This document shows positions 1 to 64,000 of a stretch of DNA of 64,000 bases, in pieces. This DNA comes from a virus. The position numbers were made by a program, and so were the translations under genes. Each line of letters opens with the position of its first letter. Position 1 is the stretch's first letter. Under the pieces are notes generated by a model. The model ran no database searches, was not told where the DNA came from, and saw only the letters and a list, made by a program, of their open reading frames with translations. The stretch covers positions 1-64,000 of IMG/VR virus record IMGVR_UViG_3300028837_000518; one strand, given 5' to 3'.

Positions 1-1970
1 CCAGGCATGGTCAACTTCTTGGTGATCTCGGCCCCTAGGGCGGCGTCGAGTGTGATGACCGCATTTCCGCCGCTATCCTTCACCGTCAGGATGCCAGCCG
101 AGGTAAGCCCTATCCGTTCTTGCGAATCTGCCCATAGTCCAAGGGAACTGCTCGTGGCTTTGAGGTAATTGTTTGTACTACCTCTGAGATAGACGCTCGT
201 GCCGTCATACAGAAGCTGAGTACCATTAGCCACACCTACACGGAACTTGTACGTAGCAGGATCTCCATGCCTGCCCATCCAGACACCGTTGCCGCTTTGA
301 ATGGCAGTAGCTGAACCTACCGCCAGATAAGGTGTCGTCGGCTCAAGGTGTATTCGAAGATTAGCCCCGTCGTAGACTTTCACTTGAAGGTTGAATATAT
401 CAAAGCCTTCGGAACTAAGACGCATATACTGGTCGCCACTGGCTTCGTCGTGACCTTCGCCCGCGAAGAGCCCGTATTCATTCGGTGTACCAAAGATGCC
501 ATTTAGGTTGCCAGTCCGAGTCCGTACTATTCGATCATACCAGGGATGCTCGTCCCACGTTACAACCTGCGCATAGGGACTGTTTACACCCATTAACCCA
601 TCAATAGCATTGACCTCGTGGTAGCCCATACCAGTAGTGCCAAAATCAAGTGCCAATGCGCCTCGCTTAACAACGGTGCTTGTGCTCATATAGCCAGCCG
701 CAGGGTGACCATTAACTGTGCCACTCAGCCTAGTAAAAGTCCATCGTTGTTCGGGCGGATCGCTCTGAGGAGACGGAAAGTACGGGGCACTGACGGTGCC
801 GAAACAATTGGTGATGTCCAGTCCGCCGCCAGACCGAGAAAAGTTGCGAACCATCACTGTATCCCCGGTTACAAAAACCTCAGCGGCGGGGAATCCTAAG
901 AAACATTCCACCCAGAGATATGCTGTGTTACCTGCTGCTGGGGCTGTGAAATCCCGCGAAAGCGGTGCTACGCTCTTGGATATAATCTGCCCACCCGCCA
1001 AAGCCTGTTCTAGGTCAGCGATAAATGCCTTGGCGTGCATCTCGTCCACGTAGAGGTAGCGAAGGTCGGCTGCGCCTCCATAGGTGATGTGCCATCCCGT
1101 GGTTTGGCTGGCATAGCTCTCTGATTGTATCGTTACACTTTCCTGGAACTTAAGGAGATTGCCTGTGGCTGAAATGTTTACATCATCAGTACCTTCGATC
1201 TCTATACACAAATACTTGGCCGCGTCATATCCCAGACGCAACTGCTCGTCAGTCCTAATTACATGTATACCAGCGCTTGGCGATGCAACACCGATGCCAA
1301 GTATTGCGCCCATAACGGCAATGTAACCGGCAGTATAAAACTCTATTCTCTCATCGGAGCTACCAATGCCAATACTCTTGCTATTAGCCAATCGAATTTC
1401 ACCCGTACCAGAACCGGTAGCCGTACCCATATTAAGTCCAATAGATATAGTAAGTGAATCATCGGTTTTAAGAATATTCACTGCACCACGATATAGGTTT
1501 ACATCAGACCATAAAATCTTATAAGCATCACCAATTGTTACATCAGCATTAAAAGTCCAAGACCCAGTAATAGTCTCTGTATCACCATAGTTGGGATATA
1601 CGGCACCGTGATCGTCGTCGTCTAATGAATCAGAGTTAAGGTTCCCGTGATCTATATTGGCTTCGATAATAGTAAGCTTAAGCTGATTAGTTTCAGCAAT
1701 AGACGTGAGGATATTATTACCACTATATATCTTAATATAGTCTGTGGCACTAGGCGTGATAGTAGTATCGCTGCCATCGCGTAGCCCAATAAAACCAGTG
1801 TGGTGCTGATCGGCACTGACACTACCTATATTACTGTGAGGAATCTCTCTACCATCCCCACCGCCCCCATGTCTGTGTCCTAAGGTGGAGCTTAGAACGT
1901 CATCGCGTAGGTTATTATATTGGGCGATAACTGCTTCATCGCCAACGTTAATTGGTGAAGATTGTGCCAT
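1..1970 (-). CDS. Tail fibre / receptor-binding-like protein (partial, C-terminus outside window)
   Basis: The minus-strand frame is open from an ATG at 1970 to the window edge, giving at least 656 residues. The N-terminus has the motif VIAQYNNLRDDV, which recurs in the neighbouring gene as LYASQYNNLRADV; such a shared start is common in phage tail appendage genes and may be the particle-anchoring segment. The rest is rich in Gly, Ser, Thr and short beta-strand-like repeats, with stretches typical of phage fibre chains. Its ATG overlaps the upstream stop (TAATG), so it is co-translated with the tail operon. A host-recognition role is inferred from composition and position at the distal end of the tail genes. 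Confidence 0.75.
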   Translation of the reverse strand, partial: MAQSSPINVGDEAVIAQYNNLRDDVLSSTLGHRHGGGGDGREIPHSNIGSVSADQHHTGFIGLRDGSDTTITPSATDYIKIYSGNNILTSIAETNQLKLTIIEANIDHGNLNSDSLDDDDHGAVYPNYGDTETITGSWTFNADVTIGDAYKILWSDVNLYRGAVNILKTDDSLTISIGLNMGTATGSGTGEIRLANSKSIGIGSSDERIEFYTAGYIAVMGAILGIGVASPSAGIHVIRTDEQLRLGYDAAKYLCIEIEGTDDVNISATGNLLKFQESVTIQSESYASQTTGWHITYGGAADLRYLYVDEMHAKAFIADLEQALAGGQIISKSVAPLSRDFTAPAAGNTAYLWVECFLGFPAAEVFVTGDTVMVRNFSRSGGGLDITNCFGTVSAPYFPSPQSDPPEQRWTFTRLSGTVNGHPAAGYMSTSTVVKRGALALDFGTTGMGYHEVNAIDGLMGVNSPYAQVVTWDEHPWYDRIVRTRTGNLNGIFGTPNEYGLFAGEGHDEASGDQYMRLSSEGFDIFNLQVKVYDGANLRIHLEPTTPYLAVGSATAIQSGNGVWMGRHGDPATYKFRVGVANGTQLLYDGTSVYLRGSTNNYLKATSSSLGLWADSQERIGLTSAGILTVKDSGGNAVITLDAALGAEITKKLTMP

Positions 1971-2443
1971 TAGGCCCTCGGAAGAACTGTAACTGTCAGT
2001 GTTCGCGCTGTAATATAGCGTGTATTAACACGGTCGGCCGGCCGACGGAATTGTACTTTAACAGTGGCAGTACCAGCAGAAACAGCACTATGAAACCAAG
2101 TTGCAGATTTTAGCGGCATGTATGTATCGTGTCCGCGCAATTCATAAGTGATACTGCTCGCTGCACCTACTAGAGACTTTAACTCACCAAGATCGCCAGT
2201 GCTAAAAAGATCGTCAAAGTTGAATGAGAAACTCACTATCATATCACAGGTTGCACCTGTTGCTATAGATAGCGACATTCCGCCCACATCATTCCAGTTG
2301 GAATTATCGGGCATAGCCCAGTTATTAACTCCAGTACCACAAGCCGTTCCGGCACTAGCTGCTACATCACGCACGTCAGCACGCAAGTTATTATACTGGC
2401 TAGCATATAGATTATTACCAACTGCAACATCACTTGATAACAT
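1970..2443 (-). CDS. Small tail appendage protein with YNNLR N-terminal motif
   Basis: A 157-residue protein. Residues 1-25 contain YASQYNNLRADV, matching the start of the following large fibre-like gene, and the remainder is a Thr/Ser/Gly-rich beta-type sequence ending in alternating hydrophobics (YITARTLTVTVL). It overlaps the fibre gene by one base and follows the upstream gene by four bases, so the group is one translational unit. The shared N-terminus suggests that both proteins dock on the same tail component. No enzymatic motif is visible. Confidence 0.7.
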   Translation of the reverse strand: MLSSDVAVGNNLYASQYNNLRADVRDVAASAGTACGTGVNNWAMPDNSNWNDVGGMSLSIATGATCDMIVSFSFNFDDLFSTGDLGELKSLVGAASSITYELRGHDTYMPLKSATWFHSAVSAGTATVKVQFRRPADRVNTRYITARTLTVTVLPRA

Positions 2444-2447
2444 ATCT

Positions 2448-2753
2448 CTACCTCATATAGGTTACTAAGAGAGATGCGTCACTGCCTACTTTTACGCCAC
2501 GGAAGTTAATGAGGTTATTAACACCATAAACAGTAATCACATCACCAATAGCCAGTAGGTGTCCGACACTTGAAGATGGGTCGCTACCATCAACGCGAAA
2601 GCGTACTGTAGCAGTCTCTACGGAAAACATCGCCGCAGCGCCAGGTAAGCTATCTGTGGGAACGACTACGCTTCTAGTAAAACCTATAGGTGTGCCTGAA
2701 ACAGTAATAGCTTCATAAGCAAATGCCTCAAGCGGAACCTCCCAAATTGCCAT
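2448..2753 (-). CDS. Small virion-associated protein, unknown
   Basis: A 101-residue protein with a good ribosome site (GGAGAATGAA) before the ATG at 2753. It is beta-rich, with an RFRVDGSDPSSSVGHLLAIGD segment that looks like a compact beta-sandwich or small adaptor. It sits between two tail genes with short spacers and so is probably structural. I do not recognise a family. Confidence 0.65.
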   Translation of the reverse strand: MAIWEVPLEAFAYEAITVSGTPIGFTRSVVVPTDSLPGAAAMFSVETATVRFRVDGSDPSSSVGHLLAIGDVITVYGVNNLINFRGVKVGSDASLLVTYMR

Positions 2754-2791
2754 TTCATTCTCCTTCTAATCCCAAAAGTTACAGGGCTATC

Positions 2792-3781
2792 TTAATTAGT
2801 ATCAAACTGGAGGTACCAGTAAGACCAACGTACCTCCCCATACTGTTTCTCTATAGTGTGGGTAAAAGCATTGTATTCCCATAGCGTACCATTCTCCTTG
2901 AAAATCCTAATTTTGTCAAGGCATTCTGTAGTAGCAGCTGACTTTGTTACTTGCGCTTGAAAGCTAACAATGTTATTAACATTTGCTACGCCTACTTTGC
3001 TGTTATAGGTATTGACCACTTTAGAGAACCAGTTCCACCCATCAACTAATGAGCTAATGGGAACATCGTAGCGGTAGCTGTCGCTTGTAGGCGTTGTAGC
3101 ATTGCTGCTAAAGTAGAAGCTTATATTAGTACCTGTGAGTCTACTTACATCATCAATGTAGTACCAGAACTGAAACTTATCGGTCTCGGCAAATACATTA
3201 GTGTAGGCATCAAAATGGTTAGTGTTCTTAAAGGATACAGTAGCTGTACCACCATAAGCCGAAACTGAAGCATCGCCCGCACGAACAATAACGGTTTCGG
3301 CCTTAACACTTGGTTGCTCTGATGTCCAGCCAGCCGTACCATCACAATTATCGAGAGTTGATACTATAGCATCATCATAAAACAACCCAATCTCGGTCCA
3401 ATCACCAACGCCAACCTTCGTATTGAACTTAGCCGAGTATCGAACTTTAGCTGTACCATATCCCCAGTCATATGTAAAGATTACAGGTACGCGTTCGAGT
3501 TCGTCAACAAGCGCTGTCGGCGTGCCACCAGCCGAACCAAGGCCAACAGCAATGTAAGTGGGCCAAGTCGCGCCCCACTTTCCATACACTGTCCCAGGTG
3601 CGCCCCACTTAGTATTCTTTGTTGCCGTCCAATCACCAGATTCAGCCCACTTATATGGGTAGTCGTATGTTGGCTCATCCGCAACAATAACCCACTTTTG
3701 GACGGTACGGTGTGCTGATTGTGGTTGTACTCTTTGTGTACGATCATATATCCGAGCTAGAAAATCCTCGATGCCCCGCAT
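2792..3781 (-). CDS. Minor tail protein with possible carbohydrate-binding-like domain
   Basis: A 329-residue protein. Residues 1-100 are Trp/Tyr/Gly-rich (WAESGDWTATKNTKWG). A central to C-terminal jelly-roll-like section has NFW-type aromatic strands (FQFWYYIDD, DGWNWFSKVV), as seen in carbohydrate-binding-like beta-sandwich domains of phage tails and glycosidases. Its ATG overlaps the stop of the upstream hub gene by one base. Glycan binding at the tail tip is inferred from aromatic composition and position only. Confidence 0.65.
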   Translation of the reverse strand: MRGIEDFLARIYDRTQRVQPQSAHRTVQKWVIVADEPTYDYPYKWAESGDWTATKNTKWGAPGTVYGKWGATWPTYIAVGLGSAGGTPTALVDELERVPVIFTYDWGYGTAKVRYSAKFNTKVGVGDWTEIGLFYDDAIVSTLDNCDGTAGWTSEQPSVKAETVIVRAGDASVSAYGGTATVSFKNTNHFDAYTNVFAETDKFQFWYYIDDVSRLTGTNISFYFSSNATTPTSDSYRYDVPISSLVDGWNWFSKVVNTYNSKVGVANVNNIVSFQAQVTKSAATTECLDKIRIFKENGTLWEYNAFTHTIEKQYGEVRWSYWYLQFDTN

Positions 3782-5247
3782 TATTCTCGTAGCCTCGTAG
3801 AGAACTCTATGTTCGTCATAAGAATAGTACCGCCATCAGTAACTTGAATGATCTTCTTAGTAACAGATGTTATAAAAACCGTTACAGCAATTTTATCACC
3901 GCTATCCCAGTCGCCACGCCCGCTTATCACCCAGTGACGAATATCATAAATGTCGCGGACTTTCGACTTGATCTTAAAGTATTGTCCGCTTCGCCAACCC
4001 GTCATAGTAGTAGTGTTAGAGGGTTCGTAGATGCTAAAGCCCCCTGAAATTAGTGGCCACGCATGAGAATCAAGCAGCATATTGCCATAGAACTCTATGG
4101 GGTCATAGCCGGTATCTGACGGGCTATCTATACGATAATCAGGGAGACTAATCATTACTTGGTGTTCACCGTCAGAGCCTTCACGCCTTGCCATTTCATT
4201 AATCGAATCAGGGTCCATAAAGACGGCAACACGGTCGGGAATTGCGTAATCGAAGGATACTTTAACGTAGTCACCACTTGCTGGCATATCAGTAGTGGGA
4301 AAGCGTACTCCCCAATTCATCACGCATACATAGGCGTAATTTGCTTGACCCTCAATAGACTCTGCACTTCCATCCAGCGGGTCAAGCGCTAGAGTTTTTG
4401 TTACCCATTCATCCTCACCATGTTTAGTTTCCACCGTCATATCAACTTCATTCATTGGTGGCATGGGGAGCTTAAAGAATGACTGTGCGCCATCAGCGAG
4501 AACATTATGTTCATATGCATTATCACTCTGTTGCGCATAGTCTTTTATGATTACTACATTAAAGAGACTAGAGACGTCTTCTGTTACCGTTACACCACCT
4601 ATCTCAAGGTTTGCATCAAGGTCGAGTATGTTGCTATATGTTCCATTATTCAGCGGCGAAGCATTGGCGGATACATCACTATCAGGAAAGAAATAAATCT
4701 TTGGTCGCCCTGCTACAGATGCGTCGAAACCTACATACCATGCATATCCAGTAGCTTCTGATAAACGGTCAAAGATACCTGACGCGGGCTCGTAGTCATA
4801 ACCTTCTTTGGGAACGTCAAGACCAGTTGCAATATTATCATCCCAGTTACTATAGTCTGTAAAGTCCGGTGCAAACTCCTGAAGAATGGTCTTGATTCGC
4901 GTGCCGGCTGCACCCTCAGCATATTCCTGTTTAGCGACGAGTCGGCGATCAAGAAAAGCTGTATAATCCGAAACAATAACATTTACAAGCATAGTCTCGG
5001 GATTCTGAAAAGAATCATCAGTTGTAGCAACAACACCTTCAAACTCTCGAGTACTATCTATAATCAAAACCACTACATTGCCAGGCTTGGGCTTTGCCAC
5101 AGTTTCCGCATCCAAATCAGCCCAGGGAATATACATATCGAACTCTAGGCTATCCCCCATAGAAGCAGCGCCATCCTGAATAGATATAGTCGGAATGTTA
5201 ACGTAGGCTGTTACATCAACGTTATCAAGCTCTATAGCTACACCCAT
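3781..5247 (-). CDS. Tail hub / baseplate-like minor tail protein
   Basis: A 488-residue protein directly downstream of the tape measure gene, where siphoviruses keep the distal tail and hub proteins. The N-terminal half has the character of a hub domain: repeated beta strands and a loop YDYEPASGIFDRLSEATGYAWYVG, resembling the late-control-D/gp27-type phrase in which a short domain is followed by the SGxxW-type strand. The C-terminal half is beta-rich (FYGNMLLDS, GWRSGQYFKI). It abuts the tape measure stop with no spacer. The assignment is by position and overall character rather than a diagnostic motif. Confidence 0.65.
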   Translation of the reverse strand: MGVAIELDNVDVTAYVNIPTISIQDGAASMGDSLEFDMYIPWADLDAETVAKPKPGNVVVLIIDSTREFEGVVATTDDSFQNPETMLVNVIVSDYTAFLDRRLVAKQEYAEGAAGTRIKTILQEFAPDFTDYSNWDDNIATGLDVPKEGYDYEPASGIFDRLSEATGYAWYVGFDASVAGRPKIYFFPDSDVSANASPLNNGTYSNILDLDANLEIGGVTVTEDVSSLFNVVIIKDYAQQSDNAYEHNVLADGAQSFFKLPMPPMNEVDMTVETKHGEDEWVTKTLALDPLDGSAESIEGQANYAYVCVMNWGVRFPTTDMPASGDYVKVSFDYAIPDRVAVFMDPDSINEMARREGSDGEHQVMISLPDYRIDSPSDTGYDPIEFYGNMLLDSHAWPLISGGFSIYEPSNTTTMTGWRSGQYFKIKSKVRDIYDIRHWVISGRGDWDSGDKIAVTVFITSVTKKIIQVTDGGTILMTNIEFSTRLRE

Positions 5248-8200
5248 CTACCTAACTCCTGAAACTGCATGTCGTCTGCGCAGCTTACGCATAAGTTCAA
5301 CTGAGACTAGGTCAGCCACTTCACGTATTCCCCCAGCACCTACAATAGTATTTCCAGTTACGAAAACATTAACTTCTTGCCCGGCAGCCCGTGTATTCTG
5401 TAGCGGACTAAATGTGAAGGCCTCCGCACCTCTTTCGCCTGCCAAGAAGAGTGTCGGCTTACGAACAATACCACTGCCACCGCGTTGCATTGGCGTTATA
5501 GGGATTACCTCGCCAGTTGTGTCAATCTTAGCTTTAATAACTATATCACCAATACCTTTTAGGAGAGCTTTTCTAATTTTCTTGCCTACTTCTTCCAAGC
5601 TTGTTAGCAAGCTTTCAAGGTTCGTTTCTATACCGGCTTGAAGCTCAGACATTAGATTCACACCCCATGCATTAGAATCAAGGGCTGTAGTAAATAATCC
5701 TATTATGTCATCACGAATTCCTGTTAGAACAGGGTATAATGATTGCTCTGCGTAACCAGCTTTGACACCTTTTTCATAGGCATTCATAAGACCCTCGCCC
5801 CAAGATGATGCATCTAAGTCAGAAGATAACGAAGATTCTATTCCATCCTCTACTTTTGCTAAACCGAGTATTTGTCTCACCGCAAGTGTAGGAAGAACAC
5901 CTAGCGGGAACTCCCATATGAATGCTATGGGAATTTTTAATAGGTTTGCCGGTGTTATTTCACTCAAAAACTCATTCCACGCCTCCTTGACTTTCTCCCA
6001 GGTATCCGCAAAATCAGATTTAAGTGCTTCACGATAATCCTCGTCAAGGGCGAATCTAATAGTAGCATATATTGTTAGTGCTGCCTCAAGGGTAAGGACG
6101 AGGGCAAGGAGGGCAACGGGAGCTTTTAGTAGAACGGGAGTTCCAGCAAAGGCTGCTATAAGAGCATCTTTTATACTTGTAAGGAGATTTGCGGTAAGAG
6201 CTATTGGGTACGACATAGCAATTCTAAGTAATATTAACGATAGAACGGTCTCTATAGGGTGCTCGTCAATCCAGGCCCAAATTTCTTCTTCAACAAACTT
6301 ATTCCAAGTCTCCTGCATCTTCTTAGGCGCGAACGCATTAATGAGAACATGAACAACACCAAGGACAATGGCAGCACCTATAGCACCTATAATAGCGGCT
6401 TTAATTGCAACACCAGCAGCATAAATAACAAAGTGTGCAGCACGCATAATAAGGTGAAATGTTCCACTGGCAAGCTTTAAGGACCACTCAAGCCCAGCCT
6501 TAGCTAAGGTAATTGCAGATTGTACAGCCCACCATAGCCCGGCAATTGTTGCAATAGCCGTTGCAGTAATAGCAATTGAGGTTAGAACGGGATGTTCTTC
6601 CATCCATGCCTTTGTCTCGGGAGAGTTTAACCACTCTGAAGCTGAGTTCCAAAGAGATTGTACTAGGCCCTTTAGAAAGTTCCATACGAAAGCAAGAAAA
6701 ATACCAATAGGGTTTTCCTCAAAGAACTCTTTAAGCGCTGGCTTTACTGTCTCATTCCACCACTTCTTAATAGCCGGACCAATATTTAAGATAAAGCCCT
6801 TGATACTAACCCAGGCATTGCGAAAAGCATCTAAAAGTTCTTTAGGGATAAGCTTACGCAACATATCACTGATTGGCTTGAGTAATCTACCGAACCATGC
6901 AAAGACCTTGCCAAGACTGCGTACTAACCCAAGCATCCATCGCAATCCATGCACACAAAGACGCATGAACTTAAGGAAAAGCCAGAGAGCTGCCACTACA
7001 CTCTTGCGTATAATGTCGGCTAGCATTTGAATCTCAGGCGCAAACTCCTTTAGTGTATCATCCATTAACTTAAGGGTGCCGCGCCAGTGCGAAAGTACAT
7101 CCTCAGACGCCCAAAGAGCGCGCGCAAGCGTAACTAGTGTTGTTGCAAAGTTAGCCAACTTTACCAGCAGTGGTCCAAAGAACTGCTTCCAAATCGGATA
7201 GAGCATGATACGCGTAGTGGCCAGTAGGCTCTCGCGAATCCTGCGAAGGGAAAATGTTGTACTTTGAGATACATCCTCGTAAACTTTCCCGTAGCGCTGC
7301 ATAATTTTCATTTGAATGAATTGTGCTACGGCAGTACGGTTCGTAGTATCTACCATACTTTTATTAACGTGAATGCCGATACGGTGTAGTGACTTCAGGC
7401 TAGCACTCTCAGCGCCCACAGCGCCGGTAAAAATCCGCGAAGCCTCCTCAACTTTAACGCCGAGTGCTGTAGCCAAAACTCCCATGGTATCAACAACTTC
7501 ATTAGAGCCAAGGCCGGCCTTAGTTAGAATATCCATCGACTTAGTAAGGTCATCAAGCGTTGTTCCGTACTTAATTGCCTTCATCTGCGCATAGACAAAC
7601 ATCTTTCCAGCTTCAGCTAGATTGGTAGAAAGTCCACGAAGTTTGTTGATTGCCTCCTCTACAGTAGTGCCGGTATCGCGTATAGCTTTACTTAGGCCCA
7701 AGAAAGCTTTTGTCAAACCACCTACAGTGATAGCGAGTGCTGCTGTAACCAGGGCAATTTTCGGTATGCTAAATCCGAGAAAAGCAAAAGAGTAAAGCAG
7801 TCCACGAATATTACCCTGAAGTGCGTTCATTGACAAGATGAGACCTTGCATAACCGACGACATCGGTCGCAACCTTGCAACTGTTTCCCAAATCTGGTTC
7901 TTAATATAACGGAATCCACGCGCACTATTACCAACAGCACCACTAAGGTCTGAAGTGGCTTTCGTGCTAGTTACAGCGGCTCTCGTAGATTCGTCTAGTG
8001 CCTGTGAGTGTTCAAGGATTGTACGTATTGTACCTTGTAGGGACTTACGAAATGCCTCGGTTCGCGTTGCATTCGCTTGTGTGGCTGTCCCCAATTGCAT
8101 AGTATTGGCCGCCGCACCTAATCCCTGTTTTCCCAGGCCCTCCAATTGTGGCAAAAGCGCAGCAATTTCATAAGCCATTTTATTTAGTGCGGCTGGCGTA

Positions 8201-8991
8201 ATTCGCGCTGTAGTGGCACCCATCTTTTCCATAGAACTCGCTACTGCTTCTAATGACGCTTTATACAACTTGCCGGCATCAGTAGCATTTTGCATATTTG
8301 CTGCATTTGCCTTAAAGCCTTCACCGACCTGACTAATGGTTTGGCCAATTCTATGACGAAGCTCAGCAATACCTATCAGTGCATAAGTGGCTTTACCAAG
8401 CTGGTCTAAACCTTGTATGCTGACTTGCGTAGCTCGGTTAAGACCAAGATATGTTTTTGCCAGTTCTAGGTTGGCACGATTGGCAGCACGCGCAAATAGT
8501 GCGTCCTGCTGTTTCTTCTGTGTAGCTAATTGGGCAATTGGTGCATATTGGCCAAGCACATAAGACATTTTATCTGTCAAGTTCAACCATCGCTCAACAG
8601 TCGGTATACCACCCTTTACCTGCCCAACAAACCCTTGTCGCCCTCCACCAATCGCCCCACGCATAACCGCATTAGTTTTTATGAGTGTTTGCATTGATGG
8701 TATAAGCTTATCAACTTCCTGCTTTAAGAGTTTGTACTCTACGCCTAAAGTTGTTGCGGGTTTTCGTCGCGATAGCTCAGTGATTTTATCCGCGACCATA
8801 GAGATATGAGGCACAGCCACTCTTGCCTCTTTAGCTGTGTCGGCAAACTGTTTACTTATAGACGTTATACCACCAGTGGGGGCGCGTCCAATAGCAGAAT
8901 CTATAGTTTCTCTTAGCTGACTACCAACCCGCTTGAGTACATTTTGGCCGGTTGCAGCTATATCTATGATTAGTCCAAGCCTAGACGCCAT
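5248..8991 (-). CDS. Tail tape measure protein
   Basis: At 1247 residues this is the longest gene in the window; in this family the length sets tail length. Residues about 1-350 are helical and rich in Ala and Gln. A tape-measure core follows (TTLDDLTKSMDILTKAGLG, then VMDTMGVLATALGV-type helices). Several strongly hydrophobic helices lie between about residues 400 and 950. The C-terminus has the familiar tape-measure end IVRKPTLFLAGERGAEAF. It overlaps the upstream 204-residue gene and is followed at once by the hub gene. The protein is expected to sit inside the tail tube and be released during DNA delivery. Confidence 0.93.
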   Translation of the reverse strand: MASRLGLIIDIAATGQNVLKRVGSQLRETIDSAIGRAPTGGITSISKQFADTAKEARVAVPHISMVADKITELSRRKPATTLGVEYKLLKQEVDKLIPSMQTLIKTNAVMRGAIGGGRQGFVGQVKGGIPTVERWLNLTDKMSYVLGQYAPIAQLATQKKQQDALFARAANRANLELAKTYLGLNRATQVSIQGLDQLGKATYALIGIAELRHRIGQTISQVGEGFKANAANMQNATDAGKLYKASLEAVASSMEKMGATTARITPAALNKMAYEIAALLPQLEGLGKQGLGAAANTMQLGTATQANATRTEAFRKSLQGTIRTILEHSQALDESTRAAVTSTKATSDLSGAVGNSARGFRYIKNQIWETVARLRPMSSVMQGLILSMNALQGNIRGLLYSFAFLGFSIPKIALVTAALAITVGGLTKAFLGLSKAIRDTGTTVEEAINKLRGLSTNLAEAGKMFVYAQMKAIKYGTTLDDLTKSMDILTKAGLGSNEVVDTMGVLATALGVKVEEASRIFTGAVGAESASLKSLHRIGIHVNKSMVDTTNRTAVAQFIQMKIMQRYGKVYEDVSQSTTFSLRRIRESLLATTRIMLYPIWKQFFGPLLVKLANFATTLVTLARALWASEDVLSHWRGTLKLMDDTLKEFAPEIQMLADIIRKSVVAALWLFLKFMRLCVHGLRWMLGLVRSLGKVFAWFGRLLKPISDMLRKLIPKELLDAFRNAWVSIKGFILNIGPAIKKWWNETVKPALKEFFEENPIGIFLAFVWNFLKGLVQSLWNSASEWLNSPETKAWMEEHPVLTSIAITATAIATIAGLWWAVQSAITLAKAGLEWSLKLASGTFHLIMRAAHFVIYAAGVAIKAAIIGAIGAAIVLGVVHVLINAFAPKKMQETWNKFVEEEIWAWIDEHPIETVLSLILLRIAMSYPIALTANLLTSIKDALIAAFAGTPVLLKAPVALLALVLTLEAALTIYATIRFALDEDYREALKSDFADTWEKVKEAWNEFLSEITPANLLKIPIAFIWEFPLGVLPTLAVRQILGLAKVEDGIESSLSSDLDASSWGEGLMNAYEKGVKAGYAEQSLYPVLTGIRDDIIGLFTTALDSNAWGVNLMSELQAGIETNLESLLTSLEEVGKKIRKALLKGIGDIVIKAKIDTTGEVIPITPMQRGGSGIVRKPTLFLAGERGAEAFTFSPLQNTRAAGQEVNVFVTGNTIVGAGGIREVADLVSVELMRKLRRRHAVSGVR

Positions 8992-9595
8992 GCGCTTCTC
9001 TCTCTATTCGACTAATAATAAGATCGGTAGTGCTATCGGCACTCTGCTGTGCATATAGGATAGCCTCTGTTACTCCACGTTCACTCCAAAAGTAAGCATC
9101 AAATCCTTCCTCGCGTACATGCTCTAAAAGTAAGTTAAAGTACTTTATATTTCTATCATACGCCCAAACTTTTAAGCGGTATTCGTAAGCATCGTCAATG
9201 TCCTCATAACCACCGAAGTCTAGCCTTTCCGCATAATCAATGGGACTCACGCCCTGTAAACCACTGGCCGGCCCCACCCTTGGGTCTACACGGGTTGTAA
9301 TCCAAGTTCCCTCGGGAATAGACGGCACTCCCTTGGGATGTGGATGTAGCAAGCCTGGACTTATTGTAACTCTAAGAGACGATGCTAGTGCACCTGTGTA
9401 TTTATTCTTCTCTAAGTCTTCCCGCCACATATCGCGGCATAGTTCGCCAATGTCTCTGCAGTACTCAAATATATGATCATTTGTAAGTTGGTATCCTCGA
9501 TCAGATAGGACCTGAGACATTCGTCTCCAAATTGGCTGAAACTTAAAGACTACCCTATAATTACCGCTGCGTATGTCTATGTGTTCGCTTCCCAC
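8981..9595 (-). CDS. HK97 gp10-like tail component (tentative)
   Basis: A 204-residue protein. The segment TGALASSLRV, followed by YAERLDFGG, resembles the sGxLaxSixv ... YaxxvEfG pattern of the HK97 gp10 / tail-completion family. Members usually sit between the connector and the tail tube; here the gene lies between the chaperones and the tape measure, which is an unusual place and lowers confidence. It overlaps the tape measure start by 11 bases and the upstream chaperone end by 35 bases. Confidence 0.5.
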   Translation of the reverse strand: MGSEHIDIRSGNYRVVFKFQPIWRRMSQVLSDRGYQLTNDHIFEYCRDIGELCRDMWREDLEKNKYTGALASSLRVTISPGLLHPHPKGVPSIPEGTWITTRVDPRVGPASGLQGVSPIDYAERLDFGGYEDIDDAYEYRLKVWAYDRNIKYFNLLLEHVREEGFDAYFWSERGVTEAILYAQQSADSTTDLIISRIEREAHGV

Positions 9596-9773
9596 GTGTT
9601 TTCCCTTGCTGCTCTCTTACCTTATCTACTCGCCCTTTAGCACTAAAGTACTCCTTAATCTGTAGATACCTCTTCAGCGAGACCTCCTCGTAAAGCTGTT
9701 TCTCAGTCCAACCAAAATGCTCCATAACCTGTATTTCAGAGAACCAAGATGGTACGGTTTCACCCGTTCCCAT
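9561..9773 (-). CDS. Tail assembly chaperone, second frame (GT-like extension)
   Basis: A 70-residue frame with an ATG that overlaps the upstream stop (TAATG). Coding character extends upstream of this ATG in the same frame (codons reading ERELLFNALMGTGE), which suggests that much of it is made by a -1 ribosomal frameshift from the upstream chaperone gene, as in lambda G/GT. The body has WFSEIQVMEHFGWTEKQLYEE, similar to phage chaperone T domains, and a very basic tail (KTRGKRTHRHTQR). It acts during tail assembly on the tape measure. Confidence 0.7.
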   Translation of the reverse strand: MGTGETVPSWFSEIQVMEHFGWTEKQLYEEVSLKRYLQIKEYFSAKGRVDKVREQQGKTRGKRTHRHTQR

Positions 9774-10162
9774 TAGGGCGTTGAAGAGGAGTTCTCGCTC
9801 TCGGGAGGGACATCAATAGTCTTTGCCTCCTGCTTAAGCCACTCACTAATCTTGCCAAGAAACTCAGTGGGTAGCTTATCAATTACGCTAGGGTCTTGTG
9901 AAGGAAGAGGCATCGGCTTATCATCGTCCTTTTCAGGATCAGTAATGTTCCAATCTACGATTAGTTGACACATAAGCGCACTGGAAATCTCGAAGGTTTC
10001 CTCGTTAGTAAGCTCATCCTCATCCATGCCCATTTTTTCTTTGGCCATACCAACACTTATGGTATCTACGGAACGCATGATAATCCAAAAGTCAGGAATA
10101 CCTAGATCATCAAAGTTAAACGTTTTAGTCTTATTAGCAAAGTATTTCGCCCACACTCCCAT
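9773..10162 (-). CDS. Tail assembly chaperone (G-like)
   Basis: A 129-residue acidic protein between the tail-tube genes and the tape measure, the classical chaperone position. It has a short N-terminal beta section, a helical middle (FEISSALMCQLIVDW) and an acidic Pro/Ser-rich tail. Its end overlaps the second chaperone frame, where a -1 frameshift is likely. Its ATG overlaps the end of the MerR-like gene. The function is inferred from position, size and the two-frame arrangement. Confidence 0.7.
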   Translation of the reverse strand: MGVWAKYFANKTKTFNFDDLGIPDFWIIMRSVDTISVGMAKEKMGMDEDELTNEETFEISSALMCQLIVDWNITDPEKDDDKPMPLPSQDPSVIDKLPTEFLGKISEWLKQEAKTIDVPPESENSSSTP

Positions 10163-10479
10163 TACTTATCTCCTCTTGGTTTGATATTTAGTATTATTGT
10201 ATTGCCACTTCTACGCATTCTGTAACGATACTTAGATGAGTTCCAAACCTGCTCGGCCACATCTTTCATTTCTGCAATACTCTTTCTCCGCAGCGATTCA
10301 ATTATACGCAGTCGTTCTAATAGGCTTACGGGATAATGTGCGCGACGACTAATAATTATCGGCTTGGGAATAAGTCCACGACCAGCCCAAAACTTTAGCG
10401 TGCGTTCCGTAATATTCATCCCGCTTTGGTTTGCTAGTTCTGCAAGTTGGCCACGACTTACTAATACTGTCTCTGACAC
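10162..10479 (-). CDS. MerR-like DNA-binding regulator
   Basis: A 105-residue protein starting MSETVLVSRGQLAELANQSG. The order helix-turn-helix (QLAELANQSGMNITERTLKFW), wing (AGRGLIPKP), then helix SLLERLRIIESLRRKSIAEMKDV matches the N-terminal DNA-binding half of MerR-family proteins, without the usual effector domain. It lies inside the late tail operon between tail tube and chaperone, an odd place for a regulator. It could control late expression or have been repurposed as a structural or assembly factor. Confidence 0.7.
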   Translation of the reverse strand: MSETVLVSRGQLAELANQSGMNITERTLKFWAGRGLIPKPIIISRRAHYPVSLLERLRIIESLRRKSIAEMKDVAEQVWNSSKYRYRMRRSGNTIILNIKPRGDK

Positions 10480-10546
10480 ACTACTGTTAGCTTTCGTTGA
10501 ACTGAAAAAGGAACCTTTAGAGTATTCTTCCAGTTCCTTATTCAGA

Positions 10547-11494
10547 TTAGGCTACATAACTATCTTCGGCGTTCTTCATGGTAAACTGACAGTTACCAAC
10601 ATCAGTCGTGTTGTAAAGCGCACGCATAGTGTATGCAAGAGTTAGGTTGGGACCGCTGCGATCAATCTCAGCAGCACCGTCACCAAAGTCCATATTGGTA
10701 GCTGTAAATACCATTTCTTTCTCAGCCGTACCAGAGCCATAGCCCCAAGTCAACCGGAACTGTTCTTGATCCTTATTCAAGTATCTGTTATAGTCGTCAT
10801 TAGAATCAAAGAGCAACGTTACGCGTCCAGTGCACTCAAGCGGACCGGCAACAGCAGTGCCGGGGTCCTGTGTGTCACCATCAACCCAAACTAGGTTAAC
10901 TTCACGACTTAGCGTCAACTCACCTTCAATGATCTTGCCAAAAGCCGCAGTTCCCGAACCCACTATAGCACTAACATGCCAGCCTCGGAACGGAGACGTG
11001 GTTGCCTCAGCGTCAATTGTACCAGCGCCAGGATCAGTCTTGCTTTTACCCACTACTGACGTTGAATATCGTAGCAATCCTTCAGCAGCATTGAAAGTAA
11101 GCGAAAGCTCAGAAACCATACAGCCACCATAACGGTAAGTCTGAATAGCATTCTCGTCTTGGAAAGAAAACGAAGGCGGGTATGAGCCAACGCGAAAAGT
11201 GTGGCTATACGGCGCGGCAGTGCCTGAAACTCCGGCGCTACCCATAATGCCATAAAGTAGGTAACCAAACTCTTCGGGATAGACATTACCCTCAAAAGAA
11301 CCCTCAACATGCGTAACACCCTGATAAGCAGCATAATCAAGGACAGGCGCACCACGCATGTCCTGATCTAGCAACTGCTCATAAGCAACAGTAAAAGAAG
11401 GCGGCGCAACGGGCAATAGAAAAGATGGCGTAACAGTACCACCCCAACTAGACTCTCGCCCAAAACCAATTTTAGTCAGGTACGAAATTGTCAT
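10547..11494 (-). CDS. Major tail tube protein (copy 1)
   Basis: A 315-residue protein with tail-tube hallmarks: N-terminal GFGRESSWGGTVTP, the phrase SFEGNVYPEEFGYLLYGIMGS, and a C-terminal Ig-like or accessory section ending in LAYTMRALYN. It has its own near-consensus promoter at 11554-11582 and a leader hairpin, as expected for the most abundant tail protein. It is paralogous to the gene immediately upstream (11593-12615): both share the VxYPxxxxxLxxGIMGSA motif, the SREVNLVW/TRESALQF region and the NRYLNKxQEEF phrase. Confidence 0.85.
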   Translation of the reverse strand: MTISYLTKIGFGRESSWGGTVTPSFLLPVAPPSFTVAYEQLLDQDMRGAPVLDYAAYQGVTHVEGSFEGNVYPEEFGYLLYGIMGSAGVSGTAAPYSHTFRVGSYPPSFSFQDENAIQTYRYGGCMVSELSLTFNAAEGLLRYSTSVVGKSKTDPGAGTIDAEATTSPFRGWHVSAIVGSGTAAFGKIIEGELTLSREVNLVWVDGDTQDPGTAVAGPLECTGRVTLLFDSNDDYNRYLNKDQEQFRLTWGYGSGTAEKEMVFTATNMDFGDGAAEIDRSGPNLTLAYTMRALYNTTDVGNCQFTMKNAEDSYVA

Positions 11495-11511
11495 TTCATT
11501 ACCCCTTCTAG

Positions 11512-11535
11512 GAAACCGCTAAAGAGTAGTTTCCT
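11512..11535 (-). promoter_or_regulatory. Leader hairpin before the tail-tube gene
   Basis: A perfect 6-bp inverted repeat (GGAAAC ... GTTTCC, 12-base loop) lies in the transcribed leader between the promoter and the ATG at 11494. It could stabilise the abundant tail-tube mRNA; there is no T-tract, so it is not a terminator. Confidence 0.4.
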
Positions 11536-11553
11536 CATTTCCCCGGTTGTAAT

Positions 11554-11582
11554 ATAATATCATAGTTTGCTAGTGAAGTCAA
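11554..11582 (-). promoter_or_regulatory. Promoter for the major tail-tube gene
   Basis: On the minus strand TTGACT (11582-11577) and TATTAT (11559-11554) are separated by 17 bases. It lies in the only sizeable gap between tail genes and points into the tail-tube gene. It matches the layout of the other minus-strand promoters seen here. Confidence 0.75.
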
Positions 11583-11592
11583 CTGACCACTG

Positions 11593-12615
11593 TTAACTAG
11601 CGGTTACTTCAAAAATACAGGGGCCAGCATCATCGGCATCATAAAGTGCACGCGCGCTATAAGTAAGACGTATTTCTGTACTTGTTCGTTCTATCTCAAC
11701 GGGACCATCACCGAAGTCCATATTTTTCGCTTGGAAGTATAGGGTATGCACACCCCTTGTCCACGTAACCTCAAACTCTTCTTGAGTTTTATTAAGGTAA
11801 CGATTTAGATCAGAATCACTATCCCAAAGAATAGTGATAAGACAAGTAATGCCTAATAGTCCTGAGTGAATAGTTGATGGTGCATCATAAAGGTTACCGA
11901 ACTGTAACGCTGACTCACGTGTAAGAACTATTTCAACGTCAGTTACTTTATTAAGAGTGGCTGGGTCACCAAACTTTGCTGCTGCTGACCAGCCCAAAAA
12001 TGGACTACCAAGGTCAGGCATTGCCCCCCAACCACCACCACTACCACCGCCACCGGTAGCCGGTCCCCACCGCGCACCATCACTCCACTTAAAGTGGCCT
12101 TCTTCAGCATCCCACTCTTCGACGCTACTAGCCCACTTTATTACGTCAACGGCTATCGCCCCCCAAGTCATATCTTGACCCAAAAGCCCAGCACTCCAAA
12201 CAAGTACGCCGCTCTCAGATGAGTAAGATAACTGGAGTTCATTTACTAAGCAACCACGATACCGCTGAATATCATCGCCCGCGGTAATATCTAAGTCCTG
12301 AACTTGGAAGGATAATGAAGGTACAGAGGTGCTAAGTCCATACCGAGTTCCACCGCCAATAACTTCTGCTGACCCCATAATACCTTGAACAAGAGAGTCA
12401 ATAGATGTTGGATATACCATACCGCCAACTTCTATGGCTGCGTGCTGTGGTCCGGCATAAGACGCAAAATCGAAAGCCGCAATTCCTCTTACGCCTTGAT
12501 CTAGCTCAACACTCTTCTGAATATATAAATTAGCACTAGATACAGGCGTTCTTGCCGATGGTGGATTGAAGATGCCAAAGTCATCTTCTATCTTCCAGCC
12601 CACAATTGACCGCAT
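11593..12615 (-). CDS. Tail tube protein paralogue (copy 2)
   Basis: A 340-residue protein paralogous to the gene at 10547-11494: shared MVYPTSIDSLVQGIMGSAEV, a YRGCLVNELQLSYSSESG segment, NRYLNKTQEEF, and a C-terminus ending LTYSARALYD. It differs by an insertion of about 40 residues rich in Trp, Asp and a GGGGSGGG linker, after which the shared region resumes. It may form a minor ring, a decorated tube subunit or the terminal tube subunit. It starts overlapping the upstream gene. Confidence 0.8.
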   Translation of the reverse strand: MRSIVGWKIEDDFGIFNPPSARTPVSSANLYIQKSVELDQGVRGIAAFDFASYAGPQHAAIEVGGMVYPTSIDSLVQGIMGSAEVIGGGTRYGLSTSVPSLSFQVQDLDITAGDDIQRYRGCLVNELQLSYSSESGVLVWSAGLLGQDMTWGAIAVDVIKWASSVEEWDAEEGHFKWSDGARWGPATGGGGSGGGWGAMPDLGSPFLGWSAAAKFGDPATLNKVTDVEIVLTRESALQFGNLYDAPSTIHSGLLGITCLITILWDSDSDLNRYLNKTQEEFEVTWTRGVHTLYFQAKNMDFGDGPVEIERTSTEIRLTYSARALYDADDAGPCIFEVTAS

Positions 12616-13112
12616 TATGCTAAGTATGTTACGCTATCATGGCGGCGAACAGTTATGCGAATACGGCAGAAGTGACAGGGAATACCAAACCAATCAACAT
12701 CTGCAATACTTTGAGTGTGCGCGGGACCAGCAATGTATCCTTGCTCGACCTGACCAAGTGTTATCTCGGCCATAAACTTAGCGTGAATTCCTTCTATGAT
12801 ATTGTTAAAAGCTATCAGACTATCACGATCTACATAATTATAAAATCCAGTAATCTCAAACGTGTCTTCACGATTATACTCATTCATGGCTAGCGTAGCC
12901 GGACGGTCACCACCACGCGTGTCTCGAATTGCAATCCTTAAGAGAAACCAAATGTTGACACGCTTCTGTGGAACTTGACCTGGTATACTTGTAAGGTACT
13001 CGTCTAGCTGAGCCCTAGTTCTGATATTAGGCTGCCAGTCTAAAACCGTCCCTATACCAGAGACGGCCTCCAATCGTTCCTTAACGTAGTCGCGAATGTC
13101 TTCCCACTCCAT
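12615..13112 (-). CDS. Tail terminator / completion-like protein
   Basis: A 165-residue protein between the head-tail adaptor and the tail-tube genes, the usual place of the tail terminator. The sequence alternates beta strands and helices (INxWFLLRIAIRDTRGGD, FEITGFYNYVDRDS, then FCRIRITVRRHD), like the small alpha/beta tail terminators. The name is by position; no diagnostic motif was found. Confidence 0.55.
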   Translation of the reverse strand: MEWEDIRDYVKERLEAVSGIGTVLDWQPNIRTRAQLDEYLTSIPGQVPQKRVNIWFLLRIAIRDTRGGDRPATLAMNEYNREDTFEITGFYNYVDRDSLIAFNNIIEGIHAKFMAEITLGQVEQGYIAGPAHTQSIADVDWFGIPCHFCRIRITVRRHDSVTYLA

Positions 13113-13114
13113 AT

Positions 13115-13783
13115 TTACATATCCCGAAAAATAGCATTATAACGTGTTACTGTTGACCTAACAGCGGCAGCGGGTACAGAACTCTTAGCATCAATACCCA
13201 TCAGCATTTTAAAGTTGAGAAGGAAATGCCGAGAGATACCACGCCACTCATCACTCTTTGCGCGGTAGTTAACCATGTTAGCTTCATAGGTAGACTTACG
13301 AGTTCCACCATAGAGACTAGCAAGTTCTGATGCTAACATAGATGCGGCCAGTTGACAAATAGCCTCGAAATCAGCAGAAGGTACAGTGTCAGTTGTATTA
13401 TCTACGGTATGCGGAGCCGTGTAGGACATACGTGCTGTATATCCAGTAGCGGGAGTTTGCAAGAGTCTTAGTTGAAAGTTGCCAGCAGTACCACCATAGA
13501 GCATAAATAAGTTAGTGTCTAAATACGTAGGCGTTTGTTCACCTTGCGGATACTCTACTCCTTCAACAATTGACCAATCATATATGAATGTACTTGGAAG
13601 GTCAAAGGAGTACGTAGCACTATCACCAGCATAGTCATATGCAAGGTGTCGCGGCTTTAGACGAGAGTAGGTACGCACTGCCGCTATCACAGCAGAACGA
13701 GTTGCAGAAGTGTCATCTAACTCATCTTCTGCATTTGGTATAAGTGAACGAAGTCTATCTTGATACTCATTGATAGTTGACAT
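13115..13783 (-). CDS. Head-tail adaptor (connector) protein
   Basis: I start this gene at the ATG at 13783 (MSTINEYQDR) instead of the upstream TTG at 13807, because the ATG is the stronger start codon; the sequence upstream of it (GCAAGGC) is only weakly ribosome-site-like. It encodes 222 residues. Helical N- and C-terminal parts and a central beta section (YDYAGDSATYSFDLP, then an ADFEAICQLAASMLASEL helix) resemble phage connector or adaptor proteins that attach beneath the portal. It lies downstream of the capsid and decoration genes and upstream of the terminator-like gene. Confidence 0.6.
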   Translation of the reverse strand: MSTINEYQDRLRSLIPNAEDELDDTSATRSAVIAAVRTYSRLKPRHLAYDYAGDSATYSFDLPSTFIYDWSIVEGVEYPQGEQTPTYLDTNLFMLYGGTAGNFQLRLLQTPATGYTARMSYTAPHTVDNTTDTVPSADFEAICQLAASMLASELASLYGGTRKSTYEANMVNYRAKSDEWRGISRHFLLNFKMLMGIDAKSSVPAAAVRSTVTRYNAIFRDM

Positions 13784-13797
13784 AGTAAAAGCCTTGC

Positions 13798-13831
13798 AGG
13801 GGCGCAAGTTAAGTTATTAACCAACGCCCCT
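13798..13831 (-). promoter_or_regulatory. Intergenic hairpin between decoration and adaptor genes
   Basis: Inverted repeat AGGGGCG ... CGCCCCT with an inner GTTAA/TTAAC stem, just downstream of the decoration gene stop. There is no T-tract. It could act as an mRNA 3'-end or stability element that separates the highly expressed capsid mRNA from the lower-copy adaptor mRNA. Confidence 0.4.
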
Positions 13832-13842
13832 AACGGTTATTT

Positions 13843-14253
13843 CTAACGGCCTTCATACTCAACACGAACGCGGATCGAACCAACATTCACCCCATTACCA
13901 ACTTTCTCACGCTCCAGGCTAAGCTTCTGCCCTATAGCTAGTGCAGTACCAGCTGTTACGGCATAGAGAGAAAGCGGAGCCCACGCTGCCTGATCAGTGC
14001 CAGCGCCGTAATCCTTGTTAGCAAGTTCTGTGCTACTGCCACCGGCTGTGCCACGGTCAACTACGTTATAGTTGACAGTGTGTGATGCATCGCCGGCATG
14101 AGCCGAACCAAAGGTCAGTTCAACTGCACGAAGCTGACACCTAAACGGAGCTTCAAAGATCGGGTAAAGCGTAGAGGCGGTTGCTGAACCAACAGGGTCA
14201 AGAGTAGTTGAATCCCAGTTACGTCCCGGAACATCACGCCTTGACATAGGCAT
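13843..14253 (-). CDS. Head decoration-like protein
   Basis: A 136-residue Gly/Ala/Thr-rich protein immediately downstream of the capsid gene with a good ribosome site (GGGGAGAAATT). Its composition and the end VGSIRVRVEYEGR are consistent with a small beta-type decoration or stabilising capsid protein. The assignment rests on size and position only. Confidence 0.5.
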   Translation of the reverse strand: MPMSRRDVPGRNWDSTTLDPVGSATASTLYPIFEAPFRCQLRAVELTFGSAHAGDASHTVNYNVVDRGTAGGSSTELANKDYGAGTDQAAWAPLSLYAVTAGTALAIGQKLSLEREKVGNGVNVGSIRVRVEYEGR

Positions 14254-14271
14254 TTTAATTTCTCCCCTTTA

Positions 14272-16428
14272 TCAGTCTGCCACTATCCCGCCGTACATGC
14301 CGCGATGGTCAATAATCGCGCCGCCAAAGACGAAGCGAATCTTCATCACAACCTTATCAGCTGAGAAGTGAGAACCAGTATTCGGAGCCTCAATAAACAA
14401 TTCGGGCTCGCGCTTACCACCCAGGAATCCGAGTTCAATAGTCGGCACCAGGCTTGGGTCAGCAATAACATACCAGTTAGTAGGGTCGGTCCAGTAGTCT
14501 ACGATGATAACGTCAAAGGTCTGATAGTGCGGGTTAGCGCGACGCGTATCTGTAATATCATCGTACTCAGAGTTGCGCAGTCGAAGAGCCTCGGACTCAA
14601 GCTCATTAGGAATGAGTACGAACTTGGGTCGAACAGCCATCGTGGTAATTGAGGAACCAAGCGCAGTCTGCGACCTCATAGTATACTTTGCGACAGACAG
14701 CGGATCAGTTGCAAACGCTGTAGTTGCTGTATTACTATGGTTGGCATGGAACAATGCAGTTGTATCGTAAGTGCACTCGCTATTATCCTTGATGAAGTCA
14801 AAGACAAACTGATACAGAGTAATCTTGGCAGCCAAAGCAAGCCTCTTAGGAATAGCTCGCAACGCCCCAAGGTTATCATTCAATGCATCTTCCCAAGTCC
14901 ACTCATCAAGCATACCTCTCTTTGACGGCGTGAATTGGGGTTCCTCTTCTGTCGGCGAAGTAGTGAACTGATAAGGTCCACCAGCTGCGACAGTAGGAAG
15001 TGCACCGTAGTAACCGATTCTCTCAGTCCTCTGTGCCTTCATATCACTCAGAGGGCGAATACTCGAAACAATCTGCTCCCACTCATTAAAGACGGGAAGC
15101 TGATAGTCCTTTACTAGAATTCGGTTCATAGTTGCACCAAGTACAGTACTCCATGAGATTGCCTCACGAAGTGGACTCAGGCCAGGGTCATAGCCAAACG
15201 ACTCACGGATGATACCATCTGCCAGTGCGCGACGGCTCGTTGCCATTGGGTCAAAGCCATTAAACATACAGTAGGCTCGCTGAATTGAGCCAAGCGGTGC
15301 CTGACCTTCGTATTCCTCGTCAAGAACCGTTGCGGTTAGAACATCAGAGAATTTATCTTTCTCATCCACCACGACTCTAACGGGATTCTTGGGCATTGTA
15401 TCCAAGATAGCTGCGTAGACGGTCTGCTCCTCAACAATCATCTCGTCTAGTTCAGTTGCCTCAAATACTCGCCCGCTAAACCGAGTAACCAATCGATCCT
15501 TGATAACTTTGGGAAGAGCAGTAGCGTCAATCTTATCCTTGGCAAGTATTGTGCACTTACCAATCTCTACGCTCTCCTTCAGGCTATCAATTTCATCACG
15601 CATTGCCACAAGAGCCTTATCCGGCTCCCTGGTTACTACAGGCTCAGTTACTACCACTGTGGGTGCCACAACAACAGGTGTCGGTATAGACTCAACAACA
15701 GGCTCAGCCGCAACGGGTTCGTCATTCGTTACTTCATCATCTGTGTCATCTACGTCCGGCACTACTACATCCTTGGCATCCCAAAGTGCCTTGAGGTCCG
15801 GCCTGGCCTCAAGAATTTCCTCCAAAGTGAGTTCCTCAAGCATGGCGATTTCACCCTCCCTTCGTAGGCTAGCCATAAGCTCTACAACTCTGCCGCCAGC
15901 AGCTCCAAAAGTAACCAAATCAACACTACGTATTGCCTTGATTACCTCTACATCCCAGTATGATTCACTACCCTCTCCTACAAATTTCTGATCACCACCA
16001 CCAAAGATGGATAATTGGGCAAAGTCGGATTTGTTACGCTCGTATGTTTCTTGCACAACCGGGGTTATAGGACTCGACTTTAGCAAGTGCAACATACCAA
16101 CGACAGCACCAGTACTTCCTACACTAACATCCCAAACAGGATCAGTAATCCACCCAGCAGCGTCTCGGAGCGAACGCTCGGGCCGCTCATGTTCTTGTCG
16201 AACTGTAGGGTGGTCAATGAATACTTTTGCGCCCTCAAATAACGGAATGCTGGCTTGCAGTACTTCAGGTTTGTACATCCGCTTATTCAAGGAAAGACCA
16301 GCCTCGATAAGAACAGCCTTCCACATGAGGCCTTCAGAACCTTCAACAGCCTCAACAAGTCGTCCCGACTCAATGAAAAGCGATTCTCTCACGCTAGGAG
16401 TAGGTAACACTTTTCCCTCAGTTACCAT
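14272..16428 (-). CDS. Prohead protease - scaffold - major capsid protein fusion (HK97/Mu gpT-like)
   Basis: A 718-residue protein. Residues 1-190 are a prohead protease with the expected catalytic pattern: His73 in VFIDHPT, Ser140 in FAQLSIFG, and Asp170 in RSVDLVTFGAAGG. Residues about 195-330 are an acidic, Val/Pro/Thr-rich linker typical of a scaffold. Residues about 340-718 are a major capsid domain close to the Mu gpT type (for example ALFHANHSN and the end GAIIDHRGMYGG). The protease probably cleaves itself off to free the shell subunit. A near-consensus promoter (16449-16476) and an AGGAGGTG ribosome site precede it, fitting high expression. Confidence 0.9.
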   Translation of the reverse strand: MVTEGKVLPTPSVRESLFIESGRLVEAVEGSEGLMWKAVLIEAGLSLNKRMYKPEVLQASIPLFEGAKVFIDHPTVRQEHERPERSLRDAAGWITDPVWDVSVGSTGAVVGMLHLLKSSPITPVVQETYERNKSDFAQLSIFGGGDQKFVGEGSESYWDVEVIKAIRSVDLVTFGAAGGRVVELMASLRREGEIAMLEELTLEEILEARPDLKALWDAKDVVVPDVDDTDDEVTNDEPVAAEPVVESIPTPVVVAPTVVVTEPVVTREPDKALVAMRDEIDSLKESVEIGKCTILAKDKIDATALPKVIKDRLVTRFSGRVFEATELDEMIVEEQTVYAAILDTMPKNPVRVVVDEKDKFSDVLTATVLDEEYEGQAPLGSIQRAYCMFNGFDPMATSRRALADGIIRESFGYDPGLSPLREAISWSTVLGATMNRILVKDYQLPVFNEWEQIVSSIRPLSDMKAQRTERIGYYGALPTVAAGGPYQFTTSPTEEEPQFTPSKRGMLDEWTWEDALNDNLGALRAIPKRLALAAKITLYQFVFDFIKDNSECTYDTTALFHANHSNTATTAFATDPLSVAKYTMRSQTALGSSITTMAVRPKFVLIPNELESEALRLRNSEYDDITDTRRANPHYQTFDVIIVDYWTDPTNWYVIADPSLVPTIELGFLGGKREPELFIEAPNTGSHFSADKVVMKIRFVFGGAIIDHRGMYGGIVAD

Positions 16429-16448
16429 ATAACACCTCCTCGAAGTAG

Positions 16449-16476
16449 ATTATATACATAATGTCTGTGTTGTCAA
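16449..16476 (-). promoter_or_regulatory. Strong promoter for the capsid gene
   Basis: On the minus strand TTGACA (16476-16471), a 16-base spacer and TATAAT (16454-16449): a perfect sigma70-type pair. It lies between the methyltransferase-fusion stop and the capsid ATG, giving a leader of only about 15 bases. Confidence 0.88.
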
Positions 16477-16481
16477 GTTTA

Positions 16482-17600
16482 CTATTTGAGCGTCTGAACA
16501 GTAAAGACTTGCTTTTTTACATCTTGGTTTGGCAAACTAAAGTTAGATATGATAAGTTCATTCCGTAGACTCGTTCTTTGGCCACGCTTATAGTTTACTA
16601 ACAGCGTGATGTGATAAGACAAGAATGCTGCCCGTACTTCTGGTGTATCTAAAGTTGTAAGTATAAATCTCGCCTTAAGACTATCTAAAACATTTAACAA
16701 TTCGCCAATACGAATAGTCATGGACTTATGTGAAATACTGGCACTAGGAAAGGCTGGGTCGCAGTAAAAGAAAGTTGTGTCAGAATCGTTAGAGAGAAGA
16801 CAACTATAGGCATCATCACGCGTAATAGTAACAGTTTGCAAGCGGTCGCGTGCATGTTCCAAGCGCGCGATGCGTGATTCTATATTAAAGTTTACTGGTT
16901 CCCTGTAAGATAAACCAAGGCCACCCCAAGAAAACCAGTTGATATAGAGATAACGATATAGGCGATCTATACTTTTCTGCGGCCTCCACAACCGTAGGCG
17001 CTGAAGTCTAAACTTTGAGCCACCCCAGGATTGCCGTCGAAGAATATCTATGTTGCTCGGCGTAAGTTTCTTAATGGCGCGAAACATATGAATGAGGTCT
17101 GGATCGAGATCATTTATAATTTCAACATCAGACACAGGCTTTGCAAACAGAACTGCTGCGGCACCACACCATGGTTCGCAATAAGTAGTATGTGTGGGAA
17201 TTTGTTGTACTATAAAAGGGGCGATGCGATAACGACCTTGTGGGTGCCCAATAGGTGGCAGTCGAATAGCTTGTGATTGATAAAGTGCTTTAGTAAGCCT
17301 GCTAATCCAAGCATCCCTATCTAGGCCAGGCAGTAATGGACACGAACTTGATTCATCGCTAGCTAGCAGTATTATTGCTGCTAAGTGCTCTATGGCAGTA
17401 TCGAAGTTTACGAAAGCCTCGCGTGATTTATTCACGACACTCTTGGCTATACGAATGGCGCGACCATCACAAATCTTCTCGGCAACACCAGAATTTACGC
17501 AACGTTTACGCACGTCATTCGCAGTGCGTACAAAGAGTTCCTTTTCTTTCTTGCTTAAACCTTTATAGAATCTCTCCACATCTGACTGAGTCCAAGGCAT
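16482..17600 (-). CDS. ChaB-like domain fused to a DNA adenine methyltransferase (D12 type)
   Basis: A 372-residue protein. Residues 1-60 (KGLSKKEKELFVRTANDVRK ... CDGRAIRIAKSVV) look like the ChaB-like leader found in phage head genes. From about residue 120 the protein matches D12-class N6-adenine methyltransferases: YCEPWCGAAAVLFAK as the SAM-binding EPFxGxGAVxF motif, and EIINDLDPDLIHMFRAIK. The catalytic DPPY motif appears as DPAF, so activity is uncertain. It sits between portal and capsid and shares its ATG with the portal stop. It may methylate or mark phage DNA during packaging, or the fold may be reused in head assembly. Confidence 0.8.
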   Translation of the reverse strand: MPWTQSDVERFYKGLSKKEKELFVRTANDVRKRCVNSGVAEKICDGRAIRIAKSVVNKSREAFVNFDTAIEHLAAIILLASDESSSCPLLPGLDRDAWISRLTKALYQSQAIRLPPIGHPQGRYRIAPFIVQQIPTHTTYCEPWCGAAAVLFAKPVSDVEIINDLDPDLIHMFRAIKKLTPSNIDILRRQSWGGSKFRLQRLRLWRPQKSIDRLYRYLYINWFSWGGLGLSYREPVNFNIESRIARLEHARDRLQTVTITRDDAYSCLLSNDSDTTFFYCDPAFPSASISHKSMTIRIGELLNVLDSLKARFILTTLDTPEVRAAFLSYHITLLVNYKRGQRTSLRNELIISNFSLPNQDVKKQVFTVQTLK

Positions 17601-18871
17601 TATGAATCCTCGTTATTAAACAAGGGTTCAGTGATAAAGTTAAGGTGATGGAGAATGTCTGTATAGATTTTGGCAGCTTGGCTTTGATCCAGCCAGCCTT
17701 TTTCTTGCGCGTGTACTAAAGACTCTGTAATGCGAACTATTGCACCAGCAGAACGCTGAATATCACGAACGCCCAAACGCGGAGCCAAGCAGTAAATTTT
17801 ATACTCACCCGGCCTAAGCACGCCTTTTACAATAGCCTCTTGTATAGCATATCTTCCCATAAATAGGAAAATATCTTTAATCTCTTCTTGGCGAACGATA
17901 AGGCCACGGACGGTGGGATTGAGCATTTCACCAGATTCAGGCTGGTCGGGTGATATGTTCAAGAGTCCTGCTGTGCTTGTAATAAACTCTTCAGCTAGTT
18001 TAGCATCACGCGAAAGTCCAATGCCAATACTTCGCGGCTGCACCATATTCCACTCGACGCCCTCATTATGCGCCTGAATAGTGCCGGGACCCGGTACATT
18101 ATCTCTTTGTTCCTTAAGCCATAACTTTATATCTTCAGCGGTTTTCCCACGTAACATAACATCAAACCAGACGCCACTAAACTGAGCATCGCGTTCAATC
18201 TTATTGTATAGGAAAGTCTCCCAAACATTTATCCAGTCAAGAAGCGCGAGAAGAACTGGGTAGCCGCGTACATGACCACCAAGGCGGTCAGTACGAAAGA
18301 AAAAACAGTCGCCATCATAACGTCCTAGACCATTTCGCCAGCGAATAACATTATAGGTTGACTCAGATTTTAGAACGATGTTGGCAGCCTCGCCCGGCTC
18401 ACCATCTACTTCCGTAACAGACTCAATTTGAGTACTAGGGATAAAGTTTAGACCGACGAAACCAGATATGTCATTAACTTTGGCGAGTAGAGCCAGTTCG
18501 CCATAGACGTATAACTCTTGAATATAACGCCAGGTATTTTTTGCTAGGTCATTGACAGGCGAATTCCAAAACGTATTTAGAACTTTATTTGCTTCTGCAT
18601 CGGGTGAGTGGAGGGTAAAGCCTGTTCCCACAACAAAGTCTATCATCCAGCGAGTAAGGCGCTTGGCAAGAGGAGAAGCTAGGTAAAATGATTCAATACC
18701 TCTAATGGCTTCATCACGGCGCGTGGTATCTAGGTCAATGGAGCCTTGCTTAAACTTACGATACTTCCAATCATCAGAATCAAGTGTAGCGGGAGTATCT
18801 AAAAGACTAGCGCCCTCTAAGAATGTTGCGCTTTGTGGTTGTATCCTGTATTTAGTATCTAGTACTGGCAT
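17600..18871 (-). CDS. Portal protein
   Basis: A 423-residue protein located between large terminase and capsid. Portal features are the wing and stem sequence FYLASPLAKRLTRWMIDFVVGTGFTL, the section VYGELALLAKV ... IPSTQIESV, the clip-like FLYNKIERDAQFSGVWFDV and the helical C-terminus. It forms the dodecameric DNA gate of the head. Start ATG at 18871. Confidence 0.9.
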   Translation of the reverse strand: MPVLDTKYRIQPQSATFLEGASLLDTPATLDSDDWKYRKFKQGSIDLDTTRRDEAIRGIESFYLASPLAKRLTRWMIDFVVGTGFTLHSPDAEANKVLNTFWNSPVNDLAKNTWRYIQELYVYGELALLAKVNDISGFVGLNFIPSTQIESVTEVDGEPGEAANIVLKSESTYNVIRWRNGLGRYDGDCFFFRTDRLGGHVRGYPVLLALLDWINVWETFLYNKIERDAQFSGVWFDVMLRGKTAEDIKLWLKEQRDNVPGPGTIQAHNEGVEWNMVQPRSIGIGLSRDAKLAEEFITSTAGLLNISPDQPESGEMLNPTVRGLIVRQEEIKDIFLFMGRYAIQEAIVKGVLRPGEYKIYCLAPRLGVRDIQRSAGAIVRITESLVHAQEKGWLDQSQAAKIYTDILHHLNFITEPLFNNEDS

Positions 18872-18880
18872 AATTTACTC

Positions 18881-19312
18881 CTATCGCGCATAGAAATCAT
18901 AAGCTATTTCTCTAGCTATTCCAGTAACTTGCTGTACTGTTATTCGCGTACCGGCAGGTACAAGCCTCTCGGTAATAACATATGCTGGGATTCTCTGCGC
19001 ATGTTCTATAACCCAGTGTTCAACTACCTGCTCTTTTCCTACTACTGGACTATAAAGTTTAATGTCTAACTGGTCACCATTACCCAAGTACGACAAGTCC
19101 ATTATTCCCCAAATGTAAGATGTACGACGAGTTGTAAAGATTTCATACTCGATCTTCAACTTCATTGGTAGAGTTTCGGAGCGGGCCTGCGTATACTTAT
19201 TGGCTCGACTTAACTTGCGGTTCAGGCTGGGCCAAATCGTTTCTAGTATTACCTTTTTAACTTCAGGAACTTGTAATAGATTCACTAACGTTTTGACAGC
19301 AAACTTTTGCAT
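18881..19312 (-). CDS. Hypothetical protein between terminase and portal
   Basis: A 143-residue protein with an N-terminal amphipathic helix (VNLLQVPEVKKVILETIW) and a beta-rich C-terminal half (VEHWVIEHAQRIPAYVITERLV). No family recognised. Its position in the packaging and head cluster suggests a head-related role. Confidence 0.6.
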   Translation of the reverse strand: MQKFAVKTLVNLLQVPEVKKVILETIWPSLNRKLSRANKYTQARSETLPMKLKIEYEIFTTRRTSYIWGIMDLSYLGNGDQLDIKLYSPVVGKEQVVEHWVIEHAQRIPAYVITERLVPAGTRITVQQVTGIAREIAYDFYAR

Positions 19313-19324
19313 ACTTTCCTTTTC

Positions 19325-20818
19325 CTAGTGGAATAAACCAAATGAGTGACGAAGCTTAGATTGCATTCCCAACCGCCGTCGGTATCTCTCGCCTTCAGTC
19401 TCGCGCGTTACAGTTGGAATTGAAACTACACTTGCGGGAATCACGCCAATGTTTAGAGCCGTACTAACACCAAGTTCAGTTGCGTCGAGAATATCGGCGT
19501 CAGGACTTGGGAAACTAATCCACTGCTTAACGAACTCTGTTACTTTAGGATGTGGCTTAATACTCTCGCCTTGGACAACACCCGGTAAAAGTATTTTCTG
19601 CGACTTAAATAATGAAGCCATACTAGCAAAGCGGATACTTTTGGGCAGCTGCGTTTGTATGCCACGAATTGGTAGCGCTACATCCTTTAGTATATCATCC
19701 ATGATGTATTGTTGTGCTGAGTTAGTCTCTATCCCAATCAGAACTGGTTTCCATAATTTTGCAGCTGCTACTATATGATACTTATGGTCAGTTGTAGATG
19801 CCTGTATTTGCTGAACATCCAAAATATAACCAGTATTATTAACGTCGAAACCAATGACAGATATAGCAAGGTAGTTCGTACCATGTTTATCGCGCGCGCA
19901 AGGGTCAACGCCAATGTAGACACGTAGGTTTGACGGCGGTTCAAGGTAATAGAAAAGCCAATCCTCCTTAAGGAAGTTTCGTGTAAAGTCCACGGGAGTC
20001 TGAAGGTACTGGCCAACATAAGAGAAGTAGTCCTCTTCTTCAGCACGCGCAATATCCTCTGATGTAAACCGCTCGGGCCAAAGAGGTTCCTCGGGCGTAG
20101 CAACCATCTCGATGGTTTTTGATGAACTTAAGTCCTTAATAGCACCATAGAGGTCTTGCTTGTAAAACCGCGCACCAAATATACGAATTCTTCCACCGGG
20201 GTCTAGGCGCTTATCTAGGGACGAGAAGTACCAGTGGTGAACGTGGCCGCGCATGACTTGTGTTAAGCTATTAGCATAAGAAACTAAGTCATCCCCAATG
20301 ATTAGGTCGCAACGATAGCCGATAGTGCTTGAGCCAACGCTAAGAGCAAGTAGGCTGGGGTCCTTAAGGCGATAATCCGAACGCAGTATGGTTTTCTGCT
20401 TCTGTGTCCAAGTCGAAGCAAGGGAGCGTTGTGGAATGAGATTACCAAATATACGTTTCGACTCTGGGTGTGCCAGTAGCGTAGTGATAAAGTTAAGAAT
20501 ACGCTCGGAATAGGTCTCGGTATGTGTAGCTATGATGACACGGGTATTAGGATTATTTCCTAAAGTCCAAGCCGCGAACGCCGAGAGAAGAACGGTCTTT
20601 CCGTGTCCCGGCGGAAGCAAAAAAACAGCTGTTCTTACACTGTTATCGCATAGCGTTTCTACTAGCGGGTGAAGGTGATGAGGAAATTCCCATTCAAGAA
20701 CGGCACGATAGTAGAGTGTAAAGTCATCACGCTCTGGAATTGGCTTGTCCGGCTTCATACGTGCTGTAAAAGTTTGAACAAGCTGCGAGACCATAGAATC
20801 AGGATTAACGTAGTCCAT
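19325..20818 (-). CDS. terL: Terminase large subunit
   Basis: A 497-residue packaging motor. The ATPase has Walker A LLPPGHGKT (residues 68-75), Walker B LIIGDD and a coupling region. The nuclease domain has the metal-binding acidic residues in YIGVDPC, IGIETN and DADILDAT. Its ATG overlaps the small terminase stop. It cuts and translocates DNA into the prohead through the portal. Confidence 0.96.
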   Translation of the reverse strand: MDYVNPDSMVSQLVQTFTARMKPDKPIPERDDFTLYYRAVLEWEFPHHLHPLVETLCDNSVRTAVFLLPPGHGKTVLLSAFAAWTLGNNPNTRVIIATHTETYSERILNFITTLLAHPESKRIFGNLIPQRSLASTWTQKQKTILRSDYRLKDPSLLALSVGSSTIGYRCDLIIGDDLVSYANSLTQVMRGHVHHWYFSSLDKRLDPGGRIRIFGARFYKQDLYGAIKDLSSSKTIEMVATPEEPLWPERFTSEDIARAEEEDYFSYVGQYLQTPVDFTRNFLKEDWLFYYLEPPSNLRVYIGVDPCARDKHGTNYLAISVIGFDVNNTGYILDVQQIQASTTDHKYHIVAAAKLWKPVLIGIETNSAQQYIMDDILKDVALPIRGIQTQLPKSIRFASMASLFKSQKILLPGVVQGESIKPHPKVTEFVKQWISFPSPDADILDATELGVSTALNIGVIPASVVSIPTVTRETEGERYRRRLGMQSKLRHSFGLFH

Positions 20819-21417
20819 TACTCTTCTTCAAGTACAGTGTACTCGCCATCTACAGTGCTAGGAATAAGATTCTCAGCAGCAATTGCACGAGCACTTGAGG
20901 CACGAATTGACTTACGAATGCTTCCCACCATCTCCTTCTCAAACTCAGCGCGAACAGCATCGTCGGTAATATACTTTTTACCAAGGTCAGCAAATGCTGA
21001 AACGATTGTACCCGTAACGGATATATGCAAGTAGTGTTGTTTTCCTCTTTCTATTTCATTAATGGTACGTGCCGTACTAGTGATTGAGCCTGCAAGTCGC
21101 GCTAGAGTTGAATAGTAATGTGTAATGTTCTCAAAGTCATCAATATCTAACATTTGTAGCTCGGCACGCAGCATCGCTAACTCGCGCCGGCAATCTAGTA
21201 TTTTCGTATCATCAAGTAGCGTTTCTACTAGAGGTCGTAGGCGCGGCGATATAGATGATACAAGGTATCGACCTGCCTCTGATTGCCCCGAGCTACCCCC
21301 GTGATACTTGCATCGCCCCGTACCAAAATGATGAGTCCCAAAGCCAGCCGGCTGCTTACAAATAGTACCCGTTCTAGTTTTTGCGCCACATATTTTATCT
21401 GCTGGTTTTCTTGACAT
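20818..21417 (-). CDS. Terminase small subunit-like protein with zinc-binding N-terminus
   Basis: A 199-residue protein starting CGAKTRTGTICKQPAGFG and followed by GRCKYHGGSSGQ, a Cys/His cluster common at the start of phage small terminases. A long helical central region (RRELAMLRAELQMLD) follows, consistent with oligomerisation and DNA-site recognition. Placement directly before the large subunit supports the assignment. Confidence 0.8.
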   Translation of the reverse strand: MSRKPADKICGAKTRTGTICKQPAGFGTHHFGTGRCKYHGGSSGQSEAGRYLVSSISPRLRPLVETLLDDTKILDCRRELAMLRAELQMLDIDDFENITHYYSTLARLAGSITSTARTINEIERGKQHYLHISVTGTIVSAFADLGKKYITDDAVRAEFEKEMVGSIRKSIRASSARAIAAENLIPSTVDGEYTVLEEE

Positions 21418-21425
21418 AGCGACCT

Positions 21426-21454
21426 ATTATAGCATGTTTTTATACTTGTGTCAA
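21426..21454 (-). promoter_or_regulatory. Strong promoter for the terminase-portal genes
   Basis: On the minus strand TTGACA (21454-21449), 17-base spacer, TATAAT (21431-21426). It overlaps the last codons of the glycosyltransferase gene and drives the small terminase and following genes. Confidence 0.88.
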
Positions 21455-22275
21455 GGTGATGGTGTTGGTACTAGTTCAAACTGGGTTATATCGACTTCAT
21501 CTGGCCAGGTGTGTAATGGTTGATTACCTAAGTCAAGTGATGCCCACACTACATTATTAGAGTGTAGTCCATGCTCGCCAATTCCGCGCGCACGATTTAC
21601 CACAAATCGTATACGAATAAAGTTTTCCATCTCTATACATCGCAGAAGGGCCGTATCACTCGACGGTTCTAATATAGAACTACCAATACTCTGTGCCCAA
21701 TTTGCAACCTCGGCACTCCGCTGTTCCAAGTTTCGATAGGGCACATCACTAATACACTCATAATATTTACGATACCAACACCAAAGCGTCCGCCATTTAT
21801 CCGTCCACCAACCCTCACACCAGAAGTGACCTGCGGCACTACACACTTTATCCCTGTACTCGTGCGTGGGCAAGGTGATTGTTCTGAATCCTAACGATAT
21901 ACTACCAATGCGTTCATCATCCCTATATTGCTCAAAAAGGGTGCGCATATGATGTAGAGCAAATGGGGATAGTAGAATATCGTTATCCATACAAATGAAC
22001 TGTTCATAGTGGTTAGCCATCCACGGCATGACTTGAAGGCGCATGGCGGCACAGCACATATTACTCTCGTTACGATGAACTGTTTTGCGTGGTAAATCAG
22101 CGCCTTCAAAAACTTGCACGCTTTTTTCTACAGCTGATTCCGCATCTTCGTCAAGCGCCCCATCTTGCCACAAGTGTATGTCTGTGTCAGTTAGGTCGTT
22201 CTCGCCCAAAGTCTCTAACTCACGTTGTAGATAGTGCGGGCGATTATAAGACATGATTGCTAACCCTGTAATCAT
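21451..22275 (-). CDS. Glycosyltransferase-like protein (GT-A fold)
   Basis: A 274-residue protein. It starts with ITGLAIMSYNRPHYLQRELETL, the usual opening of GT-A transferases, and has a DND triad (FICMDNDILLS) that would bind metal and nucleotide sugar. The C-terminal part has Trp-rich segments (HFWCEGWWTDKWRTLWCW). It is followed by the terminase genes and preceded by an epimerase and a methyltransferase-like gene. The acceptor (phage DNA, virion protein or host surface) cannot be read from the sequence. Confidence 0.75.
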   Translation of the reverse strand: MITGLAIMSYNRPHYLQRELETLGENDLTDTDIHLWQDGALDEDAESAVEKSVQVFEGADLPRKTVHRNESNMCCAAMRLQVMPWMANHYEQFICMDNDILLSPFALHHMRTLFEQYRDDERIGSISLGFRTITLPTHEYRDKVCSAAGHFWCEGWWTDKWRTLWCWYRKYYECISDVPYRNLEQRSAEVANWAQSIGSSILEPSSDTALLRCIEMENFIRIRFVVNRARGIGEHGLHSNNVVWASLDLGNQPLHTWPDEVDITQFELVPTPSP

Positions 22276-22277
22276 AT

Positions 22278-23129
22278 CTACTTCACCCTCATATCCCGCC
22301 AGTGCTCTTGATACCAGGCTACAGTCTTGGCCATGCCCGCTACTAATGATATGCGTGGGTAATAGCTAAGGAGTTGAACTATCTTAGTTGGGTCAGCCAA
22401 CTGCACCCCGCCACGCTCTGGCTCACCGGGACGCATGGGAACATGTAGAATTTGACTGGGACTATTTGCGGCGTTAACAATTACTCGCGCCAAGGCATTA
22501 ACCGTGGTCGGAATACCAGTGCCCGCATCTATTACCTCTCCCCATACACCGCGTTCCCACGCACGAATTAGTATCTCGCACATATCGCTTACATGTATTT
22601 GATCAGTGATTTGCTCGCCATCACCATAAACTATTAGGGGTTGTCCCGTAATTGCCCGCACAATAAAAGTTGGTACAGCCTTCTGTACCTTTCCCCACTT
22701 TTGCCTGGAACCATAAACATTCAATCCGCGCACTACAACGACTGGTAGGTTGTAATTTTCGTACCACGCCAAACAAAACTCATTAGCCGCCCGCTTAGTT
22801 ATACAGTATGGGTTATGCCAGGCTGTTTTTAGACTTAGATATATCAGTGGAGTTTTAGCGTGTTGACATGCACGAAGCACAGCAATTGTACCCTTAATGT
22901 TGACATCTATAGTTTTTTCAATGTACCTAAAGGTTTCAGCTGAACCCAGAATGCCAGCACAATCAAATACAACATCCGCCCCGCCTACGCTTTGCTGTAA
23001 CTTACCAGCATCTAGTATGTCTAAACCATCCACTAAATCATATGACAGAGCATCATGCCCACACTCACGCAGTGTATTAATTAGATGCCCACCAATAAAT
23101 CCACGCCCACCTGTAACAAGTGCTCTCAC
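22278..23129 (-). CDS. NAD-dependent sugar epimerase/dehydratase (SDR)
   Basis: A 283-residue extended short-chain dehydrogenase. The NAD-binding TGGRGFIGG is at residues 6-14, and the catalytic Tyr108 and Lys112 are in NPYCITKRAANE. A GDGEQITDQIHVSDM section is typical of nucleotide-sugar epimerases. It should interconvert a nucleotide sugar used by the adjacent glycosyltransferase. Tight spacing on both sides places it in one operon. Confidence 0.88.
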   Translation of the reverse strand: MRALVTGGRGFIGGHLINTLRECGHDALSYDLVDGLDILDAGKLQQSVGGADVVFDCAGILGSAETFRYIEKTIDVNIKGTIAVLRACQHAKTPLIYLSLKTAWHNPYCITKRAANEFCLAWYENYNLPVVVVRGLNVYGSRQKWGKVQKAVPTFIVRAITGQPLIVYGDGEQITDQIHVSDMCEILIRAWERGVWGEVIDAGTGIPTTVNALARVIVNAANSPSQILHVPMRPGEPERGGVQLADPTKIVQLLSYYPRISLVAGMAKTVAWYQEHWRDMRVK

Positions 23130-23130
23130 T

Positions 23131-23634
23131 CTACCTCTGCTTTATAGCGTCTAGGATAATACTTGTGTAACCAATCTTGCCAACTCTATTACGCGCATCT
23201 AAACACAGCGACCGTGATATAATGCCAAATTCTGGCGACCACGGACGATAATGAAACACAGATTGTTCATCCCACCACTCAAGCAACTCTACATTGTAAC
23301 CTGCTTCCGCAAATACATTCGTTAGTGTTTTGTAGTTATAAAGCGCCTGATGATCCCCAGGACACTCGCCCAGTATAGCACGCTCCACATAGGCCGCGTC
23401 AGGGAAAAATCCGTCTGGCGTAGCTACCCGCAATCGTGGCACAAACTTGAAGCATTGGCGTGCAGCTTCGCGCCCCTCTTCTAATGTCAAGTGTTCCCAA
23501 ATGTGTTCCGCCAATGCCATATCAACCGGCATATATTTTACCCAAGTATCGGGTCGTAGGAGATTCAACTCCCCTATATTAGTTGATACCCAACCATCTT
23601 GACTGGTATTCGCCGCGCCTATAATAACTTTCAT
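23131..23634 (-). CDS. SAM-dependent methyltransferase-like protein
   Basis: A 167-residue protein. It has the phrase LAEHIWEHLTLEEGREAARQ followed by PRLRVATPDG, which matches class I methyltransferases that act beside glycan genes (the post-motif II region with EHxxEHL). The canonical GxGxG loop is replaced by IIGAANTSQDGWVSTN, so the N-terminal SAM loop is degenerate. A sugar-methylating role with the neighbouring epimerase and transferase is an inference. Confidence 0.65.
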   Translation of the reverse strand: MKVIIGAANTSQDGWVSTNIGELNLLRPDTWVKYMPVDMALAEHIWEHLTLEEGREAARQCFKFVPRLRVATPDGFFPDAAYVERAILGECPGDHQALYNYKTLTNVFAEAGYNVELLEWWDEQSVFHYRPWSPEFGIISRSLCLDARNRVGKIGYTSIILDAIKQR

Positions 23635-23638
23635 AGTA

Positions 23639-23788
23639 CTACCCGCGACGGTCTCGTTCGCGCCAACGCCGCCGCCTTAATACAACTCGCCTTATACGCC
23701 TGCGAAATGGGAATCCGACACATCTCCCCATTCCTCTTCCCGTTAGCGGCCCACGACCGTCAGGTCCCGTTCCATCTCTATACGGCAT
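23639..23788 (-). CDS. DUF5320-like small protein
   Basis: A 49-residue protein with ribosome site GAGAGGAG before its ATG, ending four bases before the methyltransferase-like ATG. It begins MPYRDGTGPDGRGPLTGRGMGRCVG, the unmistakable DGTGPxGxGPxTGRGxGxC signature of DUF5320 proteins, followed by an extremely Arg-rich tail. It is the first gene of the left operon. The function of the family is not known. Confidence 0.8.
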   Translation of the reverse strand: MPYRDGTGPDGRGPLTGRGMGRCVGFPFRRRIRRVVLRRRRWRERDRRG

Positions 23789-23895
23789 CTAATTCTCCTC
23801 TCTACTCTATTAGAACATATGTTCACCTAGATCAATCTCGATGTTTAGATGAATGTTTCCGTGGTGATTAATAGTATAGTACTTAAGTAGTAGTT

Positions 23896-23923
23896 ATTAT
23901 AGCTAATACGCTTGTGGTGTCAA
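23896..23923 (-). promoter_or_regulatory. Leftward promoter of the structural/modification operon
   Basis: On the minus strand TTGACA (23923-23918), a 16-base spacer and TATAAT (23901-23896). It starts a leader of about 100 bases before the DUF5320-like gene. It is divergent from the rightward promoter at 24090. Confidence 0.85.
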
Positions 23924-24089
23924 GTGGAGTTTTGTAAATTTTGCGTAAATAATTTTCCCCAAAAGTTGAGAATTTTGATGGGAGAGGGTGTCCCTACGTT
24001 ACAGTAAAGCTGACCCCCGTGAAACTTGTAAATAGCACAAGACAGCACAAGGCTGCCCTACGTAGGCGTATACAGCATAGAACCATGGC
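23924..24089. promoter_or_regulatory. Divergent control region with palindrome
   Basis: A non-coding stretch between two divergent promoters. It contains a perfect 10-bp palindrome CCTACGTAGG (24057-24066), about 24 bases upstream of the rightward -35 box, and a second CCTACGT at about 23,993. These repeated half-sites are good candidates for an operator that switches between the two arms. Confidence 0.5.
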
Positions 24090-24118
24090 TTGACACACGC
24101 CGGGCGCTATGCTATCCT
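24090..24118 (+). promoter_or_regulatory. Rightward early promoter
   Basis: TTGACA (24090-24095), 17-base spacer, TATCCT (24113-24118). It precedes the first plus-strand gene, with a leader of about 45 bases containing a GGGAG ribosome site. Confidence 0.8.
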
Positions 24119-24168
24119 ATAGCCAAGTTTGGACAATGAGAGCCAAACAACACACACGAGGGAGAAAC

Positions 24169-24777
24169 ATGAAAACCGTATCGGGAACCGACGCGGACAC
24201 CAGCCCCACAAACCCCACGGATCAGGAGCCCGTGGAAGAAGAGAAGAGTGCGGAAGAGCTGTATTGGGAGAGCCTAGATGCTGGCCAGCAGTCCGTATTC
24301 ACGGACGTTATGCGGATGACACCCAAACAGGCATACGTGCAAAAACTCGCATCGGACCGTGTTACAGCACGGCTTGCCGTTGTGGAGACGGCGTTGGCCG
24401 AAACAGAACTCGCATCAGCCGCCGCGGTAGAAACCATTATCGCGGCGTTGATCGCGGCCGGCAAAACCCACGACTGCAAAGTGGTTTGCATCATTCACAA
24501 CACGGGTGCAAGTTTTGCAGAAGACATAACACGCCGCCGACGCAAAACGTCGGGACGCGCAACACCCGCCGGCGGCAAACGTGATCCGCGTGTTATCGTT
24601 GGCGGCGTAACGTACGCCAACAACAAAGCGGCTTGCCAAGCCCTGAACCTGGAACCGTTCGTCGGGATTGACAAGCGGCAAACCGACGGCGTGTTTGACG
24701 ACTGGCGATCCGCCATTGACGCACACGCGGCCAACAACGCGCTAGACCTGGTTCGCCCAGGCAAGCTCAAGGCATAG
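24169..24777 (+). CDS. GC-rich early protein, possibly DNA-binding
   Basis: A 202-residue protein. I chose the ATG at 24169 because GAGGGAG stands just upstream; an earlier in-frame ATG at 24109 overlaps the promoter. The N-terminus is acidic. The middle has a helical Ala/Val/Glu section, then a very basic stretch (DITRRRRKTSGR), then a compact C-terminal module (VIVGGVTYANNKAACQALNL) resembling a NUMOD-like or helix-turn-helix unit. Its GC content and third-position G/C are far above its neighbours, as if codon-optimised or acquired. It has its own promoter and terminator, so it is a single-gene early transcript. Confidence 0.75.
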   Translation: MKTVSGTDADTSPTNPTDQEPVEEEKSAEELYWESLDAGQQSVFTDVMRMTPKQAYVQKLASDRVTARLAVVETALAETELASAAAVETIIAALIAAGKTHDCKVVCIIHNTGASFAEDITRRRRKTSGRATPAGGKRDPRVIVGGVTYANNKAACQALNLEPFVGIDKRQTDGVFDDWRSAIDAHAANNALDLVRPGKLKA

Positions 24778-24794
24778 GCCGACAACGGACACCG

Positions 24795-24825
24795 CCTGGG
24801 CTGGGAAACCAGCCCAGGTTTCTTT
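24795..24825 (+). terminator. Rho-independent terminator with GAAA loop
   Basis: A perfect 10-bp stem CCTGGGCTGG / CCAGCCCAGG closed by a GAAA tetraloop and followed by TTTCTTT. It ends the first early transcript. Confidence 0.9.
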
Positions 24826-24904
24826 GCGTCCCGGGCCGAGTGAAAACCGCTGGGAACTGGCGAGTAGGGCGGGTTCCGCACAGTAGTTAGCGCCACAGTA
24901 GTAG

Positions 24905-24969
24905 TCGCCAGAACGTCAGGGTTCGGGAGATAACTTCCCACTTTGCGGGTTCGAGTCCCGCACTGGCGA
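24905..24969 (+). ncRNA. Truncated tRNA-like element
   Basis: A 65-base element with a perfect 7-bp acceptor-type stem (TCGCCAG 24905-24911 / CTGGCGA 24963-24969) and a canonical T arm (GCGGG TTCGAGT CCCGC) separated from the acceptor strand by one base. The middle is too short for both D and anticodon arms; only a GGGA/TCCC hairpin is present. It may be a tRNA mimic or a decayed tRNA gene. No CCA is encoded. Confidence 0.5.
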
Positions 24970-25003
24970 TTATAGCAGTGGAGTAATCGCAGTAGTTCAC
25001 GCG

Positions 25004-25029
25004 GCTAACTGAGGCTATAATCAGTTAGC
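25004..25029 (+). promoter_or_regulatory. Intergenic hairpin
   Basis: A perfect 9-bp inverted repeat GCTAACTGA / TCAGTTAGC with an 8-base loop, ahead of the next small gene and without a T-tract. It is one of a series of hairpins that fill the gaps in this early region. Confidence 0.5.
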
Positions 25030-25083
25030 CCAAGCTAGGGGAGGGGAGTTGTGGCAACCAGCAGGCCGAGAGTGCGTGTGTAG

Positions 25084-25320
25084 TTGCGGGACGGCACGAT
25101 AGTCGATGGGTTGGTAATGGGTACGGAGCATCTCGTTACTACGCGGCGAACCGTGCAGGTTTTAGGTGTCCACACCGAGGCCGGGCGCATGGACAGACGA
25201 GAAGCAACCATGCGAGTGAGTGAGCGAACTCTAGCATCACTCACCGAGGCCGACCGCGTGGTAATAGAAGAAGTTGTGGAAGTGGCATCGCGCGATGGGT
25301 GTATCGCACTGCCGCACTGA
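25084..25320 (+). CDS. Small hypothetical protein
   Basis: A 78-residue frame opening with TTG at 25084; a later ATG at 25117 is an alternative. It has mixed alpha/beta character (TRRTVQVLGVHTEAGRM, then RVVIEEVVEVAS). A purine-rich GGGGAGGGGA tract lies about 40 bases upstream of the TTG, so the true start is uncertain. The frame is followed by a hairpin (ACTGACCCTGA ... TCAGAGTCAGT). Confidence 0.5.
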   Translation: MRDGTIVDGLVMGTEHLVTTRRTVQVLGVHTEAGRMDRREATMRVSERTLASLTEADRVVIEEVVEVASRDGCIALPH

Positions 25321-25394
25321 CTTCCAACTACTGACCCTGAGCGCGAGTTCAGAGTCAGTGGTGGGCAGTCAGTTTACAGTTAGGGGAGAGAGTA

Positions 25395-25565
25395 ATGGCG
25401 GGAAAGAGAAAGTTAGTATGTAACAAGTGTGACTGCACCATACCCATCCGTGGGTTCGTGTGGCGAGAGCGGGCGCGCACTGCGCAGTACGACGAGCAGG
25501 GTGTGAGTAGAGACTACTACTGCGACCCCTGCGCGGACACCCGCGAGAGTGGTGGGTGGCACTAA
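25395..25565 (+). CDS. Small zinc-ribbon protein
   Basis: A 56-residue protein with ribosome site GGGGAGAG. It carries two CxxC-type knuckles, VCNKCDC near residue 10 and YCDPCAD near residue 43, the pattern of a treble-clef or zinc-ribbon fold. Many neighbours share this build. No function can be assigned. Confidence 0.7.
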   Translation: MAGKRKLVCNKCDCTIPIRGFVWRERARTAQYDEQGVSRDYYCDPCADTRESGGWH

Positions 25566-25593
25566 CGAGTACCAAGTAATCGGGGAGGGAGTA

Positions 25594-25800
25594 ATGAAGT
25601 ATCCTGAGTTCAACTACGAGGTGCACGGCGCGAACGTAGGTAGTTACTGTCCTGCTCTCGGGGCACCATGTGCATTCGAGGATGAGAGCCGCGACGGTAA
25701 CGACTGTCCGTTCCCCGGGGATGATGATTGTCCCGGCGAAACTCTACTGGGTAGCATCATCCTGACGGAGAGCGGGCAGGTCGTTCACTTGACCTGGTAA
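25594..25800 (+). CDS. Small Cys-rich protein
   Basis: A 68-residue protein. The ATG at 25594 follows GGGGAGGGAG. Cys residues are paired in CPALGAPC and CPFPGDDDCPGE, suggesting a small metal-binding fold. Acidic overall. Confidence 0.65.
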   Translation: MKYPEFNYEVHGANVGSYCPALGAPCAFEDESRDGNDCPFPGDDDCPGETLLGSIILTESGQVVHLTW

Positions 25801-25815
25801 GGGGAGGAAGTAATC

Positions 25816-26070
25816 ATGAACGGCTGTCCAAGTTGCGGTAAGTCGCACGGCGTATGCGAGAAGTTTATTCGCGTCCGGGACCACAGTAGAATCCGGGCAG
25901 ACGAGAGTATGCGGGATGTTGAGATACTATACGTGTGCAAGTGTGGCACGATATGGTGTCCTCAGAACCCGGTGTGGCCTGGGTACATCTGGTATCCCCG
26001 GGAGACCTGGTCATCGTCGTCGAACCCGCAGGGTGACGCGGAGTTCTACTCAGAGGAGCCAATGACATGA
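25816..26070 (+). CDS. Small zinc-ribbon protein
   Basis: An 84-residue protein starting MNGCPSCGKSHGVC, with a second knuckle YVCKCGTIWC near residue 53. Clear ribosome site GGGGAGG. Probable zinc-binding protein; partner unknown. Confidence 0.7.
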   Translation: MNGCPSCGKSHGVCEKFIRVRDHSRIRADESMRDVEILYVCKCGTIWCPQNPVWPGYIWYPRETWSSSSNPQGDAEFYSEEPMT

Positions 26071-26107
26071 ACCCACCGAGTGGATGAAGACAAGTTGAGA
26101 GGGTGAA

Positions 26108-26174
26108 GCGCGGGTATCAGTGCGGCCCTGGACTCAATAAAGTAGCAACGGGCAGGTCCATGCGGTACCCGCGC
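26108..26174 (+). promoter_or_regulatory. Intergenic hairpin
   Basis: Outer stem GCGCGGGTAT / GTACCCGCGC (10 bp with one wobble) plus an inner TGGAC / GTCCA stem. It lies between the preceding gene and the DnaA-box cluster. Confidence 0.45.
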
Positions 26175-26211
26175 CACCACACAGCCTAACCGGTACTATA
26201 GTAGTAGGCTC

Positions 26212-26314
26212 TGTGGATATGTGGATAACATCAAGAAGAACACAACCCGTAGGGCATTAGTGCGTGCTAACCACAAGGGGTTGTGTTTGGTTATCCACAG
26301 GGGTTGTGGATAAC
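26212..26314. other. Candidate replication origin: DnaA-box cluster
   Basis: Three perfect 9-base DnaA boxes (TGTGGATAA at 26220 and 26305, TTATCCACA at 26291) and one near-match TGTGGATAT at 26212 that overlaps the next box by one base. The 26290-26314 pair forms an inverted repeat GTTATCCACA / TGTGGATAAC. A further inverted repeat AACACAACCC / GGGTTGTGTT (26239-26248 / 26278-26287) and a repeated GGGGTTGTG word sit between the boxes. Such clustering in a non-coding gap is characteristic of DnaA-dependent origins. Confidence 0.65.
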
Positions 26315-26345
26315 TTTTACGCGCATGATGTGAGGAAGACAGGTT

Positions 26346-26480
26346 ATGGCACCAAGATGCAAGCAATGCCAGAGAGTAATGACTCGCCGGCGCGATGACA
26401 CAGGTAAGCGAGTCTGGTGTTGTGAGTTCTGTGAGTTCCGTGCACTGGCAAACGCTATCATGCGAAAGGGGAAGAAGTAA
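26346..26480 (+). CDS. Very small zinc-ribbon protein
   Basis: A 44-residue protein, MAPRCKQCQRVM followed by CCEFCEF and a basic end (IMRKGKK). Two CxxC knuckles. It starts just downstream of the DnaA-box cluster. Confidence 0.6.
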   Translation: MAPRCKQCQRVMTRRRDDTGKRVWCCEFCEFRALANAIMRKGKK

Positions 26481-26483
26481 TAA

Positions 26484-26585
26484 CTCGGCTGTCTACAGGT
26501 GGGCCGAACAAAAGAGAGTCCCATTATGAGGGATGGTTTACTCTGCCCTTTACGGCACTGTTCGGTTCACCTGTGGGTAGCTGAG
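26484..26585 (+). ncRNA. Long hairpin RNA (27-bp stem)
   Basis: Arms 26484-26510 and 26559-26585 pair along all 27 positions. Six positions are not Watson-Crick, and all six are G-U pairs if the plus strand is transcribed; on the minus strand they would be A-C mismatches. This points to selection on a plus-strand RNA. The 48-base loop has a further GAGT/ACTC stem. It could be a stable small RNA or an RNase III processing site. Confidence 0.65.
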
Positions 26586-26610
26586 TCTATCTAGTTACGG
26601 GAGGTAGTTC

Positions 26611-26775
26611 ATGGACTACACACGCTGCCCTAAGTGCGGGGGCGAGGTGGAGTACGGTGAGATGAGAATATATCTCGGCGAGTTGATGTGCTGTTACTGC
26701 GTCACTCGTGCCATTGCGAGTGCGAGTGCTTACCACGCGGTAAGCCATGGTGGTCCAATCCCGGAGGCTCAGTAA
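26611..26775 (+). CDS. Small zinc-ribbon protein
   Basis: A 54-residue protein with GGGAGG ribosome site, CPKCGG near the start and MCCYCVTR in the middle. Its stop overlaps the next ATG (TAATG). Confidence 0.68.
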   Translation: MDYTRCPKCGGEVEYGEMRIYLGELMCCYCVTRAIASASAYHAVSHGGPIPEAQ

Positions 26776-26996
26776 TGCCAGTATTGAAGAGTCGGTGGGT
26801 GGACCCACAGACCGGTGAAGTTCTCCGGGAGAAAGGAGAGCGGGTCGGGGTTAGAGAGTTATTGGCTCTTCGGAAACTCGGTGTTGTTCAAGAGGAATAC
26901 CTCAAAGGGGGTATGACAGCAATGGTAGCCGGGCAAAGAGTTAGCACCGCATCCTTACTCAGCGGTTCAACGCACTCAGTCCCGAGCACGCACTGA
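26775..26996 (+). CDS. Small hypothetical protein
   Basis: A 73-residue protein beginning MPVLKSRWVDPQTGEVLREKGERVGVRELL; a Trp-Val-Asp-Pro strand followed by a helical segment. The start is fixed by translational coupling to the preceding gene. No family recognised. Confidence 0.6.
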   Translation: MPVLKSRWVDPQTGEVLREKGERVGVRELLALRKLGVVQEEYLKGGMTAMVAGQRVSTASLLSGSTHSVPSTH

Positions 26997-27137
26997 ACCG
27001 TGCAATGGGCAGAGGTGCCGCGAGGCCTCCCGAGTACAGAGGAAAGGGGCGGTATGATTACTGTGAGGGGGGTAACGCCTACATCATACTAGACGTTACC
27101 GCTATGCCGGTATCTCAATCAGGATTGGGGTGAAACC

Positions 27138-27245
27138 ATGCCAGTAACATTCGATCTCTGTATGGTGCGAATATGCGCCGAGATACTACTGTATCTGGCT
27201 CTCGCGGCAGCGGCTTTCGTCTTCGCAGTCAGCTACCGCGGGTAG
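27138..27245 (+). CDS. Small single-helix membrane protein
   Basis: A 35-residue peptide with one hydrophobic helix (EILLYLALAAAAFVFAV). It follows a GGTAACG/CGTTACC hairpin (27071-27100). The ribosome site is weak (TTGGGGTGAAA). Confidence 0.45.
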   Translation: MPVTFDLCMVRICAEILLYLALAAAAFVFAVSYRG

Positions 27246-27270
27246 CTAACAACTGAATAGAAGTTACCTG

Positions 27271-27328
27271 GGGAGCTACATCTCCTACTCGACTCCCCGC
27301 TCCTCTACTCCCCCGAGATGTAGCTCCC
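27271..27328 (+). promoter_or_regulatory. 14-bp inverted repeat
   Basis: Perfect arms GGGAGCTACATCTC / GAGATGTAGCTCCC around a C-rich 30-base loop, ten bases upstream of a Y-RNA-like element. It may separate or process the following RNA. Confidence 0.55.
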
Positions 27329-27337
27329 TAATACTAA

Positions 27338-27393
27338 GGAGTTTAGTCGACGAGTGGTTATCAAACATGGTAGCTACTCGTGGGCCAAACTCC
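27338..27393 (+). ncRNA. Y-RNA-like element, solitary
   Basis: A 56-base element with the Ro60-binding architecture: lower stem GGAGTTT / AAACTCC, bulge AGTCG, upper stem ACGAGT / ACTCGT, and GGTTATC directly after the upper stem. The same order (lower stem, GTCGA, upper stem, GGTTATC) occurs in the six elements beside the Ro60 gene at 45-46 kb and in animal Y RNAs (GGUCCGAAG...GUUAUC). Confidence 0.65.
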
Positions 27394-27411
27394 ACACCAT
27401 GAGGTAAGTAC

Positions 27412-27888
27412 ATGGATAACACGGTGATTGGGAGTTTTCGCCGGCGTAGGTCTATTGGTATAGACTTACGTCTCACAGTAGGGGGAGGCAGTAAAGTGCT
27501 ATCGCCATGTCCGAAGTGTGGAGAAGAAGTAGAGTATTGGGAGCTTGTGGTCTGCGCGCGGTCAGCGTTTGCTCTCTGTGTGGGTGAGAATGAAGACACC
27601 ACTATGTGTGTCACTTGCGCCAACGCGCACATCCAGAGTAAGTACCGCAAGCAAACAGCCGAGATTCTCCGGCTTGCTATAGCGAAGTTGAGTATGCTGG
27701 AGATCAAGGACCGACTACGACCACACTGGTTTGGTGGCTGGGTTGGTGGAAATGAAGTAGGCGCGAGGGGCTTGGACTACATTGACGCCGCAGAGAAAAA
27801 GTTACAAGAAGCGGTTGACGCACTCAATACCGCTCTCGCACTCAACAAACCGCCAGGACCCACGCGAGATAACAGGAGGGCACTATGA
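27412..27888 (+). CDS. Zinc-ribbon protein with helical C-terminus
   Basis: Up to 158 residues from ATG 27412. A GTG at 27496 after GGGGGAGG is an attractive alternative start and would give MLSPCPKCGEEVEYWELVV. The CPKC and CVTC knuckles enclose a short domain; the C-terminal 60 residues are helical (AEKKLQEAVDALNTALALN). Confidence 0.65.
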   Translation: MDNTVIGSFRRRRSIGIDLRLTVGGGSKVLSPCPKCGEEVEYWELVVCARSAFALCVGENEDTTMCVTCANAHIQSKYRKQTAEILRLAIAKLSMLEIKDRLRPHWFGGWVGGNEVGARGLDYIDAAEKKLQEAVDALNTALALNKPPGPTRDNRRAL

Positions 27889-27938
27889 AGTGGCGGTAAT
27901 CTACGAGCCAAGACCAAGTTTCAGTAAGGGGGATTACT

Positions 27939-28109
27939 GTGGAGTGCACATTCTGTAGTAGGGATATTCCCGAGGACGAACTGACGGATGTAGGTAACGG
28001 AGAGGTTATGTGTACTACTTGCATAGCCGGTAGCGTGGCACAGTTACCAGAAGTTACAGAGTTACCGAGTATCACACTACCGCTACACTTGGTAGCAGTG
28101 TGGTCCTGA
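27939..28109 (+). CDS. Small zinc-ribbon protein
   Basis: A 56-residue protein starting with GTG after AAGGGGGA: MECTFCSRDI and MCTTCIAG knuckles followed by a Pro/Leu-rich end. It has the same layout as several neighbours. Confidence 0.6.
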   Translation: MECTFCSRDIPEDELTDVGNGEVMCTTCIAGSVAQLPEVTELPSITLPLHLVAVWS

Positions 28110-28116
28110 GTCGCAC

Positions 28117-28144
28117 GGGGAGAGTGAGATAACTTACTCTCCCC
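28117..28144 (+). promoter_or_regulatory. Intergenic 12-bp hairpin
   Basis: GGGGAGAGTGAG / CTTACTCTCCCC with an ATAA tetraloop, all positions paired with one G-U wobble on the plus strand. There is no T-tract. Confidence 0.55.
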
Positions 28145-28168
28145 ATCAGTTCTGCCTGGAGGTAAGTT

Positions 28169-28492
28169 ATGGCTCAAAGTAGTGGTGGAATGGCCTGGCC
28201 AAGCAGCGATGAGAGTAGTAGCAGGAGTAGTAGTAGCTATGAAAATTGGCGTCGCTTCCTCCATCGCTTTCTCGTTATCGCTACTGGCCATGGTATGGTC
28301 AAGGCCACTCAGGTAATAGCTAGTACTTATGCCGAGGCTCTAGAGACGGTGGCGGGTTGGGAGCCGAGACGGGTAAAGCGGGAGTGTGCTGGACTGTACG
28401 AGTGTTGGGATGGGAATGTGAAGCATACAGTGTTCCGCCTCGACGCACTACCTATTGGTCGAACTTTCATCATCAAGGGTGGTGAACAATGA
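28169..28492 (+). CDS. Hypothetical protein with Ser-rich N-terminus
   Basis: A 107-residue protein with ribosome site GGAGG. Residues 1-25 are Ser-rich (ESSSRSSSSYENW). A compact domain follows with HRFLVIATGHGMVKATQVIAS and a FRLDALPIG strand. It overlaps the next gene by four bases. No family recognised. Confidence 0.6.
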   Translation: MAQSSGGMAWPSSDESSSRSSSSYENWRRFLHRFLVIATGHGMVKATQVIASTYAEALETVAGWEPRRVKRECAGLYECWDGNVKHTVFRLDALPIGRTFIIKGGEQ

Positions 28493-28896
28493 TCCGCTGT
28501 CCAGTCTGTAAAGCAGAAGTTCGTTGGCGTTGGGGAGATTTCACTGCGCCCGATCCCAACCGCAGGTTCATCGCCGAGAGTTGCGAGCATCTACGCGCAA
28601 CTTCCGGGTACGCACTAAATGCCAGTGCAGTTGAGTTGTGTTTGGAAAGTTCCGATGCGTGGACGTATCCACCAGGTTGGGACTGGCCAAGTAAGTACAC
28701 GTCTGACTACGCTTGCCCTGCATGTGGCGTGTATCCAGTTTGGCGGTGGGTTTGCCAGGCACCGGACGGGAGTCCGGTTTGGTCCGTCGAAGGATGCGAG
28801 CACCTAGTACTTCTCGGTGGGTGTTGTAGTAACTATGGTACCGAGAGAGAGGAGGTGGAACAAGCCATCAGAGCAGTTTCTTCGTGGAAGTTCTAA
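28489..28896 (+). CDS. Protein with duplicated zinc-binding module
   Basis: A 135-residue protein built of two similar units: IRCPVCKAEVRWRWGDF ... SCEHLRATSGY and YACPACGVYPVWRWVCQ ... GCEHLVLLGG. Each has CPxC, a VxWRW strand and a late CEHL, which would give two zinc sites with Cys-Cys-Cys-His ligands. It is an internal tandem duplication of a small phage zinc domain. Confidence 0.7.
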   Translation: MIRCPVCKAEVRWRWGDFTAPDPNRRFIAESCEHLRATSGYALNASAVELCLESSDAWTYPPGWDWPSKYTSDYACPACGVYPVWRWVCQAPDGSPVWSVEGCEHLVLLGGCCSNYGTEREEVEQAIRAVSSWKF

Positions 28897-28931
28897 CCCC
28901 AAGGTTTCACTAACCTGAAGGAGGTAGTGCG

Positions 28932-29117
28932 ATGAGTGATGTGCAAGGTATCTCAACCGTACTTATGGCCGAGAAAGAGACCAAGAATACCGTTCGGTTC
29001 GCCGAGGTCGAGAGCGACAGCGCGCCGCTCTTGAACACCATCTACGTGCCCAAGTGGGTGGTCAACTCGATGGGCAATCCCACCAAGATTCAAGTGACGG
29101 TGGAGCCCGTCCAGTAA
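28932..29117 (+). CDS. Small conserved-looking protein with GC-rich codons
   Basis: A 61-residue protein with ribosome site GAAGGAGG. It has an NTVRFAEVE strand, IYVPKWVVNSMG and IQVTVEPV, a pattern common among small phage and actinobacterial-phage proteins of unknown function. Third positions are overwhelmingly G or C, unlike its neighbours, suggesting high expression or separate origin. Confidence 0.7.
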   Translation: MSDVQGISTVLMAEKETKNTVRFAEVESDSAPLLNTIYVPKWVVNSMGNPTKIQVTVEPVQ

Positions 29118-29136
29118 CACCGGGTGATGGGGAGTG

Positions 29137-29200
29137 TTGGAAGGCTCCCTATCTCTGCTTATTACTATTTCAGTAATCGGTAGAGATGGCGAGCCTTCAA
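29137..29200 (+). promoter_or_regulatory. Long intergenic hairpin (about 26 bp)
   Basis: Arms 29137-29166 and 29172-29200 pair through AAGGCTC/GAGCCTT, ATCTCT/AGAGAT and ATTACT/AGTAAT blocks, with three G-U wobbles on the plus strand, two mismatches and one bulge. The 3' arm ends at the ribosome site of the next frames, so it could control translation. Confidence 0.5.
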
Positions 29201-29245
29201 GGAGAGAAGACATGCGTGCAATTATTGCGCGAGGAGGGTAAAGAC

Positions 29246-29434
29246 ATGGAGGAACTTTTCGAGGCTATCTATCTTTGCGAGATGACGGTCGAGAACCAGC
29301 ATGGCTGTGCCATTCCCCTCACTGTCTGGCTAGACCCCACAACTGGCGGGGTATTCGCAGTGGAGAGACAGCGTTGCTCTCATAACCAAGTAGTGTCGCC
29401 GTACTCTGACAAGTCTCTATGCCTGATAATATAG
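29246..29434 (+). CDS. Small hypothetical protein
   Basis: A 62-residue protein. The ATG at 29246 follows GAGGAGGG and is preferred over the in-frame ATG at 29186, which lies inside the hairpin. The intervening MRAIIARGG micro-frame (29212-29241) may be a leader peptide. It has a beta-rich body (IPLTVWLDPTTGGVFAVE) with a CSHN motif. Confidence 0.55.
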   Translation: MEELFEAIYLCEMTVENQHGCAIPLTVWLDPTTGGVFAVERQRCSHNQVVSPYSDKSLCLII

Positions 29435-29459
29435 GCATACATGAAGTAGGAGGTGACAA

Positions 29460-29618
29460 GTGCAGCAAAGCAACAAGAGGGTTAGACTTGGCACTAACAA
29501 CTGGCCATGTTGTACCAGTTGTGGCAGGTCAATGACGCCTGCTGATTACCTTGTGAACTCCGTGTGTCGAAAGTGCTGTCGCACTCAACACAAGAAAGTA
29601 GCGAGGCAGACGAGGTGA
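29460..29618 (+). CDS. Small zinc-ribbon protein
   Basis: A 52-residue basic protein, GTG start after AGGAGGTGA. Knuckles PCCTSCGRSM and VCRKCCRTQ. It ends in a basic tail and overlaps the next GTG (GTGA). Confidence 0.62.
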   Translation: MQQSNKRVRLGTNNWPCCTSCGRSMTPADYLVNSVCRKCCRTQHKKVARQTR

Positions 29619-29863
29619 AGAGAGTCTTGTTAGTGCCAGAGCCCGGTTATCGTGCGGAGCGCACGGACTGGGAGGTGGTGCAGAATGCGGTGGCTTGCCT
29701 ATCTCGATGTGTGGGTGAGCTTCGTCAGTTACATGCTCTACTTGACTCAGATTATACCGAACTAGATCAACATGTAGTGGCGCAATTGATAACAAGTGTG
29801 GCGGTATTGCGCGAGCGAACTTGTGGAGTAGCGCGCGATCTTGGCTTTAGAGGTGAGTTATAA
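29615..29863 (+). CDS. Small helical protein
   Basis: An 82-residue protein starting at GTG 29615, coupled to the preceding stop. After MKRVLLVPEPGYRAERTDWE it is a helical hairpin (AVACLSRCVGELRQLHALLDS). No family recognised. Confidence 0.6.
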   Translation: MKRVLLVPEPGYRAERTDWEVVQNAVACLSRCVGELRQLHALLDSDYTELDQHVVAQLITSVAVLRERTCGVARDLGFRGEL

Positions 29864-29864
29864 C

Positions 29865-29989
29865 GTAGTGCGAGTACGACTGTGCATAACCTTTGGGTGC
29901 CGTACCTCCTTTGGGCAAACTGTCTGTAACTGTCTGTTTGTAAACTAATTATATTTACCAAGGGTTATGTGCAGTCGTGGTTGCACTAC
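29865..29989 (+). ncRNA. Long hairpin RNA (32-position stem)
   Basis: Arms 29865-29896 and 29958-29989 pair over 32 positions with one G-G mismatch; five further deviations are all G-U pairs on the plus strand. The 61-base loop carries a CAAAC/GTTTG stem and a tandem CTGTCTGTAA repeat. It is the same type of structure as at 26484-26585, unrelated in sequence. Confidence 0.65.
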
Positions 29990-30010
29990 TCAACACGAGG
30001 GGAGGGAATT

Positions 30011-30304
30011 ATGCCGCGCAATACTCATCGCTACACGCCACCACATATCTCGCCCGAGCTTTACCACGTTGCTAAGGTTGCAGATATAACCAACCCAAGC
30101 GTTCCGGGTTTTTACACTCTACACGGAGTGTACTGGCACAAGGCGACCATGCCCAAAACTTGGGTTTTTGGTCCACCTGAGTGCCAGGGTGGGTGTAAGC
30201 ACACTGATGGTCATGCGTGTGTGCAAGTAATGCACCGGGGTGAATTATGCACTATTAGCCATGACAACGTGCACTCCTACTACGTGCGGGAGAAAGAATG
30301 CTAA
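30011..30304 (+). CDS. Hypothetical His/Cys-rich protein
   Basis: A 97-residue protein; ATG 30011 follows GGGGAGGG. Cys/His cluster PPECQGGCKHTDGHACVQVMHRGELC suggests a metal site. No family recognised. Confidence 0.6.
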   Translation: MPRNTHRYTPPHISPELYHVAKVADITNPSVPGFYTLHGVYWHKATMPKTWVFGPPECQGGCKHTDGHACVQVMHRGELCTISHDNVHSYYVREKEC

Positions 30305-30651
30305 AACCTATCGCGCTACCCGAGACCGAGCTGGTTGCGTGGGCGCATAACCTTGCAGTGAGTGTAGTAAGAAGTGAAGAGAACGAGCCCGATCCAAGTG
30401 CTCGCGCAGTAGTTATTCACTTCGCCGATGCTGGACCAGTTGCCGCCGAGGTTATCTTTGCCAAGCCTCACCCACTCACCCTCCTCCTGGCACCACACGT
30501 ACCAACACCGATCATCAACAAGGCTCGGTGTAGTGGTGATAGGAGAATGCAGGACCTCATACTAACGCAAAATGAGGTTGTGCGGTACAGAACCTACTTT
30601 GAAGTAGCCAGTGGTGACTGGAGCTTTCAACTAGAACGACCTTGGAGGTAA
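30298..30651 (+). CDS. Hypothetical protein
   Basis: A 117-residue alpha/beta protein overlapping the preceding gene by seven bases. It has ARAVVIHFADAGPVAAEVIFAK and a Pro-rich turn, but no recognised family. Confidence 0.6.
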   Translation: MLKPIALPETELVAWAHNLAVSVVRSEENEPDPSARAVVIHFADAGPVAAEVIFAKPHPLTLLLAPHVPTPIINKARCSGDRRMQDLILTQNEVVRYRTYFEVASGDWSFQLERPWR

Positions 30652-30653
30652 GT

Positions 30654-30860
30654 ATGTGTCTACTATGTGGCAGTAATCATGTAGCTGGTCCTGATGAGCA
30701 GCATGGAGTTTCTGTCTGTCGAGTCTGTGGGGCATGGTGGGGTGGCAATAGTCTACCATTTGACCCAGATGACCGAGACTGTCAGATTGTTGCCGCAATC
30801 AACCGTGGCGCAATACCAGTACGTGTTGACTCGGTAAAGTATCCGGAGGTGCCAGTATGA
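30654..30860 (+). CDS. Small zinc-ribbon protein
   Basis: A 68-residue protein. ATG 30654 follows GGAGGTAAGT. Knuckles MCLLCGSNH and VCRVCGAWWG, a compact two-CxxC ribbon like those upstream. Confidence 0.65.
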   Translation: MCLLCGSNHVAGPDEQHGVSVCRVCGAWWGGNSLPFDPDDRDCQIVAAINRGAIPVRVDSVKYPEVPV

Positions 30861-31063
30861 CGCGCGAGAAGGATGGACACTCACCTATCGTGGGACACGT
30901 GGGCAAAACCTGTCGTCAGTGTTTTCATGCGCGTGTACCATATCGTATGGTAAACACCGGGATAATATGTTGTCGGAATGAACTAAGTGACCACTACTGT
31001 CATGTTATGTATTATGGTCACCCAACTTGCTCCGCCCGTATACTCAAGTCAACAAAAGAGTAG
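30857..31063 (+). CDS. Small Cys-rich protein
   Basis: A 68-residue protein overlapping the previous stop (ATGA). It has TCRQCFHARV and later ICCRN, HYCHVM and TCSAR, resembling phage proteins in which four Cys hold a small knuckle. Confidence 0.6.
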   Translation: MTREKDGHSPIVGHVGKTCRQCFHARVPYRMVNTGIICCRNELSDHYCHVMYYGHPTCSARILKSTKE

Positions 31064-31097
31064 GTGGATGTCGGAGCAATACTAAGGGAGCTTAGAA

Positions 31098-31280
31098 ATG
31101 AGTAAGACAAGAGCGGCACTAACAGTCATTGCAGTTTTTCTTGGTTTACTTGCGATTGGGTGGGGGTACTGCTGGCTATGCGAGCACTTCTTGCCCGGCA
31201 ATATTCTCCTTAGTTTCTTTGCTCTCTGTATACTGGGAGCATGTCTCGGTATTCTTTGCATTGAACTAAGAAACTGTTAG
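31098..31280 (+). CDS. Two-helix membrane protein
   Basis: A 60-residue protein with two hydrophobic segments (LTVIAVFLGLLAIGWGYCWL and ILLSFFALCILGACLGILC) joined by a short loop. It could be holin-like by size and topology, but the neighbours do not support lysis. Confidence 0.55.
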   Translation: MSKTRAALTVIAVFLGLLAIGWGYCWLCEHFLPGNILLSFFALCILGACLGILCIELRNC

Positions 31281-31316
31281 AGCATGACAAGAAATGAGGA
31301 AAAGGGAGGAAACTGA

Positions 31317-31604
31317 ATGGGTATAAAACTCAAATCATCCCTCATTGCCACAGTAGTATCGCTGGTGTTCGCAGTAATACTGGCTGGTATGATGCGCTGT
31401 GTTAGGTGGGAAGAGATGATCGCAGCTGAGGTTATCAGTATTAGCAAACTTTACATCAGTCTTGTCGTGTGTGGAGTTTGCTTCTGGTTTATTATCAGGT
31501 CGGCTATACTGGTCGACTATAATGATGCTGAGTACTGGAGGCAATGCAGAGGTGAGTGGGGCAACACAGAAAGTTATTCAGTAACACAAGTTATCATCAG
31601 TTAG
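31317..31604 (+). CDS. Two-helix membrane protein
   Basis: A 95-residue protein with transmembrane helices at about residues 8-25 and 43-65 and a hydrophilic C-terminus. GGGAGG ribosome site. It follows another small membrane protein. Confidence 0.6.
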   Translation: MGIKLKSSLIATVVSLVFAVILAGMMRCVRWEEMIAAEVISISKLYISLVVCGVCFWFIIRSAILVDYNDAEYWRQCRGEWGNTESYSVTQVIIS

Positions 31605-31633
31605 ACCGATACAGTACCATTAGAAGGGACAGT

Positions 31634-32263
31634 ATGATACCGGCAAGTGATTGGAACAACCCATTTATTGTTTACGCCTACCTCCTTACAGAGGAGATTG
31701 TTGTACGAGAGTGTGATTATCCCGTTGTGATAAAGATAAGTAACAACCGTTTTTCATGTCATTATGACTTTCTCCTCCCTGAGGGTTATCATGTGATTAC
31801 TCTCAGTAGACGAGACATACGTGTTTGTGTGACAGCTGGTTTCTATGACTATGATTGCGTTATGAAAGTAGTTCGGCAGTGGTATGGCGATACAAGACCT
31901 ACCCATCTTCTAGCCAACTACCTCATGGTAATTCATGAGTGCGCACATGCTGTTCAAGTAGAGAGTGGTGATCGTCGTCCCGGTTACTGTCATAATACAT
32001 CATCACGTTTTCCACTGCACTTTGCGAGACTACTCACTACATATCCGTTTGCACGCTATGAACGTAAGTTTCTGAATGCCAAACTTCAAGACCTAGCAAG
32101 ACCTCCATACACACATAATGACTATGGAGACTACTGTGCACACTGTCTGAAGTTAAATACCGTGGAAGATGTAGCCAGTGGCTACTGCTCACATTGCGGT
32201 AGTTTTTGGGAGGAGGGTTATGTTGAAGAAGGTGAAGGCTATAGTAGCGTCCGGGCCATATGA
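31634..32263 (+). CDS. Zincin-like metallopeptidase (HECAH) with C-terminal zinc ribbon
   Basis: A 209-residue protein; ATG 31634 follows AGAAGGGA and is preferred to the earlier in-frame start at 31556 inside the previous gene. HECAHAVQ at residues 101-108 is the HExxH zinc-binding and catalytic motif. A downstream GYCHNTSSRFPLHF segment may supply the third ligand. The end has CAHC and CSHC knuckles. The layout recalls SprT-like or other small phage zincins. The substrate is unknown. Confidence 0.72.
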   Translation: MIPASDWNNPFIVYAYLLTEEIVVRECDYPVVIKISNNRFSCHYDFLLPEGYHVITLSRRDIRVCVTAGFYDYDCVMKVVRQWYGDTRPTHLLANYLMVIHECAHAVQVESGDRRPGYCHNTSSRFPLHFARLLTTYPFARYERKFLNAKLQDLARPPYTHNDYGDYCAHCLKLNTVEDVASGYCSHCGSFWEEGYVEEGEGYSSVRAI

Positions 32264-32630
32264 GGGTCAAGCCGTTACTATAACCCGCGCAGGTACAACT
32301 CTTTGCGTCCGTGGTCTCTTTGTCCAAGGTTGGTTGGGCAAGAAGAAAAAACCTGACCTACTTATACCAATTACAACGTTACGCATTGAGTATTGCTCTG
32401 CAAACGAGCCACGAAGTCCTGGCAGTATCGCTGCGGGCGGTATGGCTGGGACACTTCTCGGTGGTCCAGTAGTGGGGATTTTACTTGCATCTGGACTGGC
32501 TGCACAGCGTATCAAGAGAGACTTTGTATTACTTCTCTACGATACAGTTGGGCCGGAGGCAGGAAAACTATGTCTGAGTAGTAAGAATCCCAAACGGTTC
32601 TATCAGCAACTCATGGAGGTGGTACAGTGA
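32220..32630 (+). CDS. Membrane-associated protein with glycine-zipper helix
   Basis: A 136-residue protein; GGAGGG ribosome site, overlapping the metallopeptidase end by 44 bases. The N-terminal beta region is followed by a Gly/Ala-rich hydrophobic stretch (GSIAAGGMAGTLLGGPVVGIL) and a basic C-terminus. It is possibly inserted in a membrane. Confidence 0.6.
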   Translation: MLKKVKAIVASGPYEGQAVTITRAGTTLCVRGLFVQGWLGKKKKPDLLIPITTLRIEYCSANEPRSPGSIAAGGMAGTLLGGPVVGILLASGLAAQRIKRDFVLLLYDTVGPEAGKLCLSSKNPKRFYQQLMEVVQ

Positions 32631-32740
32631 GTACAGCACAAGTTATCATTCTGGTTGTAGTAGCGATCTACATCATCGGTAACTTTGTTGCGACGACAAT
32701 ACCCAGACAACCACCAGAGAGTATCAGTGGAAATGGATGA
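32627..32740 (+). CDS. Small single-helix membrane protein
   Basis: A 37-residue peptide with GTG overlapping the preceding stop (GTGA). One transmembrane helix (VIILVVVAIYIIGNFV) and a polar tail. Confidence 0.5.
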   Translation: MSTAQVIILVVVAIYIIGNFVATTIPRQPPESISGNG

Positions 32741-32921
32741 CAGAGAACTAGACGATGTATGGTCAGCAGTTGTAGTAATATTCTTTGTAGTAGTTGTTGT
32801 GTGTCTGAGAGTAGACGATGTACTAAACAGTAATAGTACTATTGCAATTGCCTGGCTTGTTTCGCGAGTATGTGTAGTCGCTCTTGGCTTACTAGTTGTC
32901 TGGAAACTCATAAGGCGGTGA
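32733..32921 (+). CDS. Two-helix membrane protein
   Basis: A 62-residue protein with helices WSAVVVIFFVVVVVCL and IAIAWLVSRVCVVALGLLVVW. It overlaps both neighbours, consistent with translational coupling. Confidence 0.55.
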   Translation: MDDRELDDVWSAVVVIFFVVVVVCLRVDDVLNSNSTIAIAWLVSRVCVVALGLLVVWKLIRR

Positions 32922-33295
32922 TGATGCTTGATCCAGGAAATCTTCCTCCTCTTCAAAAGGGTGTAATTTACATTTTACCGGGTGGACCGTGGGAGTTCGG
33001 AATGGGCAAGCGTTACTGCCTACGATATGTTGATACAAAGATGTTGGTAATTGGTCCATTATGTATAGTAGCCGGTGATCGCTACCTAGAAGAAATGAAA
33101 AGATACTGGCATAACGGTCGGCGAACCGGCTCGATAGGTGAACACCGCCTTTGGTTTTACCGAACTACTCCGGGTGCTCGTAGAAGACTTATTGACTTGC
33201 TTCACGAGAGCCGAGGGATACGTTATGCCGTTGTAGAGCGAGTGAAGATGTTACAGCAGCGTAAAGATGCCAGAAGAATAGTGGAGGAAATCTAG
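32921..33295 (+). CDS. Hypothetical basic protein
   Basis: A 124-residue protein whose ATG overlaps the preceding stop (TGATG). It has a beta-rich start (KGVIYILPGGPWEFG) and a basic helical end (RRRLIDLLHESRGI). No family recognised. Confidence 0.6.
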   Translation: MMLDPGNLPPLQKGVIYILPGGPWEFGMGKRYCLRYVDTKMLVIGPLCIVAGDRYLEEMKRYWHNGRRTGSIGEHRLWFYRTTPGARRRLIDLLHESRGIRYAVVERVKMLQQRKDARRIVEEI

Positions 33296-33804
33296 TGAAG
33301 ATCAGGCTGTATGACACTCGTACAAAGAATATACTCTGGTCTGGCAACACCAAGACTTTTCCAGTTCCCAGTGTCGGTGACCTAATACAGGTGCCTGATG
33401 AGAGTAAGCGAGTGGATGGTACGGTGCCATCAATGGGCTTAGTAGTAAAGGCCAGAATGTTCATTCTGAATAACCAAGACATCACTGGAATGAAGATTCT
33501 AGTTCAGGAAAAGTTAGCTGATACATTTATCCTAGACGAGGGCCTGTACTGTGCCGAGTGCGGTATGCCCGAGATACTGTCAAGTGATTGGCGACCAGAC
33601 CCGGACTCCGAGGGTGGCTTTGCACGCACTGGAATCTGCGTGAGTTGCCTCACTGCGTGGACAGAGGTATTTCGTTTGGTAGACTACCATAGTGTCCGTA
33701 AAATCCCGAGGACACAGGTTGATGCATATGTAAAGGGGAGTATGCTACCAGAAGACCAGGAGGGAAGTCTCGATGAGGAGGTTGAAAACCTTTGGGGTGG
33801 CTAG
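33295..33804 (+). CDS. Hypothetical protein with zinc knuckle
   Basis: A 169-residue protein, GTG start overlapping the preceding stop. The N-terminal half is beta-rich (FPVPSVGDLIQVPDES, a typical loop-and-strand pair). The middle has LYCAECGMP and GICVSCLTAW, a two-CxxC zinc ribbon. Confidence 0.62.
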   Translation: MKIRLYDTRTKNILWSGNTKTFPVPSVGDLIQVPDESKRVDGTVPSMGLVVKARMFILNNQDITGMKILVQEKLADTFILDEGLYCAECGMPEILSSDWRPDPDSEGGFARTGICVSCLTAWTEVFRLVDYHSVRKIPRTQVDAYVKGSMLPEDQEGSLDEEVENLWGG

Positions 33805-33979
33805 TGGCAGACCAAAAGAGCTACTGGCACTATCTGCCGTTGCAACAGTCGCCATAGGTCTTGTCCTGCGATTTACCGTAAGTCATCCTCTACCAGTTGT
33901 GGTTGGCCTCGGGTTTGGTATAGTATTTCTGGCGGGAATGGCATACGGAATAGCCGTCACTTACTACACAGGGAGGTAA
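33773..33979 (+). CDS. Two-helix membrane protein
   Basis: A 68-residue protein with helices ELLALSAVATVAIGLVL and LPVVVGLGFGIVFLAGMAY. It ends four bases before the E2-like gene and so may be co-expressed with the ubiquitin-like cassette. Confidence 0.55.
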   Translation: MRRLKTFGVASGRPKELLALSAVATVAIGLVLRFTVSHPLPVVVGLGFGIVFLAGMAYGIAVTYYTGR

Positions 33980-33982
33980 GCC

Positions 33983-35185
33983 TTGTACTTTGTACGATCA
34001 CTCGAAGAAGATCGGGAGATTTGGGGTGATGATAGTGCAGCTACAGATGAGGCTACATGGATAAACCTCATCACGCAGCAACTCAACAGCCGGCGAGAAG
34101 CAATTTTATCAGATGAGCGCAATCATCGCGCTAGACTAGAGCAGTTGATGGTCACTACGCGCGACCTGGTAAATAATCTCTCCAATAACCCGGCACTCTA
34201 TGTAACCGCTGCCGGCATAAGTGATCTGGCCGAGAGTGAAGTAGCACTGCTAAGACGAGTTGGTATCAACCACTTGCTTGACATCACTCTGAGTGGTTCA
34301 CACATGATTATGCGTCCGCTAGAGAATATGGGGTGGCAGACTACGAACTTTCGCAATAGAATGCGAGCGCATAGTGCATCAGTCGACCTATTTACTGGTC
34401 GGGTCTACATTGGTGACACACCCCTTGTGCATTGCAATGAGGAGCTACAAAACGTCGTACTTGCGCTGATTCTTTCAGGGCACTTGGCCATTGTACCTTA
34501 TCTGGTAATGGGAATCATAGAGTTAGCAGCCGCACAGTGCCTTGAGGAACCAATAGCTGAAGATATTGGTGATAGCTCCGGATATACCGAAGATGTTGTC
34601 GCTGGTATTCATAGTAGCGACTTCACGCACAGAGATGAAAGTATGTCCAGGTTTCATGAGGTTATCAGTACGACAACCACGACGCAACGTCGGTTACGCG
34701 AGAGTGCAATTGCGCTGGCTAATTTAGAGGCGCAGGCCAATAACGGTGAAGGACTCAGAGAAGAGCTTCAGAGACTGATTAGATTACCTAGTATACACAA
34801 GATATTGGTACGACCACATCCACGGCGAAACACTCCACGCGTGGTGGTTTATACCGAACCCCTCACTATCGCTGAGTGGGAAATTGGCCGGTACGTTATT
34901 GATATAGAGATGGGTGACTGGATACTGATACGCAACCTAGACTATGCGTTTCAGCAACAGTTTCCGCATCCACACGTACACGAGAATGGTAAACCGTGCT
35001 TTGGCCGACTAAGTGAGAGAATGCGTGAGGCGATGGCGCAAGGTAATATGCGCTCACTGATAATTGGTTCAGTGCGTTTGGTAGAATCTTACAATGCCAG
35101 AGACGCGTACTGCCCCATGCGACGCATTGCAGAACTCACGGAAGAAGACATCGGGCGAATCTACTGGACAAGGAGTTACTACTAA
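33983..35185 (+). CDS. E2-like (ubiquitin-conjugating fold) protein of a Ub-like cassette
   Basis: A 400-residue protein starting with TTG after GGGAGG. Residues 1-270 are mainly helical and unlike anything I know. From about residue 280 the order fits the E2/UBC fold: beta strands HKILVRPHP, RVVVYTEPL and WEIGRYVIDIEMGDW, then FPHPHVHENGKPCFG with a candidate catalytic Cys339 preceded by the HPH motif of bacterial E2-like proteins, and a C-terminal helix. It is followed by a JAMM peptidase, an E1/ThiF-like protein and a beta-grasp protein, the set described for bacterial ubiquitin-like systems. It would carry the modifier from the E1. Confidence 0.72.
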   Translation: MYFVRSLEEDREIWGDDSAATDEATWINLITQQLNSRREAILSDERNHRARLEQLMVTTRDLVNNLSNNPALYVTAAGISDLAESEVALLRRVGINHLLDITLSGSHMIMRPLENMGWQTTNFRNRMRAHSASVDLFTGRVYIGDTPLVHCNEELQNVVLALILSGHLAIVPYLVMGIIELAAAQCLEEPIAEDIGDSSGYTEDVVAGIHSSDFTHRDESMSRFHEVISTTTTTQRRLRESAIALANLEAQANNGEGLREELQRLIRLPSIHKILVRPHPRRNTPRVVVYTEPLTIAEWEIGRYVIDIEMGDWILIRNLDYAFQQQFPHPHVHENGKPCFGRLSERMREAMAQGNMRSLIIGSVRLVESYNARDAYCPMRRIAELTEEDIGRIYWTRSYY

Positions 35186-35186
35186 G

Positions 35187-35993
35187 ATGACGAAGGAGAA
35201 GTTTACCCCGGTACCCACCAGCAATACTAGCGTGCCAACAGTCAAGCACAAGAAGGTAGTGGTCGCCAAGAAGAAAATTACAGTTACCCAAGATAGTCGG
35301 CCAACGAAGTTTGAGAACCCTATGCTGGCAATGCTACCAGACTTCAAAACGAGACTTGATGCAATAGTTGACCAAGCACCAGTTGAAGTAAGTGGGTTTG
35401 GCAGCATGACTATTCATGAGAGCCGAGCAAGTAATGGTTCGGCACAGCATCTCATTGTGCCGCGCGAGTTGTTTGTTCTCGATCAAACTACAACATCTGG
35501 TTCAGCTGACATAGAACAAGATGCTGTCGGTAACTTCTTCGAGGACTGGGTAACCGAGGGTCGAGATGTAAAAGAGTTACGTGTGTGGTGGCACAGTCAT
35601 GGTAGAGGGGCAAAGCCAGTACCTTCGGCCACAGACTGGTCTACAATTACTCGCTCCTTTGGTCGTGTGCCCTGGTATATTATGCTTATTACCAACAAGG
35701 ACCGTCAATATACAGCATACCTCGTCTTGACTAAGCCGTTTCGGGTAAAGGTTGAGATTGAAGTTGGTTTGTTTGTTGACGCGGCAATACGCGACTGGGC
35801 AAAAAACGAAGTAGAAAAGCATGTTACAACCACAGCTGGATACAAGTATCCAACGGGCAGAAGGTGGGATGGTCGCTTGGCACGTTTTGTTGACGTTGAA
35901 GAGCCTGGTGCGAAACAGGCACAAAGTAAACAGGGAGTTTTGCTACCCAAGGGATCACCTGCGGATAACGAGTGGGAGCGGTGGTCATGGTAG
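35187..35993 (+). CDS. JAMM/JAB-domain isopeptidase (deubiquitinase-like)
   Basis: A 268-residue protein. ATG 35187 is preceded by AAGGAG. Residues 1-45 are basic and disordered-looking. The JAMM zinc site is complete: Glu67 (PVEVSGFG), His136-Ser-His138, Ser147 and Asp150 (HSHGRGAKPVPSATDW), with one extra spacer residue compared with the common HxHx7SxxD. In such cassettes JAMM enzymes remove or mature the modifier. The stop overlaps the E1-like start. Confidence 0.88.
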   Translation: MTKEKFTPVPTSNTSVPTVKHKKVVVAKKKITVTQDSRPTKFENPMLAMLPDFKTRLDAIVDQAPVEVSGFGSMTIHESRASNGSAQHLIVPRELFVLDQTTTSGSADIEQDAVGNFFEDWVTEGRDVKELRVWWHSHGRGAKPVPSATDWSTITRSFGRVPWYIMLITNKDRQYTAYLVLTKPFRVKVEIEVGLFVDAAIRDWAKNEVEKHVTTTAGYKYPTGRRWDGRLARFVDVEEPGAKQAQSKQGVLLPKGSPADNEWERWSW

Positions 35994-36658
35994 ATGACAC
36001 CCGACAGTTAGATATTCTTTCGCCCAAGTTTCTACAGGATCGCCATGTTGACCTAATTGGTTGCGGTAGTGTTGGTAGTATGACTGCCTTTGTCCTCTCA
36101 AAAATGGTAGCAGGCGAGGAGGACTTCTCGGTTAGGCTGATTGATGGTGATATAGTAGGGGATGTCAACATTCGACCAAGCCTGTATACACCTGTTGATA
36201 TAGGTATATGTAAGGTCCTTGCGTTACAGCGCCTACTCCTCTACCTATCCAATCTTTCTACCACAGTCTGTAGTGAGTTTGTTGGTCCCGACAACTACCC
36301 TAGTCTCAAAGACATTGTAGTTGTTTCAGTAGATACTATGGCTGTGCGGAAAGATATATGGGAAAACTGTATCGGGCTATACAACCCTCACTGGCTGATA
36401 GATGCCAGAATGGGTGCCGAGATTTGCACTATCGTTACCGTTGATCTTAGTAGTGATGAGCAACGCGAGCGGTACGACGACGAGTTGTTTACTGACGATG
36501 AGGCTAGGCAGTTACCCTGCACTGCACGAGCAATTGCCTACAACACCGCATACATCGCGGCACTCATCGTTAGAACTATAAAGCGTATTCTAGTCGGAGA
36601 GGAGGTGGACTATCAAGTAGATTCAAGTCTAAAGAATCTTGTTATGTTACTTACTTAG
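35987..36658 (+). CDS. E1/ThiF-like adenylating enzyme
   Basis: A 223-residue protein; ATG 35987 overlaps the JAMM stop. The Rossmann nucleotide loop GCGSVG is at residues 25-30. Further E1 features are IDGDIVGDVNIRPSLY (the Asp and Arg of the E1 NxxRQ-type motif), SVDTMAVR, and Cys178 in LPCTARAIAYNTAYIAALI, a good candidate thioester Cys. It would adenylate the C-terminus of the beta-grasp protein encoded next and pass it to the E2-like protein. Confidence 0.88.
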   Translation: MVDDTRQLDILSPKFLQDRHVDLIGCGSVGSMTAFVLSKMVAGEEDFSVRLIDGDIVGDVNIRPSLYTPVDIGICKVLALQRLLLYLSNLSTTVCSEFVGPDNYPSLKDIVVVSVDTMAVRKDIWENCIGLYNPHWLIDARMGAEICTIVTVDLSSDEQRERYDDELFTDDEARQLPCTARAIAYNTAYIAALIVRTIKRILVGEEVDYQVDSSLKNLVMLLT

Positions 36659-36706
36659 CAAATCGTTGATTGTAAAGCTATTCCTAACCTACAAAAGGAG
36701 AGTACA

Positions 36707-36976
36707 GTGTCAGCTGACAAGAGAACTATCCAGCTCAACCCGGACGATGAAGTTGAAGTTCTTGTTCCTTCGGGAGCCAAGGTCACCATCATCACCATGG
36801 ACGACACCCGCGAAGTCGACCCCGGCATCACCGTCGCCGAGGCACTCAACGCGGCCGGTATCGAAGTGCAGTCCGATGAGGTCGTGCGAGTCAACAAGCA
36901 GGCGTGCAGTGACGCGGATCTCACCCTCGACGCCGGTGATGTTCTGTCCGTGGTCCCTCGCGTTCGCGCGGGGTAG
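36707..36976 (+). CDS. Beta-grasp ubiquitin-like / ThiS-like modifier
   Basis: An 89-residue protein with GTG start after AAAGGAGAG. The strand pattern (RTIQLNPDDEVEVLVP, TVAEALNAAGIEV, GDVLSVVPRVRAG) fits the beta-grasp fold with the ThiS/MoaD-type ending GDxxxxxPxVxxG; the protein ends in Ala-Gly and exposes a C-terminal glycine without processing. Third codon positions are strongly G/C, unlike the flanking E1 and JAMM genes, which suits an abundant modifier. It is followed by a strong hairpin. Confidence 0.8.
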   Translation: MSADKRTIQLNPDDEVEVLVPSGAKVTIITMDDTREVDPGITVAEALNAAGIEVQSDEVVRVNKQACSDADLTLDAGDVLSVVPRVRAG

Positions 36977-37020
36977 TCCTGTAGTAGCTTAGTCTTGGCT
37001 AAGTTAGAGCAGTAGGTCGC

Positions 37021-37052
37021 GGGGTGGTGCAGCCAAGGTTCTGCATCACCCC
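37021..37052 (+). terminator. Hairpin at the end of the Ub-like cassette
   Basis: 12-bp stem GGGGTGGTGCAG / CTGCATCACCCC with one G-U wobble and an 8-base loop; no T-run follows, so it may be an mRNA 3'-end stabiliser instead of a terminator. Confidence 0.5.
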
Positions 37053-37075
37053 TTAGACACCCTGGAGGAGTAGAA

Positions 37076-37636
37076 GTGACTGAGAAAGAAGTCTACACTT
37101 TTCATTTCCGTGCCAACATAGAGGGGTTTCAGGTTGTGTAGGCTGACTCCGAAGAAAGTGCACGACGAAAAATCCTTGATAGTGCTCCGGGTGTCGAGGA
37201 ACAACAAGGCGAGTATGACAATTTAGTCTTGACACTGGTAGATGTACGCGAACCACCACGTGATAGACTGGTCTCTCTAGTGTATAGTGACAGTAGAATA
37301 CGTCTCACGGGTGATGAGAGTCGCCCTGTACTCATACAGGTTGCAAAGGGTTATGGTCAGCTCTTCCAACCAATCTGCACTACCATCCCACACTCCTATC
37401 TCAACTCTTATCACAAGTACCTTCACCAAGGTCTTGGTATTGACTGGTTGGACTGTCAACACACCTCTGATTGCATCCAGCGACTACAAGTCGCAGTCGT
37501 ATAACTAGGAGTTGATCGGAGTGAGCCATACATCGCACCAACACCCGGTAACCTTGGATATACCCTTGCTATCCTACTGCGATGGGCGCAACAATGGACT
37601 AATACACAGTTTAGAGTAAGAAAGGTGACTGGGTGA
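37076..37636 (+). pseudogene. Nonsense-interrupted paralogue of the gene at 37733
   Basis: A single frame opens with GTG 37076 after GGAGGAG and runs to TGA 37634-37636, broken only by TAG at 37139 and TAA at 37502. The parts match the intact gene at 37733-38131: TIPHSYLNSYHKYLHQGLGIDWL corresponds to SIPSDYNTVYRKYLDEKDGIFWL, and GNLGYTLAILLRWA to GNAGHTLAVILRWA. No frameshift has occurred, so it is either a young pseudogene or read through. Confidence 0.75.
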
Positions 37637-37716
37637 GTAAGTTAGGCAGGGTGGCCTTGACGATGTTCCTGTTATTTACCGTAGTAACTCCATTAGTTAT
37701 AGTAGTATTTTGGTAA
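37633..37716 (+). CDS. Small single-helix membrane peptide
   Basis: A 27-residue peptide starting with GTG overlapping the stop of the interrupted gene. One helix (MFLLFTVVTPLVIVVFW). Confidence 0.4.
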   Translation: MSKLGRVALTMFLLFTVVTPLVIVVFW

Positions 37717-37732
37717 GCAGAGGGAGAGTCGT

Positions 37733-38131
37733 GTGAGTTATGGTGTCAGTATCAAGGATGTAGAGCAGTATGTGGCAGTGTCGGAGTCTGGCGATGAAAT
37801 CCAGTGTGTGGTAACTACACCGCGCGTATGGATAAGTATACCGTCGGACTATAACACTGTATATCGTAAGTACTTGGACGAGAAGGATGGAATCTTCTGG
37901 TTGCACCATAAGCGTGGCCAAGATTGTGTAGTAAAGCTGGAAGAGGTATTGGCAATTCTTGGCACTATTCGTACCCATGTTTACTGGCAGGGGAGTCGTG
38001 GAAATGCTGGCCACACCCTGGCGGTAATACTACGATGGGCATTATTGTATCCACTTGCAGTATTTGAAGTAACCGAGCACAAAACAGAGGAGGTTAGTAC
38101 GTGGCCACCACCTGGCTTGCATCTGGTGTAA
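37733..38131 (+). CDS. Hypothetical protein, intact copy of a duplicated gene
   Basis: A 132-residue protein, GTG start after GGGAGAG. Core phrase WISIPSDYNTVYRKYLDEKDG and GHTLAVILRWA. The broken copy lies immediately upstream, indicating tandem duplication. No known domain. Confidence 0.65.
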   Translation: MSYGVSIKDVEQYVAVSESGDEIQCVVTTPRVWISIPSDYNTVYRKYLDEKDGIFWLHHKRGQDCVVKLEEVLAILGTIRTHVYWQGSRGNAGHTLAVILRWALLYPLAVFEVTEHKTEEVSTWPPPGLHLV

Positions 38132-38214
38132 CGGCTTGGGGCACTTTACCAGTTTGGGGTGTGTCCAAGAGTATAGCTGATGAGTGGATTATATCTTGCG
38201 ATAATACTTACTAA
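38101..38214 (+). CDS. Small hypothetical peptide
   Basis: A 37-residue peptide; GTG follows an excellent AGGAGG with seven-base spacing and lies inside the end of the preceding gene. Trp-rich (TTWLASGVTAWGTLPVWG). Confidence 0.45.
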   Translation: MATTWLASGVTAWGTLPVWGVSKSIADEWIISCDNTY

Positions 38215-38222
38215 AGGTACCT

Positions 38223-38768
38223 ATGGACCCCTACCGCCAACCGAACCGCAAAACTCTGATTGGATTCGGTTACTGCGGTATCAGTGCGTCTTTGACTTCT
38301 GTAGAGCGTATTGTTTACATGACTGGTTGGCCGAGGAACTACGAAGTAACACGGAGTAATAACATGACAGAGTTCTCTATGTCATTCACTAAGCACTGTG
38401 ATTATTGCGGTGAAGAGATAGTTAGAGAAGTAGCTCAACCAACCAATCCTGTAAGCTGGTTTCAAGTACGACTACCTATTCAGGTATCAATGCCTGACCG
38501 CTTACATAACTTCTGTAGAGTCTCGTGTTTACTTCAGTGGGTTGCACAACAGCTAAGTAATGAGAATAGGAAAGCAAGCAGTAGTGAAGATAAGCAGTTG
38601 AATAACCTAGCAATAGACTTGCTTGAGATGGCAAAGTATGCAGCACACCATGCAATCCATAACGATATAGGTGATGGATACTGTCTACTTAGTTATTGCC
38701 CACTTCACTACCCGGCACAGCGGCGTTACCGTGGCTCACTTCTACTGGAGGGCAGTAAAGATGGCTAA
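38223..38768 (+). CDS. Hypothetical zinc-binding protein
   Basis: A 181-residue protein. KHCDYCGEEIV and NFCRVSCLLQWVAQQ form a treble-clef-like site. The C-terminal His/Cys cluster (HHAIHND ... YCPLHYP) is shared with no recognised family. It overlaps the next start by eight bases. Confidence 0.62.
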   Translation: MDPYRQPNRKTLIGFGYCGISASLTSVERIVYMTGWPRNYEVTRSNNMTEFSMSFTKHCDYCGEEIVREVAQPTNPVSWFQVRLPIQVSMPDRLHNFCRVSCLLQWVAQQLSNENRKASSSEDKQLNNLAIDLLEMAKYAAHHAIHNDIGDGYCLLSYCPLHYPAQRRYRGSLLLEGSKDG

Positions 38769-39450
38769 CTACTACACTGAGTTCTCACAGATCATCGAGT
38801 GTCAAAGTGACGAGCAGCGAGCGTTTCTTCGAGATGCCTTCGATCAGTTAAGTCAGAATGGCAGCGATACTAGCGTTGCTTATGCAGTAGACAGAGACGA
38901 AGGTGGGCACCCTAAAGATATTTGGGTTTACTCAGATACCGTTGACTATAGTAGTATAGAATCGGTAGTTGATGTGGTTTGTAGGTTTCAGAGGAAGTTT
39001 GCCATCCCAACACCTTGGCGACTAACTTGGGCTTTTACGTGCGAGAAACCGCGCGTCGGTGCGTTTAGTGGTGGTGGTGTGCTTTGCTTGAAAGGTGAGA
39101 GCTACTGGGTAAATGCCGATACTTGGCTCAATAACAAGTTGAAAGAACTTGTAAGAGCCTCTATGGAATACCGCACACTTTCTGTAGAATCGAAGAGAAT
39201 GCTCGTCAATCTTTGCCCGGAAGATAGTATAGTTGAGTTGCGATTAGGTACTGTGGAAGAAGGTTCTTGGTGTTACCAAGCAGGTTCACAAGGTGTAATA
39301 TGTCCTCATAGACATACAGTACGTTACCTTATAGAACACCAACTTCTCCAACAGGTTTTCCGCTGTGTAGGAATGCCCATTGGGTATACACTGACACCCT
39401 TAGGTAGATTGTTAGCCAATTGCCTACCGTCACCACACTATCGAGGATGA
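38761..39450 (+). CDS. Conserved-type phage hypothetical protein
   Basis: A 229-residue protein; ATG 38761 (MANYYTEFSQIIEC) is translationally coupled to the preceding gene. The section WVYSDTVDYSS ... WRLTWAFTCEKPRVGAFSGGG ... YWVNADTWL is a pattern I associate with a widespread phage protein of unknown function in the first half. The C-terminal half looks unrelated. Confidence 0.65.
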   Translation: MANYYTEFSQIIECQSDEQRAFLRDAFDQLSQNGSDTSVAYAVDRDEGGHPKDIWVYSDTVDYSSIESVVDVVCRFQRKFAIPTPWRLTWAFTCEKPRVGAFSGGGVLCLKGESYWVNADTWLNNKLKELVRASMEYRTLSVESKRMLVNLCPEDSIVELRLGTVEEGSWCYQAGSQGVICPHRHTVRYLIEHQLLQQVFRCVGMPIGYTLTPLGRLLANCLPSPHYRG

Positions 39451-39461
39451 GGAGATTCCTA

Positions 39462-39701
39462 ATGTCTCTAAGATTTCTCGCAAGTTTATGTTCACAACGA
39501 GTGTACTGTGAGTATGACGGTCGCATTATAGGTAAGGTTTCACCGGGGCATATCATGCCTAACTCACAGAACCTTTCAGTAGTAGCAATAGTCTACCAAG
39601 ATGCCTTCAGAACACGTTACTTCTGTCACCCTGGATGTCTCAAGAAGTGGCTGGCAGACTCGAAGGTTGGTGTATACAGAACTCCCAGTGATGAGGGGTG
39701 A
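39462..39701 (+). CDS. Small protein with zinc knuckle
   Basis: A 79-residue protein; ATG 39462 follows GAGGAG. It ends with RYFCHPGCLKKWLADS, the second half of a treble clef; LCSQRVYCEYDGR may provide the first half. Confidence 0.55.
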   Translation: MSLRFLASLCSQRVYCEYDGRIIGKVSPGHIMPNSQNLSVVAIVYQDAFRTRYFCHPGCLKKWLADSKVGVYRTPSDEG

Positions 39702-39702
39702 T

Positions 39703-39936
39703 ATGATAATAATTACTTTGTTTGTTTTACTGGTAGTACTGGTGATTGCGTTTGCACTTGCAGACGATATAGGAGTGCAGGCAAGAAGGCGTGAACTACG
39801 CAAGCGCATCAGTGAGATTGACACTCAACTTGACTATATTGATAGTGAGATTGAATCGCGTGCGAAAGAAATTGAAGCGTGCAAAAGAGAGCAAGAGAGA
39901 GCACTTGAGTATCTTGAGCGTATGCTTGACTACTGA
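39703..39936 (+). CDS. Membrane-anchored coiled-coil protein
   Basis: A 77-residue protein; N-terminal transmembrane helix (IIITLFVLLVVLVIAFALA) followed by a heptad coiled coil (LRKRISEIDTQLDYIDSEIE). This topology resembles Rz-type spanins or other small anchors, but no lysis cassette is adjacent. Confidence 0.6.
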   Translation: MIIITLFVLLVVLVIAFALADDIGVQARRRELRKRISEIDTQLDYIDSEIESRAKEIEACKREQERALEYLERMLDY

Positions 39937-39953
39937 GTATAGGAGGTTCAGGA

Positions 39954-40544
39954 GTGGATGGGCACTTGGAAATTCGTGAAGCAGATGCACTTGCGGGTAG
40001 TTGTAACTTCTGCTCTAGGATGGCAGCTAGAGTAGTTTCAGTGATGGGGAGACATTCGGGACCCAATATGCTAGTTCGGTTCTGCCAGAAGTGCTTGGAT
40101 GAACTGGTTGCTTATAGTAATACTCCTGTACCAGTAAGTCCTATTTTCCAGAGGATCAGTTCAAAGAGGGTGGCTCAGTTGAAAGCCGCAGCTGAGGAGA
40201 TTCACGAACACTTCTTAGCCTTGAAAGAAGAGGAGGCAAGTATGGCAAGGAAAGAGTTGAAAGGGTACTTGGTCAAGGTTAGACTCAATGTTATGGTGTT
40301 TACCAATGACGAGAAAGGGGCTGCAAGAATAGCCCTAACCAAGTTCAAAGAACAGATGACCTACAACGGGTGGGATAACCACCCACTAGCTACGAGTGCT
40401 ATCCCCGGCACATTCTACGAGGATGGCGAGGACACCTTTGTTGACAGTGTTGAGGAACTGGTTATATCATCAGAGTGGCAAGGTATCAATGGTGTTTGGG
40501 CTAAACGAGAAGAAGAGGAACAAGGAGGAAGTCGTGAGGAGTAA
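39954..40544 (+). CDS. Hypothetical protein with N-terminal zinc ribbon
   Basis: A 196-residue protein, GTG start after AGGAGG. NFCSRM and RFCQKCLDEL form the zinc ribbon; a helical middle follows; the C-terminal half (LKGYLVKVRLNVMVFTNDEKGA) is alpha/beta. The second half could be a separate module. Confidence 0.6.
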   Translation: MDGHLEIREADALAGSCNFCSRMAARVVSVMGRHSGPNMLVRFCQKCLDELVAYSNTPVPVSPIFQRISSKRVAQLKAAAEEIHEHFLALKEEEASMARKELKGYLVKVRLNVMVFTNDEKGAARIALTKFKEQMTYNGWDNHPLATSAIPGTFYEDGEDTFVDSVEELVISSEWQGINGVWAKREEEEQGGSREE

Positions 40545-40579
40545 CTCCGTCGCCCCGAGTTTGAGGAACTGATGAATAG

Positions 40580-40705
40580 GTGATTATTTTACTTCTCCCC
40601 ATTCTTGGTATGTTAGCGATACTGGTAGTTGAGGATGTGAGGCGGTGTATACGCCAGAAGAACAGTCACAGTATTATTAGCAACCTAAGGAGAAGAAACA
40701 GGTGA
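40580..40705 (+). CDS. Small single-helix membrane peptide
   Basis: A 41-residue peptide; GTG start, helix IILLLPILGMLAILVV, then a basic tail (IISNLRRRNR). Its stop overlaps the next GTG. Confidence 0.45.
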   Translation: MIILLLPILGMLAILVVEDVRRCIRQKNSHSIISNLRRRNR

Positions 40706-41052
40706 GTCAATCTATACCCGTGCGTGATGTAACTGGTTCGACGCTAGAGGATTTACTTCTTAGTGCAAAGGAAGTTTTATTCAGGTGGGTAAAAGATGCG
40801 GAGCAAGATGAGTGGGGTAATGCAGCAAATACTGCGATAGACCAGATTACCAGGGCAGTTGCACCCACAGAAACCAACCACATTCTACGCATTTTAGTTG
40901 CCAACCCAACACTGGCATGTCGAGGAGCTATATGGTATGAACACAAGGGAATGCCAACAGTACACGACTTAGCCAGAGTAGTAATCTATGAATACATCGC
41001 GGAGATGTTGTGGGCTGAATACCATAAAGCGGTAGAGGAGAGAATATTATGA
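40702..41052 (+). CDS. Hypothetical helical protein
   Basis: A 116-residue protein with GTG start (GTGA overlap) after AAGGAGAAG. It is mostly helical with a Trp-rich face (FRWVKDAEQDEWGNAAN). No family recognised. Confidence 0.6.
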   Translation: MSQSIPVRDVTGSTLEDLLLSAKEVLFRWVKDAEQDEWGNAANTAIDQITRAVAPTETNHILRILVANPTLACRGAIWYEHKGMPTVHDLARVVIYEYIAEMLWAEYHKAVEERIL

Positions 41053-41267
41053 CATCGCGTTTCGTGGCCACGGTACAAATTCTACTTGATGCAGAGAACT
41101 CTGACGATGCCCTGCGCCAAGTAACAAATCTCCTAACTCACATTGATGCGAAGTCACCGCCTCTCGACTGGCAGTTTCTACGACTTGGCGGACAAGTACT
41201 ATTTCCTACTGCAAGAACAGGACTTCGTGGTATCTACCGACATGGCGACTTCTCTATTCAATGGTAG
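41049..41267 (+). CDS. Small hypothetical protein
   Basis: A 72-residue protein overlapping the preceding stop (ATGA). Strand-helix-strand pattern (FVATVQILLDAENSDDALRQVTNLL) as in small dodecin-like or ferredoxin-like proteins. The stop overlaps the next ATG. Confidence 0.58.
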   Translation: MTSRFVATVQILLDAENSDDALRQVTNLLTHIDAKSPPLDWQFLRLGGQVLFPTARTGLRGIYRHGDFSIQW

Positions 41268-41722
41268 CACTCATCATATTGACCATGATTTGGGTTCCAA
41301 TTAGTGGTGTCCGGGAGCACGTATGCACTTGGTATGGTAATGAGTTTCTAGGCCGCAAACCAAGTGCGGCATGGCACGGAGTAGCAGACGTTGTAGTTGA
41401 TGAAGTTACTTACGGTATTGCCGCGCCAATTGAGATACCACTTGGTAGTTACGTTCGTGTATGTCGTACAGGCACCTGTTCTGACTCAACAAGGTTACTC
41501 AGCACCGACTATAACGGTCGGTGTGTTGTCGCACGTGTACTTGATCGTCGCGCGCGCTCTATACCGGGCTACTGGGATTTATGGCCAGCTACTGCCGAGG
41601 CCCTTGGTTTTGGACCATCATGGGCACACCGTGGGTTAGACGCTGGTTGTATTCAGGCCACAGTAGAAATTCGCAGAATAGGGAGGATACAGTGGGACTT
41701 GATATCTACCTTTACAAAGTAA
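41261..41722 (+). CDS. RlpA-like double-psi beta-barrel protein (cell-wall enzyme candidate)
   Basis: A 153-residue protein. The N-terminal 18 residues are hydrophobic (VALIILTMIWVPISG) and may export or anchor it. CTWYGNEFLGRKPSAAWHG corresponds to the ASWYGxxFxGRxTAxG opening of RlpA-type double-psi barrels; IPLGSYVRVCRTG, CVVARVLDRRA and PATAEALGFG follow in the expected order. RlpA proteins cleave denuded glycan strands. The canonical catalytic residues are not all evident, so it could be structural. Confidence 0.68.
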   Translation: MVALIILTMIWVPISGVREHVCTWYGNEFLGRKPSAAWHGVADVVVDEVTYGIAAPIEIPLGSYVRVCRTGTCSDSTRLLSTDYNGRCVVARVLDRRARSIPGYWDLWPATAEALGFGPSWAHRGLDAGCIQATVEIRRIGRIQWDLISTFTK

Positions 41723-42528
41723 ATGATCTTGATAAAACAGCCCGTGTTGAGTCTCAGTATAAACGTGATGCTGACAGTTTGTGGGCGGATGGCATACGAG
41801 AGTTTGGCGCGTCCTCGTACCAAGGTCTGAGTGAAGAGCAGCAAGATACTGTAGCGGCACGAGTCAGAGTAATGGGTAGTGAACTTGGCGTTGACGAATT
41901 TGGCCAAGATACTGCCGGCAAAGAACCCATTGAAATAGACTCATTATCTTTTCCCGATCACCTCTTCAAAATTGGGAACTTCCATAGTTCTTACAACAAC
42001 AGTGGGCTTGATAGTATTCTTCGCAATGTGGTGGATACTTCTCTGTGGGATATTTTCGCAATTGATACACGCAATCCCGGCGAGGGTGATCGTGCCGAGA
42101 GATGTGGCACCTACTACATCCCTGATTGGAAAGCATCACTGGCACGCGCTGAAGATGCAGCCACACAACTTGCACTTGCTGGTGATTATAATGTAATGAG
42201 AGTGCGTCCCAGCATGATGCTACCACAACTGTCGCCACCACCACGAAGTGCTCGAGAAGCACTGTTGGCATTTCAGGAAGTAAAAGAAAAGTATAAAACA
42301 ACACTGGATTTTCATTGCAGATATGGTGAGTTTCACTTAGGAGTCCCACTGCAATGCACTGCCATTATTCCTGGTACATTCGACAACGTGCCTACGGCCC
42401 ATATAGTTTACCAAAACAGTCTTGATTGGTATAGAGAGGCTTTGCATATTGTAATTGAGACTTGTAGTTTAGTTCTTTCTATACCTTCGGATTATATCGG
42501 TAAGTACGTGCTTCAGTGGTCGCATTAG
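41692..42528 (+). CDS. Conserved-type phage hypothetical protein (MGLDIYLYK)
   Basis: A 278-residue protein with GTG 41692 as start, giving MGLDIYLYKVNDLD, an opening frequently seen in phage proteins of unknown function. The middle has FPDHLFKIGNFHSSYNNSGLDSILRN and WDIFAIDT; a helical stretch RAEDAATQLALAGDY follows. It overlaps the RlpA-like gene by 31 bases. Confidence 0.7.
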   Translation: MGLDIYLYKVNDLDKTARVESQYKRDADSLWADGIREFGASSYQGLSEEQQDTVAARVRVMGSELGVDEFGQDTAGKEPIEIDSLSFPDHLFKIGNFHSSYNNSGLDSILRNVVDTSLWDIFAIDTRNPGEGDRAERCGTYYIPDWKASLARAEDAATQLALAGDYNVMRVRPSMMLPQLSPPPRSAREALLAFQEVKEKYKTTLDFHCRYGEFHLGVPLQCTAIIPGTFDNVPTAHIVYQNSLDWYREALHIVIETCSLVLSIPSDYIGKYVLQWSH

Positions 42529-42529
42529 A

Positions 42530-43498
42530 GTGCCTTTGGATAACCTACAAGAAATCCTTGCGAACCTAGCAATAGCACAAGGGACCTCAGAACCCAAGCC
42601 CAAAGTTGTATCTATCCGTGCCAGAAAGGTATTTCGTCCGGCTGGCTGGTCTGAGTTTGTTGGTCATAAAGATGTAGTGCGCATACTACGTCAGGCACGA
42701 CAGTCAGCAGAGTCAAGAATGGAAACACTTCGACCCGTACTGCTTTGGGGACCACCCGGTTGTGGCAAGACTACAGTTGCTCGTCTACTGGCAGGTAGTG
42801 CGGGGCTACGGGAACTATCAGGCCCCACTATTGACCCAATAGAACTAGCCAATGCTCTCCAAGAGTTGTATGGTGCGAGATTTGTTCTTATTGATGAGAT
42901 ACATGGGTTGGCTAGACCCGCCCAAGAAGTTCTTTACCCCGTTCTGGATGACGGTATAGTTCACTGGGCAGGTCTAGCTACAGAGATAACCACTTCCCTC
43001 ATTGGTGCTACAACCGAGCTTGGAAAGTTAGTCAAACCTCTTCGCGATAGATTCTCTCTATCACTCTACATTGGTCATTATAACGATGAAGAGATGACGA
43101 AGATTGCTGGACTCATGGCAAGGTCTCTCAAGCTGACTATACAACAACATGGTGCAAGAACAGTAGTAAAGTGGGCGCGAGGAACGCCGCGGTGGGCTTT
43201 ACGAATCATAGAGCGTGTTCGTGACTTTTCAACTTCTATGAGTAGACGGTCGGTAAGAAAAGCAGTTGAGGACTTAGGGTTTGATACTACTGGTCTACTG
43301 CCCGAAGAGCGGGTATATCTAACAGCACTATATCTACTTGGTGGTCGCTCGGGTATATCAAACCTTTCTGCATCCATGCAACAAGATAACAACTCAGTTA
43401 GAATAGTAGAGGCCTACCTGATTCGTGCTGGTTACGTTACAATTACATCACGCGGACGAACACTCACCGATAAAGGTGTTAGATACATTGACAAGTAA
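42530..43498 (+). CDS. RuvB-like Holliday-junction helicase
   Basis: A 322-residue AAA+ protein, GTG start. Walker A GPPGCGKT (residues 74-81), Walker B VLIDEIH (119-125), sensor I GATTE, and the arginine-finger region LRDRF. The C-terminal part has ARGTPRWALRIIERVRDF and RGRTLTDKG, which correspond to RuvB ARGTPRIANR and RGRxxT. With bacterial RuvA it could migrate branches in phage recombination or replication. No RuvA or resolvase is seen in the window. Confidence 0.85.
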   Translation: MPLDNLQEILANLAIAQGTSEPKPKVVSIRARKVFRPAGWSEFVGHKDVVRILRQARQSAESRMETLRPVLLWGPPGCGKTTVARLLAGSAGLRELSGPTIDPIELANALQELYGARFVLIDEIHGLARPAQEVLYPVLDDGIVHWAGLATEITTSLIGATTELGKLVKPLRDRFSLSLYIGHYNDEEMTKIAGLMARSLKLTIQQHGARTVVKWARGTPRWALRIIERVRDFSTSMSRRSVRKAVEDLGFDTTGLLPEERVYLTALYLLGGRSGISNLSASMQQDNNSVRIVEAYLIRAGYVTITSRGRTLTDKGVRYIDK

Positions 43499-43526
43499 CT
43501 ACTCGCTCATCCTGCTTGCAAGTCCT

Positions 43527-43571
43527 AACCGTAGACTACACCACGCCATGGTGCGGTCTGCGGTTTTTTTT
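43527..43571 (+). terminator. Rho-independent terminator after the RuvB-like gene
   Basis: Stem AACCGTAGAC / GTCTGCGGTT (10 bp, one wobble) followed by eight T. A second T8 tract lies about 10 bases on. It closes the long early/middle transcript. Confidence 0.85.
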
Positions 43572-43638
43572 GTACCGTTCTTTTTTTTGGTGTTCACTAT
43601 TAGATATATTTGTAACTTCATAGTAACCGCGAATTGAC

Positions 43639-44286
43639 ATGCAGAGAAACTTCTCATTCATTGCCAACTCAAATACTTTAGAGTTTCTAGCGCGTGTAGT
43701 AGCGGTTATTCGAGAGGATGACGCCTGGATTAGTAAGCGCAGAAAGCGCGAAGTGATACCCTGGGCTACAGTCACTGCCGACCGCGCAATGCGTTATACA
43801 GGAGTACTATTCCCTCATGACTGGGACCTTGCTTGGCAAGCTATCTCATGGTGTCGCGAGGTAATGGGAAAGAGAGAAGATGTTAATGACTATGAAGTGA
43901 ACCTACTCTTTTCTGTTATGGATGATAACTTTCCACATGAACAGCGCGCACTTCTGGCCAGCCTCATTCCTAAGTTTTACCGCGAGGGTGGCAGCACTGA
44001 CAGTATACATCTTGGCTCCGTTGCTATACGACAGTACTTCGACTACCTAAAACTAGAATGCACGCTGCCTATAGATACGGTTTGGGGTCATGGATATGTA
44101 TACCGATTCTCTGACTCTGATAGTAATGTACTCATTTGGTCAACAAGTAGTAAAAAACTGGATACTGGTTTAGTTTATGCCGGCAGATGTACCGTTAAAG
44201 CACATCGAGAAGTGCATGGTATTTGCAGTACTATTTTGACGCGATGCGCAATATCTGAATGTGGCAGCGATATAGTCCGAGCTTGA
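43639..44286 (+). CDS. Hypothetical protein
   Basis: A 215-residue protein. Basic helix near residue 35 (SKRRKREVIPWATV); C-terminal section GYVYRFSDSDSNVLIWSTS ... HREVHGICSTILTRC resembles a zinc or OB-like region seen at the end of some phage replication proteins, but this is not certain. It stands alone between a terminator and a promoter. Confidence 0.65.
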   Translation: MQRNFSFIANSNTLEFLARVVAVIREDDAWISKRRKREVIPWATVTADRAMRYTGVLFPHDWDLAWQAISWCREVMGKREDVNDYEVNLLFSVMDDNFPHEQRALLASLIPKFYREGGSTDSIHLGSVAIRQYFDYLKLECTLPIDTVWGHGYVYRFSDSDSNVLIWSTSSKKLDTGLVYAGRCTVKAHREVHGICSTILTRCAISECGSDIVRA

Positions 44287-44343
44287 CCAATTATCCTTAT
44301 CGTCTTTTGCTGTCTTTTACGGCCTACCACTGCGGGTTGGGAT

Positions 44344-44372
44344 TTGACAAGACGTAGAATCTATGCTACAAT
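44344..44372 (+). promoter_or_regulatory. Promoter upstream of the 44437 gene and the Y-RNA/tRNA/Ro60 block
   Basis: TTGACA (44344-44349), 17-base spacer, TACAAT (44367-44372). It lies just after a terminated gene. With no terminator before 45,150 it could also transcribe the RNA array and the Ro60 gene. Confidence 0.85.
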
Positions 44373-44436
44373 TTTCGGCGCATAATTGCGTGTGCAGGTG
44401 AAACTCCTACGGAAAACACAAATCCAGGAGGCAGTA

Positions 44437-45120
44437 ATGAAGTTCAATAATTTTTCCCTTAGAGTTATCGGAGGGCGCGAGAAAGCAAGTGGTTATGTTG
44501 AGATAACGCATGGCCAGCAATACTCGCTATCCATGCGTAACTTCGATAGTTTACCATGTGATGCAAAAGTAGTAATAGGTGATGTGCATATCGGCACCTG
44601 GCGTATTAGAGGCAATCGCTCCATCATCATTGAGCGGCCAGTAAATGACCAGGGTCGGTTCACCTTCTATAAGGTTGGTTCGAGTGAAGCTGAGAAGATA
44701 GGTGCTACACCGGGTGCGTCCCGTAACGGCCTAATCACGGTTACATTCACGCCAGAAATACCAAAGCCCGTACAACTTATCTACCCCCATCATTCATATA
44801 ACGACCCTTGGCGATGGCGGCCACGATATGATAGTAATTGGCTCTTTTCCTGTGGTTCGAGTACAGGTGGTGGTAGCGTACAGTCGCAGCTGCGGGGCAG
44901 CCCTGTCAGCTTTGGTGATACTCCCGTTACTGCTGATTCGTATGAAGAGGGTGTTTCTGGTCTTTCAGGATATAGTGATCAAAGATTCACCCGCGTTGCA
45001 CCACTTGACTACGATCTAACACGACAGACAACAATATCTTTGCGACTAGTCTGTAGTGACATCAGGGGGGAACCACGACCGCTAGTTTCTTGCGGTAATC
45101 CAGTCCCTCCGCCAGTATAG
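44437..45120 (+). CDS. Beta-rich protein of unknown function
   Basis: A 227-residue protein; ATG 44437 follows CAGGAGG. Residues 1-110 form a beta-sandwich-like module (GQQYSLSMRNFDSLPCDAKVVIGD, TWRIRGNRSIIIERPVNDQGRFTFYK, ITVTFTPE), a pattern seen in scattered phages, bacteria and large DNA viruses. The C-terminal half is Gly/Ser/Pro-rich and looks disordered. It has its own promoter. Confidence 0.65.
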   Translation: MKFNNFSLRVIGGREKASGYVEITHGQQYSLSMRNFDSLPCDAKVVIGDVHIGTWRIRGNRSIIIERPVNDQGRFTFYKVGSSEAEKIGATPGASRNGLITVTFTPEIPKPVQLIYPHHSYNDPWRWRPRYDSNWLFSCGSSTGGGSVQSQLRGSPVSFGDTPVTADSYEEGVSGLSGYSDQRFTRVAPLDYDLTRQTTISLRLVCSDIRGEPRPLVSCGNPVPPPV

Positions 45121-45151
45121 ATATTCTTTAGTTTCTACTGCACACGCAACA

Positions 45152-45214
45152 CGTCTGGGTCGCCGATTGCTGGTTACCACTTAAATGTTCCAGTAATCAC
45201 GAACTTATCCGGCG
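45152..45214 (+). ncRNA. Y-RNA-like element 1
   Basis: Lower stem CGTCTGG / CCGGCG (one bulge), GGTCG, upper stem GATTGCTGG (45165-45173) / CCAGTAATC (45190-45198) with one G-U pair, GGTTACC after the upper stem, and CTTATC before the 3' lower strand. It is the first of six elements of the same design upstream of the Ro60 gene. Confidence 0.7.
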
Positions 45215-45322
45215 CTTACTTTAAACACCACACCGAGCTAGTATTTCTAAAGAAACCGTGCGATCTTTGATTCTAAGATCAAAGATTCTACAACTTCTAA
45301 GTGACAGTCTTGGTGTTGGTAC
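45215..45322 (+). other. Structured spacer in the RNA array
   Basis: No gene seen. It contains a 9-bp hairpin ATCTTTGAT / ATCAAAGAT with a TCTAAG loop, enclosed by ACACCGA / TTGGTGT, which could pair like an acceptor stem. It has no recognisable T or D arm, so I do not call a tRNA. Confidence 0.4.
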
Positions 45323-45423
45323 GGGTTGGGTCGAAGTATGTCGGTTATCATACATAGTAATAGCATGGGTAAGAGTACGGCTCTACCATGCCCAAACTCG
45401 ACATACATTCCCTTATCCAATCC
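45323..45423 (+). ncRNA. Y-RNA-like element 2
   Basis: Lower stem GGGTTGG / CCAATCC, GTCGAAG bulge, upper stem TATGTCG / CGACATA, then GGTTATC; the 3' side has CCCTTATC. The apical part holds a further hairpin (GCATGG / CCATGC). This 101-base element matches Ro60-bound Y RNA architecture closely, including the GUCGAAG and GGUUAUC boxes. Confidence 0.82.
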
Positions 45424-45440
45424 ATAATACTTAAATTGTT

Positions 45441-45499
45441 GGCTAGGTCGAAGTATGCTGGTTATCCTCTATGATCCCGGCTACAATCCTTATCTAGCC
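45441..45499 (+). ncRNA. Y-RNA-like element 3
   Basis: Lower stem GGCTAG / CTAGCC, GGTCGAAG, upper stem GTATGCTGG / CCGGCTAC (one bulge), GGTTATC, and CTTATC on the 3' side. Only three bases separate its end from the tRNA-Val 5' end, so RNase P cleavage of the tRNA would also create its 3' end. Confidence 0.8.
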
Positions 45500-45502
45500 T
45501 TT

Positions 45503-45575
45503 AGGTAAATAGCTCAGTTGGTAGAGCACTTCTTTTACAAAGAAGAGATCGCAGGTTCGAGTCCTGCTTTGCCTA
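45503..45575 (+). tRNA. tRNA-Val (anticodon TAC)
   Basis: Cloverleaf: acceptor AGGTAAA / TTTGCCT, D arm GCTC AGTTGGTA GAGC, anticodon arm CTTCT TTTACAA AGAAG (anticodon TAC at 45536-45538), T arm GCAGG TTCGAGT CCTGC. CCA is not encoded. Confidence 0.95.
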
Positions 45576-45586
45576 CTAAAACTTAA

Positions 45587-45693
45587 TAGATTAGGTCGAA
45601 GAGTATCGGTTATCAAGGCAAGCCGAGAGGTTGGTCTGGTGAGCCAGACTTAACATCGGTTATGAAAACGATCTCACAAACTTATCTAATCTA
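45587..45693 (+). ncRNA. Y-RNA-like element 4
   Basis: Lower stem TAGATTAG / CTAATCTA, GGTCGAAG, upper stem GAGTATCG / CGATCTC with one bulge, GGTTATC, and AACTTATC on the 3' side. The apical region has a GTCTGG / CCAGAC hairpin and a second CGGTTAT. Its end is three bases before tRNA-Ala, the same spacing as element 3 to tRNA-Val. Confidence 0.8.
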
Positions 45694-45696
45694 CAT

Positions 45697-45768
45697 GGGG
45701 GCGTAGCTTAACGGGAAAGCACCTCTTTTGCAAGGAGGGTACTGGAGGTTCAATTCCTCCCGTCTCCA
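45697..45768 (+). tRNA. tRNA-Ala (anticodon TGC)
   Basis: Acceptor GGGGGCG / CGTCTCC with two G-U pairs, short D arm GCTT AACGGGAA AGC, anticodon arm CCTCT TTTGCAA GGAGG (TGC at 45729-45731), T arm GGAGG TTCAATT CCTCC. CCA not encoded. Confidence 0.95.
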
Positions 45769-45771
45769 CCT

Positions 45772-45834
45772 CTTGGGTCGAATGCATTGGGTTATTCAAG
45801 GTGAAAACTTCCCAACGCAGTTAACTTATCCAAG
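45772..45834 (+). ncRNA. Y-RNA-like element 5
   Basis: Lower stem CTTGG / CCAAG, GGTCGAA, upper stem TGCATTGGG / CCCAACGCA (one mismatch), GGGTTATT after the upper stem, ACTTATC on the 3' side and a short AAGGTGAAAACTT apical hairpin. It starts three bases after tRNA-Ala. Confidence 0.78.
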
Positions 45835-45843
45835 TAATAATAT

Positions 45844-45916
45844 GCGGGAGTAGCTCAGTTGGTAGAGCATCGCCTTGCCAGGGCGAGGGTCACGAGTTCG
45901 AGTCTCGTTTTCCGCT
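45844..45916 (+). tRNA. tRNA-Gly (anticodon GCC)
   Basis: Acceptor GCGGGAG / TTTCCGC with two G-U pairs, D arm GCTC AGTTGGTA GAGC, anticodon arm TCGCC TTGCCAG GGCGA (GCC), T arm ACGAG TTCGAGT CTCGT. CCA not encoded. Confidence 0.95.
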
Positions 45917-45925
45917 TATGTTGTT

Positions 45926-46004
45926 AAGCCGGGTCGAGTTCAGTGGGTTATTGTGTATAATAATCCTTGTGTGTGTTTTCCCACTGGAAAAGTTAACCTG
46001 GCTT
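45926..46004 (+). ncRNA. Y-RNA-like element 6
   Basis: Lower stem AAGCCGGG / CCTGGCTT with one wobble, GGTCGAG, upper stem TTCAGTGGG / CCCACTGGAA (one bulge), GGGTTATT. The 3' internal strand is AAAAGTTAA instead of CTTATC. It lies 47 bases upstream of the Ro60 start codon. Confidence 0.78.
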
Positions 46005-46051
46005 TTATCTCTCTGGGACGCTTTTCCATCCACCACTACTAGGAGGTTATA

Positions 46052-47752
46052 ATGAGCAATTACGGCCAACACTTCTCTACACAGCAAACCGTCCAGACCG
46101 AGCCCATCCCAGGAAAAGATATGGGAGAAAACTTGGCTGGTGGTTATGCATTCAAGATTGATAAGTGGGCAAGACTTCAGCGTTTTCTTATCCTCGGCGC
46201 GGAAGGCACCTACTATGCTAGCGGTCAAGCAATGACCATTGATAATGCTAACGTAGTAGTGGATTGTATTCGGGAAGATGGCCGGCGAGTGGTAGATAGT
46301 ATTGTTACTACCTCACAAGAGGGTCGTGCGCCCAAGAATGACTCAGCACTATTTGCCCTTCTCATGTGTATGACACCAGACTTTGCCAATCTTGCAACTC
46401 GCCAAGCAGCATTTGCTGCTCTTCCTGCAGTTGCACGAATTGGTACGCACCTATTTAAGTTCTGCTCTGAGGTTGACTCAATGCGGGGTTGGGGACGTGG
46501 GCTACGACGCGCACTCTCTAGGTGGTACAACTCTAAAGCTCCTGCTCGCCTTGCATACCAAGTTGTAAAGTATCAGCAGCGGCATGGCTGGACCCACAGA
46601 GATGTATTGCGCAAGGCTCACCCAGTCCCCTTATCGGATGCGCACAAGATTATCTATCACTACATAACTCAAAAGGAGCTACCATGTAGTCTCGCGCAGA
46701 CAGAGGGTGGTGTGGATATGTTGTATGCCTTCGAGTCTATCAAACGGGCCGAGAGTGTTAATCAGGCCACACAACTAATCCGTGAATTCAGACTTCCTCG
46801 CGAGGCAGTGCCAACTCGATTCTTGAATGATAGTGCTATTTGGCAAGCACTACTAGAATCTATGCCTATGACCGCCATGATTCGCAACCTTGCCAAGATG
46901 ACCAGTATTGGTCTACTTGCTCCCTTGTCGTTCGCAGCTAACTTTGTAGTAAAGCAATTAGGTAATGCAGATTATCTGAGACGCGCACGCGTTCACCCAT
47001 TCTCTGTATTTCTTGCGTTGCGAACCTACGCGATGGGTTGCGGTATTCGTGGTAAGCTTCGGTGGGAACCAGTACCTGCCATAGTAGATGCGCTTGACAA
47101 GGCTTTTTACTTGTGTTTTGATAATGTTGAGCCAACTGGAAAGCGTATAGTAATCGGCGTTGATGTCTCGGGTAGCATGAGTGCGCCGATACTCGCTGAT
47201 CCTAATACACAATTCATGGTACCGGGGCCACCATCAGTCCTGGAGGCCGCTGCTGCAATTGCGTTAGTTACTAACGCTGTGGAACCCAATAGTACTATAG
47301 TAGCATTCTCGCATGATATAGTACCAATCACTATTACACCGCGCCAGCGGATTGATAACCTTTGCAACGAGCTACGCGGCCTACCAATGGGCAATACAGA
47401 CTGTGCTCTACCCATGCTTTGGGCGCTAGGTTATGCGCCCGATGTACGTGGTGGTATTCACAGATGGTTCCGTCACCCCTGCGATTATAAGAAAGTTAGG
47501 GACAACGTTATCGAGGCTGATGTTTTCATAGTAATTACCGACAACGAGACTTGGTTTGGCAAGATACACCCTGTGCAGGCACTAAACAAGTATCGAAAGC
47601 AAACAGGTATTGACGCCAAGCTAGTTGTTCTCGCTATGACCTCTACCGGATTTTCTATAGCTGACCCCAATGATTCTGGAATGCTTGATATTTGTGGTAT
47701 GGATAGCGCTGTTCCCACACTTATCTCTGACTTTATAAGTGGCAGAGTTTAG
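46052..47752 (+). CDS. rsr: Ro60/Rsr orthologue (TROVE domain plus von Willebrand A)
   Basis: A 566-residue protein with AGGAGG ribosome site. Residues about 20-355 are the helical-repeat TROVE ring, with the tell-tale GGYAFKIDKWARLQRFLILGAEGTYY near the start and YQQRHGWTHRDVLRKAHP in the middle. Residues about 364-566 are a von Willebrand A domain with an intact metal site: Asp371, Ser373, Ser375 (DVSGSMS), Thr449 and Asp497. Ro60 proteins bind misfolded RNA through the ring and Y RNA on the outside. Six Y-like RNAs directly upstream make this an apparently complete phage Ro ribonucleoprotein. Confidence 0.95.
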   Translation: MSNYGQHFSTQQTVQTEPIPGKDMGENLAGGYAFKIDKWARLQRFLILGAEGTYYASGQAMTIDNANVVVDCIREDGRRVVDSIVTTSQEGRAPKNDSALFALLMCMTPDFANLATRQAAFAALPAVARIGTHLFKFCSEVDSMRGWGRGLRRALSRWYNSKAPARLAYQVVKYQQRHGWTHRDVLRKAHPVPLSDAHKIIYHYITQKELPCSLAQTEGGVDMLYAFESIKRAESVNQATQLIREFRLPREAVPTRFLNDSAIWQALLESMPMTAMIRNLAKMTSIGLLAPLSFAANFVVKQLGNADYLRRARVHPFSVFLALRTYAMGCGIRGKLRWEPVPAIVDALDKAFYLCFDNVEPTGKRIVIGVDVSGSMSAPILADPNTQFMVPGPPSVLEAAAAIALVTNAVEPNSTIVAFSHDIVPITITPRQRIDNLCNELRGLPMGNTDCALPMLWALGYAPDVRGGIHRWFRHPCDYKKVRDNVIEADVFIVITDNETWFGKIHPVQALNKYRKQTGIDAKLVVLAMTSTGFSIADPNDSGMLDICGMDSAVPTLISDFISGRV

Positions 47753-47753
47753 C

Positions 47754-48209
47754 ATGAGCGAGGCGGAAAGACTTGAGGCTCTAATAGATCAGTTAGCAGA
47801 GCTAAGAGATATGGTGCACTTTCTTCAAAGTGCCGAAGACGATGCGAAAGCAACGCTAGAGCAAGTACAAGAATACCAAATCTATAACAATATAGTAGAT
47901 GGGCGCAAAAAGCTAAAGCGACAGGTTAAAGAACACGAAGTAGTAATACGTAACTTAGTTGTTAAAGTCTTTAGTGAAACAGGCATAAGGTATCCGGGGA
48001 CAGGTCGTGCATATATTCAAATGGTTAAGACTTGTGTCTACGACGAAACCAATATTCATGCCTGGTGTGTCGAACGCGCCCCCGGCTTTCTCAATCTTAA
48101 TACTAGAGCAATTGAGAAAGCAGCAAAGTCGGGTGCAAATGGTATGCCTATAGAAGTTACTGTAGTTCCGCGCGGTTATATCAAGGGCAAGCTAGATGTC
48201 CCGGCCTAA
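47754..48209 (+). CDS. Coiled-coil protein (Gp157/Gam-like character)
   Basis: A 151-residue protein; ATG 47754 lies two bases from the Ro60 stop, a GTG at 47739 is an alternative. Residues 1-75 are a coiled coil (RLEALIDQLAELRDMVHFL ... KKLKRQVKEHEVVI). The C-terminal half (IHAWCVERAPGFLNLNTRAIEKAAK) resembles phage proteins grouped with siphovirus Gp157. Tight linkage to Ro60 suggests co-expression. Confidence 0.65.
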   Translation: MSEAERLEALIDQLAELRDMVHFLQSAEDDAKATLEQVQEYQIYNNIVDGRKKLKRQVKEHEVVIRNLVVKVFSETGIRYPGTGRAYIQMVKTCVYDETNIHAWCVERAPGFLNLNTRAIEKAAKSGANGMPIEVTVVPRGYIKGKLDVPA

Positions 48210-48699
48210 TACACCAAGCTTTTGGACAACAACACATACTACCAGTGAAAAGGACGAGTGGGAAACACCGCGAAGTCTCGTTAGCTACTTAGCACAGTAC
48301 TTTTCCTGGGACCTTGATGTGTGTGCGAGTCGAGCAAATGTCTGCGAGACCTTTCTTACTAAGGCCGATAACGCCCTAAGTTGTAGTTGGACGGGACTGT
48401 GCTGGAATAACCCACCATACGGAAAAGAGATGCGTCGGTGGATTGCTAAAGCAAAACACGCTGCGCAGTCCCCCGGCACTACAGTAGTCTGTCTAGTGCC
48501 GGCTCGCACCGATACTAAGTGGTGGCATCACAACGTTCCTGAAGCAAGCTTGGTAGTTTTCTTAAAGGGTCGACTTAGCTTTGAACTAGATAACATTGGG
48601 CAACCCGCACCATTCCCATCAGCTATAATAGTGTTTGGTCCACTAAGTGAACTACAGAAAAATGTTCTAAAACACATGGGCTGGTCACCACTAGGATAG
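48196..48699 (+). CDS. Phage N6-adenine DNA methyltransferase (Dam-like)
   Basis: A 167-residue enzyme of the phage Dam-like family: DEWETPRSLVSYLAQYF ... DLDVCASRANVC, then the catalytic NNPPY at residues 71-75 and VVCLVPARTDTKWWH. It methylates adenine in DNA, probably for protection from restriction. It is small and lacks a separate target domain. It overlaps the preceding gene by 14 bases. Confidence 0.92.
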   Translation: MSRPNTPSFWTTTHTTSEKDEWETPRSLVSYLAQYFSWDLDVCASRANVCETFLTKADNALSCSWTGLCWNNPPYGKEMRRWIAKAKHAAQSPGTTVVCLVPARTDTKWWHHNVPEASLVVFLKGRLSFELDNIGQPAPFPSAIIVFGPLSELQKNVLKHMGWSPLG

Positions 48700-48706
48700 G
48701 AGAGAG

Positions 48707-49078
48707 ATGTTACTTAGTAAAAAGGAAACTAAACAACTGTTGCGCGCACTCTGTGAAGTCACCGACATTGAGCAATGTCAACCTTATACAATGGTGCGAG
48801 TAGTTATACCTAAGCTTCCCAACGTCTTAGGGGCGCATCCCGAGGCAATAACCGCTGCTGGATTCTCTAAAGTTGTATGGCCCGATAAGTGGTCGCCCAC
48901 GATTGGTATTCGTATTGCTAAAGTACGCGCTGCCGACCGTATATTTAACGGGCTATGGGATGTTAACTTTCGCGTTACAGTAGAGTGTGCGCAGAAGTGG
49001 CGGGAGCAAGTTAAGGCAGCCCGACCAGAGCTACACACTGATGAGGTAGAACTTCTTCCCGCGAGTGTTCCTGCGTGA
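48707..49078 (+). CDS. Hypothetical protein
   Basis: A 123-residue alpha/beta protein with ribosome site AGGAGAG. It has YTMVRVVIPKLPNVLG and WSPTIGIRIAKV. The stop overlaps the next GTG. No family recognised. Confidence 0.6.
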   Translation: MLLSKKETKQLLRALCEVTDIEQCQPYTMVRVVIPKLPNVLGAHPEAITAAGFSKVVWPDKWSPTIGIRIAKVRAADRIFNGLWDVNFRVTVECAQKWREQVKAARPELHTDEVELLPASVPA

Positions 49079-49464
49079 AGAAAACACGGTTAGCATTCAA
49101 TCACTACACGAGTATAGGGTGGTTACTACGACACCCCAAGGAACTCTTTCAGGAACTAAAGTGGTTTATTCAGCGTGGTCTTTATGGGTATTCTGATAGA
49201 GATGTTTGGGGTATATGTGACTACCTCGTAGCGTGGATGCCGTCTGCAATTGACCAACTAAGGAAAAATTCCCATAGTTTTCCCACTGAACTATCACATT
49301 TTGACTGGCATGTTATTCTTGCCGAGATAAAGAATGGTTGGCAAGCAGGTGAAAAGTGGCTAGCTTGTGAATATACTAGCGATGACGAGCGTGAAGAGAT
49401 AGAGAAGACTTTCTACAAAGGCTTTGCTCTCTTCTATGCGTGGTTCTGGCACCTTTGGGATTGA
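49075..49464 (+). CDS. Conserved-type phage hypothetical protein
   Basis: A 129-residue protein with GTG start (GTGA overlap). The phrase RGLYGYSDRDVWGICDYLVAWMP followed by HVILAEIKNGWQAG is typical of a widespread phage family of unknown function. Confidence 0.7.
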   Translation: MKKTRLAFNHYTSIGWLLRHPKELFQELKWFIQRGLYGYSDRDVWGICDYLVAWMPSAIDQLRKNSHSFPTELSHFDWHVILAEIKNGWQAGEKWLACEYTSDDEREEIEKTFYKGFALFYAWFWHLWD

Positions 49465-49500
49465 CAACGTGATTACTAAAGTAGTAAGTATTCAATTGGG

Positions 49501-49923
49501 ATGCGAGAAATAAAAGGCGATTTGTGGCGTTACTACGCAGCCGGCGTACCATGCTGTATTACAGTGAATGGTTTTGTAAAGGCTAATGGTTGTGCTGTGA
49601 TGGGGCGTGGTAGCGTGTATTCCTACTGCGTCCCCATTTGTTTTCTTTTCCAGTTAAAAGAGATCGGGCTACCTGCGTTAGTAATCGTAGTAATGTAGTG
49701 CGACACATGCGAAGGAAATTTAGGCCCGGTATGGGCACTAAAGGCTGAGCCACTTGTTATCAGGGCAAGCCTTTCATATCTCGATCACATTCGTATAGCA
49801 ATGGATTGGCGTGTAGTAATACTACCAAGGCCAGGATGTGGTGCTGGTGAACTTGACTGGGAAGAAGATGTACGCCCTATTTGTAATAAGTATAAGGAAT
49901 GGTTATGGATAATCTCGAAGTGA
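49501..49923 (+). pseudogene. Macro-like (ADP-ribose-related) phage protein interrupted by TAG
   Basis: The frame from ATG 49501 starts MREIKGDLWRYYAAGVPCCITVNGF ... NGCAVMGRG, a macro-like phage family opening, and reaches TAG at 49696-49698. Reading on in the same frame gives the expected family end, VVILPRPGCGAGELDWEED, before TGA at 49921. No frameshift is present. The middle, around the TAG, is poorly conserved in sequence. It is either a decaying gene or one that needs stop readthrough. Confidence 0.72.
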
Positions 49924-50120
49924 TATTAACTATATCGGTGCTTGACAATTTTACCAGTACTTTAGGTGAATCCAAGCTAGCATTGGACGCACTGGTTATT
50001 GCTATCCAAAGCTGTAAGCGCACTCAACTAGAAGTTACCCTTCTACATTGGCACTTTCCTTATGTGCTAGCAGGTTTCATAGCGGATTACTGCCCAACAA
50101 AATGGCTATTTTTATTGTAA
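49905..50120 (+). CDS. Small hypothetical protein
   Basis: A 71-residue protein; ATG 49905 (MDNLEVIL) or ATG 49899. It overlaps the end of the interrupted macro-like frame. Helical-hydrophobic, no family recognised. Confidence 0.5.
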   Translation: MDNLEVILTISVLDNFTSTLGESKLALDALVIAIQSCKRTQLEVTLLHWHFPYVLAGFIADYCPTKWLFLL

Positions 50121-50296
50121 ATTGGAATACTGAGTTAACACGTACTGAGATACTGGCAAGTACGAAGTCACAACTAGGCAATATTGATTTTAGTTATAGC
50201 GGCACACATGATGCCCTGTATATAGGTTTTGGTGATTTTTGTTGCGGCACAAGGAGTTTTGACGACTACTGTGGTAAACACTTCGCCTGTGGATGA
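50102..50296 (+). CDS. Small hypothetical protein
   Basis: A 64-residue protein starting MAIFIVNWNTELTRTEILA, overlapping the preceding gene; the C-terminal part is Cys-rich (DFCCGTRSFDDYCGKHFAC). Confidence 0.5.
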   Translation: MAIFIVNWNTELTRTEILASTKSQLGNIDFSYSGTHDALYIGFGDFCCGTRSFDDYCGKHFACG

Positions 50297-50816
50297 TACA
50301 GATAAACTTATTCGTCACCTTTATGTAGAGCAAGAACTTAGCTTAGGTACTGTAAGTAAGAACGTGGGTCATAGTAAGTACCAGGTTGAGAAAAGACTTA
50401 CTCGCATGGGGGTAAAAATTCGTAGTCCTGAAGAAGGTGTAAGAATCAGGGAAGAGCGGAAAAAAGAAAGAGTAAAACAAATACTGCGTACAATACCGCA
50501 AGATATTCCCGTTGAGCAACAAGTCAGGTTAATGCACAAAGCATCTCTGTCGAGAACGATTATTAGTCAACACTCAGGCTTAAGTACCCACTACGTTCAT
50601 AAAATCATTAACAATATTAATGGTTATATTCCAGCCGATGATGACCGACAACGCTGCAAACACTGCACTATTATTCTGGCAGAGTGTGATGATATAGTTC
50701 GTGAGCACGAGCGCGATGGTTATTGTGGGTATTGTGTTAGCGAAGGTATTCCCGAGAGAGTTCTGGCCAAGGAGGATACATGGACCCCCAACAGATCACT
50801 GAACCACAACAGATAG
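50259..50816 (+). CDS. Putative transcription regulator: two helix-turn-helix units plus zinc ribbon
   Basis: About 185 residues from TTG 50259, which follows AAGGAG; GTG 50268 is an alternative. The segment HLYVEQELSLGTVSKNVGHSKYQVEKRL is a strong helix-turn-helix, a second is HKASLSRTIISQHSGLSTHYVHKII, and CKHC ... YCGYC ends the protein. It likely regulates phage genes or acts on DNA ends. It is followed directly by the ClpP-like gene. Confidence 0.68.
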   Translation: MTTTVVNTSPVDDTDKLIRHLYVEQELSLGTVSKNVGHSKYQVEKRLTRMGVKIRSPEEGVRIREERKKERVKQILRTIPQDIPVEQQVRLMHKASLSRTIISQHSGLSTHYVHKIINNINGYIPADDDRQRCKHCTIILAECDDIVREHERDGYCGYCVSEGIPERVLAKEDTWTPNRSLNHNR

Positions 50817-50835
50817 ATAAAGGGAGATAGAATAG

Positions 50836-51462
50836 ATGCATCATTGGGGACAAGAAGGTGTTGAGTTACCAGTACCGGCGACTAAGCTGGTTAGTGCCGA
50901 GGCCAGTACACCAAAACTGACTGTAGAAACAGTAGATAATCACGTGTACTTTTATGCTACTGTTAACAGTGATCGCTGTTTAGCCTTAGTTCGTACCATT
51001 CGCGAACTTGATGGAAAACTTAGGAACGAACATGCCTCACGTGCATTGCCGGCAGAGCACCCATTAACACCTATTTGGTTGCATGTGAATAGCGATGGGG
51101 GCAGTGTGTTTGACGCGCTTGGTGTTGCCGATCAACTGAAAAGTATTAAGACACCAATATTCTCTGTAGTAGAGGGGTGTGCAGCAAGCTCTGCGACTCT
51201 CCTCAGTGTCCCTTGTACGAAGCGGTTTATTACTTCATCTTCTTTCATGCTTATTCATCAAGTTTCCAGCATTATGTGGGGAACATACGAGCAGTTTAAA
51301 GATCAGATGAAGGTACTTGACATGATCATGCGTCAACTTGTCAACTTTTACTCGACTCACACAAAGCTGGAGCCATTAAAGCTCGAGGAGCTTCTCAAGC
51401 GTGATTCGTGGTTTGCCGCACAGCAATGTGTGGATATAGGGTTAGTGGACGCTATTCTATAG
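50836..51462 (+). CDS. ClpP-like serine protease
   Basis: A 208-residue protein. The ClpP fold is clear: PIWLHVNSDGGSVFDALGVADQL, catalytic Ser118 (GCAASS), His141 (SSFMLIHQ) and Asp190 (KRDSWFAAQQCVDIGLVDAIL). Residues 1-30 are an extra N-terminal segment. In phages such proteases act in head maturation or in remodelling host proteolysis; its distance from the head genes favours the second. It would need an AAA+ unfoldase, none of which is adjacent. Confidence 0.9.
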   Translation: MHHWGQEGVELPVPATKLVSAEASTPKLTVETVDNHVYFYATVNSDRCLALVRTIRELDGKLRNEHASRALPAEHPLTPIWLHVNSDGGSVFDALGVADQLKSIKTPIFSVVEGCAASSATLLSVPCTKRFITSSSFMLIHQVSSIMWGTYEQFKDQMKVLDMIMRQLVNFYSTHTKLEPLKLEELLKRDSWFAAQQCVDIGLVDAIL

Positions 51463-51473
51463 GAGGCGTAAAA

Positions 51474-51647
51474 ATGGGTAGATACAGTGTGAAACCGAAA
51501 GATAGTGATATTGACGACGTTCTAAATATCTGTACTGAGCGTGCGAACTCGGGAAATTCGCCGCTTTGGGGTATGACTTATGAGGAAGGTGTAGAGGCGG
51601 GAATTAGGTGGGTTCTTGGTCAAACTGATGATTCTCCACTAGATTAA
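51474..51647 (+). CDS. Small acidic protein, paralogue of the gene at 61806
   Basis: A 57-residue protein; ATG 51474 after TAGGAGG. Core DSDIDDVLNICTERANSG ... MTYEEGVEAGIRWVLGQTD closely parallels DNDVENLLDECIEQ ... MTYEQGVDAALRWVIGLAD at 61806-61994. Confidence 0.68.
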   Translation: MGRYSVKPKDSDIDDVLNICTERANSGNSPLWGMTYEEGVEAGIRWVLGQTDDSPLD

Positions 51648-51660
51648 ATAAAGGAGAGAA

Positions 51661-51996
51661 ATGAGTAAGGCAGGTACTTATCTTTGCGGCGTACCATTCG
51701 AGCACTGTATGGCTCCAATGAAAGATTGTTCCGCGTCTCTTCGTGATAGGCATTATCGAACTGGTGCGCTTAAAGCGCACTCATCTCGCGACGAATCATT
51801 CCGATGCTGTGTTCACTACCTAACTAAAGTGTTAGGATACAAGCGAGTAGGTGGTCGTGAGTTCTCTCCTCCAGACGGTGGACCAATTAGGGTGCTGACT
51901 AAAAAGATACGGTTCGGTGGACGCCTGCGTGGTGGCAAACAAGAAAGAGCAATGCCGTCAGGAATACATACTGGCGGAATGGTCTTTTCAGCCTAG
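51661..51996 (+). CDS. Hypothetical basic Cys/His protein
   Basis: A 111-residue protein with ribosome site AAAGGAGAG. LCGVPFEHCMAPMKDCS and later RCCVHYLTKVLGY suggest metal binding; the C-terminal part contains Gly/Arg-rich (FGGRLRGGKQ). Confidence 0.58.
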   Translation: MSKAGTYLCGVPFEHCMAPMKDCSASLRDRHYRTGALKAHSSRDESFRCCVHYLTKVLGYKRVGGREFSPPDGGPIRVLTKKIRFGGRLRGGKQERAMPSGIHTGGMVFSA

Positions 51997-52480
51997 TGAC
52001 TTGGTTAGCCCAGGAGGCTGGCTAGTGAATGTTGAGCGCGTAAACCCTTATGACTTAAATGCAATAGCAGAGGTGAATCTCGCACGCCGACAATCACGTT
52101 CTCGAAACCCAAATCCATACAGTCTTGACGGTGAAAGAAACCTTCTCTATACTGCAGGAAAGAGTACAATGCTTACTCAGACGAATGATGCGCTAAACCG
52201 CTGGGCAGCCCAAGTGGTAGAAGAGTCCCAAGAAACCTGTGATTCAGAGGGGCTAGAGCCACTCGACTACGTTTGTGATGCTAACGCTTGTCTGCAATTA
52301 ATGAAAAAGGTGGGTGAACGTGGACGGCTTTGGTGGGAGTCAATATGTCAGCGATGGATATACGAGCTACTAGATACAGTAATAGGTACAATTTGGTTTC
52401 ATTCATCTGAACAAGAACCTGGTCGTTGCGTTATCGAGGCGCTGATGTATATAAAAGGTGATACTGATGATGATGGCTGA
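51917..52480 (+). CDS. Hypothetical protein, AT-rich member of a tandem pair
   Basis: Up to 187 residues from GTG 51917; a start at ATG 52170 (MLTQTNDALNRWAA) would match the neighbouring paralogue better, so the N-terminal half is uncertain. The section LNRWAAQVVEESQ ... GRLWWESICQRWIYE ... SSEQEPGRCVIEALMYI matches the next gene. It is of the type of small, much-duplicated phage accessory proteins. Confidence 0.6.
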   Translation: MDACVVANKKEQCRQEYILAEWSFQPSDLVSPGGWLVNVERVNPYDLNAIAEVNLARRQSRSRNPNPYSLDGERNLLYTAGKSTMLTQTNDALNRWAAQVVEESQETCDSEGLEPLDYVCDANACLQLMKKVGERGRLWWESICQRWIYELLDTVIGTIWFHSSEQEPGRCVIEALMYIKGDTDDDG

Positions 52481-53000
52481 GCTACCTTGTTCTATGAACT
52501 CTCTCTCGGATGAACAAAGATATGAAGATGCCGTGCGACGGGATGCTATTGAACTCGAAGGCGAAATGTTACTAACTGCAGAGCTGTCGGGAATGAGTGC
52601 TGCTGACGCAGCAAAGTTTGCAATGCAATTAGTTGGTTCAGCAAGTGGCGAAACACCTGGCAAAACTAACGCACAACTGAACCGCTGGGCGGCGGAGCTG
52701 GTGGGGTGGAAAGAGGCATGGCGTGGTTTGTGGTTTTGGCCTGGCACATCGTCACGAGAACAACATGAGCCCATAGAGCCTCCCGACCCCGTCTACGACC
52801 TCGGTGCCTGCCCGCCGCTGTTCCAGATGCTGGGTACGCAAGCCCGCTTTTGGTGGGACGAGGAGGAGGAGACTTGGATATGTGATGTAGACGGTATGCC
52901 ACACAAGCCCTATGGTATATTCTATTCCCCCGAGTCCGAGCCTGGCCGCTGCATCGTCGAGGCGGCGATGTATGTGTTTGGGAAGAAGAGCGATGAGTGA
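52467..53000 (+). CDS. Hypothetical protein, GC-rich member of the tandem pair
   Basis: A 177-residue protein. C-terminal 110 residues parallel the preceding gene (LNRWAAELVGWKEAW ... ARFWWDEEEETWICD ... PESEPGRCIVEAAMYVF). The 3' half is clearly more GC-rich than its neighbour, like the Ea22-like block that follows, suggesting that one copy came from another phage. Confidence 0.68.
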   Translation: MMMAELPCSMNSLSDEQRYEDAVRRDAIELEGEMLLTAELSGMSAADAAKFAMQLVGSASGETPGKTNAQLNRWAAELVGWKEAWRGLWFWPGTSSREQHEPIEPPDPVYDLGACPPLFQMLGTQARFWWDEEEETWICDVDGMPHKPYGIFYSPESEPGRCIVEAAMYVFGKKSDE

Positions 53001-53163
53001 GACATTCCACACTTTCGAGGAGTACCGACAACGCTTCTTTCCAGAGGAGTGCGAGCAGGAACGCTGAGAGAAGCTGACCGTGGAGGAGCGGGTGCGTGAG
53101 TGGGCGGAGAAGCACGCCGCCAGGATATTCGGGAAGGAGCGCGATGAAGCCGCTGACGGATGA
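52993..53163 (+). pseudogene. Small accessory gene interrupted by TGA
   Basis: ATG 52993 opens MSETFHTFEEYRQRFFPEECEQER, then TGA at 53065-53067, and the same frame continues EKLTVEERVREWAEKHAARIF to a second TGA at 53161. The continuous charged helical pattern across the stop suggests a nonsense mutation in a phage accessory gene. Confidence 0.6.
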
Positions 53164-53434
53164 GAACGAATTAGACGAGTTGGAAACCTACCAGTTACGC
53201 CAGTTAGATGATTGGGAAGTCAAGGAGCTTCGGACATACCTCATCCGCGCCGTGGCGACGATTCGGGCGCTGAAGTCGCAACTCGATGAAATGGCTGAGG
53301 CGGCAATCAGATTGGCAAATGCGCTTTGGGAAGTCGGCGCAACCCATCTGCTTACCAATTACGATGACTACGTTGCTCTCGCCGAATCCACGAGAGCGCG
53401 GCTGGAGAAGCTGATGGAGGGAAGCGATGATTGA
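53144..53434 (+). CDS. Ea22-like accessory coiled-coil protein
   Basis: A 96-residue GC-rich protein beginning MKPLTDENELDELETYQLRQ, with RAVATIRALKSQLDEMAEAAIRLANALWEVG typical of the Ea22-like group. The RAVATIRxL motif recurs two genes downstream. Confidence 0.65.
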   Translation: MKPLTDENELDELETYQLRQLDDWEVKELRTYLIRAVATIRALKSQLDEMAEAAIRLANALWEVGATHLLTNYDDYVALAESTRARLEKLMEGSDD

Positions 53435-53858
53435 CGACGCGACGCTGGCCAAGCTGGAGGAAGTCGAAAAGAAGGCGACGGATGGGCCGTGGGATTATGA
53501 TGGTCAGCACAACGAGATCATCGCGCCCACGACCGACGCTGAACAATACTGGCTCATCGTATCTGAGTGCCGGAGTGCTCCTGACCAAACCGCTGAACGA
53601 GATCGCTGGGGACACCACTACGACGCGAACTATGATCTCATAGTCCGCAGCCGCAACGCCATGCCCGACCTCCTGGAGACGATTCGGGTGCTGAGGGCGG
53701 CGCTGGAAAATGTAGCAATAGGTTGCGATGAGGCGTTGAAGAACCTGAGAAAAGGGAATCTCACTGACGTTGGTCGGAACCTGGCAGCGACGCAAACCAT
53801 CTTACGCGCCGCCCTTCAGGAAGAGGAGGCAGAGCGTAGTGAACCTACTGACGGATGA
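53427..53858 (+). CDS. Ea22-like protein
   Basis: A 143-residue protein; LEEVEKKATDGPWDYD is the classical ATxGPW opening of Ea22-like phage proteins, followed by NAMPDLLETIRVLRAALENV. Function unknown. Confidence 0.7.
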   Translation: MIDDATLAKLEEVEKKATDGPWDYDGQHNEIIAPTTDAEQYWLIVSECRSAPDQTAERDRWGHHYDANYDLIVRSRNAMPDLLETIRVLRAALENVAIGCDEALKNLRKGNLTDVGRNLAATQTILRAALQEEEAERSEPTDG

Positions 53859-54228
53859 GAAGGAGCTGGCCGAGATCGAGGCGCTGTGCGAGGCGGCAAC
53901 GCCGGGTCCGTGGGTGATTGGCATTCAGATAGCTGCCCGAAGCTGGCCCGTCTTCTCGTTGCGAGACATGGAGACTGCTACTGAAGATGAGGCGCGGCGA
54001 GACGCAGCATTGATTGAACGCTGCCGCACCGACTTTCCTCGCGCCGTGGCGACGATTCGGAAGTTGACGGCGGCGCTGGAGCGACTCACAAAACTGGCCT
54101 CAGAGAGTTTGCCAGTAGCTCAAGGAGGGGTCTCTGCCCGCCTAGATTGGGAGCTAGGAGTTGATGCTGGTCGCTACGAGGCTGCCGAGATTGCGCAAAC
54201 CGTCCTTCGCAGCGAGGAGGCCCCATGA
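53839..54228 (+). CDS. Ea22-like protein
   Basis: A 129-residue protein; GTG 53839 after AGGAGG. IEALCEAATPGPWVIG opening and RAVATIRKLTAALERL helix make it a paralogue of the previous gene. Confidence 0.7.
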   Translation: MNLLTDEKELAEIEALCEAATPGPWVIGIQIAARSWPVFSLRDMETATEDEARRDAALIERCRTDFPRAVATIRKLTAALERLTKLASESLPVAQGGVSARLDWELGVDAGRYEAAEIAQTVLRSEEAP

Positions 54229-54611
54229 GCCACGAATACAAACCTGGCAGCCCTTACGGTAGACCAGTTGATCCTAAGCGATGCAAAGCATCCGTTTCCG
54301 AGAGTGGACGCTCACTATGGTATAACCAGTGTAGCCGCAAGCCCTGGAAGGATGGCTGGTGCAAGCAACACCACCCCGATACTACAGCGGCACGGCGGGC
54401 GCAGGCCCAAGAGCGCTATGAGACAAAGCACCGAAACAGCCCATCAGTACAACTGCGGCGAGCCAATGCAGAGATTGTTCAACTGAAGGAACGTGTAGCG
54501 GAGTTGGAACAAATACATAATGTTCCTTCAAACTGCCGTGTGATGATTGTGCCACTTGGAGGCCATGATGTTGAAGAGTTCTATAAGGAGGATACCTCGT
54601 GCCTGAATTGA
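54225..54611 (+). CDS. Hypothetical protein with zinc site and coiled coil
   Basis: A 128-residue protein. RCKASVSESG ... QCSRKPWKDGWCKQHHP is a Cys/His cluster common in small phage proteins, followed by a coiled coil (RRANAEIVQLKERVAELEQI). Confidence 0.65.
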   Translation: MSHEYKPGSPYGRPVDPKRCKASVSESGRSLWYNQCSRKPWKDGWCKQHHPDTTAARRAQAQERYETKHRNSPSVQLRRANAEIVQLKERVAELEQIHNVPSNCRVMIVPLGGHDVEEFYKEDTSCLN

Positions 54612-54799
54612 CCGATACAGAACTACTCACTCTAGCAATAAATGTGCTAGAGGGAACACAGATGGCAGTATCGCCGCAATCAACAATAGACCGACTAGAG
54701 CAGTTAGGCTGGGTACATTGTCCCTTTTGTGGAAACTGGACATCGGACGATGAACTTAGGCTGAGTGGCGAGAACGATGGCTGCAACTGGTGTCTGTAA
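54599..54799 (+). CDS. Small zinc-ribbon protein
   Basis: A 66-residue protein with GTG start overlapping the previous stop region; helix LTLAINVLEGTQM, then HCPFCGNW and GCNWCL knuckles. Confidence 0.62.
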   Translation: MPELTDTELLTLAINVLEGTQMAVSPQSTIDRLEQLGWVHCPFCGNWTSDDELRLSGENDGCNWCL

Positions 54800-54808
54800 G
54801 GAGGCCGT

Positions 54809-55249
54809 ATGACCAAGCGAGTGACGTGGGACGAAACAAAAGAGCTTAAGGATCATATTCGTACACTGCGAGCACAAATCTCAGTCTGGCAAGGCATAGA
54901 ACTTATTTGGACTAAGCAGAAGGCAGAGCTACAAGAGGAACTTGCCACTACAGCAGCACGCATTGAAGAGTTGGAATCTGAGGCGGCTGCCATTCGTGGT
55001 TCTCTCGGTGCAGTTGTCTTAGCCGGCTCTATTATTCAGGAAGCTCGGGCCTCAGTTAGGCTCGATAAGAATAAGGATGGGTCATCAGTAACACAATCTG
55101 CATGGGACTTGCCTGAAAAAGAAGATGAGTGGGGTCAGAGTTATGGACGCTGCGATATTTGCGGAACCCCCATTAATATTGTACGCCCGGGGAAGGGACA
55201 ACTAGCATGTGATTGTCAACAAGAGGGTGCCATATGCCCGGACTATTAA
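54809..55249 (+). CDS. Coiled-coil protein with C-terminal zinc knuckle
   Basis: A 146-residue protein; GGAGG ribosome site. Coiled coil at residues 8-65 (AELQEELATTAARIEELESE) and a terminal GRCDICGTP ... LACDCQQE site. The stop overlaps the next ATG (TAATG). Confidence 0.68.
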   Translation: MTKRVTWDETKELKDHIRTLRAQISVWQGIELIWTKQKAELQEELATTAARIEELESEAAAIRGSLGAVVLAGSIIQEARASVRLDKNKDGSSVTQSAWDLPEKEDEWGQSYGRCDICGTPINIVRPGKGQLACDCQQEGAICPDY

Positions 55250-55575
55250 TGACTCAGGTGAATGTTAGGGATAGGCTAAAGTTTTGGGCTAAACTTCCCT
55301 ACCATCTTCGCCAAGGTACATAGGAACGTTTAAATGCTCTTCATACCGCCGACGTTCTCTATAACCGTGTTACCGCATTTAATGATTGGGCCTGGGAGTA
55401 CCTTCTCAGTACGCGGCGTAGGATGTTTGACCGTAATTACGGTAGGATAGTATGGCGCTGCGTTAGATGTTGGGCATTGGTTGACTGTAACCCAAACCCA
55501 GAATTGCACGCACCTGGATGTTATGTAGGTCGTTTAGAGAGACTGATGGGTAAGGTTTCTAATGCCAGTCCTTAA
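55249..55575 (+). pseudogene. Hypothetical gene interrupted by TAG
   Basis: ATG 55249 opens MTQVNVRDRLKFWAKLPYHLRQGT, then TAG at 55321-55323; the frame continues for 83 codons (ERLNALHTADVLYNRVTAFNDWAWEYLLSTR ... CVRCWALVD ... PGCYVGRLERL) to TAA at 55573. The length, Cys motifs and coupling to the next gene show a once-intact coding frame. Confidence 0.65.
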
Positions 55576-55855
55576 CACAATCAACGCTAAGATAGCATTG
55601 GCGAAGGGGTGGAAAGTTGATATTTTCCCCGCTATTAACCTGCTAACTGGCGAGCGCATCACTAAGGAAGGCAAGCCGGTCCAGCAATGTTTTTGGTATT
55701 CGCCCAGTGGTCAATTTTACGACGAGTATCCTCCCGACTGGGTGGGTACGCTGACGGGAGTAATGGAACTACTGTGGGACTTACTACCCACATGGAGTTT
55801 AGAACGAACAGTTAATGAGTGGGGTCTAGTTGATGGCACTAGGTTGCCACGATAG
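55562..55855 (+). CDS. Hypothetical protein, possibly truncated by TAG
   Basis: A 97-residue protein (MPVLNTINAKIALAKGWKVDIFPA). After its TAG at 55853 the same frame stays open to TAA at 55928, reading FFYAPHDKLGECVGRAWLSEFGG, which looks like a natural C-terminal extension. It may therefore be another nonsense-interrupted gene. Confidence 0.62.
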   Translation: MPVLNTINAKIALAKGWKVDIFPAINLLTGERITKEGKPVQQCFWYSPSGQFYDEYPPDWVGTLTGVMELLWDLLPTWSLERTVNEWGLVDGTRLPR

Positions 55856-55931
55856 TTCTTCTATGCACCACACGACAAGTTAGGTGAGTGTGTAGGTAGA
55901 GCCTGGTTAAGTGAATTTGGTGGAGAATAAT

Positions 55932-56312
55932 ATGGTACAACAGAATCCTGTTACGAATGATCGTTCTAGAGATGTTACACCTGTCGCAGAGCAAGAGTTT
56001 GTGAAGGCCATTCGCGAGAGAGAGCAAGTGGGAATAGCAACTTATGGAGTCTCCCTCCAGACTCATAACGGAAGGGATGCTATTCAAGACGCGATGGAGG
56101 AAGTAGTTGATTTGTGGCAGTATATCGTACAGATCAAAATGGAAGCAGCTGACTTAAAACAACAGTTATCAATTGACCGCGACGAGTTGGTTGAACAGAT
56201 TATGGGTGTAGTAAAGGCTATGACACAGGCCCATCCCACACTTATTGATACGACTGCATGGAGAACAATACTTCGGCAGCGTATTGAAGCAATTTGGGAG
56301 AAGGTTCCATGA
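55932..56312 (+). CDS. dATP/dGTP pyrophosphohydrolase-like (MazG-type) protein
   Basis: A 126-residue protein; ATG 55932. The segment REREQVGIATYGVSLQTHNGRDAIQDAMEEVVDLWQYIVQ carries the KYGxxLxTxNGRDAxxDAxEExxDL pattern of phage all-alpha NTP pyrophosphohydrolases, with the EE and D as metal ligands. It may cleanse dNTP pools or support modified-base synthesis. It complements ThyX at 62.8 kb. Confidence 0.72.
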   Translation: MVQQNPVTNDRSRDVTPVAEQEFVKAIREREQVGIATYGVSLQTHNGRDAIQDAMEEVVDLWQYIVQIKMEAADLKQQLSIDRDELVEQIMGVVKAMTQAHPTLIDTTAWRTILRQRIEAIWEKVP

Positions 56313-56857
56313 CCGAGCGAATGATGACGCGGAACGAATTGCATGTGGCATTACTATGCAAGGATGCTCCCCTTACAGAGAGTTTCCTATACCCTGTGAT
56401 GAGCAAAGACGCAGCCCAACTTGCTCTAGCTCGTTACAAGAAAGCACTCCATACTGCCCTCGCCCTCTATGAGCGCGTGGAGGCCTTCAAAGAGTGGGGG
56501 CGGGAGTATCTGGCTATACCTACTAGGAGTGGCGCGGTTATTTCCTCTCTCTACGGATCTCTATTTTGCAGCTTATGTGGCAGTGCCCTTCACAAAGATG
56601 AGCCACACACACCTGACTGCCTCGTGGGACGCCTGAAGGAGATAGTAGAGGAGGTTTCTAATGCCAATTCCTGTAGCGCTGACCGGGGGGTGAAAGGACG
56701 AGATACAAGAACTATTTCTCGGACGCCGGAGGAGCGGCAAAGCCTGCGCGAGTGGATCGACAGTATAATGGGTCCCCGGCGCCGGGCGCGCGAGGAGGAG
56801 AATCGCAGAACGCGGCGACCGAACCCCGGGGTTTTCAATCAACCAATGACATACTAG
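56309..56857 (+). CDS. Hypothetical protein with zinc knuckle and Arg-rich tail
   Basis: A 182-residue protein; ATG 56309 overlaps the preceding stop. SLFCSLCGSALHKDEPHTPDCLVGRL is a zinc-binding module common in phage accessory proteins; the last 60 residues are Arg/Glu-rich and low-complexity, and could be a separate fused segment. Confidence 0.62.
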   Translation: MTERMMTRNELHVALLCKDAPLTESFLYPVMSKDAAQLALARYKKALHTALALYERVEAFKEWGREYLAIPTRSGAVISSLYGSLFCSLCGSALHKDEPHTPDCLVGRLKEIVEEVSNANSCSADRGVKGRDTRTISRTPEERQSLREWIDSIMGPRRRAREEENRRTRRPNPGVFNQPMTY

Positions 56858-56869
56858 CGAGATGGGGAA

Positions 56870-57049
56870 ATGAGCATTAGCGGGGCGCTGGCTGATGCGC
56901 GGCGATATGTGATGATAGCGGCTGATACACTACAATGCTATGTTGATAATTACCGTTCAGCTACTGATCATGGTGTGCCCTGGCGCTACGTTAGAGAAGT
57001 GGCAACGGACCTGTATATCATTACGGAGACCCTTGATGCAAACCCTTAA
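56870..57049 (+). CDS. Small helical protein
   Basis: A 59-residue protein (MSISGALADARRYVMIAAD ... LYIITETLDANP), one helix-rich domain. GATGGGG lies just upstream. Overlaps the next gene. Confidence 0.55.
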   Translation: MSISGALADARRYVMIAADTLQCYVDNYRSATDHGVPWRYVREVATDLYIITETLDANP

Positions 57050-57137
57050 ACGCATTGCCTGGTTCATCGTTCTCGCTTTGTGGATATTAGTACTCATGCT
57101 AATCACAAGTCAATTATTCCTAGCGACGAAATTATAA
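57036..57137 (+). CDS. Small single-helix membrane peptide
   Basis: A 33-residue peptide with helix IAWFIVLALWILVLMLI. Its stop overlaps the next ATG (TAATG). Confidence 0.5.
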   Translation: MQTLKRIAWFIVLALWILVLMLITSQLFLATKL

Positions 57138-57382
57138 TGAGTACTACTAAGCGCAGTCGACTACTTGAGATTGCTGGAATGCCCACGATTGTAGGGGCAC
57201 AACACACTACATATAGGATAGGCGAGAAGTCTTCCGTTTACTTCCTAGAGCATAATGGTGCGCAAGTATACGAAAGTGTCTGTCGTGCTTATCATATCCT
57301 AGAGCAGGTGAAGGATTGGCTCAAGCGCGGCGTGCCCCTAGAGACTATCCTAGAACTGGTAGAGTTCATGGAATCAGGATGA
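57137..57382 (+). CDS. Small hypothetical protein
   Basis: An 81-residue protein starting MSTTKRSRLLEIAGMPTIVG; ends in an amphipathic helix. Start fixed by coupling to the membrane peptide. Confidence 0.58.
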   Translation: MSTTKRSRLLEIAGMPTIVGAQHTTYRIGEKSSVYFLEHNGAQVYESVCRAYHILEQVKDWLKRGVPLETILELVEFMESG

Positions 57383-57399
57383 CAAGAGGGGTAAAAGTA

Positions 57400-57555
57400 A
57401 TGCTAGCACAATTTATTCGGTGGATAGGCTGTACGTCTGGTCTCTTTCACTTACGGTGTCTCTGGAAAGAAGAAGGTATCTATTGTGTAGACTGCGAGTT
57501 TTTTAAGAGCAAGGCAGCGCATCTAGCAGATTTGCACGCAGGCGGTGGGTGGTAA
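57400..57555 (+). CDS. Small Cys-rich protein
   Basis: A 51-residue protein; ATG 57400 follows AAGAGGGG. Pattern RWIGCTSG ... LRCLWKEEGIYCVDCEFFKS could bind one zinc. Similar Cys proteins abound in this arm. Confidence 0.52.
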   Translation: MLAQFIRWIGCTSGLFHLRCLWKEEGIYCVDCEFFKSKAAHLADLHAGGGW

Positions 57556-57565
57556 AGGCCGCAAA

Positions 57566-57775
57566 ATGACAATCACTGAGAAATCAGTACTTCTAGGATT
57601 CGCCATAACTTATCGTTTTGAGAATCAAGGATTCAACGAACACGGTAAAAAAGTCTATACACACTCTGCTATCCGTCTTGCGCCACGGATAATTCAGGCA
57701 AATGCGCTACCGAAAGAGTTGGTCGTTTCTATTGCGCGTTTTCTACAAGAGCATATCGAGCAAATAGACGAGTAA
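57566..57775 (+). CDS. Small hypothetical protein
   Basis: A 69-residue protein beginning MTITEKSVLLGFAITYRF; beta-hairpin then helix. No family recognised. Confidence 0.52.
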   Translation: MTITEKSVLLGFAITYRFENQGFNEHGKKVYTHSAIRLAPRIIQANALPKELVVSIARFLQEHIEQIDE

Positions 57776-57788
57776 GAGGAGGTATAAA

Positions 57789-57845
57789 GTGTCTATTAGC
57801 TATCTCGTACTCTTAATGATTGGAGCTATTAATAATGGTGTTTAA
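57789..57845 (+). CDS. Micro-protein
   Basis: An 18-codon hydrophobic peptide (SISYLVLLMIGAINNGV) with a very good AGGAGGTATAAA start context. Real coding status is uncertain. Confidence 0.3.
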   Translation: MSISYLVLLMIGAINNGV

Positions 57846-57864
57846 GCAAGGGAGGTGATGTGGA

Positions 57865-57951
57865 GTGCCAGACGGTTATCACTATGTTTATAGTCCTAGC
57901 GGTCGAGAATTAGTGCTAGTTGCGGTCGAGGGGTCGATAACGAGCGTATAG
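57865..57951 (+). CDS. Micro-protein or gene remnant
   Basis: A 28-codon frame (MPDGYHYVYSPSGRELVLVAVEG) with GTG start 15 bases after GGGAGGTGA. It ends at TAG; a short further stretch in frame ends at TGA. It may be a remnant. Confidence 0.3.
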   Translation: MPDGYHYVYSPSGRELVLVAVEGSITSV

Positions 57952-58039
57952 ACAGAAACTTGACCCTACGGAATGACGCGCTGACCGCAACTTAGACATT
58001 CAATGACAGGCTATTCGACTCAGCCACAAGGTAAAAGAA

Positions 58040-58375
58040 ATGCCATTGCCGAATACTATTGATCCTGAATGCATAATCCCATGTAGGGCAATGAATCGCC
58101 TACCCGGAATCACAACCGTAGAATCATGTTGTGACCATAACAAACGGGCATTCAAGATATGGTTTGTTGTTGATAACCTAGCAGCCCTACCACCTCTTTT
58201 GTACTGGATTGATTCTTGACATTCCGGCATTCCCGGATGGTCGGTGACCGTTCTAACGGACTGTGCGATGTATCCAACCTTCTTTCGTCTGACTGGCGGC
58301 TTAGGTGAAGTAGCCTATGATGGTGCCAGGCAGATTGCCAAAGCAATAGATGAATACTTAGATACTATTCAATGA
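58040..58375 (+). pseudogene. Conserved-type phage gene interrupted by TGA
   Basis: ATG 58040 after AAGGTAAAAG. LPNTIDPECIIPCRAMNRLPGIT and TVESCCDHNKRAFKIWFVV are hallmarks of a widespread phage family. TGA at 58217-58219 follows YWIDS, and the frame continues HSGIPGWSVTVLTDCAMYPTFFRL to TGA at 58373, again matching the family. A 9-bp hairpin (GACAT-CCGG / CCGG-AT-GTC) begins at the stop. It is a nonsense mutation unless the UGA is decoded. Confidence 0.7.
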
Positions 58376-58387
58376 TGGGAGGTATTA

Positions 58388-58573
58388 ATGCGTTATCCAG
58401 ATGTTACAGTACCGGTATGTCTGGCCGGGCCAGAGGGCAATGCTATGGCCATTATGGGTTTAGTAGCACAGTCATTGAGACGAGCAGGCGTACCACGAGC
58501 CGAGATAGATGAGTTCTACAAAGATGCAACAAGTGGTGATTACGAGCATTTGCGCGCTGTGTGTGATGAGTGA
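58388..58573 (+). CDS. Conserved-type small phage protein
   Basis: A 61-residue protein after GGGAGG; EGNAMAIMGLVAQSLRRAGVPRAEIDEFYKDATSGDYEHL is a recurrent phage pattern. Function unknown. Confidence 0.68.
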   Translation: MRYPDVTVPVCLAGPEGNAMAIMGLVAQSLRRAGVPRAEIDEFYKDATSGDYEHLRAVCDE

Positions 58574-58601
58574 GTAGATATGGAGTGGGAGTACTAGAAA
58601 G

Positions 58602-58829
58602 ATGTCAAAGTTTCGCAAGAAACCAGTAGTAGTTGAGGCAGTGCAGTTAACACATCGCGTTGTTATTCGGACCCTTGAGGGTGAAATGGTGGGAGAGCCT
58701 GGGGATTGGCTTATCACTGGCCTTAGAGGTGAGCAATATCCCTGTAAGGATGATATTTTTCAAGCGACGTATGAACCAGTGGGAGAAATAACACCTATAA
58801 CACCCTTTCTTGGGCCTTGTAGGTACTAA
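58602..58829 (+). CDS. PGDYG-type phage protein
   Basis: A 75-residue protein starting MSKFRKKPVVVEAVQL, then VIRTLEGEMVGEPGDWLITGLRGEQYPCKDDIFQATYEPV, matching the widespread phage family with KKPVxxEAxQ and GDWIITGxxGExYP. Function unknown. Confidence 0.82.
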   Translation: MSKFRKKPVVVEAVQLTHRVVIRTLEGEMVGEPGDWLITGLRGEQYPCKDDIFQATYEPVGEITPITPFLGPCRY

Positions 58830-58837
58830 GCAATAAC

Positions 58838-58908
58838 GCCGGAGTAGCTTAATGGAAAGCGGTGCTCTTGTAAAGCACAAGTAGTGGGTTCGAATCCCAT
58901 CCTCGGCT
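58838..58908 (+). tRNA. tRNA-Thr (anticodon TGT)
   Basis: Acceptor GCCGGAG / CCTCGGC with one G-U and one A-C pair, D arm GCTT AATGGAA AGC, anticodon arm GTGCT CTTGTAA AGCAC (TGT), T arm GTGGG TTCGAAT CCCAT. CCA not encoded. Confidence 0.9.
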
Positions 58909-58965
58909 CTGGTGCGCTCCGCGTGAGGGGCGCATGGCATGGATCACAGTAGAAAGGAGAGCATC

Positions 58966-59118
58966 ATGGAAAAGCTGTGGACTTGGGTGTCGTGGAAGTT
59001 GCCCAGGAAGCTGGTGTACTGGGCTTCCGTGCGTCTCATGGCTTATGCAACCACGGGTGAGCACGCCAGCAAAGAAGCACCGAAAGTTACTATACTCGAC
59101 GCGCTTCAAGCCTGGTAA
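58966..59118 (+). CDS. Small basic Trp-rich protein
   Basis: A 50-residue protein, MEKLWTWVSWKLPRKLVYWASV, with ribosome site AAAGGAGAG. It resembles short phage accessory proteins of unknown function. Confidence 0.58.
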   Translation: MEKLWTWVSWKLPRKLVYWASVRLMAYATTGEHASKEAPKVTILDALQAW

Positions 59119-59128
59119 GGCGCACGGC

Positions 59129-59266
59129 ATGACAGCGGGAAAAGACCCGCGTGGCTGGATAGGAGGTTATGACGGGCCGTTCGACTCGGCCACCAGCCAT
59201 TGGAGGGAGCAGATGGTTGTGCAATCGTTCGTGGGGGGACTGCCCCCACACATTCGGGCTATTTAG
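59129..59266 (+). CDS. Small hypothetical protein
   Basis: A 45-residue frame, MTAGKDPRGWIGGYDGPFDS. Weak ribosome site; coding status moderately likely. Confidence 0.4.
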   Translation: MTAGKDPRGWIGGYDGPFDSATSHWREQMVVQSFVGGLPPHIRAI

Positions 59267-59308
59267 GACAATGCTACGAGACACGAAAACAAAACGCCTT
59301 CACTAGCA

Positions 59309-59443
59309 ATGCTTTTGGAGGAAGTCGCTGAACTTGCAGCCGCGCTTGAAGGGAAGCATGAGCACTCTCCAGAAATCGAACTGGTACAAATTGGTGGTAT
59401 CGCCGCGAACTGGCTAAGGCTTCAGGCGGCGGGGCGAGACTAA
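59309..59443 (+). CDS. Small helical phage protein, possibly 5'-frameshifted
   Basis: From ATG 59309 the frame gives MLLEEVAELAAALEGKHEHSPEIELVQIGGIAANWLRL, a typical phage family. In-frame codons upstream (RHENKTPSLA) fit the family too, but the natural start MLRDT (ATG 59272) is in another frame, so a one-base indel in the A-rich GAAAACAAAACG stretch is likely. Confidence 0.6.
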   Translation: MLLEEVAELAAALEGKHEHSPEIELVQIGGIAANWLRLQAAGRD

Positions 59444-59462
59444 CAAAGAAAGGAGCAAGGAT

Positions 59463-59648
59463 ATGTTCGACCTATGCGCAGAAATGTGGAGAGCTGTCGG
59501 CGGAGAGCCGTCCGTTGTGGTCGCCAGGTTGACGGATGAGGAAGCTCAGCAACTAATCGCTCAATCCGAGCGAGACCTCAAGAGAGACATAGAGAAAATG
59601 CGAGCGAGAGTCGAGCCGACTGCTGAATCCTGGATTCGTCTGTACTGA
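59463..59648 (+). CDS. Small helical protein
   Basis: A 61-residue protein after AAAGGAG; LTDEEAQQLIAQSERDLKRDIEKMRARVEP is a helical, coiled-coil-like segment. Confidence 0.55.
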   Translation: MFDLCAEMWRAVGGEPSVVVARLTDEEAQQLIAQSERDLKRDIEKMRARVEPTAESWIRLY

Positions 59649-59690
59649 CCTACGGGCGGCGGGGCGCAACATCTAGCGACGGGAGGAATC

Positions 59691-59891
59691 ATGCGCGAAA
59701 TTGCATCTGATGAAATGTATAAAGCTCTGAGTGATCTTCTTGCAGAAGAAAAGGAGACTGAAGAACTACCCGACGATCTAGAAGAAGCAGTCAAACGCAT
59801 CAAGGAGAGCCTTGAGAAACCGGACGTGGAGGCAGTGTTGGTATTTCCTACGTCCCGACGACACTTTCCAATCCCACCACGTAAGTTATAA
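59691..59891 (+). CDS. Small acidic protein
   Basis: A 66-residue protein after GGGAGG, MREIASDEMYKALSDLLAEEKET; acidic helices then a basic Pro-rich end. Confidence 0.5.
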   Translation: MREIASDEMYKALSDLLAEEKETEELPDDLEEAVKRIKESLEKPDVEAVLVFPTSRRHFPIPPRKL

Positions 59892-60050
59892 TGTGTGCTA
59901 CAGCAACACGCAACCGAACCGGAGGATAGGTGTGGAAAGCCGATAGGCTCTCGCTGAGGCAGGGTTTTGACAGGCCACACCATGTGTTGCTTAATCTCTG
60001 ACTACGAGTTTGATTCCGAACCCGGTTATACAATCAGTTAGGAGGGTCGC

Positions 60051-60158
60051 GTGGGAGCTTGGCTTGTAGTATCTCTTGGGATTATATTGGCGTGCAGGCT
60101 AGTGAAGCTGGTGGTTTGGTTGCGTGGTTTCTCCGAACCATACTCAGGAGCTTGCTAA
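60051..60158 (+). CDS. Small single-helix membrane peptide
   Basis: A 35-residue peptide with GTG after AGGAGGG; helix WLVVSLGIILACRLVKLVVWL. The rest of the 59,892-60,380 gap holds only the tRNA-like element below and one doubtful micro-frame (59,931-60,002). Confidence 0.42.
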   Translation: MGAWLVVSLGIILACRLVKLVVWLRGFSEPYSGAC

Positions 60159-60202
60159 GGAAACCAAGCAAAGCCCTGATGACATCTCGGAAAGACGAGA
60201 AG

Positions 60203-60341
60203 AATGGTGCGGCGTGGAGGACACGCTAGGTTGGGGTTATCTGACTAGGCACTAGTAGGTACTGGAGTTCTAGAGTGACAGCCGAATAGCTAATAGTCCC
60301 TGGTTTAAGGTCAGAAGCGGGTTCAAATCCCGCCACCATTC
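60203..60341 (+). ncRNA. Oversized tRNA-like RNA
   Basis: The ends form a tRNA acceptor/T module: AATGGTG (60203-60209) pairs with CACCATT (60334-60340), extended outward by AG/CT, and the T arm GCGGG TTCAAAT CCCGC abuts the 3' acceptor strand exactly. Instead of about 40 bases, roughly 107 lie between 5' acceptor and T arm: hairpin GCGTG/CACGC, then a region containing GGGTTATC enclosed by GGTTG/CAGCC. It is not a normal tRNA. The GGTTATC box recalls the Y elements. Confidence 0.55.
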
Positions 60342-60380
60342 TTGGACGGTGCGGCATAGTGCGATGAAAGGAGAGTGAAT

Positions 60381-60935
60381 ATGCAAACTGACAAGAACAA
60401 CAAAGATTGTCCAGCCACACTCGGAGAGTATCGGCGTCTTTGCATAGCCTTATCACCATATCGCGAGAATTGTGAGGCAGTCGCCCTTCTCGACCGCAAG
60501 ATTGCAAATTCCCCAATCGGTGCTGACGACTTAGTGATAGCGCCAGACAGTCAGATGAGAATACTGCTTATGCCTATGTTGACACGCGAGCATTGCTCAC
60601 AGCCTACCGAGACTTCGGCGTCAGAGGTAGGTTCTTGTCCCAAGTGCGGATACAAGGGCCTAACTAAAAAAGGGGGAGTTCTTACGCAACGGCTGGGAGA
60701 ATTTGGTGACGGACGAATAAAGCAGTGCCCCACTTGCGACGCTTGGCTCTTCATTGGTCCAAGTGGTACTGTAGAAGAGAGCAATGCCGGAGTATGTATT
60801 GGCGGTATGTTACGTGGCGAGCAAGCACTGTACTCGTTAGATAGCGGGCTAAACCGAGTTGATGCTCACATTGAGGAACTTAGCACTAATCGTGATGTTG
60901 TCAGACGGGAGATAGAAAGGCGTGGCATAGCATAA
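60381..60935 (+). CDS. Hypothetical zinc-ribbon protein
   Basis: A 184-residue protein; ATG 60381 after AAAGGAGAG. A classical zinc ribbon GSCPKCGYKGLTKKGG ... KQCPTCDAWLF lies in the middle; helices on both sides. The stop overlaps the next ATG. Confidence 0.68.
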   Translation: MQTDKNNKDCPATLGEYRRLCIALSPYRENCEAVALLDRKIANSPIGADDLVIAPDSQMRILLMPMLTREHCSQPTETSASEVGSCPKCGYKGLTKKGGVLTQRLGEFGDGRIKQCPTCDAWLFIGPSGTVEESNAGVCIGGMLRGEQALYSLDSGLNRVDAHIEELSTNRDVVRREIERRGIA

Positions 60936-61234
60936 TGCACAAGAAACCTCGTCGCTGGGCGGTTCGTACAGTTAAGAATGGACGAGTTCTAATCTTCGGC
61001 TACTGGTATAGGCCATCCAATACTCATCTAAAGTATGATGGTAGGTTTGAAAACTGGCGACTAATCTTTGGTCTATACGCAAGGTATGATGAGGATGGCT
61101 GGTGTGGTTACGAACCTTTTGTCTACCTCTGGGGAACTGAACACCGGTTCCGTGAACGAAATCCTCATGCTGTAGACACTACCGCTGTAAATGGAACGCT
61201 ACCATGGAGTTTCTGGAGACGTGATGATAACTAA
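60935..61234 (+). CDS. Hypothetical protein
   Basis: A 99-residue beta-rich, aromatic protein (RVLIFGYWYRPSNTHLKYDGRFENWRLIFGLYARYDED). No family recognised. It overlaps the next gene by 11 bases. Confidence 0.6.
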   Translation: MHKKPRRWAVRTVKNGRVLIFGYWYRPSNTHLKYDGRFENWRLIFGLYARYDEDGWCGYEPFVYLWGTEHRFRERNPHAVDTTAVNGTLPWSFWRRDDN

Positions 61235-61637
61235 ACGTATCGGCTTTACTGGTACACGTCAAGGTATGACGGCACGGCAAAAGGCAGAACTTACACTCAT
61301 CTTGTCTGAGGTTGAAGGCGGCCACAGCGAGCACCAATTTATTCACGGCGACTGTATTGGTGCCGATGCGCGAGCACATAATATTGCCCTAGCATTAGGT
61401 TATCATATAGTGATATATCCCTGTACTATTCATAAGCAACGCGCTTACTGTCAGGATGCGGACAAAGTTCACCGCCCTCAAAACCCTCTTGCTCGGAATA
61501 GAGACATTGTAAATGCGGCACAACAACTTATAGCCGCTCCCGGCATGGTATATGAGGTTGTTCGCTCTGGAACATGGTACACGGTTCGGTACGCTCGGCG
61601 AGTTGGCGTGCCAATGACTATTCTAAAACCATGGTAA
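61224..61637 (+). CDS. SLOG-family (YspA/DprA-like Rossmann) protein
   Basis: A 137-residue protein. It has GFTGTRQGMTARQKAEL, FIHGDCIGADARAHNIALALGYHIVIYPC and ARNRDIVNAAQQLIAAPG ... SGTWYTVRYARR, the GTRxG, HGDCxGAD and RN..IV patterns of the SLOG superfamily found in phages. Such domains bind nucleotides or nucleotide-derived ligands; the role in phages is unclear. Confidence 0.82.
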   Translation: MITKRIGFTGTRQGMTARQKAELTLILSEVEGGHSEHQFIHGDCIGADARAHNIALALGYHIVIYPCTIHKQRAYCQDADKVHRPQNPLARNRDIVNAAQQLIAAPGMVYEVVRSGTWYTVRYARRVGVPMTILKPW

Positions 61638-61638
61638 C

Positions 61639-61707
61639 GTGTCATTTATAATTATAGTTGTGTTAATAGTTATAATAGTAGTTATCTTTCACGATGAAGA
61701 ACTCTAA
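61639..61707 (+). CDS. Micro-protein with one membrane helix
   Basis: A 22-codon peptide MSFIIIVVLIVIIVVIF followed by HDEEL. No ribosome site is obvious. It precedes tRNA-Trp. Confidence 0.3.
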   Translation: MSFIIIVVLIVIIVVIFHDEEL

Positions 61708-61716
61708 CTGTGCTAT

Positions 61717-61790
61717 ACGGCGGTAGCTTAACAGGCTAGAGCAACGATCTCCAAAATCGTAAGGTGTAGGTTCAACCCCTACCCGCCGTG
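61717..61790 (+). tRNA. tRNA-Trp (anticodon CCA)
   Basis: Perfect acceptor ACGGCGG / CCGCCGT, D arm GCTT AACAGGCTA GAGC, anticodon arm ACGAT CTCCAAA ATCGT (CCA), T arm GTAGG TTCAACC CCTAC, discriminator G. Confidence 0.94.
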
Positions 61791-61805
61791 TATAGGAGGA
61801 AAAGA

Positions 61806-61994
61806 ATGAGTCGCTTTATAGTTGCAGTATCGGATAATGATGTTGAGAACTTGCTAGACGAGTGTATAGAGCAAGATATAATTGGTGGGTCCAGGTTCGC
61901 GCAAATGACCTACGAGCAGGGTGTTGATGCGGCCTTGCGTTGGGTTATAGGGCTTGCTGATGAGCACCCTCTACACCCTCTATCAAACACGTAG
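61806..61994 (+). CDS. Small acidic protein, paralogue of the gene at 51474
   Basis: A 62-residue protein after TAGGAGG. VSDNDVENLLDECIEQD ... MTYEQGVDAALRWVIGLADEHPL aligns with the protein at 51474-51647 along most of its length. Confidence 0.68.
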   Translation: MSRFIVAVSDNDVENLLDECIEQDIIGGSRFAQMTYEQGVDAALRWVIGLADEHPLHPLSNT

Positions 61995-62001
61995 GTAGCA
62001 A

Positions 62002-62151
62002 GCTCGGGTAGCTGGTGCTACTGTAGCTCACTTTCTCAGTCGGCTTCATTAAAGTACGACGACTTAACGAGACACGGGGGGATGTGAGACCGTAAAATGG
62101 CACCAAGCGTCGTGAACAGGTGTCAAGCTGGTTCGATTCCGGCCCCGGGCT
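62002..62151 (+). ncRNA. Oversized tRNA-like RNA
   Basis: GCTCGGG (62002-62008) followed by TA pairs with CCCGGGC (62144-62150) with one wobble; the T arm GCTGG TTCGATT CCGGC directly precedes the 3' acceptor strand and a discriminator T follows. The 118 bases in between include GCT/AGC (D-arm-like), ACTTT/AAAGT and a long ACGACG-ACTT / AAG-CGTCGT stem. At 150 bases it is twice tRNA size and shorter than tmRNA. Confidence 0.55.
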
Positions 62152-62172
62152 ATAGCATAAAGGAGGAGTGAT

Positions 62173-62580
62173 GTGGCAGAACTACTTATCAACACTGATG
62201 AGGTTAGTGCAGCATTTCTTGACTGTCTTTACAGTATGGAAGAAACAGGTAATTATATGCCGGCCGATGCTGTTGTCGTGAAGGGAATCTTAGGTAAATA
62301 TGGGTTTCATCCTGCTCGCTTAGAGGCGAATCGTGCGCGAGTTGCAGAATGGTTAGTTACTCTTCCCAATGCCTTTCGATCAAGTGCAAGCGATGGGTGG
62401 GGTTGGACTTTTCTAAAAGCCTGTTATCAAGAGAATGGTGTACAGTGGACGAGCTTTCACCGCCACATGGAGCAACTCTTTTGCCTCGGGCTTGGCCTCG
62501 GCCCAGTTCGCTCTACTATAGAACGCCGATACTGGCCTTATCTCGCCGGCGGAATGCCATACTATGTGATTAATCTATAA
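62173..62580 (+). CDS. Conserved-type phage hypothetical protein
   Basis: A 135-residue protein; GTG start after GGAGGAG. The C-terminal half (WTSFHRHMEQLFCLGLGLGPVRSTIE ... LAGGMPYYVI) is a pattern common in phage proteins of unknown function. Confidence 0.66.
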   Translation: MAELLINTDEVSAAFLDCLYSMEETGNYMPADAVVVKGILGKYGFHPARLEANRARVAEWLVTLPNAFRSSASDGWGWTFLKACYQENGVQWTSFHRHMEQLFCLGLGLGPVRSTIERRYWPYLAGGMPYYVINL

Positions 62581-62762
62581 TGATTAAGTTTATACGGTTT
62601 AGAACTACGCGACTATTTACCATCGGCGTCACCTGGTATAAGCGCGCAAACTATTGGGATAAAGGGAATCTAACTTTAGCCCTTGGGCACTTACGACTGG
62701 GTATTCAATATGGTCACACCTTTTTCCCCACTTTCCCTTGGGGGTTTGACCACTTTAGATAA
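62580..62762 (+). CDS. Small aromatic protein
   Basis: A 60-residue protein, ATG overlapping the preceding stop (TAATG); basic and aromatic (HTFFPTFPWGFDHF). No family recognised. Confidence 0.52.
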   Translation: MIKFIRFRTTRLFTIGVTWYKRANYWDKGNLTLALGHLRLGIQYGHTFFPTFPWGFDHFR

Positions 62763-62773
62763 GGAGATAGAGT

Positions 62774-63364
62774 GTGAAGGTTACGCTTCTTCATATTACT
62801 GCAAATGCTACAGAGTTAATTGAGGATGCCGGACGAACAGCATGGGCATCATCCGGCCGAAAATCCGAGGGAAGTGATAGTGTCTTTATAGGAAGGCTGA
62901 TACATCTGGGGCATCTTAGTGTTTTGGAACATGCAACAGCCACGTTTAGAATTGAGGATATCTCACGAGCATGTTCGCATCAAGTCGTCCGTCATAGACT
63001 TTGTTCATGCACTCAGCGTTCACAACGATATGTTAACGAGCAGTCATTTGAATATGTTATGCCCGCGAGTATAGCATCTCATCTGACGGCCTGTACTAGT
63101 TTTACACGGGCAATGAATTATGCGAGGATGATGTATCGCGAACTACGTCGTATGGGGATTCCCAAGGAGGACGCTCGATTTGTTTTACCAAATGCAACAC
63201 GTACTGAGATTGTAATAACTGCCAACCTTCGACAGTGGCGACACATGATTGAGCTACGAACCAGCAAACACGCACAGTGGGAGATTAGAGAAGTTATGAT
63301 GGCAGTGTTGCGGATACTAAAAGATGAAGTTCCTGCTGTCTTTCTTGACTTTGGAATAGTGTAG
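62774..63364 (+). CDS. thyX: Flavin-dependent thymidylate synthase
   Basis: A 196-residue enzyme; GTG start after AAGGAG. The ThyX signature RHRLCSCTQRSQRY (residues 73-86, RHRxxSxxxxSxRY) is intact, and NLRQWRHMIELRTSKHAQWEIREVM is the conserved FAD/dUMP-binding region. It makes dTMP from dUMP with FAD, NADPH and methylenetetrahydrofolate, supplying phage DNA synthesis. Confidence 0.95.
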   Translation: MKVTLLHITANATELIEDAGRTAWASSGRKSEGSDSVFIGRLIHLGHLSVLEHATATFRIEDISRACSHQVVRHRLCSCTQRSQRYVNEQSFEYVMPASIASHLTACTSFTRAMNYARMMYRELRRMGIPKEDARFVLPNATRTEIVITANLRQWRHMIELRTSKHAQWEIREVMMAVLRILKDEVPAVFLDFGIV

Positions 63365-63389
63365 CCATCGCGGGAGGATTTCTACCAAA

Positions 63390-63632
63390 ATGACAACAGT
63401 AATAACACGCAGAGAGCTTGAAGTGATAATGGCAGAATCAGATTCATACTCTATTGGGGAACGCGCTACTTGGATGGAATCTCTCATTCATACAGTATCA
63501 GTACTGTATGAACAGCTGAAAAAACTAGAGTGGTCTAGCCAGACAGGTTTCATATATTTTTGCCCTGTATGCAACCGCTTACCTTCCTCTGGACACAGTA
63601 AACATTGCGGACTAGGAAAGCTGCTGGCGTGA
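63390..63632 (+). CDS. Small hypothetical protein with zinc knuckle
   Basis: An 80-residue protein; YFCPVCNRLPSSGHSKHCGL near the end is a likely Cys-Cys-His-Cys site, typical of phage accessory proteins. Ribosome site GGGAGG. Confidence 0.63.
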   Translation: MTTVITRRELEVIMAESDSYSIGERATWMESLIHTVSVLYEQLKKLEWSSQTGFIYFCPVCNRLPSSGHSKHCGLGKLLA

Positions 63633-63971
63633 ATGGGTAGAACATTAAATACCTTTAAGGAATACCTGCAGTGCTGTCGTTGCGAGGAACGTGCAGGGGC
63701 GCACGCCAGAGCTTTGCGCGAGAACTCTTGGCGGACTGACCGAGCAGTAGAGTGGGTGTGCTATACAATACGAATACCACATCTCATCTCTATATGGGCA
63801 GAGAACGAATTGGATGCTCGTTATAGAGTTTTGCAACAGCTAATGGATGATGGCCGGTGGTGGGCATACTGGGTCTGTACGCGAAAAGGATATGGAGTGA
63901 GTAGAGTGGGTTGTCCTAAAGACAACATATGGCTACCTATAGATTGGTGTTATGTTTTTAGATCGGAGTAA
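63633..63971 (+). CDS. Hypothetical protein
   Basis: A 112-residue protein whose ATG follows the previous stop directly. YLQCCRCEERAGAHA near the start and several Trp/Cys-rich strands; no family recognised. About 30 non-coding bases follow before the window ends. Confidence 0.58.
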   Translation: MGRTLNTFKEYLQCCRCEERAGAHARALRENSWRTDRAVEWVCYTIRIPHLISIWAENELDARYRVLQQLMDDGRWWAYWVCTRKGYGVSRVGCPKDNIWLPIDWCYVFRSE

Positions 63972-64000
63972 AAAATAACGCGACTTCGCACAGCAGCACG

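Follow-up and report, generated by a model that had tools for sequence, protein, structure and literature searches.

Described ubiquitin-like systems and the phage locus

Bil loci encode a ubiquitin-like protein, an E2, a JAMM peptidase and an E1 in that order, and the Bil locus used here for comparison (L112) is consistent with it. PRTRC, a plasmid system resembling Iyer type 6d, comprises a ubiquitin-like protein C, an E2-like protein B and an E1-like ThiF along with ParB and proteins E and F. Type II CBASS Cap2/Cap3 has E1, E2 and JAB activities, and Cap2, an E1-E2 fusion, carries out ubiquitin-like conjugation against phages (PMC10097602); a passage of PMC13373217 ascribes the same to Bil. 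Such bacterial systems aimed at phages were the known phage ties to ubiquitin-like chemistry that we located, together with the lambda tail proteins gpI (TAPI) and gpK (TAPK), a ubiquitin-like domain and JAB peptidase pair encoded by the phage itself (PMC1779556).

We analyzed a 64,000-nucleotide stretch of viral DNA (the window) and identified at 33983-36976, on the + strand, four co-directional genes for an E2-like protein, a JAMM peptidase, a minimal E1 and a beta-grasp modifier, each preceded by a ribosome-binding site (Shine-Dalgarno) of its own (Table 1). An earlier note on this DNA had described four ORFs here; all were present at its coordinates on the + strand, and its residue numbers were correct provided that the JAB begins at ATG 35187 and the E1 at ATG 35987. 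The E1, UBC-fold E2, modifier and JAMM peptidase expected of ubiquitin-like conjugation cassettes were all found in the locus.

The window shares its four parts with Bil but has the order E2-JAMM-E1-modifier, while most relatives show modifier-E2-JAMM-E1. Its modifier has a single ubiquitin-like domain as compared to two in BilA. The BilD of locus L112, a 450-aa E1, scored only 0.0094 with the phage E1 profile, the phage E2, JAB and modifier profiles had no significant match in that locus, and the protein at its BilB position lacked HPHV..G..C. When searched against the PADLOC defence library (E<=1), the window modifier, E2 and JAB matched no Bil model; the best matches of the E1 were E1-E2 models (3.3e-7), with no BilD among the best 25 of its 29 matches. 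In contrast to the Cap2 fusion, the window has separate E1 and E2 genes and a modifier gene, and no CD-NTase/nucleotidyltransferase domain was detected among the cassette neighbours scanned. The phage E1 and JAB profiles also matched Citrobacter BubCD (1.6e-7 and 0.001, respectively); both matched one 458-aa chain, whereas the window JAB and E1 are separate.

The closest plasmid matches of the window E1 were PRTRC ThiF proteins (26-34% identity across half of the protein). However, it scored 36 against a cut-off of 144.75 for the PRTRC ThiF equivalog TIGR03736, PRTRC E1s formed a group apart from phage E1s in trees, and the PRTRC-B proteins seen lacked the HPH before the Cys, having a His later instead. 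No Pfam match pointing to ParB (E<=1) was found in the ten genes around the cassette. By the tests made, the cassette is not Bil or PRTRC and very probably not sulphur transfer, and the likeness to Bil and PRTRC drawn in the earlier note is an analogy only, given the L112 profile scores, the separate PRTRC E1s and the missing upstream HPH in PRTRC-B. The best PDB profile matches of the cassette proteins were archaeal SAMP2 and JAMM1 and eukaryotic UBC, Rpn11 and UBA5, in a database biased to eukaryotic proteins; sequence identity to these archaeal and eukaryotic systems was low and no proteasome or E3 gene occurred in the neighbours scanned.

Fold and active-site residues of the four proteins

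Table 1. Positions of the cassette genes and their predicted functional residues in the window
Feature	Position	Strand	Remarks
E2-like gene, 400 aa	33983..35185	+	TTG start 33983; SD GGAGG upstream
E2 variable, helix-rich extension	residues 1-253	+	model
E2 UBC domain	about residues 254-393	+	AlphaFold2 model
E2 active-site motif HPHVHENGKPCFG, H329-G341	34967..35005	+	predicted catalytic C339 at 34997-34999
JAMM/JAB peptidase, 268 aa	35187..35993	+	ORF opens 35094; SD AAGGAG at ATG 35187
JAMM motif HSH(x8)S(xx)D: H136, H138, S147, D150	35592..35636	+	invariant 39/39
JAMM catalytic E67	35385-35387	+	invariant 39/39
E1 (ThiF-fold), 223 aa	35987..36658	+	ORF opens GTG 35972; SD GGAG at ATG 35987
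E1 catalytic Cys in LPCTA, C178 (C183 from GTG 35972)	36518..36520	+	invariant 38/38
Beta-grasp modifier, 89 aa, ends ..RVRAG	36707..36976	+	GTG start 36707; SD AAAGGAG
Modifier C-terminal Gly codon, directly 5' of stop	36971..36973	+	sequence

The window E2 matched no curated family. Its C-terminal UBC domain carries HPHV..G..C339, which aligned with the UBC motif HPNV..G.ICL in a profile search against PDB sequences, where the E2 profile retrieved UBC E2s (best 3e-4). Structure prediction of this C-terminus had been named beforehand as a test, and the AlphaFold2 model of the domain (pLDDT 84.9, pTM 0.79) adopted a UBC fold. With Foldseek, its top 21 neighbours in the PDB were all UBC E2s, with a best probability of 0.97 and modest E-values (best 0.021). 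The domain alone performed better than the full-length protein, the model of which was poor (pLDDT 63) and gave weak Foldseek matches. The N-terminal extension, put forward earlier as novel and helical, has partial support: it was helix-rich in the model but mostly at low confidence, and it had no homologue in any fetched locus. In this E2 family, variable extensions often flank the UBC domain, N- or C-terminally.

The JAB matched Pfam Prok-JAB at 0.0012, which is under the cut-off, while its family profile matched Rpn11 (3e-11), archaeal Rpn11 and JAMM1 in the PDB, and E67, H136, H138, S147 and D150 were unchanged in all 39 relatives. We consider the weak single-protein scores of the JAB and E2 to be settled by these invariant residues in relatives and by the UBC-fold model of the E2. 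The E1 and the modifier were both above the cut-off, the former for ThiF (4.7e-10) and the latter for ThiS (1.6e-5). Nucleotide-binding residues of the E1 were conserved (GxGxxGS, D58/D60, K81, D121), and G30, G32, D58, D60, N66, K81, D121, R126, R146 and C183 were unchanged in 38 of 38 sequences. The E1 family profile matched UBA5 in the PDB (3.9e-14) as well as MccB, ThiF and Cap2, and phage E1s were separate from ThiF, MoeB and TcdA in trees. A single group of phage E1s dissolved on adding cellular relatives and is not claimed. The modifier family profile matched SAMP2 (3.9e-10), with MoaD and ThiS also among its matches, and the Gly was C-terminal or near the C-terminus in most relatives.

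Distribution and genomic context

An IMG/VR scan with only a degenerate nucleotide pattern of the E2 active site identified 51 loci, and E1, JAMM and/or modifier genes adjoined the E2 in 49 of them (all four genes in 31). With partners next to the E2 so often in a scan blind to the E1, JAB and modifier, the cassette is more than a chance arrangement; conservation of the E2 motif itself, present in 50 IMG/VR loci, is partly circular because the motif was the search key. Single-protein E1 and E2 scans of IMG/VR found nothing, the sequences being too divergent, an alignment of seven E1s contained no stretch conserved enough for scanning, and a search with the capsid-protease gene recovered one identical fragment only (L060). 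The cassette genes were always co-stranded and in most loci ordered Ubl-E2-JAB-E1 or E2-JAB-E1-Ubl. We found the four-gene kit without annotation in dozens of unrelated tailed phages, and the same layout in cultured human-gut crAss-like phages and in Flavobacterium phages, both with an E1 annotated as 'thiamine biosynthesis protein' in GenBank; some bacterial and archaeal MAGs also had the cassette. The proposal of the earlier note, that the phage encodes a full set for ubiquitin-like conjugation, is well supported, and such sets are far more widespread than its author could know. This breadth suggests protein tagging by many phages in the course of infection.

The crAss-like E2s were assigned mainly by gene order and by the alignment of their HSH..C with HPH..C. 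Their profile likeness to HPHV-type E2s (hhalign probability 62%, E 7.6e-5) is only suggestive. A small crAss-like gene upstream of the E2 escaped the Ubl profile, and was assigned by eye from its sequence as a putative ubiquitin-like protein.

In several independent phage groups the cassette was placed among DNA-replication genes. It was surrounded by Sak4-like, SSB-like and DnaB genes in a marine-type group, by primase/UDG/exonuclease genes in crAss-like phages and, in a jumbo phage of Xanthomonas, by topoisomerases. Among the replication/recombination genes found in the window, RuvB lay closest to the cassette, 6 kb off. No E3 or degradation partner was consistently linked to the cassette across loci. 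A link to ClpP was rejected, as it occurred in the window phage and was absent from 11 others tested (1/12 records). In one locus only (L009) a ClpA/B-type unfoldase lay 3' of the E1.

A candidate conjugation pathway and its alternatives

The four genes quite probably give the phage a self-contained pathway for ubiquitin-like protein conjugation; folds, active sites and gene linkage were computed, and we infer the conjugation itself and every catalytic step. The E1 would adenylate the C-terminal Gly of the modifier using ATP and then hold it as a thioester on C178, from which the modifier would move to C339 of the E2. With its UBC fold and HPH motif, the E2 would attach it to lysines or other amines of target proteins, which the variable E2 extension perhaps selects, standing in for an E3. 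The JAMM peptidase would strip the modifier from targets and may also trim modifiers in relatives having residues beyond the Gly.

We considered whether the E1 and modifier could instead act like ThiF-ThiS or MoeB-MoaD, forming a thiocarboxylate for cofactor or tRNA thiolation with the JAMM merely trimming the modifier. The Pfam names, the GenBank annotation of relatives, the tRNAs of the window phage and the fold and C-terminal Gly common to ThiS-type carriers would agree with this. It is nevertheless highly improbable, as nearly every complete locus has an intact JAMM and a UBC-fold E2 with the catalytic Cys, JAB proteins are missing from thiamine and MoCo operons (Iyer 2006, PMC1779556) and the E1s stand apart from ThiF, MoeB and TcdA. 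In addition, none of 16 records contained a rhodanese, and only two of the 16, neither being the window phage, had a class-V aminotransferase (desulphurase fold), although host enzymes could supply sulphur. Only slightly less remote is a role in virion maturation, in which the pathway, like the gpI/gpK pair, would tag or process proteins of the phage's own particles. Those tail proteins have no E1 or E2 and need neither, whereas the window has both in full and a free modifier with no tail-protein fusion; the TAPI/TAPK arrangement, with modifier and JAB joined to tail proteins or next to their genes, was not seen there. The cassette (+ strand, 34-37 kb) also lies at least 13 kb from the identified head/packaging genes (- strand, 14-21 kb), and this context together with the replication genes argues against a main role in modifying its own particles.

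Two further alternatives concern immunity. As bacteria fight phages by ubiquitin-like conjugation (CBASS Cap2, PMC10097602; Bil, cited in PMC13373217), a phage has a motive for counter-defence. The JAMM, its active site being intact, might remove the Bil, CBASS or Bub tags of the host; alternatively, the modifier and enzymes might serve as decoys for the host's ubiquitin-like immunity or compete with it. This is improbable: a lone deconjugase would suffice, yet the E1 and E2 catalytic residues are kept equally strictly, the phage profiles match the real Bil locus L112 poorly and the cassette lies among replication genes in several groups. Conversely, the cassette might tag proteins of rival phages or plasmids, as do defence systems of some prophages, and both the anti-phage function of its known bacterial relatives and its presence in cellular genomes fit this. 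We regard it as unlikely, since in crAss-like, Flavobacterium and marine-group phages the cassette forms part of runs of replication genes instead of occupying accessory positions, and no effector gene was consistently attached in the neighbours scanned.

For the conjugation pathway, phage or host replication/recombination proteins seem the likeliest targets because the cassette sits amid replication genes in several unrelated phage groups, but this is a guess and a somewhat doubtful one. Tentatively, tailed phages including crAss-like ones may encode a eukaryote-like ubiquitin system (E1, UBC-fold E2, Rpn11-like JAMM, SAMP2-like modifier) within their DNA-replication gene set, controlling replication/recombination or redirecting host proteins in the course of infection. 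If true, this would be a phage-run ubiquitin-like signalling pathway without earlier description, and we found no account of such a cassette in the open-access literature. Phages would themselves run regulated protein tagging, with a full E1-E2-JAMM-modifier pathway in many of them. In crAss-like phages, the assignments name a block of genes labelled 'hypothetical' and 'thiamine biosynthesis', and the carriers include cultured crAss-like phages grown on Bacteroides, which offer tractable laboratory systems. The many small prokaryotic E2s found here, whose active sites are UBC-like, would add evidence on the origin of the eukaryotic system.

Parts of the cassette and their predicted folds

The earlier note described a complete ubiquitin-like conjugation cassette in a phage, and all four open reading frames were present as reported. 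With the ribosome-binding-site-supported starts (see table), the residues named there (C339 of the E2-like protein, E67/H136/H138/D150 of the JAMM peptidase, JAB, and C178 of the E1) were exact. The genes are tightly packed, with a 1-base gap between the E2 stop and the JAB start and a 7-base overlap of JAB and E1, and lie on the strand opposite to the terminase, portal and capsid-protease genes; the record containing the window has 109,319 bases. The E1 (ThiF, 4.7e-10) and the modifier (ThiS, 1.6e-5) scored over the Pfam cut-off and the JAB below it (0.0012), while no curated family model matched the E2. PADLOC E1-E2 models matched the window E1, with one weak JAB match, and the PHROG families matched by the E1 are labelled 'unknown function'.

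All five JAMM residues (E, H, H, S, D) were invariant in 39 of 39 sequences, as were the glycine-rich loop, D58, D60, N66, K81, D121, R126, R146 and C183 (C178 from ATG 35987) of the E1 in 38 of 38. Invariance of the E2 motif is by selection, since the motif was the search key; beyond it the alignment followed the UBC pattern, with a beta-meander before and a helix carrying L...N..D.Y after. Many modifiers ended exactly in Gly and others had one to a few residues beyond it, or a Lys-rich tail of more than 20 residues in one viral locus (L038); such tails would fit processing by the JAMM peptidase. Against PDB sequences, the modifier profile found SAMP2 (3.9e-10), PF1061, MoaD and ThiS, the E1 profile UBA5, PaaA, MccB, ThiF, MoeB and Cap2, the JAB profile Rpn11 (3e-11), archaeal Rpn11, JAMM1, CSN5 and BRCC36, and the E2 profile UBC E2s and two entries named only L3A2-1 (best 3e-4); because eukaryotic proteins are abundant in the PDB, nearness to eukaryotic members is no evidence of descent. 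The AlphaFold2 model of the E2 domain (pLDDT 84.9, pTM 0.79) had UBC E2s as its first 21 Foldseek neighbours, with probabilities up to 0.97 and modest E-values (best 0.021). In the viral library, four uncharacterised proteins of 420-542 aa matched it at a probability of 0.85-1.00.

Elsewhere in the window we noted a protein that matched no Pfam family and has HECAH, an HExxH-like metalloprotease motif, and CxxC...CxxC at its C-terminus, a Ro60-like gene adjoining a tRNA cluster, and, besides the capsid-protease fusion, a ClpP-type protease that was not found in 11 other cassette-bearing records tested. Several genes of another phage (L061 and L062, the rest of the same genome) carry intein-like insertions, with Hint, LAGLIDADG or intein Pfam matches in an RNA ligase and a radical-SAM/B12 protein, and apparent from sequence in an anaerobic ribonucleotide reductase and a PD-(D/E)XK nuclease. 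This reductase and the SpoIID-domain protein of L063 may hint at an anaerobic host.

Positions of features in the window and in other fetched loci
Feature	Source	Position	Strand	Remark
Capsid-protease fusion	window	14272-16428	minus	tailed-phage gene
Portal	window	17600-18871	minus	tailed-phage gene
Terminase	window	19325-20818	minus	weak: Pfam Terminase_6C 0.0064, phrog_2 5.8e-4
HECAH protein	window	31556-32263
E2 start	window	33983 (TTG)	plus	favoured by ribosome-binding site
JAB start	window	35187	plus	favoured by ribosome-binding site
E1 start	window	35987	plus	favoured by ribosome-binding site
Modifier start	window	36707	plus	favoured by ribosome-binding site
tRNA cluster	window	45503-45916
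Ro60-like protein	window	46052-47752		TROVE and vWA (Pfam 8e-42 and 2e-57)
ClpP-type protease	window	50836-51462
PhiXhv-15 E2-like protein	L007	2283-4961
Double-AAA unfoldase	L009	2874-5393		178-kb contig
Canonical Ubl	L023	3472-3762
Second Ubl-like ORF	L023	6816-7025		ends ..HIFTS
Long Ubl-profile match	L042	10543-11175
Long Ubl-profile match	L081	4384-4995
Long Ubl-profile match	L104	2870-3676
Intein-like insertions	L061	3942-5558, 15441-17813
Intein-like insertions	L062	1604-4684, 11015-12784
SpoIID-domain protein	L063	1354-2901		Pfam 2.6e-26

Gene linkage and context in phages

Linkage was tested blind, by scanning IMG/VR with nothing but a nucleotide pattern encoding HPHVxxxGxxC[LF]G, which identified 51 loci. 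The E1 and JAB profiles, built from the window and annotated phages only, matched at 40 and 42 of these loci and the modifier profile, seeded from the 51 loci, at 41. All four genes occurred in 31/51 and the E2 had one or more partners in 49/51, several incomplete loci being truncated by ends of the DNA stretch. Since about 15 loci belong to a single group of relatives that share Sak4-like and DnaB genes, independent lineages number nearer 30 than 51. Within each cassette all genes share a strand; the order is Ubl-E2-JAB-E1 in most loci, with a few permutations, and E2-JAB-E1-Ubl in the window and two other viral loci (L031, L048). On control DNA, E. coli ThiF, MoeB, TcdA and ThiS were all that the profiles for E1 and modifier retrieved, and those for JAB and E2 retrieved nothing. 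A terminase was identified in 12 of 37 records, most others being fragments. Three Ubl-profile matches (L042 and the cellular loci L081 and L104) lie in ORFs of ~200-270 codons, whose length could accommodate two or more beta-grasp units and recalls polyubiquitin, and viral locus L023 has a second Ubl-like ORF lacking a C-terminal Gly just 3' of its E1.

A tblastn search of 50,697 phage records with the window E1 matched 68 of them, every one below 60% identity, among crAss-like phages (Steigviridae), Flavobacterium psychrophilum phages, Dulem virus 41, bajarodcaudo virus and Xanthomonas/Erwinia jumbo phages; when the search was run with a crAss-like E1 instead, the cultured crAss001, DAC15, DAC17 and the PhiCrAssBcn series were among the matches. 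The cassette genes of these phages carry the labels hypothetical, metalloprotease-domain, ThiF-family or thiamine biosynthesis protein. The crAss-like and Flavobacterium phages have the same tight run of a small ubiquitin-like candidate, an HSH...C protein (373-444 aa), JAB and E1. Xanthomonas phage PhiXhv-15 has HPH...CLG inside a Cys-rich, 892-aa E2-like protein with zinc-ribbon-like ends, an E1 downstream and a small upstream protein ending in GG, and no JAB was recognised near the E2-like gene.

In the marine-type group, genes for a Sak4-like ATPase, an SSB-like protein and DnaB helicase come after the E1 (Sak4-like and SSB-like are our reading of the sequences; Pfam matches there were AAA_24 and DnaB_C). 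The cassette is flanked by primase and UDG/resolvase/exonuclease/ribonucleotide reductase genes in crAss-like phages, and preceded by toprim and UDG genes in Flavobacterium FpV4; the Xanthomonas jumbo phage has two topoisomerase genes after it. The closest replication-type gene found in the window was RuvB, 6 kb downstream. Because this context recurs across phage groups, gene order suggests that the cassette acts in replication or in a process near it. A ClpA/ClpB-type unfoldase gene lies shortly downstream of the cassette E1 in L009, and a link between tagging and unfolding is possible.

Cellular relatives and placement of the cassette

The same pattern found 41 loci when scanned over 84,980 bacterial and archaeal genomes, and ~16 of the 41 had cassette genes of the phage type. 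These ~16 were all in MAGs or uncultured bins, including Myxococcales, Collierbacteria, Buchananbacteria, Moranbacteria, Zixibacteria, one planctomycete, one Thermoplasmata archaeon and one Lokiarchaeota bin. Some look chromosomal since they lie beside apparent housekeeping genes by our reading of the ORFs (GroES/GroEL, L081; UvrB, L083; trigger factor and ClpP, L104; electron-transfer flavoprotein genes, L107), and others could be phage sequences assigned to the wrong bin. A second cellular E2 type in uncultivated bacteria (HPHVF..G..CLG.., ~170-200 aa; L090, L098, L103, L106, L108) comes with a JAB of its own; L090 and L103 also have an E1, which falls outside the phage clade.

A tree of E1 sequences united the phage and cellular cassettes in one group (100/95), outside which fell PRTRC, the other cellular type, ThiF, MoeB and TcdA. 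Phage and cellular entries were mixed within the group, with at least three changes forced by supported branches, and the module has apparently passed between phages and cells. The tree was built without a Bil E1; instead, one real Bil locus was tested with the phage profiles and was only remotely related to the phage cassettes. The tests made place the phage cassette outside Bil and PRTRC.

Bacterial E1-E2-JAB-Ub operon types were described by Iyer et al. 2006 (PMC1779556), where the phage content is the tail proteins TAPI and TAPK only. Neither a jumbo-phage survey (PMC7824862) nor a review (PMC13282480) refers to ThiF, JAB or a ubiquitin-like cassette, and full-text searches of literature that included few subscription papers or preprints turned up no account of an E1-E2-JAB-modifier cassette in a phage.

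Sulphur transfer as the function of the cassette is disfavoured, as no rhodanese was found in any of 16 records and no desulphurase-type enzyme in the window's phage. The observation is real and the basic reading, a ubiquitin-like conjugation set in a phage, is right; conjugation by the cassette is predicted and likely. Among prokaryotic ubiquitin-like conjugation systems, it forms a distinct branch that is widespread.
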